A DNA stretch of 64,000 bases from Saltatorellus ferox. Its GTDB lineage: Bacteria; Planctomycetota; UBA1135; GCA-002686595. A model generated the notes under the pieces. It was not told where the DNA came from. It did not search any database and was given only the letters and a program-made list of their open reading frames with translations. Shown piece after piece: positions 1-64,000 of the stretch (the first letter of the stretch is position 1; each line of letters starts with the position of its first letter). The position numbers were made by a program, and so were the translations under genes. The DNA lies in NCBI GenBank assembly GCA_007751475.1, contig CP036434.1, positions 992,001-1,056,000 of the forward strand, written 5' to 3'.

Positions 1-384
1 GCCGTCGGTCAGAGCCACTTCTTCGCCACCGATCCGAACGCTGGAGAGTCGCCAGGAGACCGGCCAGTGCTGTTTCGCATCGGAGCCGAGGAACGGGAAG
101 TAGGTGAACTCGTCCCCGGTGACGCGGACCTTGTAGTCGCGCGTACGAGCCCAGAGAACGCCGTCGATCTCGTCGGTGTAGACGATTTCAGGGATCTGAA
201 GGTCGACCTGAGAGGCGTCAGCGAGCTGTTCGTCCGATCGATGGAAGCTCGGAGCGGGCGCCGGAGCGATCCATTGGGAAGGCTGGAAAACAGCTTCCTG
301 GGGAGGGCTGGCCCCGTCAGGGGTGGCCACGTCAGGGGTGGTTGCCTGAAGTGAGAGCGCGGCCAGGTAGGCTAGAAGTAGCAT
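1..384 (-). CDS. Secreted protein of unknown function, C-terminus cut by window edge
   Basis: Reading the minus strand from the ATG at 384 gives 128 codons without a stop, running off the window edge. Residues 1-13 are hydrophobic (MLLLAYLAALSLQ) and look like a signal peptide, so the product is probably exported. A Pro/Ala-rich stretch follows, then a region starting near residue 65 (IVYTDEIDGVLWARTRDYKV) that looks like the first strands of a beta-rich domain. I do not recognise a family. Large secreted beta-propeller-type proteins with such N-termini are common in Planctomycetota, but this is only an impression. The gene diverges from the exported protein at 823. Confidence 0.6.
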   Translation of the reverse strand, partial: MLLLAYLAALSLQATTPDVATPDGASPPQEAVFQPSQWIAPAPAPSFHRSDEQLADASQVDLQIPEIVYTDEIDGVLWARTRDYKVRVTGDEFTYFPFLGSDAKQHWPVSWRLSSVRIGGEEVALTDG

Positions 385-822
385 GGGAGGTTGCCGTTGG
401 AGAAGGGCTTTGCCAGGTCGGACGTCGACCATGGCCGCTCTCCGATCTGCCGCGCGTAACCGGGCTTCACGGCTTTCCGGGGATTTCTTCTGCGACGTCT
501 CTTGGCCCTCGTCGCGGTCCCCTGGTCTTCCTTTGCTGGGCGGTACCGATTCCGAGTTCTGGACCGCCCTTTCCAACCGGGTCCGGTTCCCCCAGGTTTC
601 CAAGGCCTCGGGAAGACGGGCCGAAGACAGCGCGAATGCCACTCCGCCGGCGCACGGTTTCGAGCGGATGAGGTGCAGACCACGTTCGAGCACATTCTCT
701 CCGCCCGCGATTTCATTCTGACGCCGCTCAAACGCGATGGTTTGCGCTTCCTCCCGGTGCGCTCCTCGCCGGAATCGCTGAAAACTCGGTGGCGGCCCGT
801 CGGTCTCCCGCAGGAGAGCCAT
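385..822. other. Divergent intergenic region, no gene recognised
   Basis: This 438-bp stretch lies between two divergently transcribed genes for exported proteins and should hold both promoters. Open frames cross it on both strands, but their translations are Arg/Pro-rich and look like shadow frames. I see no convincing hairpin terminator or RNA gene. Confidence 0.4.
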
Positions 823-2478
823 ATGAAGCTCTCATTCGACACCGTGGTCCTCGTCCATATCTCCTTTCTGGCCTCCACGGGGCTCGGCGGAGCACAGAAT
901 GCGGGCCATATCGTCGTCCAGACAGGAGACGTCCTGGCGAACGGCTGGGAGGTTGCAGACTTCTCTGATTCGATCGCCATGAGCGAGGCCGGGGCATGGG
1001 CTGCGCTGGTCCATACGACCGAGCCAAGCTCTTCCAGGGATTCCGTCGTTCTGGTCGATGGCCAGATCGTTCTCGCGGAGGGCGACACCCTCGCGAACGG
1101 AGACGTCGTGGAGTTCCTGACCGGGATGGACCTCGATCGTGACGGGACGCTGGCGCTGGCCTATCGGTATGCTCCCGCTTCCGGCTCGGCCGTTCATTCA
1201 CGCTTGTCGATCGGTTCCACGTTCACGCTGGATAGCGGCGCGCTGGTGGGCGCGCCGGGCGTGCCTGCCTCTGCGACCTATCGACGTTTCGACCACGTCG
1301 CCGTCGCGCTGCCCTACGCCGTCGTCGCCGCGACGGTAGGGGTCCCGGGCTCGGTCGACGTGGAAGCGGCCTTTCTCCTCGACTTCACGAACGGCGGCCT
1401 CGCCGGGTCGCCCGGCGTTTCGTTGCTCGCCGCCGAGGGTTCCTCGCCGGCGGCGCTCGCCGGGCCGATCACGTGGATCGGTCAGCGTCCGGCAGTCGCG
1501 AGCGACGGGACGTACGCTGTGTCCGTCGCCTTCGACGACGCCGGAACGTTCCGCCACGCCGTGGCCACGAGCGGAGGCGTCATCGCGGTCCCTGGCACGG
1601 GATCGCCCGCGGCCTCGGGGCATCCGTGGACTGGCCTCTTCGGGATCACCGTTGCCGCTGCGCCGGGCGGGATCCGGGCCGTCTCCGCGACCGTCGGAAC
1701 CCCACAGACCACGATCGGGTTGCTCGTCTCGACGGCGGGTGGCGTGCTGGCGGAGGAGAGCCAGTTGCTTGCGGCTCGCCCGACAGAGATCGTCTATTCC
1801 TTCGACAACACCAGCTTGGAGCTCTCGGACTCCGGGGAAGCGGCCTTCATCGTCCGGCTTGGAGGAGGGAAGGTCCTCGTTTATGGCGACGATGTCGTGC
1901 TGGAGTCGGGCGTCAGTCTCGTGAGTGGGCAGCTCGTCACCGACATGTTCGTGGCGAGCCCGACGCTCGCGATCGGCCGTTCGGGCGAGGCCCTGCTCGC
2001 CGTCGTGCAGCACGCGGGTGGAGAGACAGCGCTCGTCACGATCGAGCGCATGGTGGGCAACACGACGAGCTGTGTCGTCAGGCCGAACTCGACCGGCCAG
2101 ATGGGCCGTCTCGTCGGCTCGGGCTCCAGCTACGTGGCCGAGAACGACGTGCGCCTGCGAGCCAGCCGCCTGCCGCAGATGGCGTTCGGCTATCTCTTGA
2201 CCTCACGCACCGCGGGGTTCTCGGCGTTGCCGGGCGGGAGTTCGGGGAACCTCTGCCTGGGCGGCGCGATCGGCCGTTTCGTGGGACAGATCCAATCGAG
2301 CGGCGCGCAAGGGCAGATCGAGACGGTCGTGGATCTGACGGCGCTGCCCCAGCCGCTTGGCGCGGTCGCCGCACAGCCTGGAGAGACCTGGTACTTCCAG
2401 CTCTGGCACCGCGATAGCTCCCCCGGTGGCCCACCGACGTCGAACTTCACGGCGAGTCTCGCGATCGATCTTCGGTGA
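823..2478 (+). CDS. Exported protein with planctomycete-type C-terminal module
   Basis: The 551-residue product starts at the ATG at 823, preceded by CAGGAGAG as a ribosome-binding site. The open frame extends upstream to 502, but that part is Arg/Pro-rich and lacks a leader. Residues 1-24 form a signal peptide ending near GLGGAQ. The body is a long Gly/Ala/Val/Ser-rich beta region with repeated phrases such as DVLANGWEV and DTLANGDVV, and has no recognisable catalytic motif. The last ~110 residues form a module ending in GETWYFQLWHRD and a short beta tail. Three other proteins in this window end in a similar module. The protein is likely extracellular or surface-attached; function unknown. 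Confidence 0.75.
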   Translation: MKLSFDTVVLVHISFLASTGLGGAQNAGHIVVQTGDVLANGWEVADFSDSIAMSEAGAWAALVHTTEPSSSRDSVVLVDGQIVLAEGDTLANGDVVEFLTGMDLDRDGTLALAYRYAPASGSAVHSRLSIGSTFTLDSGALVGAPGVPASATYRRFDHVAVALPYAVVAATVGVPGSVDVEAAFLLDFTNGGLAGSPGVSLLAAEGSSPAALAGPITWIGQRPAVASDGTYAVSVAFDDAGTFRHAVATSGGVIAVPGTGSPAASGHPWTGLFGITVAAAPGGIRAVSATVGTPQTTIGLLVSTAGGVLAEESQLLAARPTEIVYSFDNTSLELSDSGEAAFIVRLGGGKVLVYGDDVVLESGVSLVSGQLVTDMFVASPTLAIGRSGEALLAVVQHAGGETALVTIERMVGNTTSCVVRPNSTGQMGRLVGSGSSYVAENDVRLRASRLPQMAFGYLLTSRTAGFSALPGGSSGNLCLGGAIGRFVGQIQSSGAQGQIETVVDLTALPQPLGAVAAQPGETWYFQLWHRDSSPGGPPTSNFTASLAIDLR

Positions 2479-2647
2479 GCCGAGGGAAAGGCGAGGTTCA
2501 GTCCGATCCGCGCGTGCCTCTTGGGACTCCCGAAACCCGAACGAAAGACGTTGATCAGAATCGACGAGGGGCGAGCCTCTGGGCATCGCGAGAACAGGGC
2601 CGTCGACCGGCATGGCTGCACTCGCGAGCCGTGGTCTGTAGCGCAGG

Positions 2648-2857
2648 TCAGTCGAGGACGTTGTCGACGATCTCGAGCAGATCGTGCGTTCGTACTCCTC
2701 GGCTCCAGATGACGTCGAGCGCATCGAAGACATCGCTGATGGGGCTGGCCAGTGCACCCGATTGATCTCTCTGGCCAGCGAAGTGGAGTCCGACCACGGC
2801 GTTGGCGTCATCCAGCCAGACCGAGCCGGAATCACCAGGCCCGCCGACAGCTCTCAA
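2648..2857 (-). pseudogene. Remnant of a trypsin-like (Nal1-like) serine protease, C-terminal end only
   Basis: The frame reads GGPGDSGSVWLDDANAVVG, then HFAGQ and ALASPISDVFDALDV. This is the Ser-nucleophile GDSG motif and the C-terminal strand and helix of a chymotrypsin-fold protease. Only about 69 codons are present, and the catalytic His and Asp regions are missing. The only upstream in-frame start is a TTG. The fragment abuts, in another frame, an unrelated signal-peptide fragment, so I read it as a deletion remnant. A frameshift in the assembly would not restore the missing 100 or more residues. Confidence 0.55.
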
Positions 2858-3054
2858 GTAGGCTCTGGAAGTTCTTCGCGCGCGGGCGGGCCCACGATGC
2901 GGAACAGCACTCCGCCGTCGATATCCGGCACGACGTCCAGCGTTGTGCCGATATGGGCGTCGAGGTGCTCGCCGTGGACCGAATAGTCAAGGGTCTGGGC
3001 GAGAGCGCCGCCAACGAGGAGCGCTGCGGTGAGGGAGCAGCGAAGGAAGCGCAT
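2854..3054 (-). pseudogene. Remnant of a secreted FG-GAP-type protein, N-terminal end only
   Basis: The 66-codon frame starts MRFLRCSLTAALLVGGALAQ, a clear signal peptide. It continues with HGEHLDAHIGTTLDVVPDID, which resembles the start of an FG-GAP/VCBS beta-propeller repeat. The repeat then breaks off, and TGA stops the frame at 2854-2856. Downstream sequence belongs to a protease C-terminus in another frame. The arrangement suggests fusion of two decayed genes by deletion. I considered reading TGA as selenocysteine, but the continuation in this frame is not protein-like. Confidence 0.45.
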
Positions 3055-3226
3055 GGCGACCTGAATTCGAGGTAGGGGGACGGTCCTGCGCGCGGGAAGG
3101 CGCGGCGGAACCCCGGATAGCCCAATGATCCATACCGCCCCAGGATAAGGCGGATCTCACGCTTCGTCACTCCCTGCAGCGTATGAGCCTCCGCCGCGCG
3201 GCTCCGTCGTCTACTCTACTCCCAGA

Positions 3227-4252
3227 ATGAACACGACTTTCCATCCTGACGCCATCCAGACGGCAGCCAACCACACGCGCGACCTCCTTGCGCTCGCCAT
3301 CGGTCACACGGACGAGGCCGCGGCGGTGGTCGTCTGGGACGGGGACTCGGAGCTCTCGAGGGCGCTCACCGAGGCCTACCGGCTGAGCCTCCCGGACGCG
3401 ACGTTCATCGACTTCAATGCGACGGAGGCCGACGCGATTCGCGCGAGCTTCGAGGACCTGCATCCCGGCGACCTCGTCGTCATGATCCAGTCGACCAGCT
3501 TCCGCCTGGACGCCTTCCGCATTCGCATCGAGCTGTTCAACCGCTCGCTCAAGGTCGTCGAGCACCCGCACCTCGCGCGCATGACCGGTGAGGAAGCGCT
3601 CATCTACATCGAGTCCCTCGCCTACGATCCAGCGTACTTCCGCGGCGTGGGGCACGCGCTCAAGGCTCGACTGGACGAGGCCACCGTCGGAATCGTGCAG
3701 AGCGCGGGCGCCGTGCTCACGTTCCCGGTGGGCTTCGAGTCCGCGAAGATGAACATCGGCGACTACACGGGCATGAAGAACATCGGCGGGCAGTTTCCGA
3801 TCGGCGAGGTCTTCACCGAATCGCGGGATCTCGAAGCCGTGCATGGGCGCCTCACGATCTCGTTCTTCGGCGACACGTCCTTCAACCTCAAGCGTCCGCC
3901 GCACCCGATCACGCTGGTGATCGAGAAAGGGCGGGTCGTGGCCACCGAGAACTCCACCGAGGAGTTCGAGGAGGTCCTGGAGTGCATCCGGCGCGACGAC
4001 GGGGAAGTCTGGCTCCGCGAACTCGGCCTCGGCATGAACCGGGCCTTCACCCAGGATCGCACGGTTCTGGACATCGGAACCTTCGAGCGCATGTGCGGCG
4101 TCCACGTCTCGCTCGGCTCCAAGCACGCGATGTACAACAAGCCCAACATCCGCAAGAAGACCGCCAAGCACCATGTGGACGTGTTTGCCGTGACCGAGAG
4201 GGTGCTCCTCGATGGCGATGTCATCTACGAAGACGGAAATTGGGTCGTCTGA
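3227..4252 (+). CDS. M29 aminopeptidase T / NicX-like metalloprotein
   Basis: The 341-residue cytosolic protein has no leader or membrane segment. The C-terminal third carries RELGLGMNRAF, then GTFERMCGVHVSLGSKHAMY and HVDVF. This follows the order of the C-terminal metal-binding region of the M29 aminopeptidase / 2,5-dihydroxypyridine dioxygenase (NicX) superfamily, in which G-x-N, H-x-A-x-G and H-x-D segments recur. The N-terminal half (VVVWD, ALTEAYRL, PGDLVVMIQS) fits the alpha/beta N-domain of these proteins. Substrate cannot be read from the sequence; peptidase and ring-cleaving dioxygenase are both possible. It stands alone on its strand, 144 bp before the cytochrome operon. Confidence 0.6.
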   Translation: MNTTFHPDAIQTAANHTRDLLALAIGHTDEAAAVVVWDGDSELSRALTEAYRLSLPDATFIDFNATEADAIRASFEDLHPGDLVVMIQSTSFRLDAFRIRIELFNRSLKVVEHPHLARMTGEEALIYIESLAYDPAYFRGVGHALKARLDEATVGIVQSAGAVLTFPVGFESAKMNIGDYTGMKNIGGQFPIGEVFTESRDLEAVHGRLTISFFGDTSFNLKRPPHPITLVIEKGRVVATENSTEEFEEVLECIRRDDGEVWLRELGLGMNRAFTQDRTVLDIGTFERMCGVHVSLGSKHAMYNKPNIRKKTAKHHVDVFAVTERVLLDGDVIYEDGNWVV

Positions 4253-4396
4253 GCGGGTCGGCGGGGCGGAAGTCGGTTTATTAAGGGGTCTGCCTTATTG
4301 GCAGTCAGAGAGTGTGCGCGGGCGTAACTTCAGGTCTGGACGAGTTCGTTCGACGAAGGGAACACGCGCTGGAGCCGCGTCAGTCTGTACCACCCC

Positions 4397-6625
4397 ATGA
4401 GCTGGATGACCCCTCTCGTACTCATGTGCGTCCTGCTCGTCGTGCTCGCCGCCAGCTGGGCGCGGCGGCTGGAGCGTTCGCGCATGGTGAAGACGGTCGA
4501 GGAGCGTGAGGAGGCGCGCCAGCGCGGAAGCCACGAGGCTCGCCTCCAGCATCCGCACATCGACCTGACGCGCTGCATGGGCTGCGGGCTCTGCGTGGCC
4601 GCCTGCCCGGAGCAGGGCGTGCTCGACGTCTTGCACGGCCAGGCTCGCGTCGTGCACGGCTCCCGCTGCGTGGGCCACTCCCGCTGCGCGGACGAGTGTC
4701 CGGTCGACGCCATCGCGGTGACCCTTAGCGGGGTCGAGGAACGCACTGATCTCCCCGCCATCGAGGTGGACTTCGAGGCCATCGGAAGCCCCGGGCTGTT
4801 CCTCGCAGGCGAGGTCACGGGGTTCGCCCTCGTGAGGACCGCGATTGCCCAGGGGATGGCGGTCGCGAGGGAGGTGGCGCGTCGCCGCGAGGAGACCGGG
4901 CGCGCCGCCGAGGCCAGGCCCGCCGCGGAGGACATGCTCGACCTGCTCATCGTCGGGGCGGGACCCGCGGGCATCGCCTGCTCCCTGGCCGCGCTCGAGA
5001 GCGGGTTGCGTCACGTCGTGATCGAACAGGATCAGTTCGGCGGAACCGTGGCGCACTACCCGCGGCAGAAGCTGGTGATGACCCAGCCCGTCGAGCTTCC
5101 GCTGCACGGCAAGCTCACGCAAACGACCTACACCAAGGAAGAGCTCATCGACCTCTGGCACGAGATCGCCACGCAGCACGCGCTCCCCGTTGTCACCGGC
5201 GAGCGCCTCGACGGCATCGAGCGCCGCGAGGACGGAGCCTTTCTCGTCCGGACCAGCGAGGGCTTTCGCGTCACCCGTCATGTGTGCCTCGCGCTCGGCA
5301 GGCGCGGCTCCCCGCGCAAGCTCGACGTCCCCGGCGAAGACCTGACCAAGGTCACGTACAGCCTCCTCGACGCCCGCGCGTTCGAGGGCCGGCACGTCCT
5401 CGTCGTGGGCGGCGGCGACAGCGCCATCGAGGCCGCGCTGGGGCTCGGCGCGCAGAAGGACACCACGGTCACGCTGTCCTACCGCCGCACGAGTTTCTTC
5501 CGCATCAAGGCGAAGAACGAGGCCAGGATCCTGGAGGCTTTCCACAACGGCTCGGTCCGCGCGGAGCTCGGCTCGAACGTCCGGAGAATCGGCGACGACC
5601 GCGTCGAGCTGGAGACGGATCAGGGCGTGATCGAGATTCCCAACGACCACGTCTTCGTGCTCGCCGGCGGCATCCCGCCCTTCAAGATGCTGGAGGAGTG
5701 CGGCGTGTCCTTCGATCCGGCGATGCGGCTCCCGGTCGAGGAGCCGACCGAGCGCGGCAGCGGGCTGATCAAGGCGCTCTTCGTCGCCTTCCTGCTCGCG
5801 ATGGTCACGCTCGCGTGGTCGCTCCTCCACGGCGACTACTACGACGCTCCCGCCCACCTGCGCTCGTCGATCGACGGCCACGAGCTCCTGCGCCCGGCGC
5901 GCAACGTCGGCCTCGCCTGCGGGATCGCCGCCGCGCTGGCCGTCGTCCTGAACCTTCTCTACCTGCTTCGCCGCGGCAAGCGGGCCTGGATCCGCTTCGG
6001 CTCCCTTCGTGGCTGGATGTCCCTGCACGTCGCGACCGGCGTCAGCGGCTTCCTGCTCGCCGTGGTTCACGGCGGCTTCCTCGTCCGTGATACGGCGGGC
6101 GGGCACGCCATCCTCGCCATGGGGGTGCTCATCGCCACCGGAGCGATGGGCCGCTACCTCTACTCGTTCGTTCCACGCGCCGCCAACGGCCGCGAGCTGG
6201 CGCTGGAGGAGATCCAGTCCAGGCTCGCGGGCCTCGAAGGCGAGTGGGACGCGGACCACCCGGAGTATCGGCACCGCGTGCGCGGCGAGGTCGCTCGCCT
6301 CGTGGCCGAAGGGCACTGGTCCCGTTCGCTCTGGCGCCGAGTTCTCGCGACGCTCACGGCCCAGCGCCGGCTGAAGCACACGCTGCACGGTCTCCGCCTC
6401 GAGGGCGAGGGCATGGGCGTTCCGCTGGAGCGGATCAACGACGTGCTCGGACTTGCCCAGCGCGCCCACCGCACCGCCCTCGGGGCGGCGCGGTACGAGG
6501 AACTCCGCGGCATGCTCTCCAGCTGGCGCTACATCCACCGCTGGGCCGCTCTCCTCTTCGTTCTCGTCCTGGGTGTCCACATCGTCACGGCCGTTCGCTA
6601 CGCGCACTTCGGCGCCGCCTCCTGA
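4397..6625 (+). CDS. Membrane oxidoreductase: 2[4Fe-4S] ferredoxin + FAD/NAD(P) domain + diheme cytochrome b-like domain
   Basis: 742 residues. Domains in order: N-terminal membrane helix (about 5-22); ferredoxin pair with C60, C63, C66, C70 (CMGCGLCVAACP) and a second set C91, H94, C97, C101 (CVGHSRCADECP) in which one Cys is His; thioredoxin-reductase-like FAD fold with GAGPAG near 187; NAD(P) loop VVGGGDSA near 335; then about five membrane helices from 457. His pairs H544/H558 and H714/H728 are each 14 apart, as in helices that bind two b haems. No CxxC disulfide centre is seen in the flavin domain. It probably passes electrons between NAD(P)H or ferredoxin and the membrane. Its TGA overlaps the next ATG (TGATG), so it should be translationally coupled to the multihaem cytochrome. 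Confidence 0.8.
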   Translation: MSWMTPLVLMCVLLVVLAASWARRLERSRMVKTVEEREEARQRGSHEARLQHPHIDLTRCMGCGLCVAACPEQGVLDVLHGQARVVHGSRCVGHSRCADECPVDAIAVTLSGVEERTDLPAIEVDFEAIGSPGLFLAGEVTGFALVRTAIAQGMAVAREVARRREETGRAAEARPAAEDMLDLLIVGAGPAGIACSLAALESGLRHVVIEQDQFGGTVAHYPRQKLVMTQPVELPLHGKLTQTTYTKEELIDLWHEIATQHALPVVTGERLDGIERREDGAFLVRTSEGFRVTRHVCLALGRRGSPRKLDVPGEDLTKVTYSLLDARAFEGRHVLVVGGGDSAIEAALGLGAQKDTTVTLSYRRTSFFRIKAKNEARILEAFHNGSVRAELGSNVRRIGDDRVELETDQGVIEIPNDHVFVLAGGIPPFKMLEECGVSFDPAMRLPVEEPTERGSGLIKALFVAFLLAMVTLAWSLLHGDYYDAPAHLRSSIDGHELLRPARNVGLACGIAAALAVVLNLLYLLRRGKRAWIRFGSLRGWMSLHVATGVSGFLLAVVHGGFLVRDTAGGHAILAMGVLIATGAMGRYLYSFVPRAANGRELALEEIQSRLAGLEGEWDADHPEYRHRVRGEVARLVAEGHWSRSLWRRVLATLTAQRRLKHTLHGLRLEGEGMGVPLERINDVLGLAQRAHRTALGAARYEELRGMLSSWRYIHRWAALLFVLVLGVHIVTAVRYAHFGAAS

Positions 6626-9135
6626 TGAGAATCCTTGATCCCAAGGTGTGGCTCGCTGGCGCGAGCCTCGTGCTCGTCGGAGTGCTCGCCTTCCGCGACG
6701 CGGCCGATCCGGGCCCCGGCCCGCTCCACCCCGTCCACGCCGCGATGTCGGAGCTGGCCGGACGCGACGGCTGCGTCGTCTGTCACGGAGAGCAGGGCTC
6801 GCCCATGGCCATGGCGCAGAGCTGCCTCGATTGCCATGGAGCGATCGAAGGGCAGATCGAAGGCGGCACGGGGCTGCACGGGCAGCTCGGTGGGGACCTT
6901 TTGAGTGAACAGGCGGAGGGAGCCGCGCGCTGCGACGTCTGTCACGGTGAACACCACGGCGACTCGATCACCCTGGTGGGGGACCTCGCCTTCGTTCGTG
7001 CGGGGCACGACAGCCTGGACGCCTACGATCACGCGGGGCTCGGGTTCGGGCTGGAAGGCGCGCACGCATCGCTCGCGTGCGAGGAGTGCCACGGGAACGC
7101 GCGGGTCGAGGTCCTCGCCCAGGGACAGGCGCGCTTCCTCGGCCTCGCGCAGAAATGCACGCAGTGCCATGAGGATCCGCACGAAGGCAAGATGTCGGCG
7201 AACTGCGCCGACTGCCACGGTCAGAGCGAGGCCTTCGCTGCGGTCGCCGCTTTCGAGCACCCGGACACGTTCCCTCTGACGCCGCCGCACGCGGAGATCG
7301 CGTGCAGCCAGTGTCACGAGGATGGCGTCCAGCCCGCAGCGTCGCCCGCCAGCCTCACCCACGCGATCGCGTCCCTCGCGGTCACGCGTACCTGCTCGGA
7401 TTGCCATGAGTCCTCGCACACGGGCGAGTTCCTCGCCGAGGTCGCGGTGGATTGCGCCGCCTGCCACGGGGGCGGAGCGACGACGTTCCTGGGGGCCGAC
7501 GAACACATGACGATCGGTCGCCACGCCGCCACAGGATTCGCGCTCGACGGAGCCCATGCTCGGGTCGACTGCGCCGGTTGTCACGTCGATACCGGCAGCT
7601 ACGCCGATCGCTACCTCGCGAGGACCCAAAGCGCCTGTGCCGACTGCCACGAGGACGTTCACCGCGGTGCGTTCGATGGCATGACGCTGGCGAGCGCCGC
7701 GACGGGCTCGGGCAAGAGCCCGCTGGCCATCGCGAGCGACGCAGCCCAGGCCGTCAGCTGCGCCACGTGCCACACGACGGACAGCTTCAAGTTGCCGGAG
7801 GACGCGCCGTTCGATCACGGGCGATTCACGGGCTTCGAGCTCACGGGTGCGCACTCGAGCGCGAACTGTACTGCCTGTCACGGCGAGGCGCCTGCGGCAG
7901 CGGCGGGCCTGTCCGAGGGACAGGCGCGAGACTTCGGCTTCGTCGGCGATCTCTACCCCGGCGATACCGGCCAGTGCAGCACGTGCCACGACGATGTGCA
8001 TGCGGGAGCCTTCGACCCGGAGACCGTCGCCGCGCGCTCGATGGCGGATCGGACCGAAGCGAGCCTGCTGGCCGCGACGCTGTCCCGAGGAGAGTCCGCC
8101 AAGGACTGCGCGACGTGTCACACGACGGATCGCTTCGAGTTTCCGGAGACCACGTCGTTCGACCACGGTCGCTGGACGGGATTCCGGCTCGAAGGGGCCC
8201 ACGCAGCGGCCGAGTGCGTCGGCTGCCACGGTCCTGCCGAGGAAGAGCCCAGGAACTTCGGTCTGGTCGCAGAGCACCATGACGGCGATCCGCGCACCTG
8301 CAGCACCTGCCACGAGAGTCCCCACGGCGACCGCTTCGTCGAGATGAACGATCCGGAGACCGGCTTGCTCGATTGCCAGCGTTGCCACACGGTCCGCGAC
8401 TTCCTCGAGATTCGTCCTGGGACGTTCGATCACGGCGAGGCCACCGGCTTCGTGCTCGCCGGGGCCCACGCCCAGGCGAAGTGCACCGTTTGCCACGTTC
8501 CCGCGAAGAACGACGCAGTCCGGCTCGGGAAGGTCGAGAACGCGTTTCCCGGGAACACGGAGCGCTGCGCGACGTGCCACAGGGACCCTCACCGGGGCGC
8601 CTTCCGCACGCAGCGAGTCGGCCAGGGCGCGCTCGCTCGCGAGATCCCGAACGACTGTTCGACCTGTCACGGGCCCGCGTCCTTCCACGTGACCGAGCCC
8701 TTCGATCACGGGAAGTGGACGGGCTGGCCGCTGGAGAACTCCCACGCCGAGGTCGCCTGCGTCGAGTGCCACGCGGCACAGCCAGTCGATCCGCTCGGTC
8801 GCACGCGCGGATTCGCCAAGGGCAACCGCTGCACGGACTGTCATGCGGATCCGCACCTCGGCCAGTTCAATCAGCCAGTGAAGGGCAAGGCAGCCGATCT
8901 CCAGAGCGACCCCAGCTGCGTGCGCTGTCACACGACGGAGGGCCCGTTCGATTCCCTGGTGTTCGACCACGACACGGCGCGTTTCGCGCTCGATAGCCAC
9001 CACGCGGAACTGGCTTGCCATCAGTGCCACAAGACGGCGACGACGAAGGATGGAAGGACGGCGGTCCGCTACCGGCCCCTCGGGACCGAGTGCGTGGACT
9101 GCCACGGCGTGACCTTCCGGCGGGGCGACAAGTGA
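6625..9135 (+). CDS. 26-haem c-type cytochrome, periplasmic
   Basis: The start is the ATG at 6625, overlapping the upstream stop; the open frame runs further 5' only as a shadow. The 836-residue product has an N-terminal hydrophobic segment (about 7-22) that may be a leader or membrane anchor. I count 26 CxxCH haem-binding motifs spread evenly along the chain. A module recurs about five times: CxxCH, then FDHG-x-(F/W)TGF-x-L-x-G-A-H, then CxxCH, then CSTCH-x-D-x-H-x-G-x-F; the extra His residues are likely distal ligands. It would form a long electron wire across the periplasm. It is coupled by TGATG overlaps to the oxidoreductase before it and the barrel gene after it. Confidence 0.88.
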   Translation: MRILDPKVWLAGASLVLVGVLAFRDAADPGPGPLHPVHAAMSELAGRDGCVVCHGEQGSPMAMAQSCLDCHGAIEGQIEGGTGLHGQLGGDLLSEQAEGAARCDVCHGEHHGDSITLVGDLAFVRAGHDSLDAYDHAGLGFGLEGAHASLACEECHGNARVEVLAQGQARFLGLAQKCTQCHEDPHEGKMSANCADCHGQSEAFAAVAAFEHPDTFPLTPPHAEIACSQCHEDGVQPAASPASLTHAIASLAVTRTCSDCHESSHTGEFLAEVAVDCAACHGGGATTFLGADEHMTIGRHAATGFALDGAHARVDCAGCHVDTGSYADRYLARTQSACADCHEDVHRGAFDGMTLASAATGSGKSPLAIASDAAQAVSCATCHTTDSFKLPEDAPFDHGRFTGFELTGAHSSANCTACHGEAPAAAAGLSEGQARDFGFVGDLYPGDTGQCSTCHDDVHAGAFDPETVAARSMADRTEASLLAATLSRGESAKDCATCHTTDRFEFPETTSFDHGRWTGFRLEGAHAAAECVGCHGPAEEEPRNFGLVAEHHDGDPRTCSTCHESPHGDRFVEMNDPETGLLDCQRCHTVRDFLEIRPGTFDHGEATGFVLAGAHAQAKCTVCHVPAKNDAVRLGKVENAFPGNTERCATCHRDPHRGAFRTQRVGQGALAREIPNDCSTCHGPASFHVTEPFDHGKWTGWPLENSHAEVACVECHAAQPVDPLGRTRGFAKGNRCTDCHADPHLGQFNQPVKGKAADLQSDPSCVRCHTTEGPFDSLVFDHDTARFALDSHHAELACHQCHKTATTKDGRTAVRYRPLGTECVDCHGVTFRRGDK

Positions 9136-10859
9136 TGAGGGGAACGATGAGGGGTCTGTGTTCAAGAGCGGGGCTGATGGCCCTGGGGCTGGCTTCGACG
9201 ACGGGCTGGGCCGCATCCGCAGCGGCGGGGGTCGACGCAGAACTCGATGCCTCGGCCAGCGTCCAGGTCGACTTTCGCGTGATCTCTGCGCCGGTGGTCT
9301 CCGGAGGTTCGACCCTGGTTCGCATCGACCGGGGTGCGTCCGCAGGACTGGCGCCGGGCGATCGCGTCACGTTCCGGCCACTCGGCGGGAGCCCGGTGCA
9401 GGGCGTCGTGCAGACCGTCGAGGAGCGCGAATCCGTCGTCGACGTGGCGCAGGCCACCGATCAGCTCATGCCGGGCGTCCCCGGTGAAGTCGCCGTACCG
9501 GCCTCACGTCTCCCGGGCGGCGAGGATCCGCAGCCTACCGACCAGGGCGATTACCCGCCGATCGAGTGGACCTCCGACGAGGTCGAGTGGACCGAGGGCA
9601 CGCCGCTGCTCGCGGAGGCGCGCGTGCTCGAACGGGAGGAGCGCCCGCCGGTCTGGCGCGGCCGCGTCTACATGACGTCCGACCTCATTCATGACGGAGT
9701 GGGAGCGGGGCGAGATGATCTCTTCTCGCGCCTCGGCATGGACGCGCGAGGGACGAACCTCTTCGGATTCGGCGGCGAGTTCCGGATCGACGGTGAGGTG
9801 AACATGCGCGACACCCAGGTAGCGGACGGTCAGGGGGAACAGGACACGCTCGCCCGCCTCGACCGCTTTTCGTATGCGCTCGGCGGCGTGCGGGGCGAGC
9901 CCCGGCGCATCGAGGTCGGACGGTTCTTGCCGCGCGAGTTCCCCGAACTCGGGCTACTGGATGGCGCCGAGGTCTCATGGCGTACCGGCGCGGGTCACAG
10001 CGTCGGAGCGAGCATCGGCTACTTGCCGTCCAACGACCGCGAACGCTCCACGGGAGATACGCTTCAGATCTCCTCCTGGGGCACGCTGATGGTCGACGAG
10101 GACCAGCGCTTTCAGCTCGGGGCCGCGCTGCAGAAGACGTGGCACATGGGCGAGGCGGATCGCCAGCTCTTCCTGGCGCGCCTGCGCTGGAGCCCGAACG
10201 GGCCGTGGAGCGCCTTCGCGACGGCCTGGGTCGACTTCTACGATTCGAACGATCCGCTGAAGCAAGATTCGGTCGAGCTGACCCAGGCCATCGCCAGTCT
10301 CTCGCGCCGGATCGGTAAGTACTCGGGCGTGTCCCTGTCCTCCAGCATGAACCGCTACCCGTCGCTTCTGCGGAACGGAATCCAGGACCTGGGCTCCAGC
10401 ATCATCACCGACGGAAGCAACCGGCGCGTGAGCCTCTCCGGCTGGACTCGACTGAGCGACGTGGATCGCATCAACGTTCGCGCGGACCAGTGGGCCGATC
10501 AGAGCTCGAGCGGAGCGGGCGGAGAGTTCGGCTGGGGCCATCAGCTCGACGGTCCACGGATCCAGCGAATCAACACCTCGGTGTTCTACCGAGAGGGCCG
10601 ATTCGGTGCCGTCAAGGGACTGCGTACCGGCATCGGCGGGCCCCTGAGTGGCGGTAGCTGGCGGGCGGACCTGGACGCGGGTCTCTTTGGACAGGCGCGG
10701 TTCGATGGATCTCAGGCGGATCTCTTCCAGGGAGCGCTTTCACTGGGCTGGGACGGCATCATTGGCGCTGACTGGCTTCTCTCCCTGACGACCGCCTATC
10801 GCTTCGGAGACGAGCAAGACGCCGTCTCGCTTGGTTTCCTCCTCCAGCGGAGCTTCTGA
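9135..10859 (+). CDS. Outer-membrane beta-barrel protein, putative porin of a porin-cytochrome conduit
   Basis: 574 residues from the ATG at 9135 (TGATG overlap); a second ATG at 9147 is equally possible. A signal peptide ends near AASAAAG. Residues of about 40-115 form a small beta domain (GASAGLAPGDRVTF, VQTVEERESVVDV). From about residue 180 to the end the chain alternates polar and hydrophobic residues with many aromatics and repeated strand-like segments. The protein ends in LLQRSF, a terminal Phe preceded by alternating residues, the classic C-terminal signal of outer-membrane barrels. Position between two multihaem cytochromes suggests it is the sheath that lets them meet across the outer membrane, as MtrB and OmbB do. 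I cannot show homology to either. Confidence 0.72.
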   Translation: MRGTMRGLCSRAGLMALGLASTTGWAASAAAGVDAELDASASVQVDFRVISAPVVSGGSTLVRIDRGASAGLAPGDRVTFRPLGGSPVQGVVQTVEERESVVDVAQATDQLMPGVPGEVAVPASRLPGGEDPQPTDQGDYPPIEWTSDEVEWTEGTPLLAEARVLEREERPPVWRGRVYMTSDLIHDGVGAGRDDLFSRLGMDARGTNLFGFGGEFRIDGEVNMRDTQVADGQGEQDTLARLDRFSYALGGVRGEPRRIEVGRFLPREFPELGLLDGAEVSWRTGAGHSVGASIGYLPSNDRERSTGDTLQISSWGTLMVDEDQRFQLGAALQKTWHMGEADRQLFLARLRWSPNGPWSAFATAWVDFYDSNDPLKQDSVELTQAIASLSRRIGKYSGVSLSSSMNRYPSLLRNGIQDLGSSIITDGSNRRVSLSGWTRLSDVDRINVRADQWADQSSSGAGGEFGWGHQLDGPRIQRINTSVFYREGRFGAVKGLRTGIGGPLSGGSWRADLDAGLFGQARFDGSQADLFQGALSLGWDGIIGADWLLSLTTAYRFGDEQDAVSLGFLLQRSF

Positions 10860-12148
10860 TGGCACCGACCGAACGACTCCCCCGCAATCCACTGCTCCTG
10901 GCGCTCGCCTCGTTGATGCTCTTCGCATGCGTGGGGGGCCAGCTCTTCCAGAGTGAGCCCCAGGGCTGGTGGGCGGAGCGCGGGCCCGTGGTGCCGCACG
11001 AGACCTTTCCGGCGAGCTGCGATCTCTGTCACGAGCCAGGGGACTGGGTGACGCTCAAGCCGGACTTCGAGTTCGACCACGAGAAGGAGACGGGAGTGGC
11101 GCTGGAGGGTGCGCACGAGGGAGCCCAGTGTCTGCGCTGTCACAACGACCGCGGGCCCGTCGCGGACTTCGCGGCGCTTGGCTGTGCGGGCTGCCACGAG
11201 GACGTGCACGAAGGCCTGCAGGGCAAGCGCTGCGATACCTGCCACGACCAGCAGAAGTGGCGCGTCACGGGGATGATCGCCGAGCACGCGCGGACGCGCT
11301 TCCCGCTCGTCGGTGCCCACGCGGCGACGGCGTGCAGGCGCTGTCACGAGGGAATCGAGGCGGGCATCCTGGCGCCGCTGGACGTCGAGTGCATCAGCTG
11401 CCACCAGGCAGACCTCGCGCGCGCGGCCAGCCCGAATCACGTCGCGAACGGCTGGACGGAAAGCTGCGATCGCTGCCACATTCCGACCGGCTGGAACGGG
11501 GCCGCGTTCAATCACAACACGTTCCCGCTGACCGGGCAGCATCGCGTGACCAACTGCGCCGAATGCCACGTGAACAACGTGTACGCTGGCACGCCGCGTG
11601 ACTGCGTCGAATGCCACCGCCAGGAATACCTCGGCACGACCGATCCCAACCACATCGCTTCTGGATTCCCGGAGGACTGCGCCCAGTGCCACACGACATC
11701 GGGCTGGGACGGCGCCTTCTTCAACCACTCGACCTACCCGTTGACGGGCAGGCACGCGACGGCAGACTGCGCGCAGTGCCACGCGAACAACGTCTATTCG
11801 GGTACGCCCCGCGACTGCGTGGAGTGTCACCGCCAGGAGTACCTGAGCACGAACGATCCGCCCCACGTCTCTTCGGGTTTCCCGGAGACCTGCCAGCAGT
11901 GTCACAACACGAGCAGCTGGGGCGACGCCAATTTTGACCACACGTTCCCGATCAACTCCGGCGATCACCGAAACTTCGACTGCATGGAGTGCCACCAGAC
12001 GCCCAGTAACTACCTGAACGTCAGCTGCATCCATTGTCACGATCACCGGCAGTCGAGAATGGACGACAAGCACAGCGACGTGAACAACTACACCTGGAGC
12101 AGTCCGGCGTGCATCAGCTGTCACCCGGACGGCCGCGCGGACGACTGA
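10859..12148 (+). CDS. 16-haem c-type cytochrome lipoprotein, outer membrane or cell surface
   Basis: 429 residues, starting at the ATG that overlaps the barrel gene's TGA. The N-terminus is a short basic segment, a hydrophobic run and LFAC, so C24 is a likely lipidation site. I count 16 CxxCH motifs. The C-terminal half holds a repeat of about 67 residues (CDRCH or CAQCH, a GW...FNH segment, PLTG-x-H, CAECH or CAQCH, NNVY-x-GTPRDCVECHRQEYL) present in two near-identical copies and a shorter third. As the last gene of the four-gene set it is the natural candidate for the outermost electron carrier. It converges with the SDR gene, with 15 bp between the stop codons. Confidence 0.88.
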   Translation: MAPTERLPRNPLLLALASLMLFACVGGQLFQSEPQGWWAERGPVVPHETFPASCDLCHEPGDWVTLKPDFEFDHEKETGVALEGAHEGAQCLRCHNDRGPVADFAALGCAGCHEDVHEGLQGKRCDTCHDQQKWRVTGMIAEHARTRFPLVGAHAATACRRCHEGIEAGILAPLDVECISCHQADLARAASPNHVANGWTESCDRCHIPTGWNGAAFNHNTFPLTGQHRVTNCAECHVNNVYAGTPRDCVECHRQEYLGTTDPNHIASGFPEDCAQCHTTSGWDGAFFNHSTYPLTGRHATADCAQCHANNVYSGTPRDCVECHRQEYLSTNDPPHVSSGFPETCQQCHNTSSWGDANFDHTFPINSGDHRNFDCMECHQTPSNYLNVSCIHCHDHRQSRMDDKHSDVNNYTWSSPACISCHPDGRADD

Positions 12149-12163
12149 CGGCGGTCTCGAGCT

Positions 12164-13138
12164 CTATCGAGCGACCGGTGCGTCGACCAGCTTGCGGTCG
12201 ATCAGGCACTGGGCCGTCGCGACGATCGCGTGGCTCGCGGGCGTGAATTCGATACCGAGGGTCTCGCTGGCCTTCTTGGCGGACGGGACGCGATGTTCGA
12301 TCGCTCCGTCTTCCAGCTCGGTGGGGAAGTGCTCGGACAGGGAGGGGTAGGCGTTCCGGAGATCCGCGACGACCTCTTCCATCGTCATGAAGGCGTCCGA
12401 CACGATGAAGCGTTCACCCTTGGCCGAGTCCATCTCGAAGGCCTTGATGTGAGCGGAGACGACGTCGCGGACGTCGACGATGCCGAAGGCCGCTGCGGGA
12501 ATCTTGTCCATCTCACCGCTGAGCAGGCTGCGGATCATCCCGATGGAGGTGCCGTGATCGTCCTCGATCATCGGGCCGAGGACGAGCGACGGATTGATCG
12601 TGGTCAGCGCTGGGCCACCATCGGCGACCACGTCCCAGGCCTTGCGCTCGGCGAGGACCTTGGACTTCGCGTAGGTGGAGATGCCGTCGCCCTGGGGATC
12701 CGACCAGTCCTTTTCCGTGAAGACACCGTTGGGGCGCGTGGGCACGCCATAGGCGACGGCCGCGACGGAGGAGGTCAGGACCGCGCGGGGGATGCCCGCG
12801 GCCTTGGCGGCCTTGAGCACGCGCTCCGTGCCTTCGACGGCGGGGGCGAGGAGCTTGTCCTCGTCCTCGATATCACCTCCGGGGAAGGGTGAGGCCATGT
12901 GGAAGAGTCCGTCGCAGCCTTTCATGGCCGCGCTCCAGCCCTCGTCTTCCAGGAGGTCGGCCACCGCGATCTCGAGCGGGGCGTCGTCACGGTAGCTGGC
13001 GACGAGCTTGCGCAGCGCGTCGCCTTTTTTCTGGCTCCGGACGGTTCCGCGGACTCGGTAGCCCTCGTCCAGGAGGCGAAGGACGGTCTGGGTCGCGATG
13101 AAGCCGGTCGAGCCGGTGACGAGGATGAGGTCTTTCAT
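12164..13138 (-). CDS. SDR-family NAD(P)-dependent reductase, dihydroflavonol-4-reductase-like
   Basis: The 324-residue product starts at the ATG at 13138, where the protein begins MKDLILVTGSTGFIA. The open frame extends further upstream but without a sensible N-terminus. TGSTGFIA is the Gly-rich nucleotide loop of extended short-chain dehydrogenases; TSSVAAV is the Ser strand, and YAKSK holds the catalytic Tyr and Lys of the YxxxK motif. VRGTVRS after strand 2 suggests NADPH preference. The family includes dihydroflavonol reductases and aldehyde reductases (YwrO/Gre2-like). The substrate is unknown. It is transcribed toward the cytochrome operon and diverges from the thioredoxin-like selenoprotein gene. 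Confidence 0.85.
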   Translation of the reverse strand: MKDLILVTGSTGFIATQTVLRLLDEGYRVRGTVRSQKKGDALRKLVASYRDDAPLEIAVADLLEDEGWSAAMKGCDGLFHMASPFPGGDIEDEDKLLAPAVEGTERVLKAAKAAGIPRAVLTSSVAAVAYGVPTRPNGVFTEKDWSDPQGDGISTYAKSKVLAERKAWDVVADGGPALTTINPSLVLGPMIEDDHGTSIGMIRSLLSGEMDKIPAAAFGIVDVRDVVSAHIKAFEMDSAKGERFIVSDAFMTMEEVVADLRNAYPSLSEHFPTELEDGAIEHRVPSAKKASETLGIEFTPASHAIVATAQCLIDRKLVDAPVAR

Positions 13139-13302
13139 GGTGGTGGGTCTGTGAGGGGCAGAACGAGGCTGGGCGAACGACTGAGACGATGACGGGGGCG
13201 TCTCAAGTCTCCCTAGGACCCACGTGAATCGGACGATGGGCTGGAGAGGATGTACTACGATCGCACGGTAGACACCGGTGGCCTGGGAGGGCCTCGAGAC
13301 CC

Positions 13303-14274
13303 ATGATCCACAAGCTCCTTGCGCGAGCGTTTCCGCTCGCGCTACTCCTCGCCCTCGGGCCTCTGGCTTCCGCAGCGCCGGATGTGGGCGATCCACTGCC
13401 GAGGCCCGGGTTCGACGAACTGAAGCAGACGGCGGCCAAGTCGTTCGAAGACTTCACAGGGCGCGTTCTCCTCATCGAATTCTTCGAGTACTGGTGAGGC
13501 CACTGCAAGACTCAGATCCCCTACCTCAACGCTATCCAGCAGAAGTACGGCGAGAAGGGACTGACCGTCATTGGCGTGGCCAGTGACTCCAAGGACAAGA
13601 CCGACGAATTCATCGAATCGACGGGCGCGAAGTACGCGTACGCCTACGGCACGGGGAAGCTCTTCAAGGACGTGGGAGCGACCGGGTACCCGCTCATACT
13701 CCTCGTCGACTCTGGCGGCACCATCCTCTTTCAGGGAGATGCCTCCAAGCTGGACGAGTCGCTCATTGCGAAGGCGGTCGAGACCGCCCTCACGGTTCCG
13801 CTCTACGAATGGCCTGACGATCTGAGGAAGGCCGCGAGTTCGCTCCGGAAGGGTGATCTCGGCAGGGCGCTGACGGAGGTCGAAGACGCGGGGGAAACCC
13901 ACGCGAAGATCGCGGGCTCGCTTCAGGGGATGATCGAAGGTCGTCTGACGGCCGTTCGAAGAGCCGCGGACGCGGGCGACTGGCTCGCGGTCAAGACGCT
14001 CGGCGATGCGCTGACGGGTGCCATCGAGGGACGACCGGAGGTCGACGTGGTGGAAGCGCTTCTCGCTCGACTGAAGGAGGACGACGCGAAAGACATCCTG
14101 AAGGCCCAAGAGCAGATCGCCAAGATCTTCGAACGCGACATCAAGGCGAAGCAGTTCGAGACCCTTCAGAAGAAGATCGACCGCATCGCCGAGGACTTTC
14201 CGGCCGAGAGCGTCGTGCGCCGCGACGCGGAGCACGCTCACAAGCGGCTCCGCGAGATCTGCGGGAAGACGTAG
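13303..14274 (+). CDS. Thioredoxin/TlpA-like protein with in-frame TGA at the redox motif (probable selenoprotein)
   Basis: Reading through one TGA (13495-13497) gives 323 residues. Residues 1-24 are a signal peptide (ALLLALGPLASAA). The thioredoxin fold follows: GRVLLIEFFEYW, then TGA at codon 65, then GHCKTQIPYL, with VIGVASDS and the cis-Pro segment GYPLILLVD downstream. In the family this site reads WCGHC or WCGPC, so TGA stands exactly at the first redox Cys, giving U65-G-H-C68. Both flanks are in one frame and well conserved. The C-terminal 120 residues are helical and unrecognised. Candidate pairing after the TGA is weak (TGAGG with CCTCA at 13524), so I cannot confirm a bacterial SECIS. 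A TGC-to-TGA nonsense mutation or sequencing error is the alternative. Confidence 0.75.
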
Positions 14275-14314
14275 TTCCGACGCGTCCCGGGCCATCCCCG
14301 GGGCCTGGCTACGA

Positions 14315-15757
14315 TCAGGGGAGCCAGGTCACGGCGATCGCATTCGTCAGGTTGGCGTTCGATCCGTTGCAGTGCGGGTCGACGTCGCGATACCAGCCCT
14401 GATAGTAGAGCGTGACGCCGGCCGTGACCCCGCCGCTCACCGAGATGGAAGGATGGCCAGGGCCGGGGTAAAGCGCAGAGCCCTGCAGCGTCGGCCGGAC
14501 GCCAAGGCGGGTGATGGTTCCGCCGGCGCAGAGCAGACCTTCGGCGAGCCCCACGCCCGGGTTCTGGAGCGCTGTGCCCTGAAAGTAGAGAACGAACGTC
14601 TCCGGCATGCTGTCTCCCTGGAGCTGCAGCGTGTCGTTCGAGACGCTGGCAGCTCCGGAAGCGGTGAGGCCAGCGCCGACGAAGAGTGAGTGGGCGCAGC
14701 CAGCGCCGCCGCCCGGGAAGCTCTCGTTCCCGCATGGGCACGCGCCGCTGGAGCCATCGCCGGTGCAGACGGTCGTTCCGACGTCCGGGAGGTTCGGGCC
14801 GATCAGCTTGCGCCGGATGAAGGTGAACGCCGCCTGGTTCACCGCGCCGCCGAGCCCGTGGCCTGCGCCTGGGATCGTGCGGAAGTCGTGGGGGACGCCC
14901 GCCGCCAGGAGAGCAGCGGATAGCCGGATGCTCTGCGTTGGCGGCACGGACGTATCGTTCGTCCCGTGGGCGATGAAGAGCGGCGGGTCGCTCGGGTCGA
15001 CCCAGGTGACCGGATTCACCCAGGTGGCGAGTTCGACGAGCTCCGGATAGGGCGGCGCGGGGTTGCTCTGGTTGGCGCGGATGTCGCCGACCCCCTGGCC
15101 GGGACCGTCCCAGCCCAGGAGGCGTGACTCGGGCGAGGTCGGCGCGTCGTGGTCGATGAAGCTCCCTGGCGGGAGCTGCGCGTCGAGCCCCATTCGGAGC
15201 AGGTCGGTCGGGCCGAAGAAGTCGATGCCCGCCTGGACGGCGCTGGAGACTCCGACGTGGGGTCCGACGGTCCCCTCCAGCTCGGCCACGCCGGTCGATA
15301 CCGCCAGCAGCGCGGAGAGGTGGCCGCCCGCGGAGGTGCCGTAGCTGGCGAAGCGAGTCGGATCGAGTCCGTAGACGCCTGCGTTCGCGCGCAGGAAGCG
15401 CACGGCCGCTTTCACGTCGTGAATCTGGGCCGGGAAGGTGACCGGTTCGGGCGCGAAGAGGGCGGCCTGGGAGGTGAGGCGGTACTCGATGCTGGCGACG
15501 GCGAATCCCTGGTTCAGGGCGATCGTGGAGGGGCCGGAGAGACTTGCGTTCGTTCCGCCGGACCAGCCGCCGCCGTGGATGAAGATCAGCAGGGGCTTCG
15601 GTCCCGCGGGCGCTGGCGGGATGTAGAGGTCGAGGTGCAGATCCGCCTGTCCAACGGTAGCGTAGACGAGGTCCGGATGGGTGGGGCCCTGGGCCAGCGC
15701 CATGGGGAGGGGGAAGGCGAGGGCCGGCAATAGCGCCAGGGATCGGAGCGATTTCAT
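14315..15757 (-). CDS. Secreted alpha/beta hydrolase (BD-FAE/esterase type) with C-terminal module
   Basis: 480 residues from the ATG at 15757, chosen because a signal peptide starts there (MKSLRSLALLPALAFPLPMA, ending near LAQG). HGGGW at 61-65 is the oxyanion loop, and GTSAGG places the nucleophile at S142. AHGTND and GAGHG supply plausible Asp and His of the triad. This pattern fits the BD-FAE / carbohydrate-esterase-like branch. After about residue 345 a Cys-rich linker (CPCGNES, GCAHS) leads into the same type of C-terminal module as three other exported proteins here, ending YYQGWYRDVDPHCNGS. It probably de-esterifies an external polymer or small ester; the substrate is not readable. 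Confidence 0.8.
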   Translation of the reverse strand: MKSLRSLALLPALAFPLPMALAQGPTHPDLVYATVGQADLHLDLYIPPAPAGPKPLLIFIHGGGWSGGTNASLSGPSTIALNQGFAVASIEYRLTSQAALFAPEPVTFPAQIHDVKAAVRFLRANAGVYGLDPTRFASYGTSAGGHLSALLAVSTGVAELEGTVGPHVGVSSAVQAGIDFFGPTDLLRMGLDAQLPPGSFIDHDAPTSPESRLLGWDGPGQGVGDIRANQSNPAPPYPELVELATWVNPVTWVDPSDPPLFIAHGTNDTSVPPTQSIRLSAALLAAGVPHDFRTIPGAGHGLGGAVNQAAFTFIRRKLIGPNLPDVGTTVCTGDGSSGACPCGNESFPGGGAGCAHSLFVGAGLTASGAASVSNDTLQLQGDSMPETFVLYFQGTALQNPGVGLAEGLLCAGGTITRLGVRPTLQGSALYPGPGHPSISVSGGVTAGVTLYYQGWYRDVDPHCNGSNANLTNAIAVTWLP

Positions 15758-15946
15758 GGCCCCTGGAACCCCGCAACCCGCGCCAGGTTCCGGGCCAGCG
15801 GATCCCATTACCTGAAGTGCGCGCGTCATCGCCAAAAAAAGCCGATACAGGCCAATCTGGAGCCGCCCCGCGCCGTTGGTCTCCCACACGCCCGCATCAC
15901 GCGCCGTTGTTGCTCCTACTTCGTCTCCTGTCCCGAGTTGAGCCCC

Positions 15947-18900
15947 ATGAATCGACTTCTATCTGCCTGCATCGCCCTCTCGACGTTCTCGTTGGCCCCA
16001 CTCCAGGCACAGGTGAGCCTTCCTGAATCGTTCGGCAGGCTTCCAGCGGGCTTTTACGAGGAGTTCGCGCTGTCCGAGGACCGTGGGAAGACCCTTGACG
16101 CGCTCCTGCCCGGGACCGTGGAGCACTACTACTTCTCCAGCCTCGTGCTCCAGCAAGGGGGTCAGCTCGACTCCGTCGACGAGCTCCTCCAGAGCTGGAA
16201 GAAGACCCACGGGGAAGGGGCTGATTATCGCCAGATCGAGGCGCGTCAGGCGCTTCTCCGCGCGTCCACAGATCCGGCGGTGACCTATGCTTTCCTGGAG
16301 AGAGAGCTCGGGCTCCGCTTCAACGAGCGACGAGTGGTCCCAGGCGAGTCGCCGAACGCTCCGACCTCGCTCGATCCGGATCAGATCTCGACCGAGCGGC
16401 TGCTGGAGAAGGCGCTCCGCCGCAACTCGCGCCAGCCGCTGCAGGACATGGACCCTGTGCTCCTGGAGTCGCTGGTTCGAAGAAGGCTCACGGACAATCA
16501 GCGCGGTTGGCTCCTCGAGCAGCTGCCGCGCCCCGACGTGCCCGGGCTGGTGGAGCTGATCGTCCAGGACATGGCGTCGTCCGACCGGGTCACGTTCGGT
16601 ACGCGCAGCGTTCACGCGAAGCTGACGCTCGCCCAGCTGGAGGCGCTGCGGGCCGCGCGCCCCGAGATGCTCTCCAACTCGACCTACGTGAACACGGTGA
16701 TGCAGCGGCTCGCGCCCCGCTTCCCCGAGACGATCGAGGACCGTGCCGATCAGCTGGCCTACCTGGAGCGCGCCTGGGAGTTCGCGTCGCTCCTCCCGCA
16801 GGCGTTCGTCTCGCTCAAAGCGCATCTTCTGTACCACTGGATCGCCTTCGAACTCGACGGCGGCGGGGTGAACGAGGAACGGCTCTTGACCTACTTGCGT
16901 TTGCCGCGGCAGACCCGACTCTGGGTGAGCCCGCGCAACGACTCGCGCCAGCGCGCGTCGCTCGGAGATGACTTTCGCTCGATCACGCCTTTTCCCGCGA
17001 TCGGCTCGGAGGACGCGCTCATCCACGAGTGCCTCCTGAAGGTCTTCCAGGCTTCGAACCAGTACCAGCGTTACGTGGGCGCGCTCGAGCAGGACTTCGT
17101 CCGGGAGACGTTCGCCGAGGCCAAGCTGCTCTACGGCGACCCGGAGCAAGCCGATGAGTACATCAAGTGGCTCGGCGCCGCGCGCGCGGAGGCCCTCCGC
17201 CAGCGAGTTGACATCGAATTCGCTCGCACGAACCCCCGCGATCTCGCGCCCGAAGACGAAGTGACGCTCCAGGTCGACGTCAAGAACGTCGACCGAATGA
17301 TCGTCAAGGTCTTCGAGGTCGATCCCGTCGCGTACTTCGATCGCTTCGAGCGTCCGGTGAACTCGAGCCTCGATCTCGATGGACTGGTGGCGAACGAGAC
17401 CCGCGTGCTGGAGTTCGACGCGCCGCCGATTCGGCGGGTCCGACGGGAACTCCGAATGGACTCGCTCTCGAAGCCAGGGACCTACGTCGTCGAGTTGATC
17501 GGCGGGGGAGTCTCCAGCCGCGCCGTGGTCGTGAAGGGGGCGCTTCAGCTCCTGGAGCGCCAGACGGCGGCCGGGCATCTTCTGCGCGTGATCGACGGGA
17601 GCGGCCAGCCCAAGGACGATGCGATCGTGCGATTCGGCGGTCGCGACTACCTTCCGAACGAGCAGGGGCAGATCCTGGTGCCGTTCTCGCCGCGCGGTAG
17701 CTTCAAGCGGGTTCTTCTCCGCAGTGGAGCGGTGACGTCGATCGCTCGCTTCGAGCACCGTGCGGAGAACTACCAACTCGCCGCGCCCGCCCACGCGCCG
17801 CTCGAAGGGCTACTGGAGGGCACGAAGGCCACCATCCTCACCCGACCCGCTCTGACGCTCAACGGTCGCCGCATCCCCATGGCCGCGGTCAAGGACGCAA
17901 CGCTCTACGTCACGGCGACGACCAAGGACGGGACGAGGAGCCAGAGCGTGGCCACGGGCTTCGACTTCACCGAGAGCGGTGACATCGTCCACGAGATCAC
18001 GGTTCCCGAGCGTGTCGACACGTTGACGGTGATGCTGCGCGTGACCGTTCGCAGCCTCTCCCTGGGTGAGGACGTCGTCCTCGACGGTGCGCCCACGTCG
18101 TTCCCCGTGAACCAGAGCCACACCGAGAGCCCGTTCCATTCCTACCTGACGCAGAACCCGGACGACGGGTACGCAGTCGATCTACTGGGGCGTGCCGGCG
18201 AGCCGATCACCGATACCGAGGTCCAGATTTCCCTCACCAACCGAATGGTCGGCGTGACCGAGTCGGTGCGGCTCAAGACCGATGAGCGGGGGCGAGTTCG
18301 GCTGGGGCCGCTCGCGGACATCGACTCGCTCCGCGTGATCTCGCCGTCGAACGCCACCAATGCGTGGGACATCCGGACGCTCCCCGCGGCGGGCCTTCCG
18401 GGTCAGCTGCACGCCCAAGCCGGGCAGCCGCTGCGCGTCCCGTACTCGGTGAGGTCGAAGGAGGTGACGCGAGCGCTCGCTTCGCTCCTTTCGATCGACG
18501 CGCAGGGTCAGCCGATCCGTGACCATTTCGACGCGCTGTCTCTGGCGAATGGCTACCTCGTGGTGGCCGGGCTGCCCGCGGGCGAATACTCCCTGACGCT
18601 GGAGCGTTTCGCGCAGACGTTTCGGTTGACGGTTCTGGAGGGCAAGATTGCCTTCGGGCACATCGTGGGAGAGCAACATGCGCTCGACGTGGTCGACGCC
18701 GTTCCGCTGCAGATCGTGCAGGTCTCGAGGTCGGGCGATGCGCTGCTCGTGCAGCTCGGAGGCTCGACGCCGAGAGCGCGAGTGCAGGTCATCGCGACGC
18801 GCTTCGTCGAGCCGATCCTTGCCAGGGGAGCGCTCGGTCTTGGGCTACTGGCGTCCCCAGCTCGAACCGACTTCGGTGCGCTGTTCACGACCTACGAGTC

Positions 18901-21900
18901 GGGCCGCGAGATCAGCGACGAGTACCGCTACATCCTCGATCGTCGCCTGATCGATCCTTTCCCAGGCAACATGCTGACCCGCCCGGGCTACCTGCTCCAT
19001 CCGTGGGCTCTCCAGGAGACGGACGATCGGATGATGGACGATGGGCGTGATGGGTCACGGTTCGGTGGGAAGCGCAACTCGCGTGCGGGCGGCCATGCCA
19101 TCGCGGAATCATCCTTCGAACCGCCCTCGGTGGCCGGAGGCGCCGCCTTCCACGCTCCTGATTTCCTTGCGGAGGGTGCCGTCTTCCTGACGGATCTTCG
19201 CCCCGACGAGCAGGGTCGGGTGCGGATCCCGATCGCGGACCTGGGCGACAAGCACATCGTGCAGATCGTGGCCATGGATGACTCGATCACCGTGGATGAA
19301 CTGATCGTGCGTGCGGAGGCGCCGATGGCGTTGCGTGAGCGCCGGCTGGTCGATGCGCTGGATCCCGAGAAGCCGATGACCCAGCAGCGCCGGATCGAAT
19401 TTCTAGGGGCGGGAGACTCGTACGTGATTCGCGACGCGCCGAACGCGGGCGCCAAGACCTTCGGGTCGCTGAGCGACGTGTTCGAGCTGTACCGCACCAG
19501 CGGGCAAGGGATCGAGGAGATGGGCCAGTTCGACTTCCTCGTGCGATGGCCCGAACTCTCCGAGCTGGAGAAGCGGTCGAAGTACTCGGAGTTCGCCTGC
19601 CATGAGATGCATGTGTTCCTGCGTGAGCGAGACCCGGAGTTCTTCCGGTCGATCGTGGTGCCGCATCTCTCCAGCAAGGGCCACGCGACCTTCATGGACG
19701 ACTGGCTGCTGGACCGCGACCTGAGCGGCTACCTGGAGCCGTGGCGATTCGAGCAGCTCAACGTGGTGGAGCTGATTCTGCTGCTCCGTGAGACGGGAGG
19801 CGATGCCGCGGCGATCACGCGGGATCTGCTCGGGCTGCTGCCGCCGGGGTCATTCTCGCTGGACGCTTCGTTCGCGGAGATCCTGGCGAGCCGAGGGCTC
19901 TCCACCACGACGGCCTCGCTGGCGCTGGCCCTGGACAATGCCAGGAGTGAGGCGATGGAGAAGTCCTTGAGCTCGCTCGGCTACGCCGGCGCGCCCGTGG
20001 CGCCAGCGCCGTCCGGAGCCGCCTCGGATAGCGACGACTTCTTCCTGGGTCGCCAGTCGACAGAGACGAGGTCCCGGAGGCAGGCGGAGGCGGCGCCGGC
20101 GCTGGAGGGCGCGCTGAGCGAGCTCGCGGATCTGGAAGAGACGGTGGAGGAAGTCGAGCTGGATCAGCTCGGGCTCCGGCAGGAGGTCGAAGGCTTCTAC
20201 TATCGCGATCTCGCCAGGACCGTCGAGTACGCTGAGACCCACTACTGGCATGTTCGCCTCGGAAGGATGAATGCCGATCTCGTGACGGTCTCGCCGTTCT
20301 GGGTCGATTTCGCGGCGGCGGGTCCCGGCCCGTTCACCTCGGGTGCCTTCCCGCTGGCGAATCGCAGCGTGACCGAGAAGCTGCTGGCGCTGGCGTTCCT
20401 GGACCTTCCGTTCACGGCGGACGAGCCGGAGGTGAGCGCGGACGGTCGCAGCGTGACGATCCAGGCGAAGTCTCTCATGTTCCTGGCGCTGGAGGATATC
20501 GCGCTGGCCGCGTCGGAGGAGGGCTCGCCCACGGTGCTCGTGGGCCAGGACTTCTTCGACCCCGAGCGTCGTAGCGAGACGGTGGACGGTGTGACCCGTG
20601 ATCGATTCGTGACCGGTGAGTTCCTGAAGGGCGTCCGCTACGGGTGCCGCATGGTGGTGACGAATCCGTCGTCGTCCACGCTCCAGATGCAGCTTCTCGC
20701 GCAGATCCCGGAGGGTGCGATCCCGCTCGGCGACAGTCACATGACGCGCGGCATCCCGGTGACGCTCGGGAGCTACGGCACGACCTCGCTGGAGACGTAC
20801 TTCTACTTCCCGAAGTCAGGGACGTACCGCGACTATCCGGTGCATGCGGGCAGCGGCAGCGTGCTCCTGGGCGCGGCGGAACCGTCGACCTTGCAGGTCG
20901 TGGACGAGGTCTCGGAGATCGATCGGACGACCTGGGAATGGGTATCGCAGAACGCGGAGCTTCCGGAGGTGCTGGAGTACCTCCGCGCCAAGAACCCGCG
21001 CGACCTCGATCTCGGGCAGATCGCCTGGCGCATGGGAGATCCAGGTGCGTTCGCGTCGGTGACGGACACGCTCGGCCAGCGCGGCCTCTTCCCGGACGTG
21101 CTCTGGAAGTACGCGGTCAAGCACCGGGACGCCGCACGGACGGAGCGCTTCCTGGCAGCACAGGAGGGATTCGTCCAGCGCGTGGCTGCGCCCTTCGCCT
21201 CGCCGTTGCTCAGTCTCGACGCACGTGACCGGAAGGCCTACGAGCATCTCGCCTACGAGCCGCTCGTGAACGGCCGCACCCATGAGTTCGGCGGCGAGCG
21301 GAAGATCCTGAACGACCAGTTCCGCGGGCAGTACCAGCGGTTCCTGTCGACGCTCGTCCTCGAGGAGGAGATCGACGCGGAGGAGCGCGTCGAACTCGTG
21401 TACTACCTCCTTCTGCAGGATCGAATCGCCGAGGCGCTCCGCTTCTACGGGAGCATCGACGCCAGCAATCTGCGGACTCGGGTGCAGTACGACTACATGA
21501 CGGCGTACATGGCGTTCTACCGGGAGGACGTGGCCATGGCCCGCGGCGTGGCCGAGGGCTACCGGGACTACCCGGTCGACCTCTGGCGGTCGCGCTTCCG
21601 CAACGTGCTGACCCAGGCGGACGAGATCGAGGGTCAGCCGGGCAGCGGGTTCGGCGCGGATCCCGACGATCGGGACCAGAGCCAGGGGGCTCTGGCGGGC
21701 GCGGAACCGCTCCTTGCCGTGGAGGTCGATGGGGGCAATGTGATCGTCAGCGCCGAGTCGATCGACGAGGTCGAGGTCCGCTACCACCGGATGGACGTGG
21801 AGTTTCTGTTCTCGAACAGCCCGTTCGTGCGTGGCGGCCAGGGCACGTTCGGGGTGATCCGTCCGTCCCGCGTGGACCGCTATCAGGTCCAGTCGGACCA

Positions 21901-22279
21901 AACTCAGCTCTCGATCCCTCTGCCCGATGACCTCCGAACCGCGAACGTGGTGGTCGAGGTCCGGGGCGAGGGCATCACCCGCCAGGCGACCTATTTCGCG
22001 GGCGACCTGGTGGTCCAGGGAATCGAGCGCTACGGCCAGATCCGCGTGCGAGCGGGCGCAGAAGGCGCCGCTCTCCCGAAGGCGTACGTGAAGGTCTACG
22101 CTCTCCTCCAGAACGGAGAGACCCGCTTCCACAAGGACGGCTACACGGACCTGAGGGGCCGCTTCGACTACGTCTCCCTCTCAGGAGTCAGCGGCCCTTC
22201 CGTGGAACGCTACGCCCTACTGGTGATGCACGAGGCGGCCGGCGCGAGCATGCTAGAACTCGCCCCCCCGTCCCGCTGA
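15947..22279 (+). CDS. Giant secreted protein with alpha-2-macroglobulin-like beta domains
   Basis: 2110 residues starting at the ATG at 15947; a TTG three codons earlier is less likely. Residues 1-22 are a signal peptide (ALSTFSLAPLQAQ). The first ~430 residues are helical. From about 440 a beta domain appears (VTLQVDVKNVDRMIVKVFEV, then SKPGTYVVELIGGG), which resembles the MG domains of alpha-2-macroglobulins. More beta domains follow, and the region DEQGRVRIPIADLGDKHIVQ suits the same family. I see no CxEQ thioester, so trapping by thioester chemistry is unlikely. Residues of about 1350-1400 are low-complexity and acidic. The tail contains carboxypeptidase-regulatory-like segments (LPKAYVKVYALLQ). 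The exact role is unknown. A long palindrome follows 15 bp after the stop. Confidence 0.6.
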   Translation: MNRLLSACIALSTFSLAPLQAQVSLPESFGRLPAGFYEEFALSEDRGKTLDALLPGTVEHYYFSSLVLQQGGQLDSVDELLQSWKKTHGEGADYRQIEARQALLRASTDPAVTYAFLERELGLRFNERRVVPGESPNAPTSLDPDQISTERLLEKALRRNSRQPLQDMDPVLLESLVRRRLTDNQRGWLLEQLPRPDVPGLVELIVQDMASSDRVTFGTRSVHAKLTLAQLEALRAARPEMLSNSTYVNTVMQRLAPRFPETIEDRADQLAYLERAWEFASLLPQAFVSLKAHLLYHWIAFELDGGGVNEERLLTYLRLPRQTRLWVSPRNDSRQRASLGDDFRSITPFPAIGSEDALIHECLLKVFQASNQYQRYVGALEQDFVRETFAEAKLLYGDPEQADEYIKWLGAARAEALRQRVDIEFARTNPRDLAPEDEVTLQVDVKNVDRMIVKVFEVDPVAYFDRFERPVNSSLDLDGLVANETRVLEFDAPPIRRVRRELRMDSLSKPGTYVVELIGGGVSSRAVVVKGALQLLERQTAAGHLLRVIDGSGQPKDDAIVRFGGRDYLPNEQGQILVPFSPRGSFKRVLLRSGAVTSIARFEHRAENYQLAAPAHAPLEGLLEGTKATILTRPALTLNGRRIPMAAVKDATLYVTATTKDGTRSQSVATGFDFTESGDIVHEITVPERVDTLTVMLRVTVRSLSLGEDVVLDGAPTSFPVNQSHTESPFHSYLTQNPDDGYAVDLLGRAGEPITDTEVQISLTNRMVGVTESVRLKTDERGRVRLGPLADIDSLRVISPSNATNAWDIRTLPAAGLPGQLHAQAGQPLRVPYSVRSKEVTRALASLLSIDAQGQPIRDHFDALSLANGYLVVAGLPAGEYSLTLERFAQTFRLTVLEGKIAFGHIVGEQHALDVVDAVPLQIVQVSRSGDALLVQLGGSTPRARVQVIATRFVEPILARGALGLGLLASPARTDFGALFTTYESGREISDEYRYILDRRLIDPFPGNMLTRPGYLLHPWALQETDDRMMDDGRDGSRFGGKRNSRAGGHAIAESSFEPPSVAGGAAFHAPDFLAEGAVFLTDLRPDEQGRVRIPIADLGDKHIVQIVAMDDSITVDELIVRAEAPMALRERRLVDALDPEKPMTQQRRIEFLGAGDSYVIRDAPNAGAKTFGSLSDVFELYRTSGQGIEEMGQFDFLVRWPELSELEKRSKYSEFACHEMHVFLRERDPEFFRSIVVPHLSSKGHATFMDDWLLDRDLSGYLEPWRFEQLNVVELILLLRETGGDAAAITRDLLGLLPPGSFSLDASFAEILASRGLSTTTASLALALDNARSEAMEKSLSSLGYAGAPVAPAPSGAASDSDDFFLGRQSTETRSRRQAEAAPALEGALSELADLEETVEEVELDQLGLRQEVEGFYYRDLARTVEYAETHYWHVRLGRMNADLVTVSPFWVDFAAAGPGPFTSGAFPLANRSVTEKLLALAFLDLPFTADEPEVSADGRSVTIQAKSLMFLALEDIALAASEEGSPTVLVGQDFFDPERRSETVDGVTRDRFVTGEFLKGVRYGCRMVVTNPSSSTLQMQLLAQIPEGAIPLGDSHMTRGIPVTLGSYGTTSLETYFYFPKSGTYRDYPVHAGSGSVLLGAAEPSTLQVVDEVSEIDRTTWEWVSQNAELPEVLEYLRAKNPRDLDLGQIAWRMGDPGAFASVTDTLGQRGLFPDVLWKYAVKHRDAARTERFLAAQEGFVQRVAAPFASPLLSLDARDRKAYEHLAYEPLVNGRTHEFGGERKILNDQFRGQYQRFLSTLVLEEEIDAEERVELVYYLLLQDRIAEALRFYGSIDASNLRTRVQYDYMTAYMAFYREDVAMARGVAEGYRDYPVDLWRSRFRNVLTQADEIEGQPGSGFGADPDDRDQSQGALAGAEPLLAVEVDGGNVIVSAESIDEVEVRYHRMDVEFLFSNSPFVRGGQGTFGVIRPSRVDRYQVQSDQTQLSIPLPDDLRTANVVVEVRGEGITRQATYFAGDLVVQGIERYGQIRVRAGAEGAALPKAYVKVYALLQNGETRFHKDGYTDLRGRFDYVSLSGVSGPSVERYALLVMHEAAGASMLELAPPSR

Positions 22280-22293
22280 CCGGAAAGCCAAGG

Positions 22294-22431
22294 CCCAGGA
22301 ACCCGAAACGTCTGTACCTGGTCCGTCCGTTCCGGAACGTCTGCACCTGGTCCGTTTGTTCCGGAACAAACGGACCAGGTGCAGACGTTCCGGAACGGAC
22401 GGACCAGGTGCAGACGTGTCGGGTTCTTGGG
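22294..22431. repeat. 138-bp near-perfect palindrome with GGACCAGGTGCA modules
   Basis: Arms 22294-22362 and 22363-22431 are reverse complements over 69 positions, with three mismatches in the outer part and no loop. The inner 62 positions differ at only two. Each arm contains two GGACCAGGTGCAGACG-type units separated by TTCCGGAAC palindromes, and the outer edge reads ACGTGTCGGGTT. The element begins 15 bp after the stop of the giant gene. It could fold into a very long hairpin and so act in transcript ending or stability. A related element lies at 56954-57096. Confidence 0.85.
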
Positions 22432-22476
22432 GACTCGGTGGCATTGGTGGGGATGGGAGGTTAGAAACGGAGCTTC

Positions 22477-22845
22477 ATGCAAGTTCCTTCACGCGATCAG
22501 CTTCGAGCCAGCCTCGCTGGTTTTGACGATGCGCAGACCAAGGTGGCCGGGGGAGTTCTTGCGGTCATGTTTGGTGAGCCGACGCGGGTCCAGGATCGGG
22601 AATGGATGTCCGAGCAGTTCACCCAGGTGGCGCTCCTGACCGGGCAGTTCGATGAGGTCGAGCATGCCCATGAGGGGCTGGAGATTGCCCAGCAATGGAT
22701 CCAGGCGAACATTTCGACGGTCTTGAACGCGTGCTATGCCCTCTTCGTTCACGTGGCTGACGACATGCGGCAGGAGCACGGGGAGAGGCCCTTCTCGGCC
22801 AGCGACGCCATGATCCAGGCGCTCGGCTACTTCGATCAGAGGTAG
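22477..22845 (+). CDS. Small cytosolic protein of unknown function
   Basis: 122 residues from the ATG at 22477, preceded by a weak GGAG. The composition is normal for a real protein: acidic, helical and without a leader or membrane helix. Phrases such as FDDAQTKVAGGVLAVMFGEP and EHAHEGLEIAQQWIQANI suggest a helical bundle. No family is recognised. It converges with the AcpH-like gene, with six bases between the stops. Confidence 0.6.
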   Translation: MQVPSRDQLRASLAGFDDAQTKVAGGVLAVMFGEPTRVQDREWMSEQFTQVALLTGQFDEVEHAHEGLEIAQQWIQANISTVLNACYALFVHVADDMRQEHGERPFSASDAMIQALGYFDQR

Positions 22846-22851
22846 GAGCTG

Positions 22852-23439
22852 CTATCGGAGGAGGGCGCGGCGCTCTTCCGTGAACGCACGGACCCTCGGG
22901 AAGACCTCCAGCACGAGAGCTTCGAGTTCTTCGCCGCGGCGGTGAAGCACGTCGATCCCTTCCGTAATCGGCGTGCTCCTCCGCATCCGGCGATCGATGC
23001 CGTGCAGCGCGCGCTCGATGTTTCGTATATCGCCGTAGCTGCCGAGCCAGTCGCGCTCGATCATCGACGGCGCGACCTCGCGAAGGCGCGGCGGGAGCAC
23101 GTGCGCGTGCACTTCGAGAGCGCGGTAGAGGCTGGAGGTGACGCTCTCCATCGGCCGGTCGCAGAGGTCGGACCAGCGCCGCACGAGAAAGTGGTCGAAG
23201 AACACGTCCGTCAGGATGCCGGCGAAGCGGCGCAGGTGCGGGGGGTACGAGCGCCGTTCCTCGCGGATCTCCGGCAGAGCGTCGAACCACGCGTCGACGG
23301 CGCGATGCTCCTCGAGCGCAAAGCGCATCGTGGGCGTGAGACGCTCGACGTCGAGGCCCTTCGAGAAGTCACCGAGGAGCGAGCCGAGCCTCGCTTCTTC
23401 CGAATCTTCCGCGAGCGTCGAGTGGGCGAGGTAGTTCAC
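22852..23439 (-). CDS. ACP phosphodiesterase-like protein (AcpH/DUF479 family)
   Basis: 195 residues from a GTG at 23439. The N-terminus VNYLAHSTLA, then LGSLLGDFSKG, matches the opening of AcpH-family proteins, which typically begin MNYLAHL and have LGDFVKG. LTDVFFDHFLVRRW supplies the second His/Asp region expected of this HD-like fold, and the length fits the family (about 190-200). Known members remove 4'-phosphopantetheine from acyl carrier protein. The GTG start overlaps the upstream rluD-like stop as GTGA, so the two genes are translationally coupled. Confidence 0.75.
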   Translation of the reverse strand: MNYLAHSTLAEDSEEARLGSLLGDFSKGLDVERLTPTMRFALEEHRAVDAWFDALPEIREERRSYPPHLRRFAGILTDVFFDHFLVRRWSDLCDRPMESVTSSLYRALEVHAHVLPPRLREVAPSMIERDWLGSYGDIRNIERALHGIDRRMRRSTPITEGIDVLHRRGEELEALVLEVFPRVRAFTEERRALLR

Positions 23440-24368
23440 ACCCGGTCGCGCAGCTTCTGGAGCTGGTCGACGGTCGCCTGCAGATCCTGCGGCAGCTCGC
23501 TCGCGAACTCCATGCGCTCGCCCGTACCGGGGTGGCGGAAGGCCAGCTTCCACGCGTGGAGCGCCAGGCGTGCGGGCGCGGCAACGCCGCCTGGCAGGGG
23601 GCGCTGCTGCTGCGAGCCGTAGAGTGGATCGCCGAGCACCGGCAGCCCGCGCGCGGCGAGGTGCACGCGGATCTGGTGCCGGCGACCCGTGTGCAGCCTG
23701 CATGCGAGCAGCGCGTGTGTCCCGAACGACTGGAGCACCTGGAAGTCCGTGTGCGCGTCCTTGCCGTGCGCGTGGTCGATCTGCTGACGATCGGCCTTCC
23801 CCGGGACCGGGCCGAGGGGATCCTCGATGGTGAAGTCCGTCTCCAGCGGCGAGCCCGAGGACAGGCACTGGTACACCTTGAGCACGGAGCGATCCCGGAA
23901 CTGATCCTGGAGGTTCTCCAGCGCCGGCTCGTGGCGCGCGACCACGAGGATGCCGCTGGTGTCGCGATCGAGCCGGTGCACGATGCCGGGCCGCTCGAGC
24001 CCGCGGCTGATCGGGAGAGGCCCGAACAGCTCGTCGAGCTGACTCGCGAGGTCGTCGCTGTCGGGCCGTCGATCCGCGCCGTGGGTCAGTAGCCCGGCCG
24101 GCTTCACGACGACGAGGATGTCGGCATCCTGGTGGAGTACCTCGATCGTGGGGGCGGGAGCCTCGCGCTCGATCTCGATGGCCGTTCCCTTGGGAACGCG
24201 TCCATTGGAGCGCGCCACCACCTTGCCGTTGACCCGGACCTTCCCGCGACGAACGAGCTTCTGGAGCTGAGATCGGGAGAGGTCCTTGACGAGTTCCTCG
24301 AGCACGACGTCGAGGCGATCACCGCTGAGGTTCTTGGGGACGACGTAGGTGATGCGTTGGAGGGGCAT
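23436..24368 (-). CDS. RluD-family 23S rRNA pseudouridine synthase
   Basis: 310 residues from the ATG at 24368. An N-terminal S4 RNA-binding domain covers about 14-60 (GDRLDVVLEELVKDLSRSQL, VRVNGKVV). The catalytic domain has GIVHRLDRDTSGILVVA with the active-site Asp, and HTGRRHQIRVHLA and GDPLYG, all hallmarks of the RluA/RluC/RluD family. It modifies uridines in large-subunit rRNA; the S4 domain points to RluC or RluD rather than RluA. The downstream AcpH-like gene overlaps its stop codon. Confidence 0.9.
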   Translation of the reverse strand: MPLQRITYVVPKNLSGDRLDVVLEELVKDLSRSQLQKLVRRGKVRVNGKVVARSNGRVPKGTAIEIEREAPAPTIEVLHQDADILVVVKPAGLLTHGADRRPDSDDLASQLDELFGPLPISRGLERPGIVHRLDRDTSGILVVARHEPALENLQDQFRDRSVLKVYQCLSSGSPLETDFTIEDPLGPVPGKADRQQIDHAHGKDAHTDFQVLQSFGTHALLACRLHTGRRHQIRVHLAARGLPVLGDPLYGSQQQRPLPGGVAAPARLALHAWKLAFRHPGTGERMEFASELPQDLQATVDQLQKLRDRV

Positions 24369-24480
24369 GGCGGCTATTGTCGATCGCACGGCCCAAAGAG
24401 CAAGCAGCGAACGGAAGCGCTGCGGGCGCGCCCCGCCTGCCTGGCCCCACCGCACACCGACTGCTTCGTCGGTGGACGGG

Positions 24481-25860
24481 TCACCGTTTCCGGAACCGGA
24501 GCGCCATGCTCCAGAACGCCACGAAAGCGGCCGCGACGGACGTCAGGAACGGGTAGCGCATGAGGTCGGGGAAACGCTCGCCGACCATCCACACGCCGGT
24601 GCCTGCGACCATCGCAGCGATGGCACTCGCAGCTCCGCCGCGGCGCGTCGCGAGGCCCATGGAAACCGCGACGACGATGCCTGCGCTGCCGAAGGCGGAG
24701 GCGCGCTCGATCAGGGCCAGAACGCTCTCGGCGGTGACGGCGAAGCGCCAGGCGACCAGGCCGCACAGGACGACGCCGGCGCGCGCCAGCAGGAGCTTGC
24801 GTCGCTCGGTCGTGTCGCCCTGGCGGACCACGTTGCGCGCCACGAGCGATCCCGCGACGAGCAGCGCACTATCGACCGTGGAAAGAATCGCGGAGACCAG
24901 CGCGCCCGCGAAGAGGACGTAGAGCGCCGCAGGCAGGAACTCCTTCGCCACCGAGGGGAGGAACGCGTCGCCCTCTCCGAAGGAATGCTCCAGCGCCGGG
25001 GCCAGGCTCGGCGCCAGCAGCGCGACCGTCACGGGGATGGCGCCGACGACGAGGTAGATCAGCCCGCCAGCGATGCCCGCCGTGCGCGCGGCCGGAGCGC
25101 TCCTCGCGGCGAAGCTCCGCGCCAGAACCTCCTGCGCGGTGACGGATCCGATGATCGGGATCGCCCAGGCTTCGGCCACGTCGAACCAGCCGGTTCTCTC
25201 CGGCAGCGAGAAGCTGATCCTGTCGCCCGGGAGCGCGGCCCACGCCGCCGCCGGTCCGCCGAGCGCATGGATGACGGCGCCCAGCACGAGCAGCAGGCCG
25301 AGGACCAGGATGCTCGCCTGAATACAGTCCGTCCATACATCCGCCAGCAGCCCGCCGAGCACGGTGTAGACGATCGCAATGCATGCGGCGAGGGCGAGGG
25401 CCGCCTGGAGGCTGAGTCCCTCCGAACTGGAGACGAGGATCTCCGAGAACGCGCGAATCTGGGCCGCGGCCCAGAAGATCGAGCTCGGCAGCAGCACAAG
25501 CGCGGAGAGGCCTTCGGTGGCCCCGCCGAAGCGGGTCCGAAAGAAGTCCGACAGCGTCACGATCCCGCGGCGCCAGAGCGGTGCCGCGAAGACCACGCCG
25601 GTGACGATGAGGCAGAGCCCGTAGCCGAACGGCTCGACCGTCAGGATGGAAAGGCCCTCGGCGCTGACGCTACCGGCGGCGCCGAGGCAGGTCTCCGCCC
25701 CGAACCAGGTGGCGAAGACACTGATCGCCGCCAGCCCCGGCCCGAGCCGCCGACCCGCCACGAAGAAGTCGGTCTCGTTCGCGATGGTCCGCGAGGCGAT
25801 GACGCCGACGGCGAGCTGAAGCGCCACGTAGGCGAGGATTCCGGCGAGGAGGACGGTCAA
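24481..25860 (-). CDS. Sodium:solute symporter family transporter
   Basis: 459 residues with about 12-13 hydrophobic helices. The N-terminus has the SSS-family pattern: a first helix, then ETDFFVAGRRLGPGLAAISVFATWFGAET, where a Na+/substrate region is expected. GGLLADVWTDCIQ and ILSTVDSALLVAGSLVARN match the conserved helix 5 and helix 8 regions of the PutP/SGLT class. The start is a TTG at 25860; no in-frame ATG lies nearby, and the first helix begins immediately. The solute is not predictable. It stands alone between rluD and a secreted protein gene on the same strand. Confidence 0.85.
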   Translation of the reverse strand: MTVLLAGILAYVALQLAVGVIASRTIANETDFFVAGRRLGPGLAAISVFATWFGAETCLGAAGSVSAEGLSILTVEPFGYGLCLIVTGVVFAAPLWRRGIVTLSDFFRTRFGGATEGLSALVLLPSSIFWAAAQIRAFSEILVSSSEGLSLQAALALAACIAIVYTVLGGLLADVWTDCIQASILVLGLLLVLGAVIHALGGPAAAWAALPGDRISFSLPERTGWFDVAEAWAIPIIGSVTAQEVLARSFAARSAPAARTAGIAGGLIYLVVGAIPVTVALLAPSLAPALEHSFGEGDAFLPSVAKEFLPAALYVLFAGALVSAILSTVDSALLVAGSLVARNVVRQGDTTERRKLLLARAGVVLCGLVAWRFAVTAESVLALIERASAFGSAGIVVAVSMGLATRRGGAASAIAAMVAGTGVWMVGERFPDLMRYPFLTSVAAAFVAFWSMALRFRKR

Positions 25861-25934
25861 GGGCTGGCAGAATCGTACCCATCGCTTCCGGTGTCAATCC
25901 CGGAGTCGAGTTGCGTGGCGCCCGGCGCCGACCA

Positions 25935-27146
25935 TCAGAACTTGACGCTCTTGAAGATGCTCTGGGTCTCCCGATGGAGTTTCTTGGGAGAGTCCACCCA
26001 CGTGCCTGCGATCACGGTGAAGCCCATGCCATTACGCTTCCATGCGTACGCCGTCGTGTCCAAGGAGGCGTCGCCCGTCGTGGCGAACTCGAAGCGAATC
26101 GCGTCCTGCTTGGCGAACGACATCTCCTTGGTGGTCACCTTGCCGTCGATGGCGGACTCGGCGTAGCTCTCGAGGAGCCCGTCTTTCCAACCGTCGAGCG
26201 TGTATCCGCTCCCCAGGACCGTGATGGAAACGCTCATGAAAGCGTTCGCGTCGGAGGAGAGTGCGTGGAGCACCACGCCGTCGCCTTCCTGGTCACTCGC
26301 GCGTTCCCATCCCTTGGGGAGATCAAGGCTCATGCCGAGCGACGCATTCTCGAAGGTGCCCCTCTTTTCGCTCCACTGGCTGGCCACCGCCTTCCCCAGT
26401 ACCGACGCGAAAGCTTCGTTGTCGGCGATGAGCATGCCCAGGACGACCTCGATGTCGTCCGAAACATCCATCCCCACCACGCTGAGATCCCCGATCTTGG
26501 ACCTCATGTAGACGCCCTGGGTCGTCATGCGATGGTGCATCGGCGTCGAGCCGTCGACCTCGAAGTCCAGCATGGTCGCCTCGTCCACCTGGGTCTCCTT
26601 CCCGGCCTTCAGCGTTCGGGTCTCCAGCGTCTTGGTCTTCTCCTCGAAGACGTGCGCTTCGAAGGGCACCTGCAGATCGAGTCCCTGGATGAAAAGCGCC
26701 ACATCGGTCTTCACCGTGGGACGGACCTCGGCGGAAGCGTCACTCCACCCGCCGCGGCCCTGACGCCAGCGGAAGCCCTCTTCGCCCCACTCCAGCTCGA
26801 GCGGTTCCGTACTCGCACCGAACGGCTGGGCCAGCCGAACCTCGTGCACGAGCTGCAGATCGGCGTTGTAGAGCCCCCTGGATTCCACGGTGACGAAGCC
26901 GAGCGCGTCGAAGTCCAGCAACTCGGCCTTCTGGTGCACGAGGTAGTGCGTCGCGGCGTCGAGCTGAGCGCGCTGGACCGTCGTCTTGGTCCAGCCGATG
27001 TTACCTGCCTCGGGGACTTCGAGTCGAGCGAACTCGAGGGCGATCTGCTCGACATCCTTGAGCCCGCGCTCCTCGGCGAGCGGTTCGAGATCCGGAGGGA
27101 AGGCGGCGAGGGCGAGCAGGCAGAGCGAGGCGATCATGGTGTTCAT
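25935..27146 (-). CDS. Secreted protein with PsbP/DcrB-like C-terminal domain
   Basis: 403 residues from the ATG at 27146. The first ~16 residues form a short signal peptide (MIASLCLLALAAFP). The middle of the chain is acidic and beta-rich. From about 265 on, LGMSLDLPKGWERASD, then SVSITVLGSGYTLDGWKDG and FTVIAGTWVDSPKKL, resembles the PsbP/DcrB-like fold found in bacterial lipoproteins and exported proteins. No catalytic motif is seen. Transcription runs toward the symporter gene, 74 bp away, so they could share a message. Confidence 0.55.
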   Translation of the reverse strand: MNTMIASLCLLALAAFPPDLEPLAEERGLKDVEQIALEFARLEVPEAGNIGWTKTTVQRAQLDAATHYLVHQKAELLDFDALGFVTVESRGLYNADLQLVHEVRLAQPFGASTEPLELEWGEEGFRWRQGRGGWSDASAEVRPTVKTDVALFIQGLDLQVPFEAHVFEEKTKTLETRTLKAGKETQVDEATMLDFEVDGSTPMHHRMTTQGVYMRSKIGDLSVVGMDVSDDIEVVLGMLIADNEAFASVLGKAVASQWSEKRGTFENASLGMSLDLPKGWERASDQEGDGVVLHALSSDANAFMSVSITVLGSGYTLDGWKDGLLESYAESAIDGKVTTKEMSFAKQDAIRFEFATTGDASLDTTAYAWKRNGMGFTVIAGTWVDSPKKLHRETQSIFKSVKF

Positions 27147-27300
27147 CTACGGACGGCGTTGTCCGTGGCGGTGAAGCGGACAGCGGGCGGAGGCCAGAGG
27201 GTACCAGCGCTCCGCCAGCTGCGCCAACGGCGACACGAGGTCGCGGAAGTGACGGCCTTGGTTTCGCGAGGCCTACCACCTCAAGATGATCGGGGCTGGC

Positions 27301-27687
27301 TCAGAAGCCGTAGGAGAGAACCTCGATCTCGAGGCCGCCTCCATCCCTGAAGTAGAACCGCCGACCCGGCTCGTCGTCCTGATGGTGGTACGGCTCCAGA
27401 CCTGCGGCGCGGACCCGGCGCTCCGTCGCCTCCAGGTCGTCGACCTCGATCCCGACATGGTTGAGCGCGAGTCGGCGGTCGTAGGTCTGCGCCTCCATCG
27501 AGATCGCGCCGTCGCGCGAGTAGAGAGCGAGGTACGTATCTTCGGCACCCACATGGATCGTGCGGCCACCGTGGATGCTGGCGCCCGTCCAGCGGATCCT
27601 CCAGTCGAAGATCTGGGCGAGGATTCGGGCGGTGCTGTCGGGATCGATCACGGTGACGTTGAGGTGTTCGAGGCGGGCGTTGGACAT
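27301..27687 (-). CDS. VOC-superfamily (glyoxalase/dioxygenase-like) protein
   Basis: 128 residues from the ATG at 27687, preceded by AAGGAGCC. One vicinal-oxygen-chelate module is complete: RLEHLNVTVIDPDSTARILA, LALNHVGIEVDDLEATERRV and YFRDGGGLEIEVLSY. H and E residues at the expected metal positions (EHLNV, NHVGIEV, LEIEV) are present. Single-domain members act as dimers in glyoxalase, antibiotic-resistance or ring-cleavage roles. It diverges from soxR with 99 bp between starts and is the obvious candidate for SoxR control. Confidence 0.85.
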   Translation of the reverse strand: MSNARLEHLNVTVIDPDSTARILAQIFDWRIRWTGASIHGGRTIHVGAEDTYLALYSRDGAISMEAQTYDRRLALNHVGIEVDDLEATERRVRAAGLEPYHHQDDEPGRRFYFRDGGGLEIEVLSYGF

Positions 27688-27738
27688 GGGGGGCTCCTTG
27701 GATAGGGAAATGGAATTCATGTGAGCCCACCCCTTGGG

Positions 27739-27759
27739 ACTTGAACCTAGCTTGAACTC
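27739..27759. promoter_or_regulatory. Candidate SoxR operator between VOC gene and soxR
   Basis: The segment reads CTTGAAC-CTAG-CTTGAACTC. SoxR boxes in enterobacteria have CTTGA/TCAAG half-sites around a central TA-rich core. Here the half-sites form a direct rather than a clean inverted repeat, with CTAG at the centre. The location between divergent soxR and its likely target supports a regulatory role; the exact site is uncertain. Confidence 0.35.
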
Positions 27760-27786
27760 CAGATCGAATTTCGAGATTCTCTCCCC

Positions 27787-28320
27787 ATGGCTACTTCCTC
27801 TACCTACGTCACCATCGGTGAGCTCGCAGAACGGACAGGCGTCGCGACCTCGGCCCTTCGCTTCTACGAGTCGAAGGGGCTCCTGGCGCCCTCCCGGACC
27901 GCCAGCGGCCAGCGCCGATTCCTGCGCTCCGATATCCGGCGCGTCTCCTTCATCTTGATCACGCAAGCGCTCGGCTACTCACTCACCCAGATCGCCGAGC
28001 AGCTCGAAGCGCTGCCCGAGTCCAAGTCGCCGACTCGCCGCGACTGGGAGCGCCTGGCCCGGATTTTCCAGACCGATCTCGATGACCGCATCCAGAAGCT
28101 CGAGTCTCTCCGCGATCGGCTCACGTCCTGCATCGGATGCGGATGCCTCTCCCTGAAGGTCTGCAATATCTACAACGGGGAGGATGTCGCCGCCGAGAAA
28201 GGGGCTGGCCCGCGCTATCTCCTCGGAGACTCCGCCACAGAATGCGATTCCGCGAGCACCGCCAGGGTCCGCGCTCGCGGCGTTGCGCCAAACCCCAATG
28301 GCATCCAGACCTCGCGATAG
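27787..28320 (+). CDS. soxR: SoxR-type MerR regulator with [2Fe-2S] cluster
   Basis: 177 residues. The N-terminal winged helix reads YVTIGELAERTGVATSALRF and YESKGLL, as in MerR/SoxR proteins. A dimer helix follows, then CIGCGCLSLKVC with C115, C118, C120 and C126, the SoxR cluster signature. It senses redox-cycling compounds or superoxide and activates divergent genes; here the neighbour is the VOC gene. Residues after about 148 (ATECDSASTARVRARG) are encoded by a dispersed DNA repeat (28234-28307) rather than a family-typical tail, so the native end was probably replaced by a repeat insertion. Confidence 0.88.
   Translation: MATSSTYVTIGELAERTGVATSALRFYESKGLLAPSRTASGQRRFLRSDIRRVSFILITQALGYSLTQIAEQLEALPESKSPTRRDWERLARIFQTDLDDRIQKLESLRDRLTSCIGCGCLSLKVCNIYNGEDVAAEKGAGPRYLLGDSATECDSASTARVRARGVAPNPNGIQTSR
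28234..28307 (+). repeat. Partial copy of dispersed repeat, embedded in the soxR 3' end
   Basis: This 74-bp stretch matches 28555-28628 with a single mismatch (GGG versus GGA in the middle). The second copy is the left part of the palindromic element at 28543-28709. It supplies the last residues of the soxR reading frame, except the final four codons. Confidence 0.85.
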
Positions 28321-28334
28321 CGCCCGAGCACTAG

Positions 28335-28542
28335 CCTGCATTATTCACGAGTTTGCACCACCAGCACGCCCAAACCACGCCGTGGCGGCGTCAGACGGCA
28401 GCCTTTGGCTGCCGCCCGCTTCGCGGGCTCCCTCACAGAATGCTCGACGGGCCTACGGGCCCGCCTCCGCTTCGTTCGGTCGTCTTCCTTGCCACGCCGC
28501 GGTTTGAACGCACTGGTGGAGCAAACTCGTGAATAATGCAGG
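28335..28542. mobile_element. 208-bp MITE-like element with CTAG target duplication
   Basis: The element starts CCTGCATTATTCACGAGTTT and ends with its inverted copy. The terminal inverted repeats match at 29 of 30 positions, and a weaker inverted match continues inward (CAAACC...GTGGC). CTAG at 28331-28334 and at 28543-28546 flank it directly, as expected for a 4-bp target duplication. Inside are short hairpins (GGCAGCC/GGCTGCC, GCCCGC/GCGGGC) and no protein-coding capacity. CCT ends with 4-5-bp duplications are known for the IS1380 family, so a full IS of that type may be the parent; that link is an inference. Confidence 0.75.
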
Positions 28543-28709
28543 CTAGGAGTCTGCGCCACAGAATGCGATTCCGCGAGCACCGCCAGGATCCGCGCTCGCG
28601 GCGTTGCGCCAAACCCCAATGGCATCCAACCATGGGGGGTCCGGCGCGCCTTGCGAGCGCGAATCCTGACGGCACTCGCGAAACCGCATTCTGTGGCGCA
28701 GACTCCTAG
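28543..28709. repeat. 167-bp palindromic repeat element
   Basis: Arms 28543-28599 and 28653-28709 are inverted copies that match at 51 of 57 positions. Most of the differences are transitions. Both ends read CTAGGAGTCTGCGCC. The MITE to the left appears to have inserted at the terminal CTAG of this element. The centre contains CATCCAACCATGG. Part of the left arm and centre is repeated in the soxR tail. Confidence 0.75.
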
Positions 28710-28805
28710 GTCGGGCGTGATCGTGGTTGCGGAGGTCGGCCCCCAGGTTGGGCGAGTCGTCTCCATGTCTATCGGTTCATCAGGGTGCACGTTACGGTTT
28801 CTTGC

Positions 28806-31415
28806 ATGCCGTCCGAATCTCCCGCCGAACATGACGCCATACCCGCTGTCGAATCTTCCCCACGGTCGTCCGCCATCGGGGCCCTTATCGGGCGCTATCG
28901 AATCCGTCGAGTCATCGGCGAGGGGGGGATGGGGACCGTGTACGAGGCGGAGCAGGATCAGCCGCGGCGCACGGTGGCGCTCAAGGTGATCCGGCTCGGG
29001 CTCCTGACTCCCGATCTGCTTCGGCGATTCGAGCTGGAATCCCAGCTGCTCGCTCGCCTGCAGCATCCCGGAATCGCGCAGGTCTACGACGCGGGGACGG
29101 CGGAGACGGCGCAGGGTAGGCAGCCTTACTTTGCCATGGAGCTCATCGAAGGAGACGACCTCGATGTGTACGTGAAGAAGCACGCGCTGGGGGTGGCGGC
29201 GATCCTGGAGCTGATGGCCCAGGTCTGTGACGCCGTACAGCACGCGCATCAGAAAGGTGTCGTTCACCGAGACCTGAAGCCCGCCAATATCCTGGTGAAC
29301 CGCGAAGGGCAGCCGAAGGTCCTCGACTTCGGCGTGGCACGCGCGACGGACTCCGATCTCCAGGCGACGCTTCAGACGGAGATCGGCCAGATCGTCGGGA
29401 CCTTGCCGTACATGAGCCCCGAGCAGCTCGGCGGCAGCTCGTCCGACGTCGACACGCGGAGCGACGTGTATTCGCTGGGCGTGATTCTCTACGAGTTGCT
29501 CGCGGGCCGTCTGCCCCACGAAATCGAGGGGAAGGACATTCTCGACGTGATGAGGTCGATCCGGGAGGAGGACTCGCGCCGGCTCAGCTCGATCAGTCGA
29601 GTCTTCCGCGGCGACATCGAGACCATCACGGCGAAGGCGCTCGAGAAGGACCGTGAGCTACGCTATCGCTCGCCCGACGATCTGGCGGCCGATCTCCGAA
29701 GGCACCTCGCGAGCGAGCCGATCGTCGCGCGTCCGGCGAGCGCTCGCTATCAGTTCGCGAAGTTTGCGCGGCGCAATCGCGTGCTCGTGGGCGGGATCGT
29801 CGCGGTTTTTCTGGCGCTGGCCGCGGGCCTCGTGGTCAGTTCGATGCAGGCCTCCCGCGCCAGGCGCGCCGAGGCACTCGCCGTGGAGCGCCTCGAACGT
29901 TCGGAGCTGGAGCGCGCGAAGGTGATCGCGGTCAAGGCGTTCCTCCAGGAGATGCTTCAGCTGGCGCGTCCGGACTCCGAGATCGGACGGGACGGCACGG
30001 TGCGCGAGGCGCTCGACGTGGCCATCCGTCAGGTCGAGGCCGGATCTCTGGCAGAGCAGCCGCTGGTAGAGATCGAGGTTCGCGGGACCATCGCCCTGTC
30101 GTACAAGGCACTCGGACGCTTCGAGGACGCAAAGAAGGTCATGGCTGTGGCCGTCGATCTGGCTCGGAAGCACCTCGGGCCAACGAAACCCGTGTTCGCC
30201 ACGTTCCTGACGAACTACGGTCTGATCCTCGAGTCGACGGGTGAGCTGGAGGTAGCCGAAGCGATGGCCCGCGAGGCTTTGGAGGTCTGCCTCGCCACGG
30301 AGGGAGCCGAGTCATCGGACGCGCTTCGGATCAAAACCAATCTCGGCGGAATTCTGCGGACGAGGGGCGATCTCGACGGCGCGGAGGTTCTCCTCAGGGA
30401 GGTGATCGAGACGCAGCGACGCGTCTTCGGAGAGGGCCACCTGGAGCTGGCTGCCTCGAGTTCCCATCTCGGGCGGGTCTTGATGGCGCGCAACGAGCTG
30501 GATGAGGCCAGGTCTTTGATGGAGCAGGTGGTCTCCATCCGGCGCGCCCATGGAGGCGATCGAGATAGCGAAATGGTCCGGGCACTCAGCAACCTTGCGG
30601 TGACCCTTGGGCGCCAGGATCGATGGCGCGAGGCCGAGTCGATGCTCGTCGAAGCCCTCGAATTGGACCGTGAGATTCTGGGCGATGAGCATCCGGGGGT
30701 GGCGAACGACCTGGACAACCTGGCGACGACACGGGTGCAGCTGGGTGAGCTGGGCGAGGAAACGGAGGCGATGCTTCTGGAAGCTCTCCGTATCCGGCAA
30801 GCCAAGCTGGGTGGAGATCACCTGAAGGTGGCGGTGACTCTCGATCATCTCGGGAGCCTGCACAAGATGCGCGGAGATCTCGACCGCGCCGAGCCACTCT
30901 ACGGCGAGGCTCTCGCGATTCGACGCGCGGCTGGCGGTGAAGGGAACCAGGTCTTGCGTGAGACGCTGACGAACCTCGCCGAGCTCTGGCTGGCGAGAGG
31001 CGGAAAGGAGAACGCGGCGAGCGCGGAGCGTCTCTTCCGCGAGCATCTGGAGATCACGCGAGCCGTGATGGGGGATCGGAACCCCGAGATCGCCGTGAGC
31101 CTGCTCGGCTACGCGGAGTCGCTCCTGCGCCAGGGCAAGTTCGCGGAGGCCGAGCCGTTGGCCCGCGAGGCGCTTTCGATCCGCGAAGAGAAGCTCCCGG
31201 CCAGTAGCTGGAGGCGCTACTCCGCGCAGACGGCGCTGGGCGCGGCGCTCATCGGCAAGGGGGACTTCGCGGAGTCCGAGGCGCTTCTGCTCGGGGCACA
31301 GAAGGCGATGGAAGAGATCCCGGAGACCCCGCCTTTTCTCCTGAAGGAATGCGCGGCGCACCTCGCATCGCTCCACGAAGCCCGGGGAAAGGCCGAGCAG
31401 GCGGCTTCCAGGTAG
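28806..31415 (+). CDS. Membrane Ser/Thr protein kinase with TPR array
   Basis: 869 residues from the ATG at 28806; a GTG at 28785 is an alternative. The kinase domain is complete: Gly loop IGEGGMGTVYEAE, K60 in VALK, HRDLKPAN (D156), DFG at 174-176, and GTLPYMSPEQ. One membrane helix lies at about 328-350 (LVGGIVAVFLALAAGLVV). The rest is a TPR array with the repeated phrase LxxLGxxxxxxGxxxEAExLxxEAL. PknB-type kinases with this layout are abundant in Planctomycetota; the TPRs would sense or recruit partners outside or inside the membrane. The gene lies just downstream of the repeat cluster. Confidence 0.9.
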   Translation: MPSESPAEHDAIPAVESSPRSSAIGALIGRYRIRRVIGEGGMGTVYEAEQDQPRRTVALKVIRLGLLTPDLLRRFELESQLLARLQHPGIAQVYDAGTAETAQGRQPYFAMELIEGDDLDVYVKKHALGVAAILELMAQVCDAVQHAHQKGVVHRDLKPANILVNREGQPKVLDFGVARATDSDLQATLQTEIGQIVGTLPYMSPEQLGGSSSDVDTRSDVYSLGVILYELLAGRLPHEIEGKDILDVMRSIREEDSRRLSSISRVFRGDIETITAKALEKDRELRYRSPDDLAADLRRHLASEPIVARPASARYQFAKFARRNRVLVGGIVAVFLALAAGLVVSSMQASRARRAEALAVERLERSELERAKVIAVKAFLQEMLQLARPDSEIGRDGTVREALDVAIRQVEAGSLAEQPLVEIEVRGTIALSYKALGRFEDAKKVMAVAVDLARKHLGPTKPVFATFLTNYGLILESTGELEVAEAMAREALEVCLATEGAESSDALRIKTNLGGILRTRGDLDGAEVLLREVIETQRRVFGEGHLELAASSSHLGRVLMARNELDEARSLMEQVVSIRRAHGGDRDSEMVRALSNLAVTLGRQDRWREAESMLVEALELDREILGDEHPGVANDLDNLATTRVQLGELGEETEAMLLEALRIRQAKLGGDHLKVAVTLDHLGSLHKMRGDLDRAEPLYGEALAIRRAAGGEGNQVLRETLTNLAELWLARGGKENAASAERLFREHLEITRAVMGDRNPEIAVSLLGYAESLLRQGKFAEAEPLAREALSIREEKLPASSWRRYSAQTALGAALIGKGDFAESEALLLGAQKAMEEIPETPPFLLKECAAHLASLHEARGKAEQAASR

Positions 31416-31472
31416 CGCTGACGTCGATCGCGGATGCGGTGGGCGGAGCGGCCTTGGCGGCGCACGGTCAAC

Positions 31473-31514
31473 GCAAGAAGGCGCGGCCCGCCGGAGCGGG
31501 CCGCGCCTTCTTGC
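31473..31514. terminator. Bidirectional hairpin terminator
   Basis: A perfect 19-bp stem (31473-31491 with 31496-31514) closes a four-base CGGA loop. The A/G-rich foot AAGAAGG pairs with CCTTCTT, giving a T-rich 3' side on both strands. It lies between the convergent kinase genes. Confidence 0.8.
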
Positions 31515-31537
31515 GGTCGCGGCTGTTCGCAGGACGA

Positions 31538-32464
31538 TCAGTCCTTGCGCAGGAAGTCGACGAGATCGCTCTCGAGCTCTTCCAGGCCATACTCCTGAAC
31601 CGTCAGGCAGCGGTACACGATGCGCGATAGCGCCTCGGGCGTGTTCGGGTTCAGGTCCTTCGGCGGTGCGTAGCTCAGGAAGAAGCTGAGCGACAGGCGC
31701 TCGACCTCTCCGCCTTGCTCGCGGCCCGCGTACTGCCAGGGGACGTCGTCGAACGGCAGAACGCCGGTCAGGATCTCGTAGAGCATCACGCCGATGCCCA
31801 TGACGTCCGCCTTGCTGTTCCGCAGGAGGAAGGGGTTGTAGTGGGGCGTCGTCGTGATGACGCCGCGCTCGTCGGCGCGCATGGCGGGGTCCACGAGGAC
31901 CACGGAGCCGGACGGCTTCACGATGATGTTCTCGGGCTTGAGGTCGCCGTGGTAGTCGAGCCCGGTCGTCGACCGCAGCTTCTGCAGCGAGCGAACGATC
32001 GTCAGGAACCAGTTGAGCCGGATGCCCTCGAGGGCGCGGATCTTCTCGCGCAGCGTCTTGCCACGGACGTAGTCCATGACCATGACGGGGCGACCTTCGT
32101 GACGGAAGCAGTCGCGAACGCGAACGACGTTCGGGTTCTTGATCGGCTTCAGGACCTCGGCTTCGCTCCGCACGAGATCGTCGATCTCGTGCACGTCGAG
32201 GAAGTCGATGCGGACACCATCTTGGCGAAAGAAGATCGCCTCGGCCGGCGTTTCGTCGGGGCTGATCCCCTCGGGCTGGCGCTTGTTGGTGATCTCGAGG
32301 AAGCGAGTCACATAGCGGCCACCGCCTGCGACGTCGCCGATCTTGAGCGCGACCTTCTGGCCGCTCTCATCCTCTGCTAAGTAGACGAGCGAAAAACCGC
32401 CGCGCGCGATGAAGTCGATCACGCGGTAGGCGCCGATTCGTTCGCCGGCTTCGAGCTTGATCAT
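31538..32464 (-). CDS. Atypical Ser/Thr protein kinase with DPA instead of DFG
   Basis: 308 residues, no membrane helix. The N-lobe has a Gly loop (IARGGFSLVYLAE) and K41 in VALK. The catalytic loop is HGDLKPEN (H172, D174), with Gly in place of Arg. The magnesium-binding DFG is replaced by DPA at 192-194 (VLVDPAMRAD). The Asp that binds metal is kept, so catalysis may persist. A 40-residue insertion rich in Glu and Asp follows the Lys. GVMLYEILTGVLPF marks the C-lobe. It converges with the TPR kinase and shares a bidirectional terminator with it. Confidence 0.85.
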   Translation of the reverse strand: MIKLEAGERIGAYRVIDFIARGGFSLVYLAEDESGQKVALKIGDVAGGGRYVTRFLEITNKRQPEGISPDETPAEAIFFRQDGVRIDFLDVHEIDDLVRSEAEVLKPIKNPNVVRVRDCFRHEGRPVMVMDYVRGKTLREKIRALEGIRLNWFLTIVRSLQKLRSTTGLDYHGDLKPENIIVKPSGSVVLVDPAMRADERGVITTTPHYNPFLLRNSKADVMGIGVMLYEILTGVLPFDDVPWQYAGREQGGEVERLSLSFFLSYAPPKDLNPNTPEALSRIVYRCLTVQEYGLEELESDLVDFLRKD

Positions 32465-32750
32465 CTGGGGGCCTCGGACGAGGTTAGGGAGCAGTGCTGG
32501 GGGTGGACGGACGAGGTGCGTAGCTGGGGCTGCCGTGGCCGCGTGGGCTCAGCGGGAAGCCGTCGTTGCCAGGGAGTGCTCCGATGGGGGATCCAGCGGG
32601 TGTTCCAGTGGCTGCGCTCCCCCTTCATCGAGCGAAAGCCGTTCCGGATTGAGGGAAACCTGTGCAGGTGTCCATCCTTCTCCGAGCCACCGCAGTCTTC
32701 GGGCAGCGCTTCCGATGAAAGAGCCTTGAATTCAGGACTGGCGAGTGATC

Positions 32751-33212
32751 TCAAAGGGCCCTCGCGGCGGCTGTGGCAGCCTCGACTTCGGCCGCGGAGA
32801 GCTCCAGGAGCTGACAATCCACACCTGTTTCCAGGATCTGTCGAACGCCCTGGGCGATGCTGCCCGTGCCGAGCCAGCGGTCCTCCTCGTGGGGAATCCG
32901 CTTCCAGGCCCGCCCGCGCTCATCGATCATCCCGAGGTCCTGATCCCAGAGGTTCCGGACCACGTAGAGGAACCGCCCTCTGTCGCCGGCTTCGCTGTAT
33001 CGGACGACAGACCCCACGGTCTCTCCCTGCTCCAGGACGAGCCAGGCCCTCGAGACCGGGATGGCGGTCAGAATGGCGCCGTCGGCCCCTGCAGGCTGGC
33101 TGGTGGTCGTCGTGACGCAGCCCGTCAGACCTGGCGCCACGAGGGCGAGACCCAGCGCCCAGTGGGCGAGTGCGGGCGCGAGGCGCAGATGGGGGGGGGA
33201 CGTGGGTCTCAT
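32751..33212 (-). CDS. Small lipoprotein of unknown function
   Basis: 153 residues from the ATG at 33212. The N-terminus has a hydrophobic stretch and the lipobox LTGC, placing the lipid at C32. The mature part has AWLVLEQGETVGSVVRYSEA, then FLYVVRNLWDQDLGMIDERG, a small beta-rich domain. No family is recognised. It diverges from the methionine aminopeptidase gene, 89 bp away. The 286 bp downstream, before the kinase start, holds no gene that I can support. Confidence 0.65.
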   Translation of the reverse strand: MRPTSPPHLRLAPALAHWALGLALVAPGLTGCVTTTTSQPAGADGAILTAIPVSRAWLVLEQGETVGSVVRYSEAGDRGRFLYVVRNLWDQDLGMIDERGRAWKRIPHEEDRWLGTGSIAQGVRQILETGVDCQLLELSAAEVEAATAAARAL

Positions 33213-33301
33213 GGCTCGAACCCGGAACAATTTTCGCCGTTGCGAGGTGCAACGGCGACTGGATGCCCGGGTCAGAAGCCATCGGCGGTACCATCCCGCG
33301 G

Positions 33302-34195
33302 ATGAACGCCGAAGGACTGGAAAAGACGCGCCGGGCAGGAAAGATCGCCGCCCAGTGCCGTGAGTGGGCCCGAGGGGCCATCAAGCCCGGAGTCCGCCTC
33401 CGCGATATCCTCGAGACCATCGAGGACACGATCCGAAAAGAGGGTGCCGCCCCGGCGTTCCCCGCCCAGACGTCCCGGAACGAATGCGCGGCCCACTACT
33501 GCTCCAGCCCGGACGACGAGACCGTCTACCAGGAAGGGGACGTCGTGAAGGTGGACATGGGAGTTCACATCGACGGCTGGATCGCTGACACCGCCTGCAC
33601 CGTCGATCTGTCTGGCAAGCCGGAGAATCAGGCGCTGATCCAGGCGTCGGCCGACGCCCTCAGCGCGGCGATCGGGCTGGTCGAGCCGGGCCGCCCGGTC
33701 TCGGAGATCGGTGCCGCGGTCGAGCGAACGATCACCAAAGCCGGCTTCGAGCCAGTGCGCAACCTGACGGGCCACGGCCTCGATCAGTGGAAGGTTCACT
33801 GCGCGCCTCAAATTCCGAACTATGGGGAACGGGGCGGCGGAAAGCTCGCCGAAGGAATGGTGATCGCGATCGAGCCGTTCTCTTGCACCGGGCGCGGCTT
33901 CATCCATGAGGCCGGACGCGCGGAGGTGTTCATGCTCGTGCGGCCGCCCCGCAAGGCCAAGGGGATCGACAAGGACGTACTGCGCGCCATGCAGGAGTGG
34001 CGGGGGCTCCCGATCGCTCGCCGCTACTTCAGTGACCTTCCGACCGACGCCGTCGAAGACACGATCTCCAAGCTGGCGCGTCAGGGTGTCCTGGTGCGCT
34101 ACCCACCTCTCGTCGAGAAAGAGGGGGTCCTCGTGGCTCAGACCGAGCACACTCTCTACCTCGGACCCGACGGCGTCGAGATCATCACAGCTTGA
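33302..34195 (+). CDS. map: Methionine aminopeptidase, type II (archaeal/eukaryal-like)
   Basis: 297 residues from the ATG at 33302. The pita-bread fold is readable: AFPAQTSRNECAAHY, then DVVKVDMGVHIDGWIADTA with the first metal Asp pair, GHGLDQWKVH with the His, MVIAIEPFSCTGRG with a Glu, and QTEHTLYL with the last Glu. The spacing between GHGL and the final Glu is large and the size is close to archaeal MetAP2 (about 295), which marks type II. Most bacteria use type I. It removes N-terminal Met from nascent proteins. A pseudokinase gene follows 49 bp downstream on the same strand. Confidence 0.85.
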   Translation: MNAEGLEKTRRAGKIAAQCREWARGAIKPGVRLRDILETIEDTIRKEGAAPAFPAQTSRNECAAHYCSSPDDETVYQEGDVVKVDMGVHIDGWIADTACTVDLSGKPENQALIQASADALSAAIGLVEPGRPVSEIGAAVERTITKAGFEPVRNLTGHGLDQWKVHCAPQIPNYGERGGGKLAEGMVIAIEPFSCTGRGFIHEAGRAEVFMLVRPPRKAKGIDKDVLRAMQEWRGLPIARRYFSDLPTDAVEDTISKLARQGVLVRYPPLVEKEGVLVAQTEHTLYLGPDGVEIITA

Positions 34196-34244
34196 TCAGG
34201 CGTCCAGAACGTCCTTTTCATCGAGAGCGGGTTAGCCTTCTGCC

Positions 34245-36461
34245 GTGAACTCCACCGCATTGAATACCGGAACGGACGCCCCGAATCTGGACGACGCCAT
34301 TCGTGAGGGCCTCTCCAGGAAAGAGGCCCGGCGACTCGCACTTCGGACCGCCGAGGCGATCGCGGCGATGCACGCCCGCGGGGAGGTCCATGGGGACCTC
34401 ACACCGCGCTCCATCCTGCTCGCCCGCGCAGGCGGGGTCTCGATCGTGGCCGCAGGAGCGCCCCAGCCAGCGCTCTATCGGATGCGCTATGTCTCTCCAG
34501 AGGCCGCGCGCCGCGAGGCGCCGGGGCCAGGCGCTGACGTCTTCGCCCTCTCGCTCATCATCCGCGAGCTGATCGAAGGGATTCCGGCGCGCCGCGGAAC
34601 CGGCGATGAGCTGGCCATGGAGGCCATCGACGGCCGGGTCAGCGTCCCCCACGGTCTCGAAGGGGAACTCGTCAGTCTGGCGGCCCTCGCCGCGAGCCCT
34701 CACCCGGAGAACCGGCCGAAGGCCTCCGCCTTCGCCGCCGCGCTCAAGGGCCAATCCCAGTTCAAGGGGTTTTCCAGGCAGGACTGGCTCATCATCGGTG
34801 CGGCCGTCGCGGCCATCGTGATGCTGGCGATCATGTTGAGGGAATCGACCCGCGAACGGGCTCGATCCACACAGCAATTCGAGGACGCGCGCGCGGCGTT
34901 CGAGGGGTTCCTGGGTGGGATCTATCCCGAGCTGGACCGCGTCGAAGTGATCGCGCCGCTGGCGGAAGCTGGCAAGCGTGCGCTCGCTTCGATGGAGACG
35001 ATGCTGGAGGAAGAACGCGGTCCGCGTGACCGGCTGCTTCTGGCACGGACGCTCCTCTGGAACGGCGAGGCCGAGCGGGTCCAGGGAAACGACGCCGAGG
35101 CGAAAGCTCTGTTCGAGCGCGCCGTCGAGCGCGCTGAGGCACTCGACGATCCGAACGAGGCTGCCGTCATTCTTCTCGCCGCCGAGACGGCGCTGGGCGA
35201 CCTGGCGGTTGGCCGACGGGAGTTCGTGCCCGCTGCGAGGCACTACAGCAGCGCGATCGCCGTCGGGCAGACACAGCTGAAGGAGCGTCCGGGCTCGAAG
35301 GAGACGCGAATCGCGTTCGCGCGCGCTCTCATGGGGTACGGAGAGCTTCGGATGTCGAGTGGACCTTCGAGCGCCGAGCAGGCCAGAGGCTATTTCGCGC
35401 GTGCGCGCGGCGTCCTGGCGGACGAGTCGTTGAACGGGGAAGTCGTCGATCGCGACGCGCTCGAGATTCAGGTTCGCCTCAACAGGCTCGAGGCGAACAT
35501 CGCGGTGCTGGAAGGAAATCCAGTGCTGGCGATCCAAAAGCTTCGTCAGCACGTGGCAGGCGCCGAGCAGCTCGTCGAGATGGATCCCGGACGCCCGCAC
35601 CTTCGTCAGGCGCTCGCCCAGGGCGCGAGCGTCCTCGGAAACCTGGAGCGGACGACCGGGCGATTGACCGACGCGGCCGAGTCCCAGCGCAAGGCCGTGG
35701 AAGGCTGGCGATTGCTGCGTGCGATGGAGCCGTCCGAGATCCGCTGGCGCCGGCAATGGGCGCGATCGACCCGCGACCTCGCGAGCCTGCTCGCGGACAT
35801 CGGTGAATGGCAAGAGGCTGCGCTCCTTCACGACACATCGCTCGCGGACATGTCCATGTTGCTCGATACGGGTCAGCTGCCGGCCACGGCGGATCTGGAG
35901 CTCGGCGAGCAGCTGCTCGATTCCGCGGAAGGGCTTCACGCGGCGGGGGATCTGCAGGCGGCGCGCCAGCGAATTCAGGAGGCCAGGGGTCGCATCGGGC
36001 CCGTGGTGTCGTCCGTGCGTTCAGAGAACTTGTGGCGACGCCTGAAGGCGCGCGCGGATGTGATCGGCGCTGAACTGGCGCTCTCGGAGGGCAACTTCCA
36101 GGCGGCGGAGACGCTGGCCCTGAAGTTCCTCAAGGAGGTCGAGGCGCTCAGCGCCGAGGGCAGAGAGCGTTCCGTGCGACTGGAGCGGGCTCGCGCTCTT
36201 CTTGTGACGTCCGCGGTACGCGCCATGAAAGGGGAGGCGGAGATCGCGAAGAGCGCGCGGGAGCGGGCGCTCGGAATCGCGGACGAGCTGATTCGCGAGG
36301 ACCCTGGCTTCGTGCCGGCCTATGTGCTCCAGGCCCGAACTCTCTTCTTCCTCGGCGAGGATGCCATGGCCGCCGAGGTGCTGGCCAAGCTGGAAGACAT
36401 GGGCTATCGGGGCCTCGATCTCGGTTCCGTACGAGCCGCGACCGCCGCTCTGAGGGATTAG
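34245..36461 (+). CDS. Membrane pseudokinase (C-lobe only) with TPR-like repeats
   Basis: 738 residues from a GTG at 34245. It begins directly with the C-lobe of a protein kinase: HARGEVHGDLTPRSILLA (H49, D51), VAAG in place of DFG, and RYVSPEAARR with the following helix. There is no Gly loop and no catalytic Lys, so ATP binding and phosphotransfer are unlikely. A membrane helix spans about 183-201. The remaining ~530 residues are helical and TPR-like. Only 49 bp separate it from map, which suggests one transcript. It may be a scaffold or regulator; degradation from a full kinase is the alternative, but the frame is intact over 2.2 kb. Confidence 0.75.
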   Translation: MNSTALNTGTDAPNLDDAIREGLSRKEARRLALRTAEAIAAMHARGEVHGDLTPRSILLARAGGVSIVAAGAPQPALYRMRYVSPEAARREAPGPGADVFALSLIIRELIEGIPARRGTGDELAMEAIDGRVSVPHGLEGELVSLAALAASPHPENRPKASAFAAALKGQSQFKGFSRQDWLIIGAAVAAIVMLAIMLRESTRERARSTQQFEDARAAFEGFLGGIYPELDRVEVIAPLAEAGKRALASMETMLEEERGPRDRLLLARTLLWNGEAERVQGNDAEAKALFERAVERAEALDDPNEAAVILLAAETALGDLAVGRREFVPAARHYSSAIAVGQTQLKERPGSKETRIAFARALMGYGELRMSSGPSSAEQARGYFARARGVLADESLNGEVVDRDALEIQVRLNRLEANIAVLEGNPVLAIQKLRQHVAGAEQLVEMDPGRPHLRQALAQGASVLGNLERTTGRLTDAAESQRKAVEGWRLLRAMEPSEIRWRRQWARSTRDLASLLADIGEWQEAALLHDTSLADMSMLLDTGQLPATADLELGEQLLDSAEGLHAAGDLQAARQRIQEARGRIGPVVSSVRSENLWRRLKARADVIGAELALSEGNFQAAETLALKFLKEVEALSAEGRERSVRLERARALLVTSAVRAMKGEAEIAKSARERALGIADELIREDPGFVPAYVLQARTLFFLGEDAMAAEVLAKLEDMGYRGLDLGSVRAATAALRD

Positions 36462-36520
36462 CGTCAGTACCAGCATTGGGACCAGCGTCCGTGCCAGCGT
36501 CAGTACCAGCGCCAGGGTCG
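36462..36520 (+). repeat. Short degenerate tandem repeat (CAGCGTCAGTAC-like)
   Basis: About five imperfect copies of a 12-base unit such as CAGCGTCAGTAC lie immediately after the pseudokinase stop codon. They may be a slippage-prone tract. The remaining 46 bp before the next gene show nothing else. Confidence 0.5.
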
Positions 36521-36566
36521 GGACTTCCGTCGGAACCTACGCGGGCTCCTCTGCGTCGATAGCAGC

Positions 36567-39173
36567 ATGCTCCTCCCCCTCCTGCTCCTGATGGCGATCC
36601 AGACGCCGGACGCCTCCGTTCCCGCGATCTTCGGCGACCCGGGGCGTCCATCGCCCGATGGGCCTCTGCCCGAGAAACACGCGCACGAGGCCGTTCATCT
36701 CGTCTCCATCACGGGGGCGCCGCTCGAGCTGCTGAAGCTTGCGCGTCTCGATCTGGATACGCTCGCGCTGAAGCTCGACGAGGGTGAGGTCAAGGTCCTC
36801 GCGCGGGACCACGAGATCGAGGCAGTTCGTGACCTGGGACTCACGGCGACGGTCGAGATCGAGGACCTGAGCGCTTTCTACGCCAGGCGGCTGACCGCGG
36901 ACGAATCGGGCGCAGGTGCGGCGCGAAGCCGGGCGGCCGGCGGCCCCTACGGTCAATGGTTGAGCCCAGAGTTCGGCCAGGGCAGCATGGGCGGCTACTA
37001 CACCTACGCGGAGATCGTTTCGGTGCTCGACCAGATGGCCGCTGCGTACCCCGCGCTGGTGGCGCCTAAGGTCTCGATCGGCACGTCGCTCGAGGGGCGT
37101 CCGCTCTGGATGGTGAAGCTCTCGGACAACCCGACCGTGGACGAGTCGGAGCCCGAGATGCGCCTCGATGCGCTGCACCACTCACGTGAACCCCAGGGCA
37201 TGCAGGCGACGCTCTACTTCCTCAGCTACCTGCTCGAGGGATACGGAACGGATCCTGTGGCCACCTACCTCCTGAACGAGCGGGAGATCTACGTCGTCCC
37301 CTGCGTCAACCCGGATGGCTACGAGTACAACCGCAGTCAGGCACCCGGCGGCGGGGGGCTCTGGCGTAAGAACCGACGCGACAACGGTGGGTCCTTCGGG
37401 GTCGACCTGAACCGCAACTACTCGTTCCAGTGGGGCGGCGCGGGCTCGAGCGGAACCGCGAGTTCGGAGACGTACCGCGGACCTTCACCCGGATCCGAGC
37501 CCGAGACCCAGGCGATGATGCAGTTCATCTCCTCGCGCAGCTTCGCGACGGCGCTCAGCGTCCACACGTACTCGAACGTCTGGCTTTCGTCCTGGGGCTA
37601 CGTCGCTCAGTACCCGCCCGACTGGCCAGAGATGCAGGAGATCGGCGACCTCGCGTCGGCGGACAACGGCTACACACACGGGCCCGTCTCCATCGTTCTT
37701 TACCTCGCCGATGGCGGGACGGTCGACTACGACTACGGAGTGAACGGCACCTACTCGTGGACACCGGAGATCGGCAGCAGCGCGGATGGTTTTTGGCCCG
37801 CCCGGAATCGAATCCTGCCGCTGGCCGAGGAGAACCTGACCGGTTTCGCGAGCACGGCGCTTGCGGCGGGGACGTGGCTCCGGCCGCTGGGACTCGTCGC
37901 GATCGACGAGGGCGACATGGACGGAACGTTCGAGCCGGGCGAGGACGTCGTGATCGATGCGTTCGTCAGGAACTCGGGGCGCGCGGACTCGGGTCCCGCC
38001 CAGGTCACCATGGTGGTGAACAGTCCCTTCGCCACCGTGACCGATGGCAACTCGATCGTGAGCGCGGCGTCCTTCAGCACCGGACAGAACACGGCTCCGC
38101 TGCGACTGGTGATCGATCCCGCGGCGCCGATGGGCGCGGTTCTGCCCATCGTGGTCACCGTGACGGAAGGGGGTCGGAGCTTCGAACTCAGCGCCGAGAT
38201 CGCGCTGGGTGTCCGGACCCTGGCGGCCTTCGACTTCGAGTCCGGGGGCGCCCAGGGCTGGGCCGTCGGTGCACCGAACGATGCGACGACCGGCGAGTGG
38301 ATAATGGACGATCCGAACGGCACCGCCGCCCAGCCCGAGAACGACCACACGCCCGATCCCGGGAGCCGATGCTGGTTCACGGGACAGGCCACGGTGGGGG
38401 CCTCCTCCGGCGTCAACGACGTGGACGGGGGCAGCACGACGCTCGTCTCTCCAACCTTCGATCTCTCGGGCACGCAGTCCGCGAGCCTGCGCTACGCGCG
38501 CTGGTACTCCAACAGCACCGGCTCCGCGCCCGGCGCCGACGTCTTCCAGGTGGATCTCTCCGACGACGGCGGCGCGTCATGGGTCGCGGCGGACGTCGTC
38601 GGCCCCGCGGGCGCGGGAACGAGCGGCGGCTGGATCGAGGCCGAAGTCGACATCGCGCAGTACGTGTCACTCACCTCGAACGTCCGTGCGCGCTTCATCG
38701 CATCGGACCTGGGAGCGGGTTCGATCGTGGAAGCCGCCATCGACGACGTCGAGATCGTGGTGGTCGACATGCCGACGTGCCCGCAGCCTGTGAACTACTG
38801 CCCGCTCACTCCGAACCAGTGGGCCACAGGCGCCACGATCGCGGCGACCGGCTCCACGGACGTCACGCAGAATGCGCTCACGCTGACGGTCTCGAACGCG
38901 AATCCGAGCGGCTTCGGCCTCTTTTTCTACGGCCAAGGCCGCGCCATGAACCCCGTGGGGAACGGCAACATCTGCATCGCGGGCGCCTTCGCGCGCCTGC
39001 CTGCGGTGATGACGGACGGGACGGGCTTCGGCTCCTACACGCTCGACTTCACGTCGCTGCCGGTCCCGATCCTGAACGGAGAGACGTGGAACTTCCAGTA
39101 CTGGCTGCGCGACGTGGGGGGCGCGGGGTTCAACTTCTCGAACGGCCTGGAGATCGAGTTCTGCCAGCCGTAG
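36567..39173 (+). CDS. Secreted M14 zinc carboxypeptidase with C-terminal module
   Basis: 868 residues; the N-terminus is a short hydrophobic leader (LLPLLLLMAI). The peptidase domain spans about 140-430. ALHHSREP gives H205 and E208, VHTYSN gives H333, and TPEIGSS places the catalytic Glu at E401, the full Zn site of M14. DLNRNY and NPDGYEYNR are also typical. Beta-sandwich domains follow from about 450 (an NEW/CARDB-like stretch GDMDGTFEPGEDVVIDAFVR). The last ~100 residues are the shared C-terminal module (GETWNFQYWLRDVGG). It cleaves C-terminal residues from extracellular peptides. Confidence 0.88.
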   Translation: MLLPLLLLMAIQTPDASVPAIFGDPGRPSPDGPLPEKHAHEAVHLVSITGAPLELLKLARLDLDTLALKLDEGEVKVLARDHEIEAVRDLGLTATVEIEDLSAFYARRLTADESGAGAARSRAAGGPYGQWLSPEFGQGSMGGYYTYAEIVSVLDQMAAAYPALVAPKVSIGTSLEGRPLWMVKLSDNPTVDESEPEMRLDALHHSREPQGMQATLYFLSYLLEGYGTDPVATYLLNEREIYVVPCVNPDGYEYNRSQAPGGGGLWRKNRRDNGGSFGVDLNRNYSFQWGGAGSSGTASSETYRGPSPGSEPETQAMMQFISSRSFATALSVHTYSNVWLSSWGYVAQYPPDWPEMQEIGDLASADNGYTHGPVSIVLYLADGGTVDYDYGVNGTYSWTPEIGSSADGFWPARNRILPLAEENLTGFASTALAAGTWLRPLGLVAIDEGDMDGTFEPGEDVVIDAFVRNSGRADSGPAQVTMVVNSPFATVTDGNSIVSAASFSTGQNTAPLRLVIDPAAPMGAVLPIVVTVTEGGRSFELSAEIALGVRTLAAFDFESGGAQGWAVGAPNDATTGEWIMDDPNGTAAQPENDHTPDPGSRCWFTGQATVGASSGVNDVDGGSTTLVSPTFDLSGTQSASLRYARWYSNSTGSAPGADVFQVDLSDDGGASWVAADVVGPAGAGTSGGWIEAEVDIAQYVSLTSNVRARFIASDLGAGSIVEAAIDDVEIVVVDMPTCPQPVNYCPLTPNQWATGATIAATGSTDVTQNALTLTVSNANPSGFGLFFYGQGRAMNPVGNGNICIAGAFARLPAVMTDGTGFGSYTLDFTSLPVPILNGETWNFQYWLRDVGGAGFNFSNGLEIEFCQP

Positions 39174-39219
39174 CGGGCGCTGACCGCTCGACGGCGCCTG
39201 GCCCGAAAGAAAGGAGAGG

Positions 39220-39717
39220 TCAGGCGCCCAGGCGATCCCAGGCTGCGACCGCGTGGTAGCCCAGCAGCGCGGCGTACATCAGGGCAAGACCGAGCAGGGC
39301 CGGGCGCGTTCCGCGGAAGCGCGCGTGCAGCAGCAGGAACCCCGTGGGGACGGCGGTGAGCGCCAGCTTGGCGCCGATGAACGCGGCGGTCCCGCCGTGC
39401 GTGAGGAACCAGTCCATGATCGGGTTGGCCTCGGTGCCGCCTTGCTCCAGGTGGAGGAGCGTCAGGCCGAGGTCCGCGATCGACGCGACGATCAGCCAGA
39501 GCACGACGGCCGTCTCCATGCGCGTGTAGCGATCCACGTAGACGTGCTGAGCGTCTGCTGCGCGCCGGCCTGCCTCGCGCCGTCGGCCGCGGAGCCAGTA
39601 GCGTGAGAGCATCGGCGTCGGCCGTGAGCGGCGGTCCGTGAAGACGCGTCCGGCGGCGCCAAGTGCGTCTTCGGCAGCGTTCTGGAAACGGGCGGAGGAG
39701 TCAGCGATACCTGGCAT
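39220..39717 (-). CDS. Small membrane protein, DUF5658-like
   Basis: 165 residues. The first 65 residues are basic and hydrophilic. Three hydrophobic helices follow (ETAVVLWLIVASIADLGLTL, GAKLALTAVPTGFLLLHARF, LLGLALMYAALLGYHAV). The motif GGTEANPIMDWFL between helices 1 and 2 is typical of DUF5658 proteins. Function unknown. The gene ends 46 bp from the carboxypeptidase stop, converging with it. Confidence 0.65.
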   Translation of the reverse strand: MPGIADSSARFQNAAEDALGAAGRVFTDRRSRPTPMLSRYWLRGRRREAGRRAADAQHVYVDRYTRMETAVVLWLIVASIADLGLTLLHLEQGGTEANPIMDWFLTHGGTAAFIGAKLALTAVPTGFLLLHARFRGTRPALLGLALMYAALLGYHAVAAWDRLGA

Positions 39718-39770
39718 GGTGCGGGGCCCATCGTACCGGCTCGGTTCTGATCCGTGGAGGGCGCACCCCC

Positions 39771-40277
39771 TCAGGGGATCGACTTTTCCAGCATCGCGAC
39801 TTCGTTTTCGTCGCCGTAGGGGCAGCGCCGGGTCGTCTCCGTGAAGCCGAACCGCTCATGGAAGCGGAGCGAGGGTTCGTTCGGCGGGATCGTATTGACC
39901 TCTGCGCAAAGGACGCTCCGGCCAGCCTCGCTCGCCCGGCGAACCGCTTCGCGGTAAAGGGTCTGTCCGAGCCCCTGGCCACGTGCGCCCGGCCCCAGCG
40001 CGATGCGATCGACGTAGTAGAAGCGCTCGTGCCGATCCTGGAACCAACCGTAGTTCGTGCTCGCGTAGTCGGTGCCTTCGACCAGCAGGATCGCGAACCC
40101 TACGATCTCGCCCCCGAGTTCGACCACCGGCACCCAGTCCGCCTGGCCGATGAGCTTCTCCAGCCTGGGAAGATCGAGCGTGCCGACCTCCGGCACGTTC
40201 GACTGGTTGAGGGCCAGCACGGCCGCGGCGTCTTTCGGGGTGTAATCGCGGATGGAGGGGCCGGTTGCGTCCGTCAT
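39771..40277 (-). CDS. GNAT-family N-acetyltransferase
   Basis: 168 residues from the ATG at 40277. The acetyl-CoA loop is RIALGPGARGQGLGQTLY, and the C-terminal strand FHERFGFTET is the usual motif B. EVGTLDLPRLEKLIG and VPVVELGGEIVGFAILL are the N-terminal strands. It transfers acetyl groups to an amine; the substrate is unknown. It is co-directional with the DUF5658 gene, 53 bp upstream of it. Confidence 0.85.
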   Translation of the reverse strand: MTDATGPSIRDYTPKDAAAVLALNQSNVPEVGTLDLPRLEKLIGQADWVPVVELGGEIVGFAILLVEGTDYASTNYGWFQDRHERFYYVDRIALGPGARGQGLGQTLYREAVRRASEAGRSVLCAEVNTIPPNEPSLRFHERFGFTETTRRCPYGDENEVAMLEKSIP

Positions 40278-40368
40278 GGTGCGGCCGATCATACCGCCGC
40301 GGCGCTCGCTCGCGCCCTGAAGGCTTCCGTTGCGGCGTGGACGGCGATGAACTCCAATAGGCGCAGCC

Positions 40369-41697
40369 ATGGCTTCGAACGCTTCCCTCGTCCTCTTCCG
40401 AATCCTCTTCGGGGCGCTCATGCTGGCCGAGTCGTGGGGGGCGATCGCCACGGGCTGGGTGCATTCGGCGTTCGTCGAGCCGCGGTTCACGTTTCCCGTC
40501 GGTGATCTTGTCGCCTTGCGCGTGCTCTCGGGAGAGTGGATGGTCGGCTACTTCGTCGTCATGGGGCTCGCCGCGCTGGGAGTGATGCTGGGGTGGCGCT
40601 ACCGCTGGACCAGCGTGGCTCTGGCGACGCTCTGGACCGGGGCCTACCTGGGGCAGACGACGCACTACAACAACCACTACTACCTCGCGGTGCTCTTTGC
40701 CTGGGGCATGACGCTGGTGCCGGCGGCGGACCGTGCGTCCCTCGACGTGCGAGCGGGCAGGCGGACCGTGCGCTTCCACGCGGACCCGTGGATCGGCCGG
40801 GCGTTTCGGCTCCAGGTCCTCATCGTCTTCACCTACGCCGCGATCGCGAAGCTCTATCCCGGCTGGTTGAACGGCGACTACCTGAGGGTGAACCTCGGTT
40901 CGAAGGGCGACCGCTGGCCGCTCGGTGCGCTGATCGTCAAGCCGTGGTTCCAGGGCTTCACCGTCTGGGCCGCGCTGATCTTCGACGCTCTGGTGATCCC
41001 GGCGCTCTGGTGGCACCGAACGCGGGCGCTCGGCTTCTTTGGCCTCGTCGCGTTCAACCTCTTCAACAGCGCGGTCTTCCACATCGGCATCTTCCCGTAC
41101 ATGGTGCTGGCGCTCACCGTGTTCTTCTTTTCCGACGAGAGCGTCGAGCGCTTCTTCGCCTGGGTGCCGGGCATGTCGCGGTCTCGCGGCGGGGTGCCGC
41201 CGCCGGAAGCGCCGCCCGCTGGTCAGCCTGCGAAGCCATGGGCGCTCACGGCGCTGGGGCTCTACTTCGTCACGCAGATCGCGCTGCCGCTGCGGCATCA
41301 CCTGATCCCCGGGGATGTCACGTGGACGGAGGAAGGCCATCGCATGAGCTGGCGGATGATGCTGCGCACCAAGTCCGGTCAGCTCTCCCTCGTCGCCATC
41401 GATCCGGTCACAGGAGAGTCTCGTCCCATCGATCAGGGCCAGTACCTCACCGACCGTCAGCGTCAACGCGTGGCGACGAATCCGGAGGTCCTCTACCGAT
41501 TCGTGCAGGACGTCAAGGCCGACCACGAAGCGCGCGGCCTGCCCCGTCCGAAGCTCTACGCGCGCTACAGCGCCTGTTCTCTCAACGGCGGCCCCGGGTG
41601 GCCGCTCTACGACCCGAAGGTCGACCTCGCGACGGTGACGCGGGATCCCTTCGGGCACGACGACTGGATCCTGGAGCCGCCTTCCGATGGCCGATGA
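40369..41697 (+). CDS. HTTM / vitamin K-dependent gamma-carboxylase-like membrane protein
   Basis: 442 residues with about six to eight hydrophobic helices. HYNNHYYLAVLFAW, then FTYAAIAKLYPGWLNGDYLR and FHIGIFPY, match the conserved membrane core of the HTTM domain. The C-terminal soluble part has WTEEGHRMSWRMMLRTKSG, as in VKGC proteins. Human gamma-glutamyl carboxylase uses vitamin K to carboxylate Glu, while bacterial relatives are mostly uncharacterised. It converges with mutS. Confidence 0.8.
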   Translation: MASNASLVLFRILFGALMLAESWGAIATGWVHSAFVEPRFTFPVGDLVALRVLSGEWMVGYFVVMGLAALGVMLGWRYRWTSVALATLWTGAYLGQTTHYNNHYYLAVLFAWGMTLVPAADRASLDVRAGRRTVRFHADPWIGRAFRLQVLIVFTYAAIAKLYPGWLNGDYLRVNLGSKGDRWPLGALIVKPWFQGFTVWAALIFDALVIPALWWHRTRALGFFGLVAFNLFNSAVFHIGIFPYMVLALTVFFFSDESVERFFAWVPGMSRSRGGVPPPEAPPAGQPAKPWALTALGLYFVTQIALPLRHHLIPGDVTWTEEGHRMSWRMMLRTKSGQLSLVAIDPVTGESRPIDQGQYLTDRQRQRVATNPEVLYRFVQDVKADHEARGLPRPKLYARYSACSLNGGPGWPLYDPKVDLATVTRDPFGHDDWILEPPSDGR

Positions 41698-41728
41698 CCG
41701 GCCGGCCGCGAGCTTCTGATTCGGGGCA

Positions 41729-44404
41729 CTAGCGACTGAGTTCCTTGAGCTTGGCGAGGAGCTGGAGAGCTTCCATCGGCGTCGTCGATTCGACGTCGAT
41801 CTCCGCCAGCGTTTTCTCCAGCTGACTCGGCTCGTTGTCGAAGAGGCCGAGCTGCATGCCGGGCGGCAAGAGCGCGGCGTCCGGAACGTGGCGCTTCTGC
41901 AGAATGCGTGCGCCCAGGTCGTCGGAGTCCGTTTCGATGTCTCGCAGGACCTCGCGGGCGCGGCCGATCAGAGCGTCGGGGACGCCCGCGAGGCGCGCGA
42001 CCTGGATGCCGTAGGAGCGGTCCGTGCCGCCCTCGATGATCTGGTGCAGGAACACGATCTCGTCGTCCCACTCGCGCACGGCGACCGACAGATTGTGGAC
42101 GCCGGTGAGCTTGTCCGAGAGTTCGGTGAGCTGGTGGTAGTGCGTGGCGAAGAGCGTGCGCGCACGCACCACGTCGTGCATGTGCTCGACGATCGCCCAG
42201 GCCAGCGCGAGCCCGTCGAAGGTGCTCGTGCCGCGCCCGACCTCGTCGAGCACCACGAGGCTCTTCGTGCTCGCGTTGTTCAGGATGTTCGCGATCTCTA
42301 CCATCTCGACCATGAAGGTCGACGCGCCGCGCGAGAGATCGTCCGCGGAGCCGATGCGCGTGAAGATCCGGTCGCAGACGCCGACCTTCGCGGAGCTCGC
42401 TGGCACGAAGCTGCCGATCTGCGCCAGGAGGACGATCAGCGCCGTCTGGCGGATGTACGTCGACTTACCCGCCATGTTGGGGCCCGTGATGATCCCGACG
42501 CTGCGCTTCTTGCGGTCCAGCGTCGTGTCGTTGGGCACGAAGGTCACGTCCTTCTGCATCGCTTCGATGACCGGGTGGCGACCGTCCTTGATCTCGATCG
42601 TGTCACCCCCGTCCACGGTCGGAGCGCAGTAGCGCTGGGTCGCCGCGGTCTGCGCGAGGCCCGCCAGCACGTCGATCTCCGCCAGCGACCGCGCGGTCCC
42701 GAGGATCCTCGGGATCTCCGCGGCGACCTGGTCCTTCAGCGCGTTGAAGATCTCGTACTCCATGTCCTTTGCGCGCTCTTCGGCGCGCAGGACCTTGTCC
42801 TCGAACTCCTTGAGCTCGGGCGTGATGTAGCGCTCAGCGTTCTTCAGCGTTTGCTTGCGGACGAAGTCCGTGGGCACCTGCTTGACCTGGCCCCGCGGAA
42901 CCTCGAGGTAGTAGCCGAACACCGAGTTGAAGCCGATCTTGAGACCGGGGATCCCGTAGCGCTCGATCGCGTCGCCCTGGAAGCGCGCCATCCACGCCTT
43001 GCCGTCGCCCGCGATCTGCCGCAGCTCGTCGAGATCCGAGCTGATGCCCGCCGCGATCACGCCGCCCTCCTTGATCGTCATCGGCGGCGACTCGACGATC
43101 GTCATGTCGATCGACTCCACGACCTCGGTCAGCGGATCGAGCGCGTCCGAGAGATCGCCGAGCGCCTTCGAATACACGCCAGCGATCTTCGTCCGAAGCG
43201 GCGTGACGATGCGGAGCGATCCGCTCAGTGCGTTCAGGTCCCTGGCGTTCACGCGCCCCGTCGAGAGCTTGGCGACGAGCCGCTCGATATCGAGCACGCC
43301 GTTCAGGAGCGAGCGCACGTCCTCCCGCAGGAACGGTCCGTCCACGAACTCGGCGACGCCGCGCTGGCGGTAGACGATTCGCTCCACGTCGCGCAGCGGG
43401 CTCAACAGCCAGTCGCGCATCATTCGTCCGCCCATCGGCGTCAGGGTCGAGTCGATCGCGTCGAGCAGCGATCCCTCGCGCCGCGCTCCGCGCTGGGTCT
43501 GCGTCAGCTCCAGGCACGAGCGCGTCGCGCGGTCGAGGACGAGGTGCTGGCCCGTGTCGATCTTCTCCAGCCGCAGCAGGTGGTCGCAGCCGCCGCGCTG
43601 GGTCTCGCGCGCGTAGTCGATCGCCGCGCCTGCGGCGCAGACCGCGAGATCCTGGTCGTCGAAGCCGAATCCTTCGAGCGTGCCGACGCGGAACTGATCC
43701 TTGAGAACGCGGAGCGCCGACTCCCGGGAGAAGTGCCACGGCTCGCGCCACGTGATGCGCGGGCCGAGGTCGAGCTGGAGCGCCTCCGCGAGATCCGGAG
43801 CGGTGCGCGGCAGGTCCTCGGGGACGAGCAGTTCGGCCGGAGCGATGCGCGCGATCTCGTCAGTGACGCGAGCGAGGTCGAGGTCCGCGCTCGCTGCGGC
43901 GCGCCCGGTAGAGAGGTCGACGTACGCGACCGAGGCGCGCTTGCCGTCGACCATGAGGGCGGCGAGGTAGTTGCTGCTTCGCGCGTCGAGTTCGTCTTCC
44001 TCGGTGATCGTCCCCGCGGTCACCACGCGAACGATCCCCCGGTCGACGATGCCCTTGGTCGTCCTCGGGTCACTCATCTGCTCGCAGACGGCGACTTTGA
44101 AACCGGCGCGCACGAGCCGCATGAGGTACGGCTCCATCGACTTCACGGGCACGCCCGCCATCGGCATCGCATCGGCGCCCTTCGATCGCGAGGTAAGGGC
44201 AATCCCCAGCTCGCGACTGGCCACCTCGGCGTCCGTGCCGAACAGCTCGTAGAAGTCGCCCATCCGGAAGAAGACGATGGCGTCCCCGGCCTCCTTCTTG
44301 GCCGCGTTGAACTGGTCCATCATCGTGACCTTCGTCTTGCCAGAGCCAGATGGGGAGGTCTGGGGTGAGGGAGTCACGGCGGTTGGGGGCGAAGTGGGGG
44401 GCAT
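41729..44404 (-). CDS. mutS: DNA mismatch repair protein MutS
   Basis: 891 residues. The mismatch-recognition domain opens with DAIVFFRMGDFYELFG, where the F-x-E motif for base stacking is FYE. The ATPase domain has the Walker A loop GPNMAGKST, and VLDEVGRGTSTFDGLA is the Walker B and signature region. ATHYHQLTEL and SYGIQVARLAG follow in the expected order. Length is usual for MutS1. The first ~28 residues (Pro/Thr/Ser-rich) are not conserved, so an ATG near MMDQF might be the real start. It diverges from the PP2C gene with 64 bp between. Confidence 0.95.
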   Translation of the reverse strand: MPPTSPPTAVTPSPQTSPSGSGKTKVTMMDQFNAAKKEAGDAIVFFRMGDFYELFGTDAEVASRELGIALTSRSKGADAMPMAGVPVKSMEPYLMRLVRAGFKVAVCEQMSDPRTTKGIVDRGIVRVVTAGTITEEDELDARSSNYLAALMVDGKRASVAYVDLSTGRAAASADLDLARVTDEIARIAPAELLVPEDLPRTAPDLAEALQLDLGPRITWREPWHFSRESALRVLKDQFRVGTLEGFGFDDQDLAVCAAGAAIDYARETQRGGCDHLLRLEKIDTGQHLVLDRATRSCLELTQTQRGARREGSLLDAIDSTLTPMGGRMMRDWLLSPLRDVERIVYRQRGVAEFVDGPFLREDVRSLLNGVLDIERLVAKLSTGRVNARDLNALSGSLRIVTPLRTKIAGVYSKALGDLSDALDPLTEVVESIDMTIVESPPMTIKEGGVIAAGISSDLDELRQIAGDGKAWMARFQGDAIERYGIPGLKIGFNSVFGYYLEVPRGQVKQVPTDFVRKQTLKNAERYITPELKEFEDKVLRAEERAKDMEYEIFNALKDQVAAEIPRILGTARSLAEIDVLAGLAQTAATQRYCAPTVDGGDTIEIKDGRHPVIEAMQKDVTFVPNDTTLDRKKRSVGIITGPNMAGKSTYIRQTALIVLLAQIGSFVPASSAKVGVCDRIFTRIGSADDLSRGASTFMVEMVEIANILNNASTKSLVVLDEVGRGTSTFDGLALAWAIVEHMHDVVRARTLFATHYHQLTELSDKLTGVHNLSVAVREWDDEIVFLHQIIEGGTDRSYGIQVARLAGVPDALIGRAREVLRDIETDSDDLGARILQKRHVPDAALLPPGMQLGLFDNEPSQLEKTLAEIDVESTTPMEALQLLAKLKELSR

Positions 44405-44468
44405 GGTGGGGCTGGGCGGAGTGCGGACGCTCAGGCGGACAAGCGGTTAGAATACCAGCCACAGCGCC

Positions 44469-45248
44469 ATGAACGACCCCTCGACGCCTTCGATTGCCCT
44501 CTTTGGCCCCTCCCACGTGAAGCCGGGGGAAATTGCGGTGAAGACCGTCGCCGACGGGTCCGCCTGCGCGATCAGCGTGGGCACCGATCTCGCCATCAAG
44601 CGTAAGAAGCCCGAGGCGGCGCCGAACGAGGACGCGCTCTACCTCTTCGATGACGGCGACATCGCGATTCAGATCGTGGCGGACGGTCACTACGGGGTCG
44701 AAGCGAGCCGCGCCTTCGTGGCTTCCCTCGGGGAGATCTACGATCACGCCGGTCCCGGCCTGGAGCCGATCCAGGCGTTCGGAAAGATGGCGCAGGCGTG
44801 GCGCGGCCGCGCCAGCCTGGGGAAGTCACGCTCCACGATTCTGATGGCGGCGCTCGATCGGGCGGCGGGTCGGATCCAGGGCTTCTCGATCGGTGATTCG
44901 GCCCTCTTTCTCGTGGGGCCGGGCGATAGCGTGCAGCGGCTCGACAGCCCGTCGAGGCACTACGCAGCGCCGTGGGATCTCTACAGTCTTGGGGTTCCGC
45001 CTTCGAGCTACTTCGATGCCGCGGTGGCCCGGGGCCAGGTCCTCATCGCCTGCACCGATGGCGTCACCGAGTGTCACTACGGCCATCCAGAGCTCTCGAT
45101 TCAGCCCGAGGACATCGGCGAGATGGTCGCTCGCGTGGGCGCGGACGTCGAAGCGCTGGCCCGTGGGCTGGGGCGCATGGCCCTCAACGGCGTGCGCGAT
45201 CAGCCCGGTGGCGAGGACAACTTCGCGATCACCGTCTCCATCGCATGA
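44469..45248 (+). CDS. PP2C-type (PPM) Ser/Thr protein phosphatase
   Basis: 259 residues, no membrane segment. The metal-binding motifs appear in order: NEDALYLFDD, VADGHYG, GFSIGDSALFLV, CTDGVTE and GGEDNFAITV. It probably dephosphorylates targets of Ser/Thr kinases such as those encoded at 28.8-36.5 kb, though no operon link exists. Its last 20 bases overlap the end of the convergent glycosyltransferase gene. Confidence 0.85.
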   Translation: MNDPSTPSIALFGPSHVKPGEIAVKTVADGSACAISVGTDLAIKRKKPEAAPNEDALYLFDDGDIAIQIVADGHYGVEASRAFVASLGEIYDHAGPGLEPIQAFGKMAQAWRGRASLGKSRSTILMAALDRAAGRIQGFSIGDSALFLVGPGDSVQRLDSPSRHYAAPWDLYSLGVPPSSYFDAAVARGQVLIACTDGVTECHYGHPELSIQPEDIGEMVARVGADVEALARGLGRMALNGVRDQPGGEDNFAITVSIA

Positions 45249-46575
45249 TGCGCAGGACGAGCGCCGCCGCCGCCAGGGTGACGATCGGCTCAATCGGGAA
45301 CCGGTAGCGCTCGAAGACGTGCGTGAGGTAGTACACCGCCGGGAAGAGCAGGAGCGTACCGCGCGGGATCCAGGCGGAGCCGCGCACGGGGCTCTTCCAG
45401 AGGAGGCAGCCCAGGATTCCCAGGACCCCGGCGAGCGCATGGGAGGCGTACTTGATCCAGCCCTGCCAGTCGCGCTTTTGTTCGTTCCCCATCCCGAGGT
45501 AGACCTTCGCGCGGGGGTCAGGACCGATCCAGAAGCGCTGGAAGCGCTCCAGCGTGAGCCCCGCGAAGCGCGCGGGATTCCGCCGTGCCCAGTCCATGGC
45601 GCGATCGCGGCATTCCGCGCTGTAGGCCACCTCGCCGAGTTCGACGTACCTCGCGAACTCGTCCGCGTTGTAGGCGGGATGGAGGTGTCCGTTGAAGGGG
45701 CCGGTGGCGTCGTCGTTGTTTCCGACCATGAACTCGACGCCGAGGTTCGTGCGGATGTTGGGCGAGCCGAGGACGAGGGCGTTGCGGACGGTCCACGGGG
45801 CAGTGATCGCCGCAGCAGCGAGCGCGAACCCGCCGAGTGCTGGGAGCGCACGGCGGACGCAATCCATCGACGTCTGCCGCAGCGCCACGAAGGCTGCGAT
45901 CATGGGAACGAGCGCCAGCGGCGCTGGATTCACGAGCAACACCAGCCCGAAGCGTAGCCCGAGGCCCGCGCCCGTTCGCGCCGAGATGGGCTCGAGTCCG
46001 CGTTCGCAGACCGACTCCGCCAGGTTCGCCAGGAACCAGGTGATCCCCAGCGCGACGAACGTGGAGTCCCAGACGAGCGCGACGGGCAGGTAGGCGGCCA
46101 TCGGATGCAGCGCCCACGCGGCCGCTGCGAGCAACCCGAGCGCTTCTGAGTGCAGAACGCGCCCCAGTCTGAACAGAAAGACGCACGTGAGGGCGGCGCT
46201 CAGCGCCTGGATCAGTGCGAGGGCCACGGCCGTGCTCCAGCTCGGTCCGTCCGTGATGCGCAGGAGCGTCGCCACCAGCATGGGGTAGAGCGGCGCCGCC
46301 CATGCGGTCGGGCCCGACTCCTTCAGGAACGGATCGCGGAAGCCGTCGCCGTCGGCGAGCGACTGCGAGATGGCGCCCTGCTCGTAGCCCCATTCCCAGA
46401 TGAGCGGGCGCGGGTTCTTCTCGGCGACGCGGAAGTTCGTGGCGTCCCCGACGAGCTCGATCATTCCCGTGCGAATCACGAGCGCGACCAACGTGATCAC
46501 CGCAAGCCAGATCCAGCTTCGATCCTTCTTCATCGTGGCGGCGCCTTCGGTGCTATCCTGCAATCCTTCGCTCAT
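45229..46575 (-). CDS. GT39-like membrane glycosyltransferase
   Basis: 448 residues if the ATG at 46575 is used; an ATG at 46533 (MKKDRS) is also plausible. About 9-10 hydrophobic helices are visible. After the first helix, RTGMIELVGDATNFRVAEKN, then AAPLYPMLVATLL, has the loop arrangement of dolichyl-phosphate-mannose-type (PMT/ArnT) transferases. Such enzymes move a sugar from a lipid carrier to protein or lipid outside the membrane. The acceptor is unknown. It follows the APC-EIIA-RCK gene on the same strand with 22 bp between stop and start. Confidence 0.65.
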   Translation of the reverse strand: MSEGLQDSTEGAATMKKDRSWIWLAVITLVALVIRTGMIELVGDATNFRVAEKNPRPLIWEWGYEQGAISQSLADGDGFRDPFLKESGPTAWAAPLYPMLVATLLRITDGPSWSTAVALALIQALSAALTCVFLFRLGRVLHSEALGLLAAAAWALHPMAAYLPVALVWDSTFVALGITWFLANLAESVCERGLEPISARTGAGLGLRFGLVLLVNPAPLALVPMIAAFVALRQTSMDCVRRALPALGGFALAAAAITAPWTVRNALVLGSPNIRTNLGVEFMVGNNDDATGPFNGHLHPAYNADEFARYVELGEVAYSAECRDRAMDWARRNPARFAGLTLERFQRFWIGPDPRAKVYLGMGNEQKRDWQGWIKYASHALAGVLGILGCLLWKSPVRGSAWIPRGTLLLFPAVYYLTHVFERYRFPIEPIVTLAAAALVLRIMRWRR

Positions 46576-46597
46576 CGTCACTGGCGGCAAGCGTCCG

Positions 46598-48706
46598 TCA
46601 GGCCGCTGGCGCGTCCTTGCGTCCGAACTGCTCGCGAAGCTGGGTGATGGCGCGCGACTCTCCGATCACGATCAGCCGATCTCCCGGCTGCAGAACGGAG
46701 CTGGCGCGCGGCATGATCGTGGCCCCGTCGCGGCGAATGGCCGCGATGAGGCTGTCCTCCGGCAGCTCCAGCTGCTCGATCGACTTGCCGACGAGTGAGG
46801 CGGCGGGCGATCCATCCTCCAGCTTGATCGACAGGTAGCGCTCGTTGCGGAGGAACACCTCGCGTAGCTGCACTTCGTTCCGCGCGCCGAGCCAGCCGTC
46901 GAGGAAGTCCTCCTCGTCGATGCGGCTCGCCAGCTTGGCGAGCATCCGCAGGTGCTGGCCGGGATCCGACGCGTCACTGACGAGGAAGAAGATCGCGTGA
47001 ACCTGTTCCGGGGTGGTCTGGTTCCCGAAGACGTCGCCGCCCTTGATCTCGATGGTCTCGTGGGCGCGCACGAGAACGAGGCAGGGATCGCCGAAGTCTT
47101 CGATGCGCATGTGCGGAAGGGCCACGCCCTTGGCCACCGGCGTGGCGCCTGTCTTGGTGCCCTCCGTGAAGCCCTGGACGAACAGCGAAGCATCGCGTCC
47201 GGTGCGCGCATGGAGCGCGCTGGCGGCCCGATCGATCAAGGTGTCGAACGGCACCGAGGCCTGGACGTCGATCACGGTCGAGCTGAAGACCACTTGATCG
47301 AACGGGTCCTCGTCGCGCAGGCCCTTCGTCTTCAGGATGCCGCGGAGTTCGGTGTCGAGGCCCTCGTGGCGCTGTTCACCGAGGCGGGCGAAGACGTGGA
47401 AGACGGCGCCGCGACGATCGACGCGTTCGCGCCCATAGGTCCAGTACCAGCCGACGCCGCCCGCGATGAGGCCCAGGCTGAAGAGCACCGGCAGGGTGCC
47501 CATGGCGGCGATCAGAAAGAACGGAGCGAGGAGTCCGAAGAGCGGCAGCCACGGATAGAAGGGCGCGCGGAAGCTCGGGTCGTAGGACTTCAGGCCGCTC
47601 TCGCGCATCACCATGACGGCGAGGCACTGGAGCGCGAAGATCAGGAGCTGGAACGCGCTCGCGAGCTTCGCGATCTTGAGCGGATCGAGGAACGCGACGA
47701 TCACGATGATGATCGAGACGGAGAGGACGATCGAGCGCGCGGGCGTGCCGCGTCCGCTCAGCTTCGCCAGTCCGCCGGGCACGAGGCGGTCCGTGGCCAT
47801 GGCCATCGGGTAGCGAGAGGCGCTGAGGATGCCTGCGTTCGCGACGGAGAAGAACGCGAGAACGGCGGCGACGCTGATGACGGCCTTACCGAACGATCCT
47901 GCGATCTTGCTCGCGGCCGCGGCCATGGGCGTTTCGTTGCCTGCGAGCTCCGCCATCGGCACGACGCCGACCATGATCGTGGTCGTGAGGAGATACACCA
48001 CGACCGCCGTGATCATGGAGAGGAGCACGGCGCGCGGCAGCGTCTTCTCGGGGTTCTTGATCTCCTCCGCGACGCTGATGACCTTCGTGACGCCGACGTA
48101 GCTGATGTAGACGGTGCCCGCGGTGGCGATCAGCGAGTCCGAGCCAGCGGCGAAGAAATTCTTGAACGCGCCGAAGTCGATCTCGGGTACGCCGAGGACG
48201 GAGAAGACCGTCAGGATGATCAGGAGGCCGCCGACGAGGAGCTTCTGGAAGACGGCGGTCTTCTTGGCTCCAAGAATGTTCAGCGTGCCGAAGGCCAGCG
48301 CGAAGCCGATGGCGATCGACTTGGTGAGGATCGGGCTCGGCTCGAGGTACAGGGACACGTACGCGCCGAGGCCGACCAGCGCGAAGGCGGTTTTCAGGAT
48401 GAGCGCGAGCCAGGTCCCGAGGCCGCCGACGGTGCCGGCGAGCGGGCCGAGGCTGCGGTCGAGGAAGTAGTAGGTCCCGCCGGCCTTCGGCATCGCGGTG
48501 GCGAGCTCGACCTTGCACATCACGGCGGGGACGAGTGGGATCGCCGCGATGAGGTAGCACAGCGGAATGGCCACGCCTGCCTGGGCCGCGGCGATTCCCG
48601 GGAGAAGGAAGAGGCCCGCCGAGAGCGTGGCGCCCGTGGCGAGGGCATAGACGTCGAGCAGACGGAGCTCCTTGGAGAGAGCGGCGCCGGATTGGGCTTG
48701 GGCCAT
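46598..48706 (-). CDS. APC-family permease fused to PTS EIIA-like and RCK_C (TrkA-C) domains
   Basis: 702 residues from the ATG at 48706. About 12 helices span 20-440, with GATLSAGLFLLPGIAAAQAG and KAGGTYYFLDRSLG typical of amino-acid/polyamine APC permeases. Residues of about 475-620 form an EIIA type 2-like domain with GVALPHMRIEDF, where H532 sits where PTS proteins are phosphorylated. Residues of about 620-700 form an RCK_C domain (GKSIEQLELPEDSLIAAIRR, LQPGDRLIVIGE) that in K+ channels binds regulatory ligands. The two cytosolic domains probably regulate the transporter. No PTS genes are in the window. It is followed by the GT39-like gene. Confidence 0.85.
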   Translation of the reverse strand: MAQAQSGAALSKELRLLDVYALATGATLSAGLFLLPGIAAAQAGVAIPLCYLIAAIPLVPAVMCKVELATAMPKAGGTYYFLDRSLGPLAGTVGGLGTWLALILKTAFALVGLGAYVSLYLEPSPILTKSIAIGFALAFGTLNILGAKKTAVFQKLLVGGLLIILTVFSVLGVPEIDFGAFKNFFAAGSDSLIATAGTVYISYVGVTKVISVAEEIKNPEKTLPRAVLLSMITAVVVYLLTTTIMVGVVPMAELAGNETPMAAAASKIAGSFGKAVISVAAVLAFFSVANAGILSASRYPMAMATDRLVPGGLAKLSGRGTPARSIVLSVSIIIVIVAFLDPLKIAKLASAFQLLIFALQCLAVMVMRESGLKSYDPSFRAPFYPWLPLFGLLAPFFLIAAMGTLPVLFSLGLIAGGVGWYWTYGRERVDRRGAVFHVFARLGEQRHEGLDTELRGILKTKGLRDEDPFDQVVFSSTVIDVQASVPFDTLIDRAASALHARTGRDASLFVQGFTEGTKTGATPVAKGVALPHMRIEDFGDPCLVLVRAHETIEIKGGDVFGNQTTPEQVHAIFFLVSDASDPGQHLRMLAKLASRIDEEDFLDGWLGARNEVQLREVFLRNERYLSIKLEDGSPAASLVGKSIEQLELPEDSLIAAIRRDGATIMPRASSVLQPGDRLIVIGESRAITQLREQFGRKDAPAA

Positions 48707-48879
48707 GGGGGAAGACTCTACGGTTTCGGAGGCTGGCCAAGTAGATCGGGTGCGGCATTTGCTCACCCTGATTCTCGCCGAACGAGGGGCTTTGGGCCCT
48801 TAGACTGTGGGGCCGTCGGCGTGGAAGTCGAGCCGACGAATATCCCGCCTGCCAGGCTCGAACGAACCGTCAGAGTGCC

Positions 48880-49776
48880 ATGATCTCTCCTTCTATCGCC
48901 CTTCTCGTCTTCGGCGCGAGCTTGCCCGCAGGACCGGCTCTCGCCGCGCCCGGGTCGTCTTCTTGGGTTCACGCGCCCGCGGCTGCTGCGCTTGCCGACG
49001 TCTGCGAAGACTGCGGCAAGGGCAAGATCTGCAAGGCCCATCGCGCCCACGACAAGGAAGTGATCGATCGCCTCGAGCCGGACCTCGAATCGGAGGACGT
49101 GGAGGTGCGAATGCGCGCCCTTCGGGAGGTGGCGGCGCTCGCGCGCGAGCATGAGAACGCGCCCTCCAAGGAGGCCGCCGAGGTCCTCGCAGCCGCCCTC
49201 GAGGACGACAAGCTCGTGGTGCAGCGCGAGGCCTTCAGGCTGCTCGCGGACCGGCAGCATCCCGAGACCGCCGTCACCGCCTACGTGGAACGATTGAAGT
49301 GGTTCAAGGGACACATGTGGACCCTGGTCGCCGACATGACCGGGCCGAATCAGGAGCACGGAGACGCAGGCGCTGCGATGGACGTGCTGGAGACGGCCGT
49401 CGGCGTCGGGCAGGGCCTCCGGGACGACCGCGTCGTCGATGCCCTGGCCGGACTTCTGAACGCGTTTCCGAACGAGATGAAGGGGGAGCCGGTGGCCCTG
49501 TCGGCCTGCCGGGCGTTGCTCTATCTCGGCACGAAAGACGCGGCGGAGTCGGTGATCAAGCAGTTCGATTCGCAGATGGACGACTCCAAGCGGCGTCAAA
49601 TTCACTTCGCGCTGAAGACCTTTGCGAACCGGCTCGAGATCGAGGAGACGCCCGAGTACGGGGAGAACGCCCAGAGCGAATGGACGGCGTGGCTGCGCAA
49701 GAATCAGCGCAGCCTTCCGAAGAAGCTCGGCAAGTGGACCGGCCCGCCGTCCGAGGACGACGAGTCGCCACGGTAG
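48880..49776 (+). CDS. Secreted HEAT-repeat-like protein
   Basis: 298 residues. Residues 1-22 are a signal peptide (MISPSIALLVFGASLPAGPA). A Cys cluster CEDCGKGKICKAH comes just after it, then helical repeats with the pattern VEVRMRALREVAALAREHEN and KLVVQREAFRLLADRQHPE, as in HEAT/armadillo proteins. A WTAWLRKNQ segment ends the chain. It may be a scaffold in the periplasm; no partner is readable. It converges with arsM, 16 bp away. Confidence 0.65.
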   Translation: MISPSIALLVFGASLPAGPALAAPGSSSWVHAPAAAALADVCEDCGKGKICKAHRAHDKEVIDRLEPDLESEDVEVRMRALREVAALAREHENAPSKEAAEVLAAALEDDKLVVQREAFRLLADRQHPETAVTAYVERLKWFKGHMWTLVADMTGPNQEHGDAGAAMDVLETAVGVGQGLRDDRVVDALAGLLNAFPNEMKGEPVALSACRALLYLGTKDAAESVIKQFDSQMDDSKRRQIHFALKTFANRLEIEETPEYGENAQSEWTAWLRKNQRSLPKKLGKWTGPPSEDDESPR

Positions 49777-49792
49777 CTGGCGGGTCGGGCTC

Positions 49793-50728
49793 TTACGCCT
49801 TCACGGCCCAGATCTTGACGCTGGCCGCGTACTCGTTCACGTCGAACCGGTCGAGCAGTTCGCCCATCGTTTCGTGGTACGACGGCTGGGCGCTCGCGGG
49901 CTCCGGTGCGCAGCACGAGGTCGCCGAGACGCTCGTTCCGGCAGGAGGAGCGCAGCAGGCGGTCGCTCCCGCGGCCTCTACGTTCGCGCTCATGTCGCCT
50001 TCTGACTCCGGGCCGCAGCACGCGGCATGTCCGCCTTCGCGGTAGGCGTTCAGGTCGCTGCCCGCATCCTGCACGACGACCTCACCGAAGCCCGCGCGTG
50101 CGAGCGCGTCGCGGTTCTGGTCGATCGTCACAGCGCCAGCGATGCAGCCGGTCCAGGCGGCGACCTCCTTCTCGATCTCGGCGGGCAAGGCCTTCTTCAG
50201 TGCGATATCGGAGATCGCGAGGCGGCCGCCGGGCTTCAGGACGCGGTAGACCTCGGCCAGCGCCGCGTCCTTGTCAGGGCAGAGGTTCATGACGCAGTTG
50301 GAGATGACGCAGTCCACCGAGTGGTCGGGGAGCGGCATCGCCTCGATCTCGGCCAGGTGGAACTTGACGTTCTCGTAGCCGCCCTTTGCGGCGTTTGCCC
50401 GCGCGAGGCTGACCATCTCGCCGGTCATGTCAACGCCGATCGCTCTCCCCGTCGGGCCGACGGCCCGCGAAGCGAGGAATACGTCGAGCCCACCGCCGGA
50501 GCCGAGGTCGAGGACGGTCTCGCCGGGGCGGATCGAGGCCATCGCGACGGGGTTGCCGCACGAGAGCCCCATGTTGGACTCCGCGGGGATGCTCTCCAGC
50601 TCCTCCCTCGAGTAGCCAAAGGCCTCGGCGATCCCGGCGATTCCCTCGTGGGCGCTGCTAAGTCCGGCCTGGGCGACGTGGGCGTAACCCTTGCGAACGG
50701 CGTCTTGCGTGTCTTGATGTGTGTTCAT
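49793..50728 (-). CDS. arsM: Arsenite S-adenosylmethionine methyltransferase with Cys-pair tail
   Basis: 311 residues from the ATG at 50728. SAM motif I is [11 protein letters not shown]. The three arsenic-binding Cys positions are present: C57 (NMGLSCGNP), C145 (ISNCVMNL) and C195 (WTGCIAGA), with the 50-residue gap between the last two seen in known ArsM proteins. A tail holds three Cys pairs (ACCGPE, ACCAPP, SCCAPE) before a final helix. It methylates As(III) to volatile or less retained forms. It lies 23 bp after arsR on the same strand, so it is likely expressed from the arsR promoter. Confidence 0.93.
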
Positions 50729-50751
50729 TTTGATCCGTGTCGGTGGTGCCA

Positions 50752-51081
50752 TTAGCAGCACTTACCGGAGGAAGTGTCGCATCGGCTGGTTTCGGGTTCG
50801 TCGGCGCAGCACTCGGCCGCGAAGAGGGCGAAGGTGGCCTCCATGACCGCGAAGTCGGCGCTGCAGAGGAGCGTGGTGCCCGTCCGCTCCTGGAGGACGA
50901 GTCCCACCTCGACGAGCCTGCGCAGATGGTGGGAGAGGGTCGACGCCGGGATGCCCACTCTCTCCTGGACGCTGGCGACGGAAAGGCCGGGTCGCCCCGC
51001 GCGGACGAGCAGGCGATAGATCTCCATCCTCGAGGGATTCCCGAGTGCGGCCATGCGCTGGCAGAGGTCTTCGATCGTCAT
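50752..51081 (-). CDS. arsR: ArsR-family arsenic-responsive repressor
   Basis: 109 residues. The winged-helix reads ALGNPSRMEIYRLLV, then VASVQERVGIPASTLSHHLR and LVEVGLVLQERTGTTLLCSA. A C-terminal Cys set (ECCADE, SRCDTS, SGKCC) probably binds As(III), in a different place from the alpha-3 CVC site of E. coli ArsR. Release from DNA on binding would turn on arsR-arsM. A palindrome upstream (51117-51140) is the likely operator. Confidence 0.88.
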   Translation of the reverse strand: MTIEDLCQRMAALGNPSRMEIYRLLVRAGRPGLSVASVQERVGIPASTLSHHLRRLVEVGLVLQERTGTTLLCSADFAVMEATFALFAAECCADEPETSRCDTSSGKCC

Positions 51082-51116
51082 GGCCCTCTTCTAGCTCCGT
51101 CGGTCCCCCTCTATAG

Positions 51117-51140
51117 TTCGATAAAACTAGAAATATCGAA
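51117..51140. promoter_or_regulatory. Palindromic operator upstream of arsR
   Basis: TTCGATA and TATCGAA are perfect 7-bp inverted half-sites separated by ten A-rich bases. The site lies 36 bp upstream of the arsR ATG in otherwise GC-rich DNA. It also sits 19 bp before the beta-propeller pseudogene. ArsR-family operators commonly have such inverted repeats with AT-rich centres. Confidence 0.65.
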
Positions 51141-51158
51141 AAATGATCCAAGGGTCCC

Positions 51159-54100
51159 ATGACCGGTACGGCGGACGGGAAGTATCTGTTCTGCATCGAG
51201 GGAGCGACGATGATCGCCATCGAGCCGGCCGCCGCCCCCGGAACACCGTCGGACAACTTCGCGAATCCAGTCAAAGAGTTCACCCTTGGCCAGTTCGGCG
51301 TCAGCGCCGTGAGAATGGCTGTGGATCCCGACGCTGACTTCGGGAACGGATACACGCTCACCACAGAGGGGGCGGCTTACCGAAATTACGTGTTCATGGC
51401 CGCCGGCAAGAATGGGCTCTGGATGGTCGATGGCGATATCGGGCCAGGCCCCAATCGGGTGGGACGAGTCGACGACTCTGGCGCGGGTGTCGCGACCCTG
51501 CAGTTCAGCAACCGCTACTGCAACGACGTCGGCATTCTCGAGCTGGGCGGTCAGACCTACGTGGCGGCGATCTTCGCCAAGCGCCAGCAGAGCCACCTGC
51601 GGCTCTACGAGATCGAGAAGGTCAGAGCCGTACTGGGGGCTCCGGGATCCTCCGGCGAGACGGGGAACGAAATCGAACCCGACTACACGGTGGTTCTGAA
51701 TCGCAACCCCGATGTGTTTCCAGCTCTGCCTGGGCCTTCCCAGGTGTATCGAAGTTTCGCGACGGACCTGGAGATCGACCAGCCTGCTGGGGCGCCGACA
51801 GAGCTCTACGTCTATGTCGCCATGATGACGGACGGTATCGTGCGAGTTCGCCTGCGTGCCAGCGATGTCAGCAGCGGCGCGACGCCAGCGGGGACCGTGG
51901 CGTGGGGACCACGCTTCGGCGATGCGTCGCACTACGCGACGACCGGCACGGGCTCGACGCAGGCGGTGTGCAACAACTTCGAGTTCATCAATGTCATGCT
52001 CGGGGACCCCTTGGTACCTGGATCCGGCGTGGTTGAGCGTAGCGAGCCGCCTCCGGTGTTCTGCCTGACGAGTCATCGTGATGTCCCGGACGGGCAGGAC
52101 CAGAGCCACGGGCATAAGCTCTACGCGGCGGCGGAGCGGCTCGGGTTCCTGGTGTTCGACATCGCAGACCCCGCTGTGTGGAGCGACCAGATGCCCATCG
52201 ATCATCACGAAGGCCAAGTCGTTCCGTTTCAGGGGACAGGCTTGACGGCCACGGACCTCGTCAATCGTGGTGCCTGGCCGGAGACCATGGTGCTGCTGGA
52301 GGATGCGTTCGGCGGGATCGCCGCCGGAGGCTCCAACTCCCTACAAGACTACCTCTACTACCCGCGGGAGATGGATGTTCTGGACTCACCGACGCTGGGC
52401 CTTCACCTGGTGGCGACGTGCTATCCAGTACCCCTGGCGGTCGATCCGCCGCGACAGCTCGAGGGCTTCTCCTACACGGACTTCCTCGACTATGGGGCTG
52501 TGACCAACATTTTCAGCACGTACGGCCAGGTGGGAGCAAGGACCAATATCTACAGGGTGGGCTACTTCCCCCAGGGCGCGGGCGGGGGCCTTTCGGTCAC
52601 GGCGCACACATCCCTCTTGGACGGTGGCACGCACCTGTTCGTTCCCAAGGTTCAGTCCAATCAGATGGGCGCGACGGGGACGGACAACATCGAGTTCGTC
52701 CACGCGCAAACATCGGCCGTGAACCTCAACGGTCAGGCTGGAGGCCAACTGACGACCAAGTCGTACTGCATGACCTCGGTGGACGTATCACCGATCCCCA
52801 CGACCAGCACTCCACTGACGGCCATTCGTCCACTCAAGCATCTCGCCGGGCGCAGGACGTTCGGCCTGGGCCATTCTCTTCTCGACCCTGATCTGATCCA
52901 GACGTCTATCAACGATGGAATTCCGCGGGAGGGGGTCCCCTACCTCAGCGGAACTCCAGGGAGCCGCTCGATCGACGTGATCTACGATGCCATGGCTCCG
53001 GATGGTGACGACTTCACCTTCGCAGGTGGGCTCACGCTCCAGCAGGAGAGCCAGTGGCTCGGGACTGTCGCCAATACTCAGTTTCTGATCGGTGAGGGTC
53101 GTCCGACGGTTCCTGCTCCTCCAGCGGGCACGAAGAACCCACCCGACCTCAAGATCGTTGAACAGCATGTGACTCCTTTTTCGTCCGGCCCACCGGTGCT
53201 CTTGGAAGTCCTGAAGTTCGTGGAGAGGCCAGCAGGTCGATGGACGGAGAAGGGTCGAGAGCTCTATATGGGTGGAATAGTAAGTCCGCGCTACGACCAG
53301 TGGATTCAGGCAAGGGTGACGGCTTGCGATCCTGGCTACGGAGAGTTCGTTGGGGCAGAGTTTCTCTTCTGCTTCCGTCAGGAGACGCCGGACGGGCTCT
53401 CTTTCTGTCGGCGTGATCTACTCATGGCTGACTTGGCCAACGTGCTTCCCGGAGCAAAGCTGGCGGAAGGCAGTCCTGCAAACGCCTTTGATTGGTTCCT
53501 GCTCAACACCCATCCCGAGTTCAATCAGTTCCCGGCCTATGTTGGGCAGCCGGGCTTCAGCCAAGCGGAGTACGACGCTGCCAAGGACTGGTTCAATCAG
53601 CCAACGAGGCCCATGCTCTATCGGCAGCGTCTCAAGACCTGGGCACCCCGCATGGTATGCGTGCAACCCGCGCCCCGTTCGTCTTTCGACAAAGGCTGGG
53701 TGCTCGCGGTCCCTTGCGGAACGCTGAGCCTTGAAGCCGAAGAGATGCCTTCTCCGAAGGCCGGAACGCTCGGCGCGCTTCCGGACTACAGGAAGCTTGA
53801 GGAGTTCTTGCCCACCGCGTCGGCGTTCTTTCCCAGCGGCAGCAGCGCTGTCTTTGCGGATCACTTCGAGGATGGTCTGGTTCAGTTCTTCGACTTCACG
53901 AATCCGCGGGACTTGATCACGGCTCAAGCTGGCGCCATTCCCAGCGCGTCGTCCACCTTGCCGATGCAGGATCTCCTGATGTCCAACATCCGAGACGTCG
54001 TGATCGACGTGCAGCCGGAGGGAGTCGTGATCTAAGTCGCCGTTCAGCGGCGCGGGGTGGTTGTCTTCAGGGCCACCATGAGTCCCGGAGGCGCGGTCAG

Positions 54101-54236
54101 TCTCGTGGAGGACTCCGTGATCGACGACATTCAAGAGCCGTTGACCCGTCATCTTCGCAAGGTGGTAGCAACGGGAGAGCGCCTGCTCTATGTCTGCGAC
54201 CACCGTCATGCCCTTCGCGTGTACACTTCGCTATGA
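51159..54236 (+). pseudogene. Decaying beta-propeller (LVIVD-like) protein gene, 5'-truncated and interrupted by TAA
   Basis: The main frame (958 codons to TAA at 54033) starts without a leader, in the middle of what looks like a propeller blade (GKYLFCIEGATMIAIEP). The same frame continues past the TAA for 66 more codons (VAVQRRGVVVFRATMSPGGA, then ERLLYVCDHRHALRVY) to a TGA at 54234. The TAA sits where a Tyr codon (TAT/TAC) would complete a blade. Codon use is less GC-biased than the neighbours. Together these suggest an eroded secreted propeller gene, perhaps acquired. The last codons overlap the next ATG (ATGA), so the two once formed an operon. Confidence 0.6.
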
Positions 54237-55969
54237 ATCTCCGCATGCAGCTCTGCAGAACGTCCTTGTCCATTTCGCTGATCGCCGCTGGCATCTGGAC
54301 CGTTTGCGTCCCGATCGCTTCGGGGCAGCGGCTCTTGCGAGAGCACATGGGGGCCTCGATACCGCTTCAGAATGGCGGGGTCACTGGGGACGCCCTGGCG
54401 TTCTCACGGCCCTTAGGGGACGTGAACGGCGACGGTTTCGACGACTACATATTGGTAGGGTTGAAGAACCGCGAGTTCAGCGGCTGGTACGAGTTTCGGT
54501 CTGGCCTGAACGGGGCACTACTTGCTCCGCGCTACACCAGCTTGATCCCGGGCCCGTTCGGCGACAACGTCGTTCTGGTGGGGGACTTCAACGGTGATGG
54601 GCGGGAGGATCTGGTCCGAACGAGCCCCGTCAACTCGATCGAAGTGGCCGATCTCTGGAGTGGCGCAACCATCGCTGGCCTTTCAACTGGGGTGGCGATC
54701 TTCGGATACGGCGGTACTGTGGTGCCGCTAGGAGACATCAACGGTGATGGATTTGACGACGTGGCCGTAGCAGAGCGCAGTGGAGCCGAGCGAATAGGAA
54801 TTCACCTCGGCCCCTCGGGGGTCTTGGTCATGGAGTTCACCAGTTTCGGGGCCGGCTCTCTCTCCGTGGCGTCGAGCGGGGACCTGAATGGTGACGGCAT
54901 CGCCGACCTCTTGATCGGCGACTTCTTCTTCAACGACGAAGTCAGGGCCGTCTCCATGGCGGACTTCTCGACCCTCTACACGATCCACGCAGATGGGGGG
55001 TGCCGTTGCTTGGGCGCGTCGTTCTATACCTGGGCGATGGCCGCTCTCTCTGACATCGATGGGGACGGGGTACGAGACTTCGCGGTGAGCGCACCTGCAG
55101 GTAACAGCAGTGGCAATTCGAGTGGGCGCGGGTTCCTTGAATTCAGGTCGGGCCGAACCGGGGCCTTCCTGCGGCGCGTGGACGAGCCATTTCCAAGACA
55201 GTTCGAGATGCTCGGTATCAACTATGTCAACCACGACATCGGTAAGTTCGGCCTGTACATGCATTCCGGTGGCGACTTCAACGGAGACGGCTATGAGGAC
55301 CTGGTGGTGGGCTCTCCTGAACGATACAGATACCTCGATTCCTCAGGCTTCGGGGCCGTGACGGTGATCAGCGGCTATACGGGAGAGGTCCTAGTTGACG
55401 CGACACCCCTGGGGCAGACCGAGTCGACCATTCGCCGATTCGCCGAGGGCTTTCTGATCGGAGACCTGGATGGGGACGGGCTTGACGAACTCGCGATCGG
55501 TTGGGCTCAGGATAGCGAAGGGGGGCCGCAATCGGGTCAGGTCTGGATCTACCGGGGTTCTGCGGGCGACGCCTTGAGCTACTGTCCCGCGCCCTTGCAC
55601 TCGGGAGGAAAGTCGGCACGACTTCAGCTCGACGGCTCGCTCTCGCTGATCAATGACGACATGTGGCTCCAGGTCTACGACGGTCTGCCCGGATCCCTGT
55701 GTCTTTTCCTGGCCGCAGCGGGGACCCACTCGAGCCCCACAGGGACGAACGGTCTTTGCCTCGGGAACCAGGGCGAGTTCCGACTGGGTCAGCCGACGCT
55801 CACGAGACTCGACGGTCTGGCCGAGACCGAACTCGACGTGACGAACGCTCCCTACGCAGCCTCCTGGTTCCCGGGATCGACGTGGACCCTGCAAGCGGTC
55901 TTCCGGGACACTGGAGCCGCCGTGCCTCTGGGCCGCACGAACGCTCTGGCTCTTCAGTGGGGCTGGTAG
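54233..55969 (+). CDS. Secreted FG-GAP/VCBS repeat protein with C-terminal module
   Basis: 578 residues. Residues 1-31 form a signal peptide (ISLIAAGIWTVCVPIASGQ). At least six DxNGDGxxD calcium-binding motifs (DVNGDGFDD, DFNGDGRED, DINGDGFDD, DLNGDGIAD, DIDGDGVRD, DFNGDGYED, DLDGDGLDE) define an integrin-alpha-like propeller. From about 455 the chain becomes the shared C-terminal module (GSTWTLQAVFRDTG). It probably binds a ligand or matrix outside the cell. The ATG overlaps the upstream gene's stop. Confidence 0.85.
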   Translation: MNLRMQLCRTSLSISLIAAGIWTVCVPIASGQRLLREHMGASIPLQNGGVTGDALAFSRPLGDVNGDGFDDYILVGLKNREFSGWYEFRSGLNGALLAPRYTSLIPGPFGDNVVLVGDFNGDGREDLVRTSPVNSIEVADLWSGATIAGLSTGVAIFGYGGTVVPLGDINGDGFDDVAVAERSGAERIGIHLGPSGVLVMEFTSFGAGSLSVASSGDLNGDGIADLLIGDFFFNDEVRAVSMADFSTLYTIHADGGCRCLGASFYTWAMAALSDIDGDGVRDFAVSAPAGNSSGNSSGRGFLEFRSGRTGAFLRRVDEPFPRQFEMLGINYVNHDIGKFGLYMHSGGDFNGDGYEDLVVGSPERYRYLDSSGFGAVTVISGYTGEVLVDATPLGQTESTIRRFAEGFLIGDLDGDGLDELAIGWAQDSEGGPQSGQVWIYRGSAGDALSYCPAPLHSGGKSARLQLDGSLSLINDDMWLQVYDGLPGSLCLFLAAAGTHSSPTGTNGLCLGNQGEFRLGQPTLTRLDGLAETELDVTNAPYAASWFPGSTWTLQAVFRDTGAAVPLGRTNALALQWGW

Positions 55970-55984
55970 CGATCCCAACGGGGC

Positions 55985-56947
55985 TCAGGCCTCGGCCTGG
56001 ACGATGTGATCGAGGCGATCATCTTCCAGGCCGAAGGGCTCCGTGTGGATCGTGATCTGTGAGCGGGGGAAGGCGTCATGGAGGGCCTGTTCCACTCGAT
56101 CGGTGATGTCGTGGGCTTCGTTGAGGTCCAGGTGTCCGTCGAGCTCCAGGTGGAGTTCGATGTGGGCGCCGCTCCGAAGGGATCCGGTGCCGAGGGAACG
56201 GGTCCGGAGGTCGTGGTAGCCGCGCGTCTCGGGGTCGGCGTCGATGATCGCGCCGATCTCTTCCCGTACGGACTCCGGTAGCTCGCGGTCCATGAGCTGG
56301 TCGACGGAGCGGCGGATGATGGATATCGCGGCGATGAAGAGGTAGCTGGCGATCAGCGCGCCCACGAGAGGGTCGAACCATCCCATCCCTTCCAGGTCGG
56401 CGATGAGGATGGCCACGATCACGGAGGCATTGGCGGCGAGGTCTCCCTTGTAGTGGAGGCTGTCGGCCTGGATCGCGACGGACTGGACGCGCCGGAGGGT
56501 TCTGGCCTGGACGGCGACGATCCACGCGCTGCCAGCCATGGACAGAACCATGACGGCGATCGCCGTGTTCGTGTGCGTCAGAGCGTGCGGCTCCAGGAAC
56601 CTCGAGATCCCCGAGGAGAGAACGAAAACACCCGAAGCCGCCACGAGCGCGGCCTGGACGAGGCTGGAGAGCGCTTCCGCCCTCCCGTGCCCGAAGCGGT
56701 GCTCTTCATCCGCAGGCCGGTGAGCGACCTCGACGGTCCAGAGCGCCAGCCCGGAGGCCGCCACGTCGGAAAGACTATCGGCGAGGGAAGAAAGCACCGC
56801 GACGGACCCTGAAAGCACGGCCGCTCCGAGCTTGGTCAACGCGAGAACCCCTGCAACGAAGAGGCTGGTCCGAACGGCCCTTTTGCGCAACCGCTGCCAC
56901 TCCTCCCCGGAGACCGGCTCCTGCTTCCGCACTGTCATCCCCCGCAT
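55985..56947 (-). CDS. Cation diffusion facilitator family metal exporter
   Basis: 320 residues with six hydrophobic helices. DSLSDVAAS and the later ADSLHYKGD are the paired metal-site motifs of CDF helices 2 and 5, and HRFGHGRAEAL follows helix 2 as in FieF/YiiP. The C-terminal cytosolic domain has HDLRTRSLGTGS, then HIELHLELDG and ITIHTEPFG, the ferredoxin-like fold with metal-binding His. It exports Zn2+, Fe2+ or related ions by proton antiport. It starts 7 bp from the modular palindrome. Confidence 0.92.
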   Translation of the reverse strand: MRGMTVRKQEPVSGEEWQRLRKRAVRTSLFVAGVLALTKLGAAVLSGSVAVLSSLADSLSDVAASGLALWTVEVAHRPADEEHRFGHGRAEALSSLVQAALVAASGVFVLSSGISRFLEPHALTHTNTAIAVMVLSMAGSAWIVAVQARTLRRVQSVAIQADSLHYKGDLAANASVIVAILIADLEGMGWFDPLVGALIASYLFIAAISIIRRSVDQLMDRELPESVREEIGAIIDADPETRGYHDLRTRSLGTGSLRSGAHIELHLELDGHLDLNEAHDITDRVEQALHDAFPRSQITIHTEPFGLEDDRLDHIVQAEA

Positions 56948-56953
56948 GGTACC

Positions 56954-57096
56954 GACCCCCCCAACCCGACACGTCCGGACCAGGTGCAGTTATTCCGATA
57001 CGTCCGGACCAGGTGCATCCGTTCCGATACGTTCGGACCTGGTCCGAACGTATCGGAACGGATGCACCTGGTCCGGACGTGTCGGGTTGGGGGGTC
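56954..57096. repeat. Modular palindrome with GGACCAGGTGCA units
   Basis: The inner arms 57001-57039 and 57041-57079 are perfect 39-bp reverse complements around a single T. A further unit at 56954-56988 is an inverted copy of 57063-57096, differing in C-run length, and another unit lies between. The element carries the same 12-mer core GGACCAGGTGCA and the same outer end ACGTGTCGGGTT as the palindrome at 22.3 kb, but with the core in the opposite orientation relative to the end. It fills the gap between the GT2 stop and the CDF start. Confidence 0.85.
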
Positions 57097-58087
57097 AGGG
57101 GCGTGGGGTGGGGGGGTTGCGCTTTCTTGGGAGGGAGAGGCCTGGGAGCATCTTGTAGTTGCGCGAGGCGAAGAGGTGGCGGCCTCCGAAGAGGGTTCGT
57201 TCCAGGAACGTGATCGCTCGGTCTCGGAAGGCCTCGTGGTCGTGCAGGGGGCGCGTTTCGTCGGGGGCCGGGTGCTCGCGAAGGTGAGGGTGCCAGTCCA
57301 GCGAGGCGATTCGGTCCTTCATCACGGCGGGGTGGGTGCCGTCGTATCGGGGGACGCGGCTGAGGGGGCCGTAGTCGAAGGCGGCGGGCTCGGAGCTTTC
57401 CAGGTGGGCGGCGCTGCGCTGGCCCTGGTGGTTGACCTCGAAGTAGACGCGCTTCTTCTGCATCGCTTCGGGGGGCCGCACCCAGCCGTAGTGGAAGATG
57501 CGGGCGCCCGAGTGGACCGCGACCAGCTTTTCCGTCCCCGCTTTCTCCCGGTAGGAGACGCCGTCGAAGTTCGGGATCCGACGGAAGCTCTGGGCCGACT
57601 TGAAGCTGTGGATGTCCGGGCGGTTGCGGATCAGGCGGACCTCCTGCTTGTACCAGGTGTGGCTGTCGTGGACGTGATCGTAGTCTCCCCAGAAGTGGAG
57701 GTAGTCGAAGAGCATCGCTTCCACGCGCTCGTCGTTGTGCCAGCGGGTGGCGGAGGCCCGGATCGTCTCCAGGTCGTCCTCGTGGAGGACCTCGTCACCC
57801 TGCAGGTAGAGGAGCCAGTCGCCCGAGCACCTCTCCTTGGCGAGGTCCGTCTGGTGCGCGTGCTCCATGCCCCTCGGGTACTTCTCCAGGTCCCAGACCG
57901 TGTCGAAGAGCACGATCTTGGGGGAGCCGATGGCCTCGATCCGCGCCCTCGTGTCGTCCTCGGGGTCCGAATCCCCGAGCGCGATCACGAATTCGTCGAC
58001 GAGGGGCAGCGCCGATCGAATGGATTCCACGATCGGGTAGTGGAGCTTGGCGCCGTTCCGCAGGAATGAAAATGCACTGATCTTCAT
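57095..58087 (-). CDS. GT2-family glycosyltransferase
   Basis: 330 residues from the ATG at 58087. FSFLRNGAKLHYPIVESIRS, then VDEFVIALGDSDPEDDTRAR, is the nucleotide-sugar domain opening. LLYLQGDEVLHEDDL carries the DxD-equivalent (QGDE). The C-terminal half is basic and aromatic. There are no membrane helices. Donor and acceptor are unknown. The stop codon overlaps the edge of the modular palindrome. The 248 bp upstream have a short GC-rich tandem repeat (GGCCTGCGTCC) and no gene. Confidence 0.75.
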   Translation of the reverse strand: MKISAFSFLRNGAKLHYPIVESIRSALPLVDEFVIALGDSDPEDDTRARIEAIGSPKIVLFDTVWDLEKYPRGMEHAHQTDLAKERCSGDWLLYLQGDEVLHEDDLETIRASATRWHNDERVEAMLFDYLHFWGDYDHVHDSHTWYKQEVRLIRNRPDIHSFKSAQSFRRIPNFDGVSYREKAGTEKLVAVHSGARIFHYGWVRPPEAMQKKRVYFEVNHQGQRSAAHLESSEPAAFDYGPLSRVPRYDGTHPAVMKDRIASLDWHPHLREHPAPDETRPLHDHEAFRDRAITFLERTLFGGRHLFASRNYKMLPGLSLPRKRNPPTPRP

Positions 58088-58335
58088 GGGCCCGAGAGGA
58101 TAGGGGGTCAGGGCCACATCCCTCGCGAAAACTCCGGGGCCTGCGTCCGGGGCCTGCGTCCGGGTCCTGGGCCAGGGGCCAAAGCCGTCCCCAGGCACCC
58201 GCCCACGGTTGAATCCGAGAAAGAAATCCGCTCTCCCCCGGAATCTGCCGACACAACACACGAAAGGCGCCCCTCAGCGCCCTACATACCCGGCCGGAGC
58301 CCATCCGCTTCCCCGGCCTCGTCAGGCTTGCCCCG

Positions 58336-59709
58336 TTGCTGAACGTCTCCCCACCGACCGCACCGACGCCCCCCCGGGGCGTACGGACCTTCGCTGCGTT
58401 GCTCCTCGGAGCGGCGTTCGTCGGCTGTCAGTCCTACAACGACCGAGTCTCCGCGCCCCTGAGCGCCTTCGAGAGAGGGGACTTCGCGGCCGCCGAGCAG
58501 GGATTCGCGAACACGGACACCACGGGCTCCGCCTTCCTCTCGGGGGCCGAAGCGGGCATGGCAGCCTTCGTCGAAGGGGATTTCGAGGCCGCATTGTCGC
58601 ACTTCCACAGGGCCCAGGCTGCCTCCGAGAGCATCGATGACCGCGCCGCCCTCGGCCTCAACTCCCTGCGCGAATCCATCGCCACCCTGGCGCTCAACGA
58701 GGGCCAGGCGGACTACGACGGCGAGGGGTACGAGCGCGTCATGCTCCATGCCATGCTCGGCATGTCCTACCTCGCGCAGGGTCGCGCCGAGGACGTCCTC
58801 GTCGAAGCGCGCCGCGTCGACGAGATCCTCACCACCGAGGAGGAGCTCTACGAGACCGAGTACGCCGCCGGCGGGATCGGGCACCTGCTCTCCGCGCTGG
58901 CCTACGAGCTCATCGGCAAGCCCGGTGAGGCCTACATCGACTACCAGCGTCTGGCCGACAAGAACCTCGGGGGCTCCCTGGTCTCCAGCGCGCTCCTGCG
59001 CCTCGCAAAGAGCGAGAACCGCCGCGACGACCTCGCCCGGTTTCAGCAGCAATGGGGCGAGGGCGCCGATGTCCCCAAGGACTGGCCCAGCGTCGTCGTC
59101 ATAGCGGGCCTCGGCATCGGCCCCGCCAAGCAGGAATTCAAGCTCGATATCCCGCTGCCCGGGGGGGTGTTCTCGATGGCGGTCCCGAAGTTCGCCCAGG
59201 GCCGCGCGCCCACCTCGGCCCTCGAACTGGGCTTCCCCGAGACCAGCACCCGCGTCCGCACCTCCGTCGTGGAGAACGTCTCCCAGGTCGCCCGGAAGAA
59301 CCTCGACGACCGCATCGCGCTGATCACGGCCCGCTCGGCCGGCCGCGGACTCCTCAAGCGCCAGCTCGCCGACCAGATGCGCGACAACAAGCGGGGCACC
59401 GCCCTCGGCCTGCTCGCGGACGTCTTCACGGTCACGACCGAGCGCGCCGACCTCCGCGCCTGGCGCACGCTCCCCGATAGCTGGGCCGCCGCCCGCGCGT
59501 TTCTCCCCCCGAACGAGCCGACCTTCATCCAGCTCAGCGAAGTCGGCGGCGCCACCGTCGACCTCGGCACGTACCAGCTTCTGGAAGGCGAGACCATGTT
59601 CGTCCTCGCGCGCGCCCTCGACAGCGGCCTCGTCGCCCACGTCGTCGGCGGAGAGCGCATCGAGCCAGCGACTGCAGCTGTCATTGGACCCGCGTCACCG
59701 GCCCCCTGA
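58336..59709 (+). CDS. COG3014-family lipoprotein
   Basis: 457 residues if the TTG at 58336 is used; I see no in-frame ATG or GTG before the leader. A hydrophobic stretch ends FVGC, so C31 is the likely lipid site. The mature chain has TPR-like helices (SAFERGDFAAAEQGFANTDT, LGMSYLAQGRAEDVLVEARR), then a beta-rich region (VVVIAGLGIGPAKQEFKLDI). COG3014 proteins frequently precede lpoB, as here, 62 bp away. The pair probably works at the cell envelope. Confidence 0.7.
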   Translation: MLNVSPPTAPTPPRGVRTFAALLLGAAFVGCQSYNDRVSAPLSAFERGDFAAAEQGFANTDTTGSAFLSGAEAGMAAFVEGDFEAALSHFHRAQAASESIDDRAALGLNSLRESIATLALNEGQADYDGEGYERVMLHAMLGMSYLAQGRAEDVLVEARRVDEILTTEEELYETEYAAGGIGHLLSALAYELIGKPGEAYIDYQRLADKNLGGSLVSSALLRLAKSENRRDDLARFQQQWGEGADVPKDWPSVVVIAGLGIGPAKQEFKLDIPLPGGVFSMAVPKFAQGRAPTSALELGFPETSTRVRTSVVENVSQVARKNLDDRIALITARSAGRGLLKRQLADQMRDNKRGTALGLLADVFTVTTERADLRAWRTLPDSWAAARAFLPPNEPTFIQLSEVGGATVDLGTYQLLEGETMFVLARALDSGLVAHVVGGERIEPATAAVIGPASPAP

Positions 59710-59771
59710 AGTCCATCCACGTCACCGTTACGACCCTCCTGCCGTCGGATCCCGTTCGACGCACCCAAGCC

Positions 59772-60413
59772 ATGAAGACTTTCCCTCTCCTCGCCCTCGT
59801 CGCCCTCGGCGCCGGCTTCACGTCCGCCTGCAACTCGGTCGACTACGGCGATCCTGACAAGGTCGAGACGCTCACGATCGACTACGGCTCGACCGATCTC
59901 CAGGCGTTCGCCGACCGCATGACCAAGTCGCTTCTCGACAACCGCAGCCTCGACTACCTCGACGCCTCGGGCAAGGGAGAGGACAAGCGCATCATCGCGG
60001 TGTTCGGCGGCATCAAGAACGAGACGCGCGAGCACATCAACCTCGATCAGATCTCGCGCCGCATCCAGTCGAACCTCCAGGAGAGCGGCAAGTTCCGCTT
60101 CGTCGCTGGCGGGGAAGCCGACGGCCAGGACGAGATCGCCGATGAGATCCGCTTCCAGAACAGCGGCAAGGTCCGCGACGACATGGTGAAGGCGGGCAAC
60201 AACCAGCTCGGCGCCGACGTCCGGATCTACGGCGTGCTCTCCGACATCTACAAGGAGAAGGGCCGCTCGATCGCGAGCCTCGGATCCAAGAAGAAGGACC
60301 TCTACTACCAGTTCTTCATGCAGGCGGTGAACATCGATACCGGTGAGATCCTCTGGACCAAGGAAGAGGACATCCGCAAGACCGAGACCGTCTCTCTGTT
60401 CGGTCGCGGTTAG
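59772..60413 (+). CDS. lpoB: LpoB-like penicillin-binding-protein activator lipoprotein
   Basis: 213 residues. The leader ends TSAC, so C20 is the lipid site. The CsgG/LpoB-like fold shows as RIIAVFGGIKNETREHINLD, then RIQSNLQESGKFRFV, GADVRIYGVLSDI and AVNIDTGEILWTKEEDIRK. In E. coli LpoB reaches through peptidoglycan to stimulate PBP1b. The protein has no long disordered N-terminal arm like the E. coli one, only about 25 residues. Whether it acts on a PBP in this lineage is unknown. Confidence 0.8.
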   Translation: MKTFPLLALVALGAGFTSACNSVDYGDPDKVETLTIDYGSTDLQAFADRMTKSLLDNRSLDYLDASGKGEDKRIIAVFGGIKNETREHINLDQISRRIQSNLQESGKFRFVAGGEADGQDEIADEIRFQNSGKVRDDMVKAGNNQLGADVRIYGVLSDIYKEKGRSIASLGSKKKDLYYQFFMQAVNIDTGEILWTKEEDIRKTETVSLFGRG

Positions 60414-60650
60414 GGCTCCGTTTCGATTCTCACTTCAGGGCGCTGCCAGCGACCCCTCCCAGCTCCCTCGACCCGGAAAATCAGCTGGTTCCCTGAAACC
60501 GCGATTCCTCCCGTTCGGTCTCCCGATGTCCCTGGCTTCTATGTGTGTCCGACGCACGAGGCAGTCGCCGGACAACCTGGTCCGCCCTTGAGAAAGGCAG
60601 GCCTTGAATGAGAGTGGAGAATCGCAGTTCCGGAGGTGAGAGCCCGGGAT
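60413..60650 (+). ncRNA. Candidate structured RNA, 6S-like
   Basis: The region after lpoB has no credible gene but forms a long irregular hairpin. 60413-60420 pairs with parts of 60631-60645, 60424-60431 (CGATTCTC) with 60617-60624, and 60434-60447 with 60596-60608. A large internal bubble remains. This outline of a closing stem, central bubble and distal arm, about 230 nt, followed by a strong terminator, resembles 6S RNA. It could also be the 3' UTR of lpoB. Confidence 0.35.
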
Positions 60651-60669
60651 TGCACCAAGAGAGAAGCAG

Positions 60670-60709
60670 CCGCCCCTGATGGTTCGCCATCAGGGGCGGT
60701 TTTTCTTTG
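60670..60709 (+). terminator. Strong intrinsic terminator
   Basis: A perfect 13-bp stem (CCGCCCCTGATGG with its complement) closes a TTCG loop and is followed by TTTTTCTTT. It ends the transcript of lpoB or of the candidate RNA. Confidence 0.9.
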
Positions 60710-60843
60710 CTGGATGACCCGCCTCGCGGCGGCCGGCGAGAACTTCGAAGAGCCCGACAATTTCTCCGTTCGGTTCGGACTCACTCCTGGCTCATCAGCG
60801 CACAGCAATGAGCTGTGCTGGGGATCCTGACTCTCACGAGTCA

Positions 60844-60877
60844 AAGAGGCCCGTCGGTTAGCGCCGGCGGGCCTCTT
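60844..60877 (-). terminator. Hairpin terminator overlapping the rimJ-like stop codon
   Basis: A 14-bp stem with one G-T pair (60844-60857 with 60864-60877) closes a six-base loop that contains the TAA of the minus-strand acetyltransferase gene. The T-run on either side is short, so it may act in both directions. The 130 bp between this and the previous terminator show nothing else. Confidence 0.6.
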
Positions 60878-61502
60878 CTTGTTCCGTCGACTCGTTCGAG
60901 GTCGCGGAGCGATGCCGAAGCCCGCGGTCGGGCCGGATGAGCGACGTCAAGACGTGATCGCGCCACGCTCCGTCGATGTAAAGGTACTCGCGCGCAAAGC
61001 CTTCTCGCTCGAATCCCAGGCTCTCCAGAACGCGCGCGCTGCGCTCGTTCTCGGGCCGATAGTTCGCCATGACGCGGTGCAGCCCGAGTTCCAGGAACGC
61101 GTACTCGATCAGCCTTTCCAGACCTTCGCGCATCAAGCCGAGCCCCTGGTGCTCGCTGTCGAGGCTGTAGCCGACGATTCCGGCCTGAAATCCGCCCCGA
61201 ACGATCTGGCTCAGGTTGATGACGCCGACGATCGGACCCGAGCGGCCCCCCTGGGGAGCGTCGGGGTCGCGCCGGATGAGGACCGATCGAACGCTGTGCC
61301 CCTGCTCGAACTCGGCCCGTGAGGCCGAGAACTGTTGCTCCCAGAAGCGCCGCGTGTAGTACTCGTTGGAGCGCGGCGGCTCCCAGCGCGTGAGGTGGTC
61401 CCGGTTTCGCAGGCAGTAGTCGACCATCCGCGGGGCCGCAGCCACGGCGGGCACCTGCACGAAGAGCCGATCGGAGAGGAGTTCCAGGGCGGGGGACTGC
61501 AC
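60858..61502 (-). CDS. RimJ/RimL-type GNAT acetyltransferase
   Basis: 214 residues from a GTG at 61502 preceded by GAGGGGG. SDRLFVQVPAVAAAPRMVDY is the usual N-terminal strand, IVGYSLDSEHQGLGLMREGL is the acetyl-CoA loop, and HRVMANYRPENERSARVLES and LGFEREGFAREYLYIDGAWR are the conserved C-terminal parts. RimJ-type enzymes acetylate ribosomal protein N-termini or amino sugars and antibiotics. Its own terminator sits on the stop. Confidence 0.88.
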   Translation of the reverse strand: MQSPALELLSDRLFVQVPAVAAAPRMVDYCLRNRDHLTRWEPPRSNEYYTRRFWEQQFSASRAEFEQGHSVRSVLIRRDPDAPQGGRSGPIVGVINLSQIVRGGFQAGIVGYSLDSEHQGLGLMREGLERLIEYAFLELGLHRVMANYRPENERSARVLESLGFEREGFAREYLYIDGAWRDHVLTSLIRPDRGLRHRSATSNESTEQEEARRR

Positions 61503-61733
61503 CCCCTCAAGATAGCGCTCCCGGGACCGCGCGCCGCCAATTTGGTGCGGACCGTGCCCGGGCGCAGCGCGGTGCGGTGTGGCATTCTGTAGCCCACGAT
61601 TTCGCCCGGTCCGGGGAAGAGCCCGCCCGTGAACCTGTCGATAGCCCCTGATATCCGTCCGTCACCCTGCGGACCTCCATCGCTGCGGAGTCCCCTCCCG
61701 CCGTGGCCCCACCCGAGCCTCTGACCTCACCCC

Positions 61734-62717
61734 ATGGCCCTCTATCTCGTGACCGGCGGCGCCGGATTCATCGGCTCCCATCTGACCGAAGCACTCGTGA
61801 AGCGCGGGGACCGCGTCCGGGTGCTCGACGACTTCTCCAGCGGGAACATGGCCAATCTGGCCTCCCTGGAGACCGGTGAGCACGGGAGCGGCGCGCCCGT
61901 GGAGATTCTCCGCGGCGACATCGTCGATCCGGATCTCTGCCGCGAGGCAGCCCAGGGGGTCGCGGGCGTGCTCCACGAGGCCGCCCAGGTCTCCGTGCCC
62001 CGCAGCGTCGAGGACCCCGTCCGCAGCTACGCCGTCAACGTGACCGGGACGCTCAACCTTCTGGAAGGCGCCCGCGCCGCCGGCGCGAACCGCTTCCTGA
62101 TGGCCGCTTCCTCCGCCGCCTACGGCGACTCCGAGGAGCTTCCGAAGCACGAGGGCATGGTCCCGTCGCCGCTCTCGCCCTACGCGTCCGGCAAGGTCGC
62201 CGGAGAGCACCTGCTGCGCGTCTACGCGAGCTGCTACGGCATGAAGACCGTGGCCCTGCGCTACTTCAACGTGTTCGGCCCGCGCCAGGCCGACGACAGT
62301 CCCTACACAGGCGTCATCGCGATCTTCGTCCGCATGCTGCTGGACGGTCGGACGCCGACGATCTTCGGCGACGGTGAGCAAACGCGGGACTTCACCTTCG
62401 TCGACAACGTGGTCGAAGCGAACCTGCGGGCGCTGGACGTCCAGGACGTCGAGCCTGGCTGCGTGATCAACGTCGGAGGCGGAGAGCGGATCAGTCTCAA
62501 CGACCTGTACCGGGCGATCGCGAAGGAACTCGGCGGGGAGCCGACGCCTGGCTACGGGCCCGACCGGGCGGGCGACGTCCGGCACAGCCTCGCCGCCGTC
62601 GAGAAGGCCGGTCGCGTCCTCGGGTACTCGCCGCTGGTCACCTGGCGCGAGGGGCTCGTCAAGACGCTGGCGTGGTACCAGGGCGCCCACGCGGCGGCTC
62701 AAAAAGCGACGCGATAG
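61734..62717 (+). CDS. NAD-dependent sugar-nucleotide epimerase (extended SDR)
   Basis: 327 residues. VTGGAGFIGSHLTEALVKRG is the NAD loop; HEAAQVSVPRSVEDP is the conserved strand 4; ASSAAYGDSEELPK gives the catalytic Ser, and YASGKVAGE the Tyr and Lys of YxxxK. RYFNVFGPRQ and GDGEQTRDFTFVDNVV complete the pattern of UDP-glucose / UDP-N-acetylglucosamine 4-epimerases (WbpP/GalE type). It likely makes a sugar for cell-surface polymers. It stands alone. Confidence 0.9.
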   Translation: MALYLVTGGAGFIGSHLTEALVKRGDRVRVLDDFSSGNMANLASLETGEHGSGAPVEILRGDIVDPDLCREAAQGVAGVLHEAAQVSVPRSVEDPVRSYAVNVTGTLNLLEGARAAGANRFLMAASSAAYGDSEELPKHEGMVPSPLSPYASGKVAGEHLLRVYASCYGMKTVALRYFNVFGPRQADDSPYTGVIAIFVRMLLDGRTPTIFGDGEQTRDFTFVDNVVEANLRALDVQDVEPGCVINVGGGERISLNDLYRAIAKELGGEPTPGYGPDRAGDVRHSLAAVEKAGRVLGYSPLVTWREGLVKTLAWYQGAHAAAQKATR

Positions 62718-62970
62718 GCGACCTGCTCGAGGGCGCCATGGAGAGCCAAGGGCCGCTCCCGAGGCCTCCCGTGGGGCTGACCGGGACGCCCTGATGCGAT
62801 CTGTTGCCGCGTGACGCCTCCACGGGTACCCTTTCTGCCTCGAATTCGTGCGGGCCGGCCGCGCGACTTGTCCGTTCCGCGCGATGGTTCCTCTCCTCGG
62901 GTCCGTGGCGCATTTTCCTCCCTGTGAGGCCGTCGTTCGCACCACCCGGACGACGCAATCGGGACCCCCT

Positions 62971-64000
62971 ATGGGCTACCAAGAAGATCTTGCGACGCTG
63001 TTCGGTTTGAACGCCGTCACCTACAAGGCCGACCTTTCGAAGGACGAGCTGTTCCACGAAGCCATCGCCAACGACAAGGGTCGGATCCGCGAGGGTGGGC
63101 CTGACGACGAGCCCAAGGCGTATGCCACCAAGCTCGGCATCGAGGGGCCGCTGATGTTCTACACCGACCCGAGCTGCACGGGCCGTCCGGTCAAGGACAC
63201 GTTCGCCGTCGCCCATCCCGAGTTCGAAGAGAAGATCTGGTGGAAGGCCGACCTCCAGAAGTTCGATCCCGCCAAGTTCACGGCGCTCCTGAAGCGCGTG
63301 GGCGAGCACCTCAACGCGCACAGGAAGACGCTCTACGTCAAGAACGTCTACTGCGGCACGGATCCGAGCTACGCCGTTCCGTACCGCTTCGTCGGCGAGT
63401 ACGCGACGCACGCGATGTTCGTGCACAACATGTTCCCGAAGGACATCGCGGGCGTGGCCGACGAGGACGGCAAGCGCTGGACGCTCCTGAACGTCCCCAG
63501 CTTCCATGCGGACCCGGAGCGCGACGGCACGCTCTCGAAGCGCGCGGTGATCTGCGACTTCAAGAACCGCACGCTTCTCGTGCTCGGTCGCGCGGACTAC
63601 TGCGGCATCAACAAGAAGGGCATGTTCACGGTGATGAACTACATCTTGCCGGACCTCGGCGAGATGTCGATGCACTGCTCGGCCAACGTCGGCGAAGGCG
63701 GCGACGGCGCCATTCTCTTCGGTCTCTCCGGAACCGGCAAGACGACCCTGTCGGCCGACCCTGCTCGCAAGCTCATCGGTGACGACGAGCACGCGTGGAC
63801 CGGGGAAGGCGTCTCGAACCTCGAGGACGGCTGCTACGCGAAGCTGATCGACCTGAACAAGGAGGCCGAGCCCATCATCGCAGCCGCGCTCAGCACGCGC
63901 GGGACGGTCGTCGAGAACGTTCCGGCCATCCCCGGGAAAGCGCTCGGCGATACGGACCCCCAGGAGTTCGACCTCACCGATGGTTCGATCACCGAGAACA
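62971..64000 (+). CDS. pckA: Phosphoenolpyruvate carboxykinase (ATP), cut by window edge
   Basis: The frame from the ATG at 62971 stays open for 343 codons to the window end; full-length enzymes have about 530. TGRPVKDTFAV corresponds to the substrate-binding TGRSPKDKF region. FGLSGTGKTTLS (from about residue 250) is the kinase-1a P-loop, and LIGDDEHAWTGEGVSNLEDG with CYAKLIDL holds the metal-binding Asp and the EGGCYAK-like motif of the ATP-dependent class. It interconverts oxaloacetate and PEP in gluconeogenesis. No terminator or promoter can be judged. Confidence 0.92.
   Translation, partial: MGYQEDLATLFGLNAVTYKADLSKDELFHEAIANDKGRIREGGPDDEPKAYATKLGIEGPLMFYTDPSCTGRPVKDTFAVAHPEFEEKIWWKADLQKFDPAKFTALLKRVGEHLNAHRKTLYVKNVYCGTDPSYAVPYRFVGEYATHAMFVHNMFPKDIAGVADEDGKRWTLLNVPSFHADPERDGTLSKRAVICDFKNRTLLVLGRADYCGINKKGMFTVMNYILPDLGEMSMHCSANVGEGGDGAILFGLSGTGKTTLSADPARKLIGDDEHAWTGEGVSNLEDGCYAKLIDLNKEAEPIIAAALSTRGTVVENVPAIPGKALGDTDPQEFDLTDGSITEN

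Follow-up and report, generated by a model that had tools for sequence, protein, structure and literature searches.

On the forward strand of Saltatorellus ferox contig CP036434.1, the window (the whole 64,000-nucleotide stretch of DNA analysed here) carries a gene of 323 residues that opens with an ATG at 13303 and closes with a TAG at 14272-14274 (13303-14274, +). The frame contains a single TGA, at 13495-13497 (codon 65), which falls on the first Cys position of a thioredoxin CGHC motif and reads LIEFFEYW-U-GHCKTQIPYL in context. The earlier note had described one continuous frame with its TGA at this position and an intact continuation of 259 codons, and both statements stand: 258 codons lie between the TGA and the stop, or 259 with the TGA counted. 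The standard-code ORF list splits the gene into a 64-codon ORF and a 232-codon ORF with a downstream GTG start. GC content at third codon positions (GC3) is 0.77 before the TGA and 0.83 after it. From Pfam matches and a structure model, we read the whole gene as an exported TlpA/ResA-like UxxC selenoprotein; from the frame and an alignment of homologues, we read the TGA as the selenocysteine (Sec) that opens the U-G-H-C redox motif.

Other features fit around this codon. Approximately residues 1-25 (13303-13377, +) resemble a signal peptide by eye, and pLDDT is below 50 at residues 1-23. Cys68, the expected resolving cysteine, is encoded by TGC at 13504-13506 (+), and Pro130, which we take to be the thioredoxin cis-proline, by the codon at 13690-13692 (+). 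Both are invariant in alignment A2, whose invariant columns also include Sec/Cys65 and Gly86. Residues 28-143 match Pfam Redoxin (PF08534; 53.7 bits against a gathering score of 26.6) and AhpC-TSA (PF00578; 51.1 against 26), and the model shows a thioredoxin fold (pLDDT 87.7) with the redox motif preceding a helix. The best PDB match is the DsbE-like 3gl3 (TM 0.81-0.85 by target length, four chains). Of the former reading as an exported UxxC thioredoxin/TlpA-like enzyme, the enzyme type is thus borne out by Pfam and fold, while export remains a judgement of the signal peptide by eye.

Relative to the TlpA/ResA/DsbE type, the protein shares the Pfam matches over residues 28-143, the fold of 3gl3 and ResA, and a UxxC/CxxC motif with an invariant Pro130, but it places Sec first, ends in an added helical region of roughly 160 residues, and falls below the NCBIfam cut-offs for TlpA (48.1 against 230 bits), ResA (42.1 against 170) and DsbE (39.1 against 123.15). 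None of the 19 listed NCBIfam models reaches its cut-off. The additional region (residues 160-323; 13780-14271, +) forms eight helices when modelled alone, with a confident pLDDT of 93.2. A PDB search with it returned no match at E<=0.001 (best E 0.32); the weak matches include TPR proteins such as BamD (E 0.67), and a few A2 members match TPR models at E<=0.01 (TPR_14 in 3/66, TPR_6 in 2/66).

The TGA is widely conserved. The family search gave a match at E<=0.001 in all 81 of 81 genomes, the window's included, some of them weak only. Exactly one TGA is present in 53 of the 58 listed family matches with E<=1e-35, the window gene included; the remaining five are a fragment in G076 that starts past the site, Cys in G062, in the second copy of G056 and in G032, and GAG in a further G005 copy. 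Direct reading of the codons gave TGA as codon 65 at 38 of the 39 places aligned, with the window gene itself and some second gene copies counted among them; L045 lacks coverage of the site. The lone exception, L029, reads TGT and is the distant ninth match, the eight close relatives being metagenome-assembled genomes. Over 88 aligned places, duplicates and paralogues among them, the codon is TGA in 77, TGC in 8, TGT in 2 and GAG in 1. Frames run to full length (312-377 residues) at 77 places, with TGA in 72 of them.

Exchange between Cys and Sec at codon 65, a check that had been suggested for this gene, was found. Homologues such as L076, L077, L078, L081 and L082 carry Cys there, and a tree of 90 rows holds 78 with Sec, 11 with Cys and one with neither (L128, in which both UxxC and CxxC are absent at the site); since 60 stretches were chosen by hand from among the matches, 78/90 is not an unbiased Sec share. 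At least seven Sec-Cys exchanges are needed on this tree. All seven rows of the smallest starred set containing the window gene carry Sec, and L021 lies at zero distance from L138 of genome G206, a genome listed under the window's phylum. The tree omits L030 and L068, which repeat the window gene; L022, L023, L024, L026 and L028 (second copies of kept genes); L097 (start like L096); a misaligned second place in L083; L027, for its upstream TAA and lack of a start; L045; L077 (frame not closed); and the G005 copy with GAG. It also leaves out places with fewer than 230 residues past the site, namely L084, L065, L067, L029, L071 and the minor L047 and L055 matches.

Beyond the TGA, the DNA evolves as in-frame coding sequence: changes are in excess at third positions in 9/9 pairs, and L034 and L035, for example, differ at 7 first, 3 second and 27 third positions across 258 codons.

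Individual copies show further variation. Tandem family copies with TGA in both occur in L055 and L102 (G018, G027). L027 has an extra in-frame TAA shortly upstream of the TGA (~5079-5102), and is either a damaged gene or an assembly error. L084 (G015; site 659, minus strand) contains another TGA in frame, 18 codons past the first, which may be a second Sec, an error or decay. The G005 copy L079 (codon at 3417) reads GAG and so has neither Sec nor Cys, suggesting that redox function may not extend to every paralogue.

The 7.72-Mb, single-contig genome encodes the machinery for Sec that the earlier note had proposed to look for, with selA, selB, selD and a tRNA-Sec all present. One selA scores 453.5 bits (cut-off 267.9) with the full SelA model, the Pfam SelA N-terminal family giving no match in the genome; selB scores 342.1 bits with its neighbours in frame (cut-off 242.25). 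There is one tRNA-Sec match above the gathering score (70.9 against 47), which ARAGORN also calls as tRNA-Sec with anticodon TCA. The selD gene (327 bits, cut-off 125) lies approximately 1.4 kb from selA and carries its own in-frame TGA in CAG-U-AAK, a UxxK motif. UxxK is tabulated as the motif of selenophosphate synthetase (table in PMC13188914).

Other genes of the genome behave similarly. In-frame TGA is found in 5 of its 16 AhpC-TSA matches, the window gene among them; the other four are L063 (NWUPYC), L065 (GFWUPPC), L067 (GFWUGPC) and L070 (ASWUQGC). These four, with their TGA at redox motifs, stand beside L018 and the Sec-containing selD as other in-frame TGA genes of the genome. Counting selD, at least six genes carry TGA in frame at a position of redox or active-site function, which reaches the number given in PMC5029168 for calling an organism selenoprotein-rich.

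Three other readings of the locus have to be weighed. If the TGA were a true stop or a wrong base, the gene would be a pseudogene or a sequencing error, a reading to which the failure to find a strong SECIS, the upstream TAA of L027 and the early second TGA of L084 lend something. We consider it very improbable, as many separate genomes hold TGA at the identical codon position, frames of full length recur at the places counted above, third positions change in excess 3' of the TGA, and the genome has the Sec machinery. A miscalled base at 13495-13497, named beforehand as an observation that would overturn the Sec reading, is excluded because independent genomes carry the same TGA. Reassignment of TGA to Trp, Gly or Cys, genome-wide or by context, could account for in-frame TGA in at least six genes, but TGA is still an ordinary stop that terminates 21 of the 34 coding-like ORFs of the window. 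Moreover, the TGAs seen occupy redox or active-site positions, homologues of the window gene show Cys, and neither Trp nor Gly, at its TGA site, and a tRNA-Sec with a TCA anticodon is present; we therefore judge reassignment highly unlikely.

An uninterrupted antisense ORF of 317 aa (13342-14295, -) could in principle be the true gene and the sense frame its by-product. That ORF is indeed open, and 51 of 77 gene copies, counting that of the window, have an antisense frame open over at least 300 codons. It is the sense protein, however, that Pfam and solved structures match, and changes concentrate at sense third positions; the antisense frame has a GC3 of 0.66 and a GC1 of 0.81, against a GC3 of 0.77-0.83 in the sense frame. 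This makes an antisense gene improbable in the extreme. Computation shows a conserved TGA inside the frame that exchanges with Cys, Sec machinery in the genome and a thioredoxin fold in the protein, and codon 65, on sequence evidence, almost certainly encodes selenocysteine.

We also considered UAA and UAG as Sec codons and rejected them. Thirteen matches contain TAA or TAG, none at the Sec site: in 12 of the 13 it lies at the match end or a few codons off, and in the partial match of L137 it is residue 154 of 167. G048 (L111), also listed with TAG, reads TGA at the Sec site.

The signal that would recode the UGA is less distinct. A candidate SECIS (13495-13528, +), weak and unproven, is suggested by folding and consensus, with UGAGG pairing with CCUCA and closing 24 nt. 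This stem by itself is the minimum-energy fold of the first 45 nt (-3.9 kcal/mol, z +0.53 against shuffles), in agreement with the earlier remark that no obvious SECIS exists beyond the UGAGG/CCUCA pairing; the fold of 13490-13545 is likewise no better than shuffles (z +0.75). A SECIS consensus was built from 33 distinct sequences and again from 24. In the latter, 94.8% of cells are paired in the base stem UGAGG/CCUCA and 75.7% in an inner stem UGCGG/CCGCA, which is missing from the window gene's own fold. The outer stem proves nothing alone, because it is partly dictated by conserved residues (Gly66; Leu75-Asn76), and the two-stem consensus is paired in 85.2% of cells against 84.8% in shuffles, with no covariation (1 double change against 1.0 expected).

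Within the same genome, the fold comparison comes out better for selD (z -1.92) and L065 (z -3.03) but not for L070 (z +0.18) or L067 (z 0.00). In selD a strong stem, UGAGCUGCC opposite GGCAGCUCA, has the TGA at its base, so that a UGA-starting stem is plausible, if unproven, for the SelB of this genome. The window gene, with its weak SECIS, could serve as a test case for the minimal signal that SelB needs. The second L055 copy has a hairpin of -17.8 kcal/mol that includes the UGA.

With high confidence, we interpret the gene as an exported thiol-disulfide oxidoreductase of the TlpA/ResA type, in which Sec65 attacks and Cys68 resolves (UGHC). SelB and Sec-tRNA would decode the UGA as Sec, aided by a hairpin just downstream, and the protein would then be secreted, given the signal noted by eye. 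U65 may attack a substrate disulfide or an oxidised sulfur, leaving Cys68 to resolve the selenyl-sulfide. Electrons would presumably be returned by a membrane reductase of the DsbD type, for which the genome offers one candidate, the one protein matched by DsbD_TM. The C-terminal helical region may bind a partner or substrate.

SelA accompanies the family. It is found in 76 of the 81 family genomes (74 above cut-off) and in all 29 with completeness of 90% or more and contamination of 5% or less; those without it (G033, G034, G046, G058 and G060) are 64-80% complete (G046 67%), and G058 and G060 have a TGA match though SelA is unmatched. Across the phylum, 323 of the 392 genomes have a match to the family profile at E<=1e-20. 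Among the matches listed (to ~9e-48) are 125 genomes, with a TGA copy in 105; further TGA copies may exist in other genomes of the phylum, since only these best matches were listed. From genome lists transcribed by hand, SelA (E<1e-40) is present in 100 of the 105 genomes for which a TGA copy is listed and in 146 of the 287 others (246/392 overall). It is also found in 16 of the 20 genomes whose listed copies are all non-TGA. The five TGA genomes in which SelA is absent at E<1e-40 (G101, G161, G249, G286 and G336) are in many contigs and 77-92% complete, two of them at 91-92%, and incompleteness is a likely, though unproven, cause.

UxxC TlpA-like selenoproteins are a known kind, and the window member is, as far as we searched, undescribed. 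Prokaryotic selenoproteins are tabulated in a 2026 review (PMC13188914), which lists, as predicted, a UxxC "thiol-disulfide isomerase-like protein" (cd02966), a UxxC "Prx-like thiol:disulfide oxidoreductase" (PF00578) and a "Redoxin family protein" (PF08534), and these, as tabulated, share with the window protein a TlpA-like or redoxin domain that carries UxxC; "planctomyc" does not occur in the main text. UxxC families in PF00578 and PF13905, and a redoxin family, are tabulated in a 2022 review (tables of PMC9312934), and PMC4807772 reports putative selenoproteins from two planctomycetes. The main text of the deep-Sep paper (PMC12013277) does not contain "planctomycet", "thioredoxin" or "TlpA". 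Among titles on planctomycete selenoproteins or UxxC TlpA proteins, we found none that names the family, and one may exist.

NF041054, a ResA-like WAxxUGC motif-containing protein, is also close: its ResA-like domain likewise has Sec within the motif, and 64 of 66 A2 members match it at E<=0.001; the window protein, however, scores 26.4 bits against its cut-off of 300, and the motif in its name is UGC, not UGxC. What is new is a Sec-dominated, two-domain planctomycete family, its window member under all NCBIfam cut-offs. Gene calling with TGA as a stop would yield a short peptide and a headless fragment, and a widespread planctomycete redox enzyme may therefore be missing from protein databases. 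More tentatively, and with considerable doubt, the family may comprise phylum-wide periplasmic two-domain oxidoreductases in which Sec is the norm and which automatic annotation mostly shortens, the window species using a minimal UGA-starting stem signal that standard SECIS models would reject.

Among ORFs of at least 90 codons, a comparison of eight relatives with 10 kb of the window matched only one ORF of the window, the antisense ORF of the selenoprotein gene. Some relatives share neighbour genes among themselves. Downstream, an ORF of 2113 aa (15938-22279) has no Pfam match at E<=0.001 and looks alpha-2-macroglobulin-like by eye. Upstream, two multihaem cytochrome ORFs (6244-9135 and 10859-12148) have Cytochrome_C7, c3 and MtrC-like Pfam matches. 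Between them lies a 614-aa ORF with no Pfam match, a terminal Phe and, by eye, the look of an outer-membrane barrel, and 6244-12148 is possibly a porin-cytochrome electron conduit.
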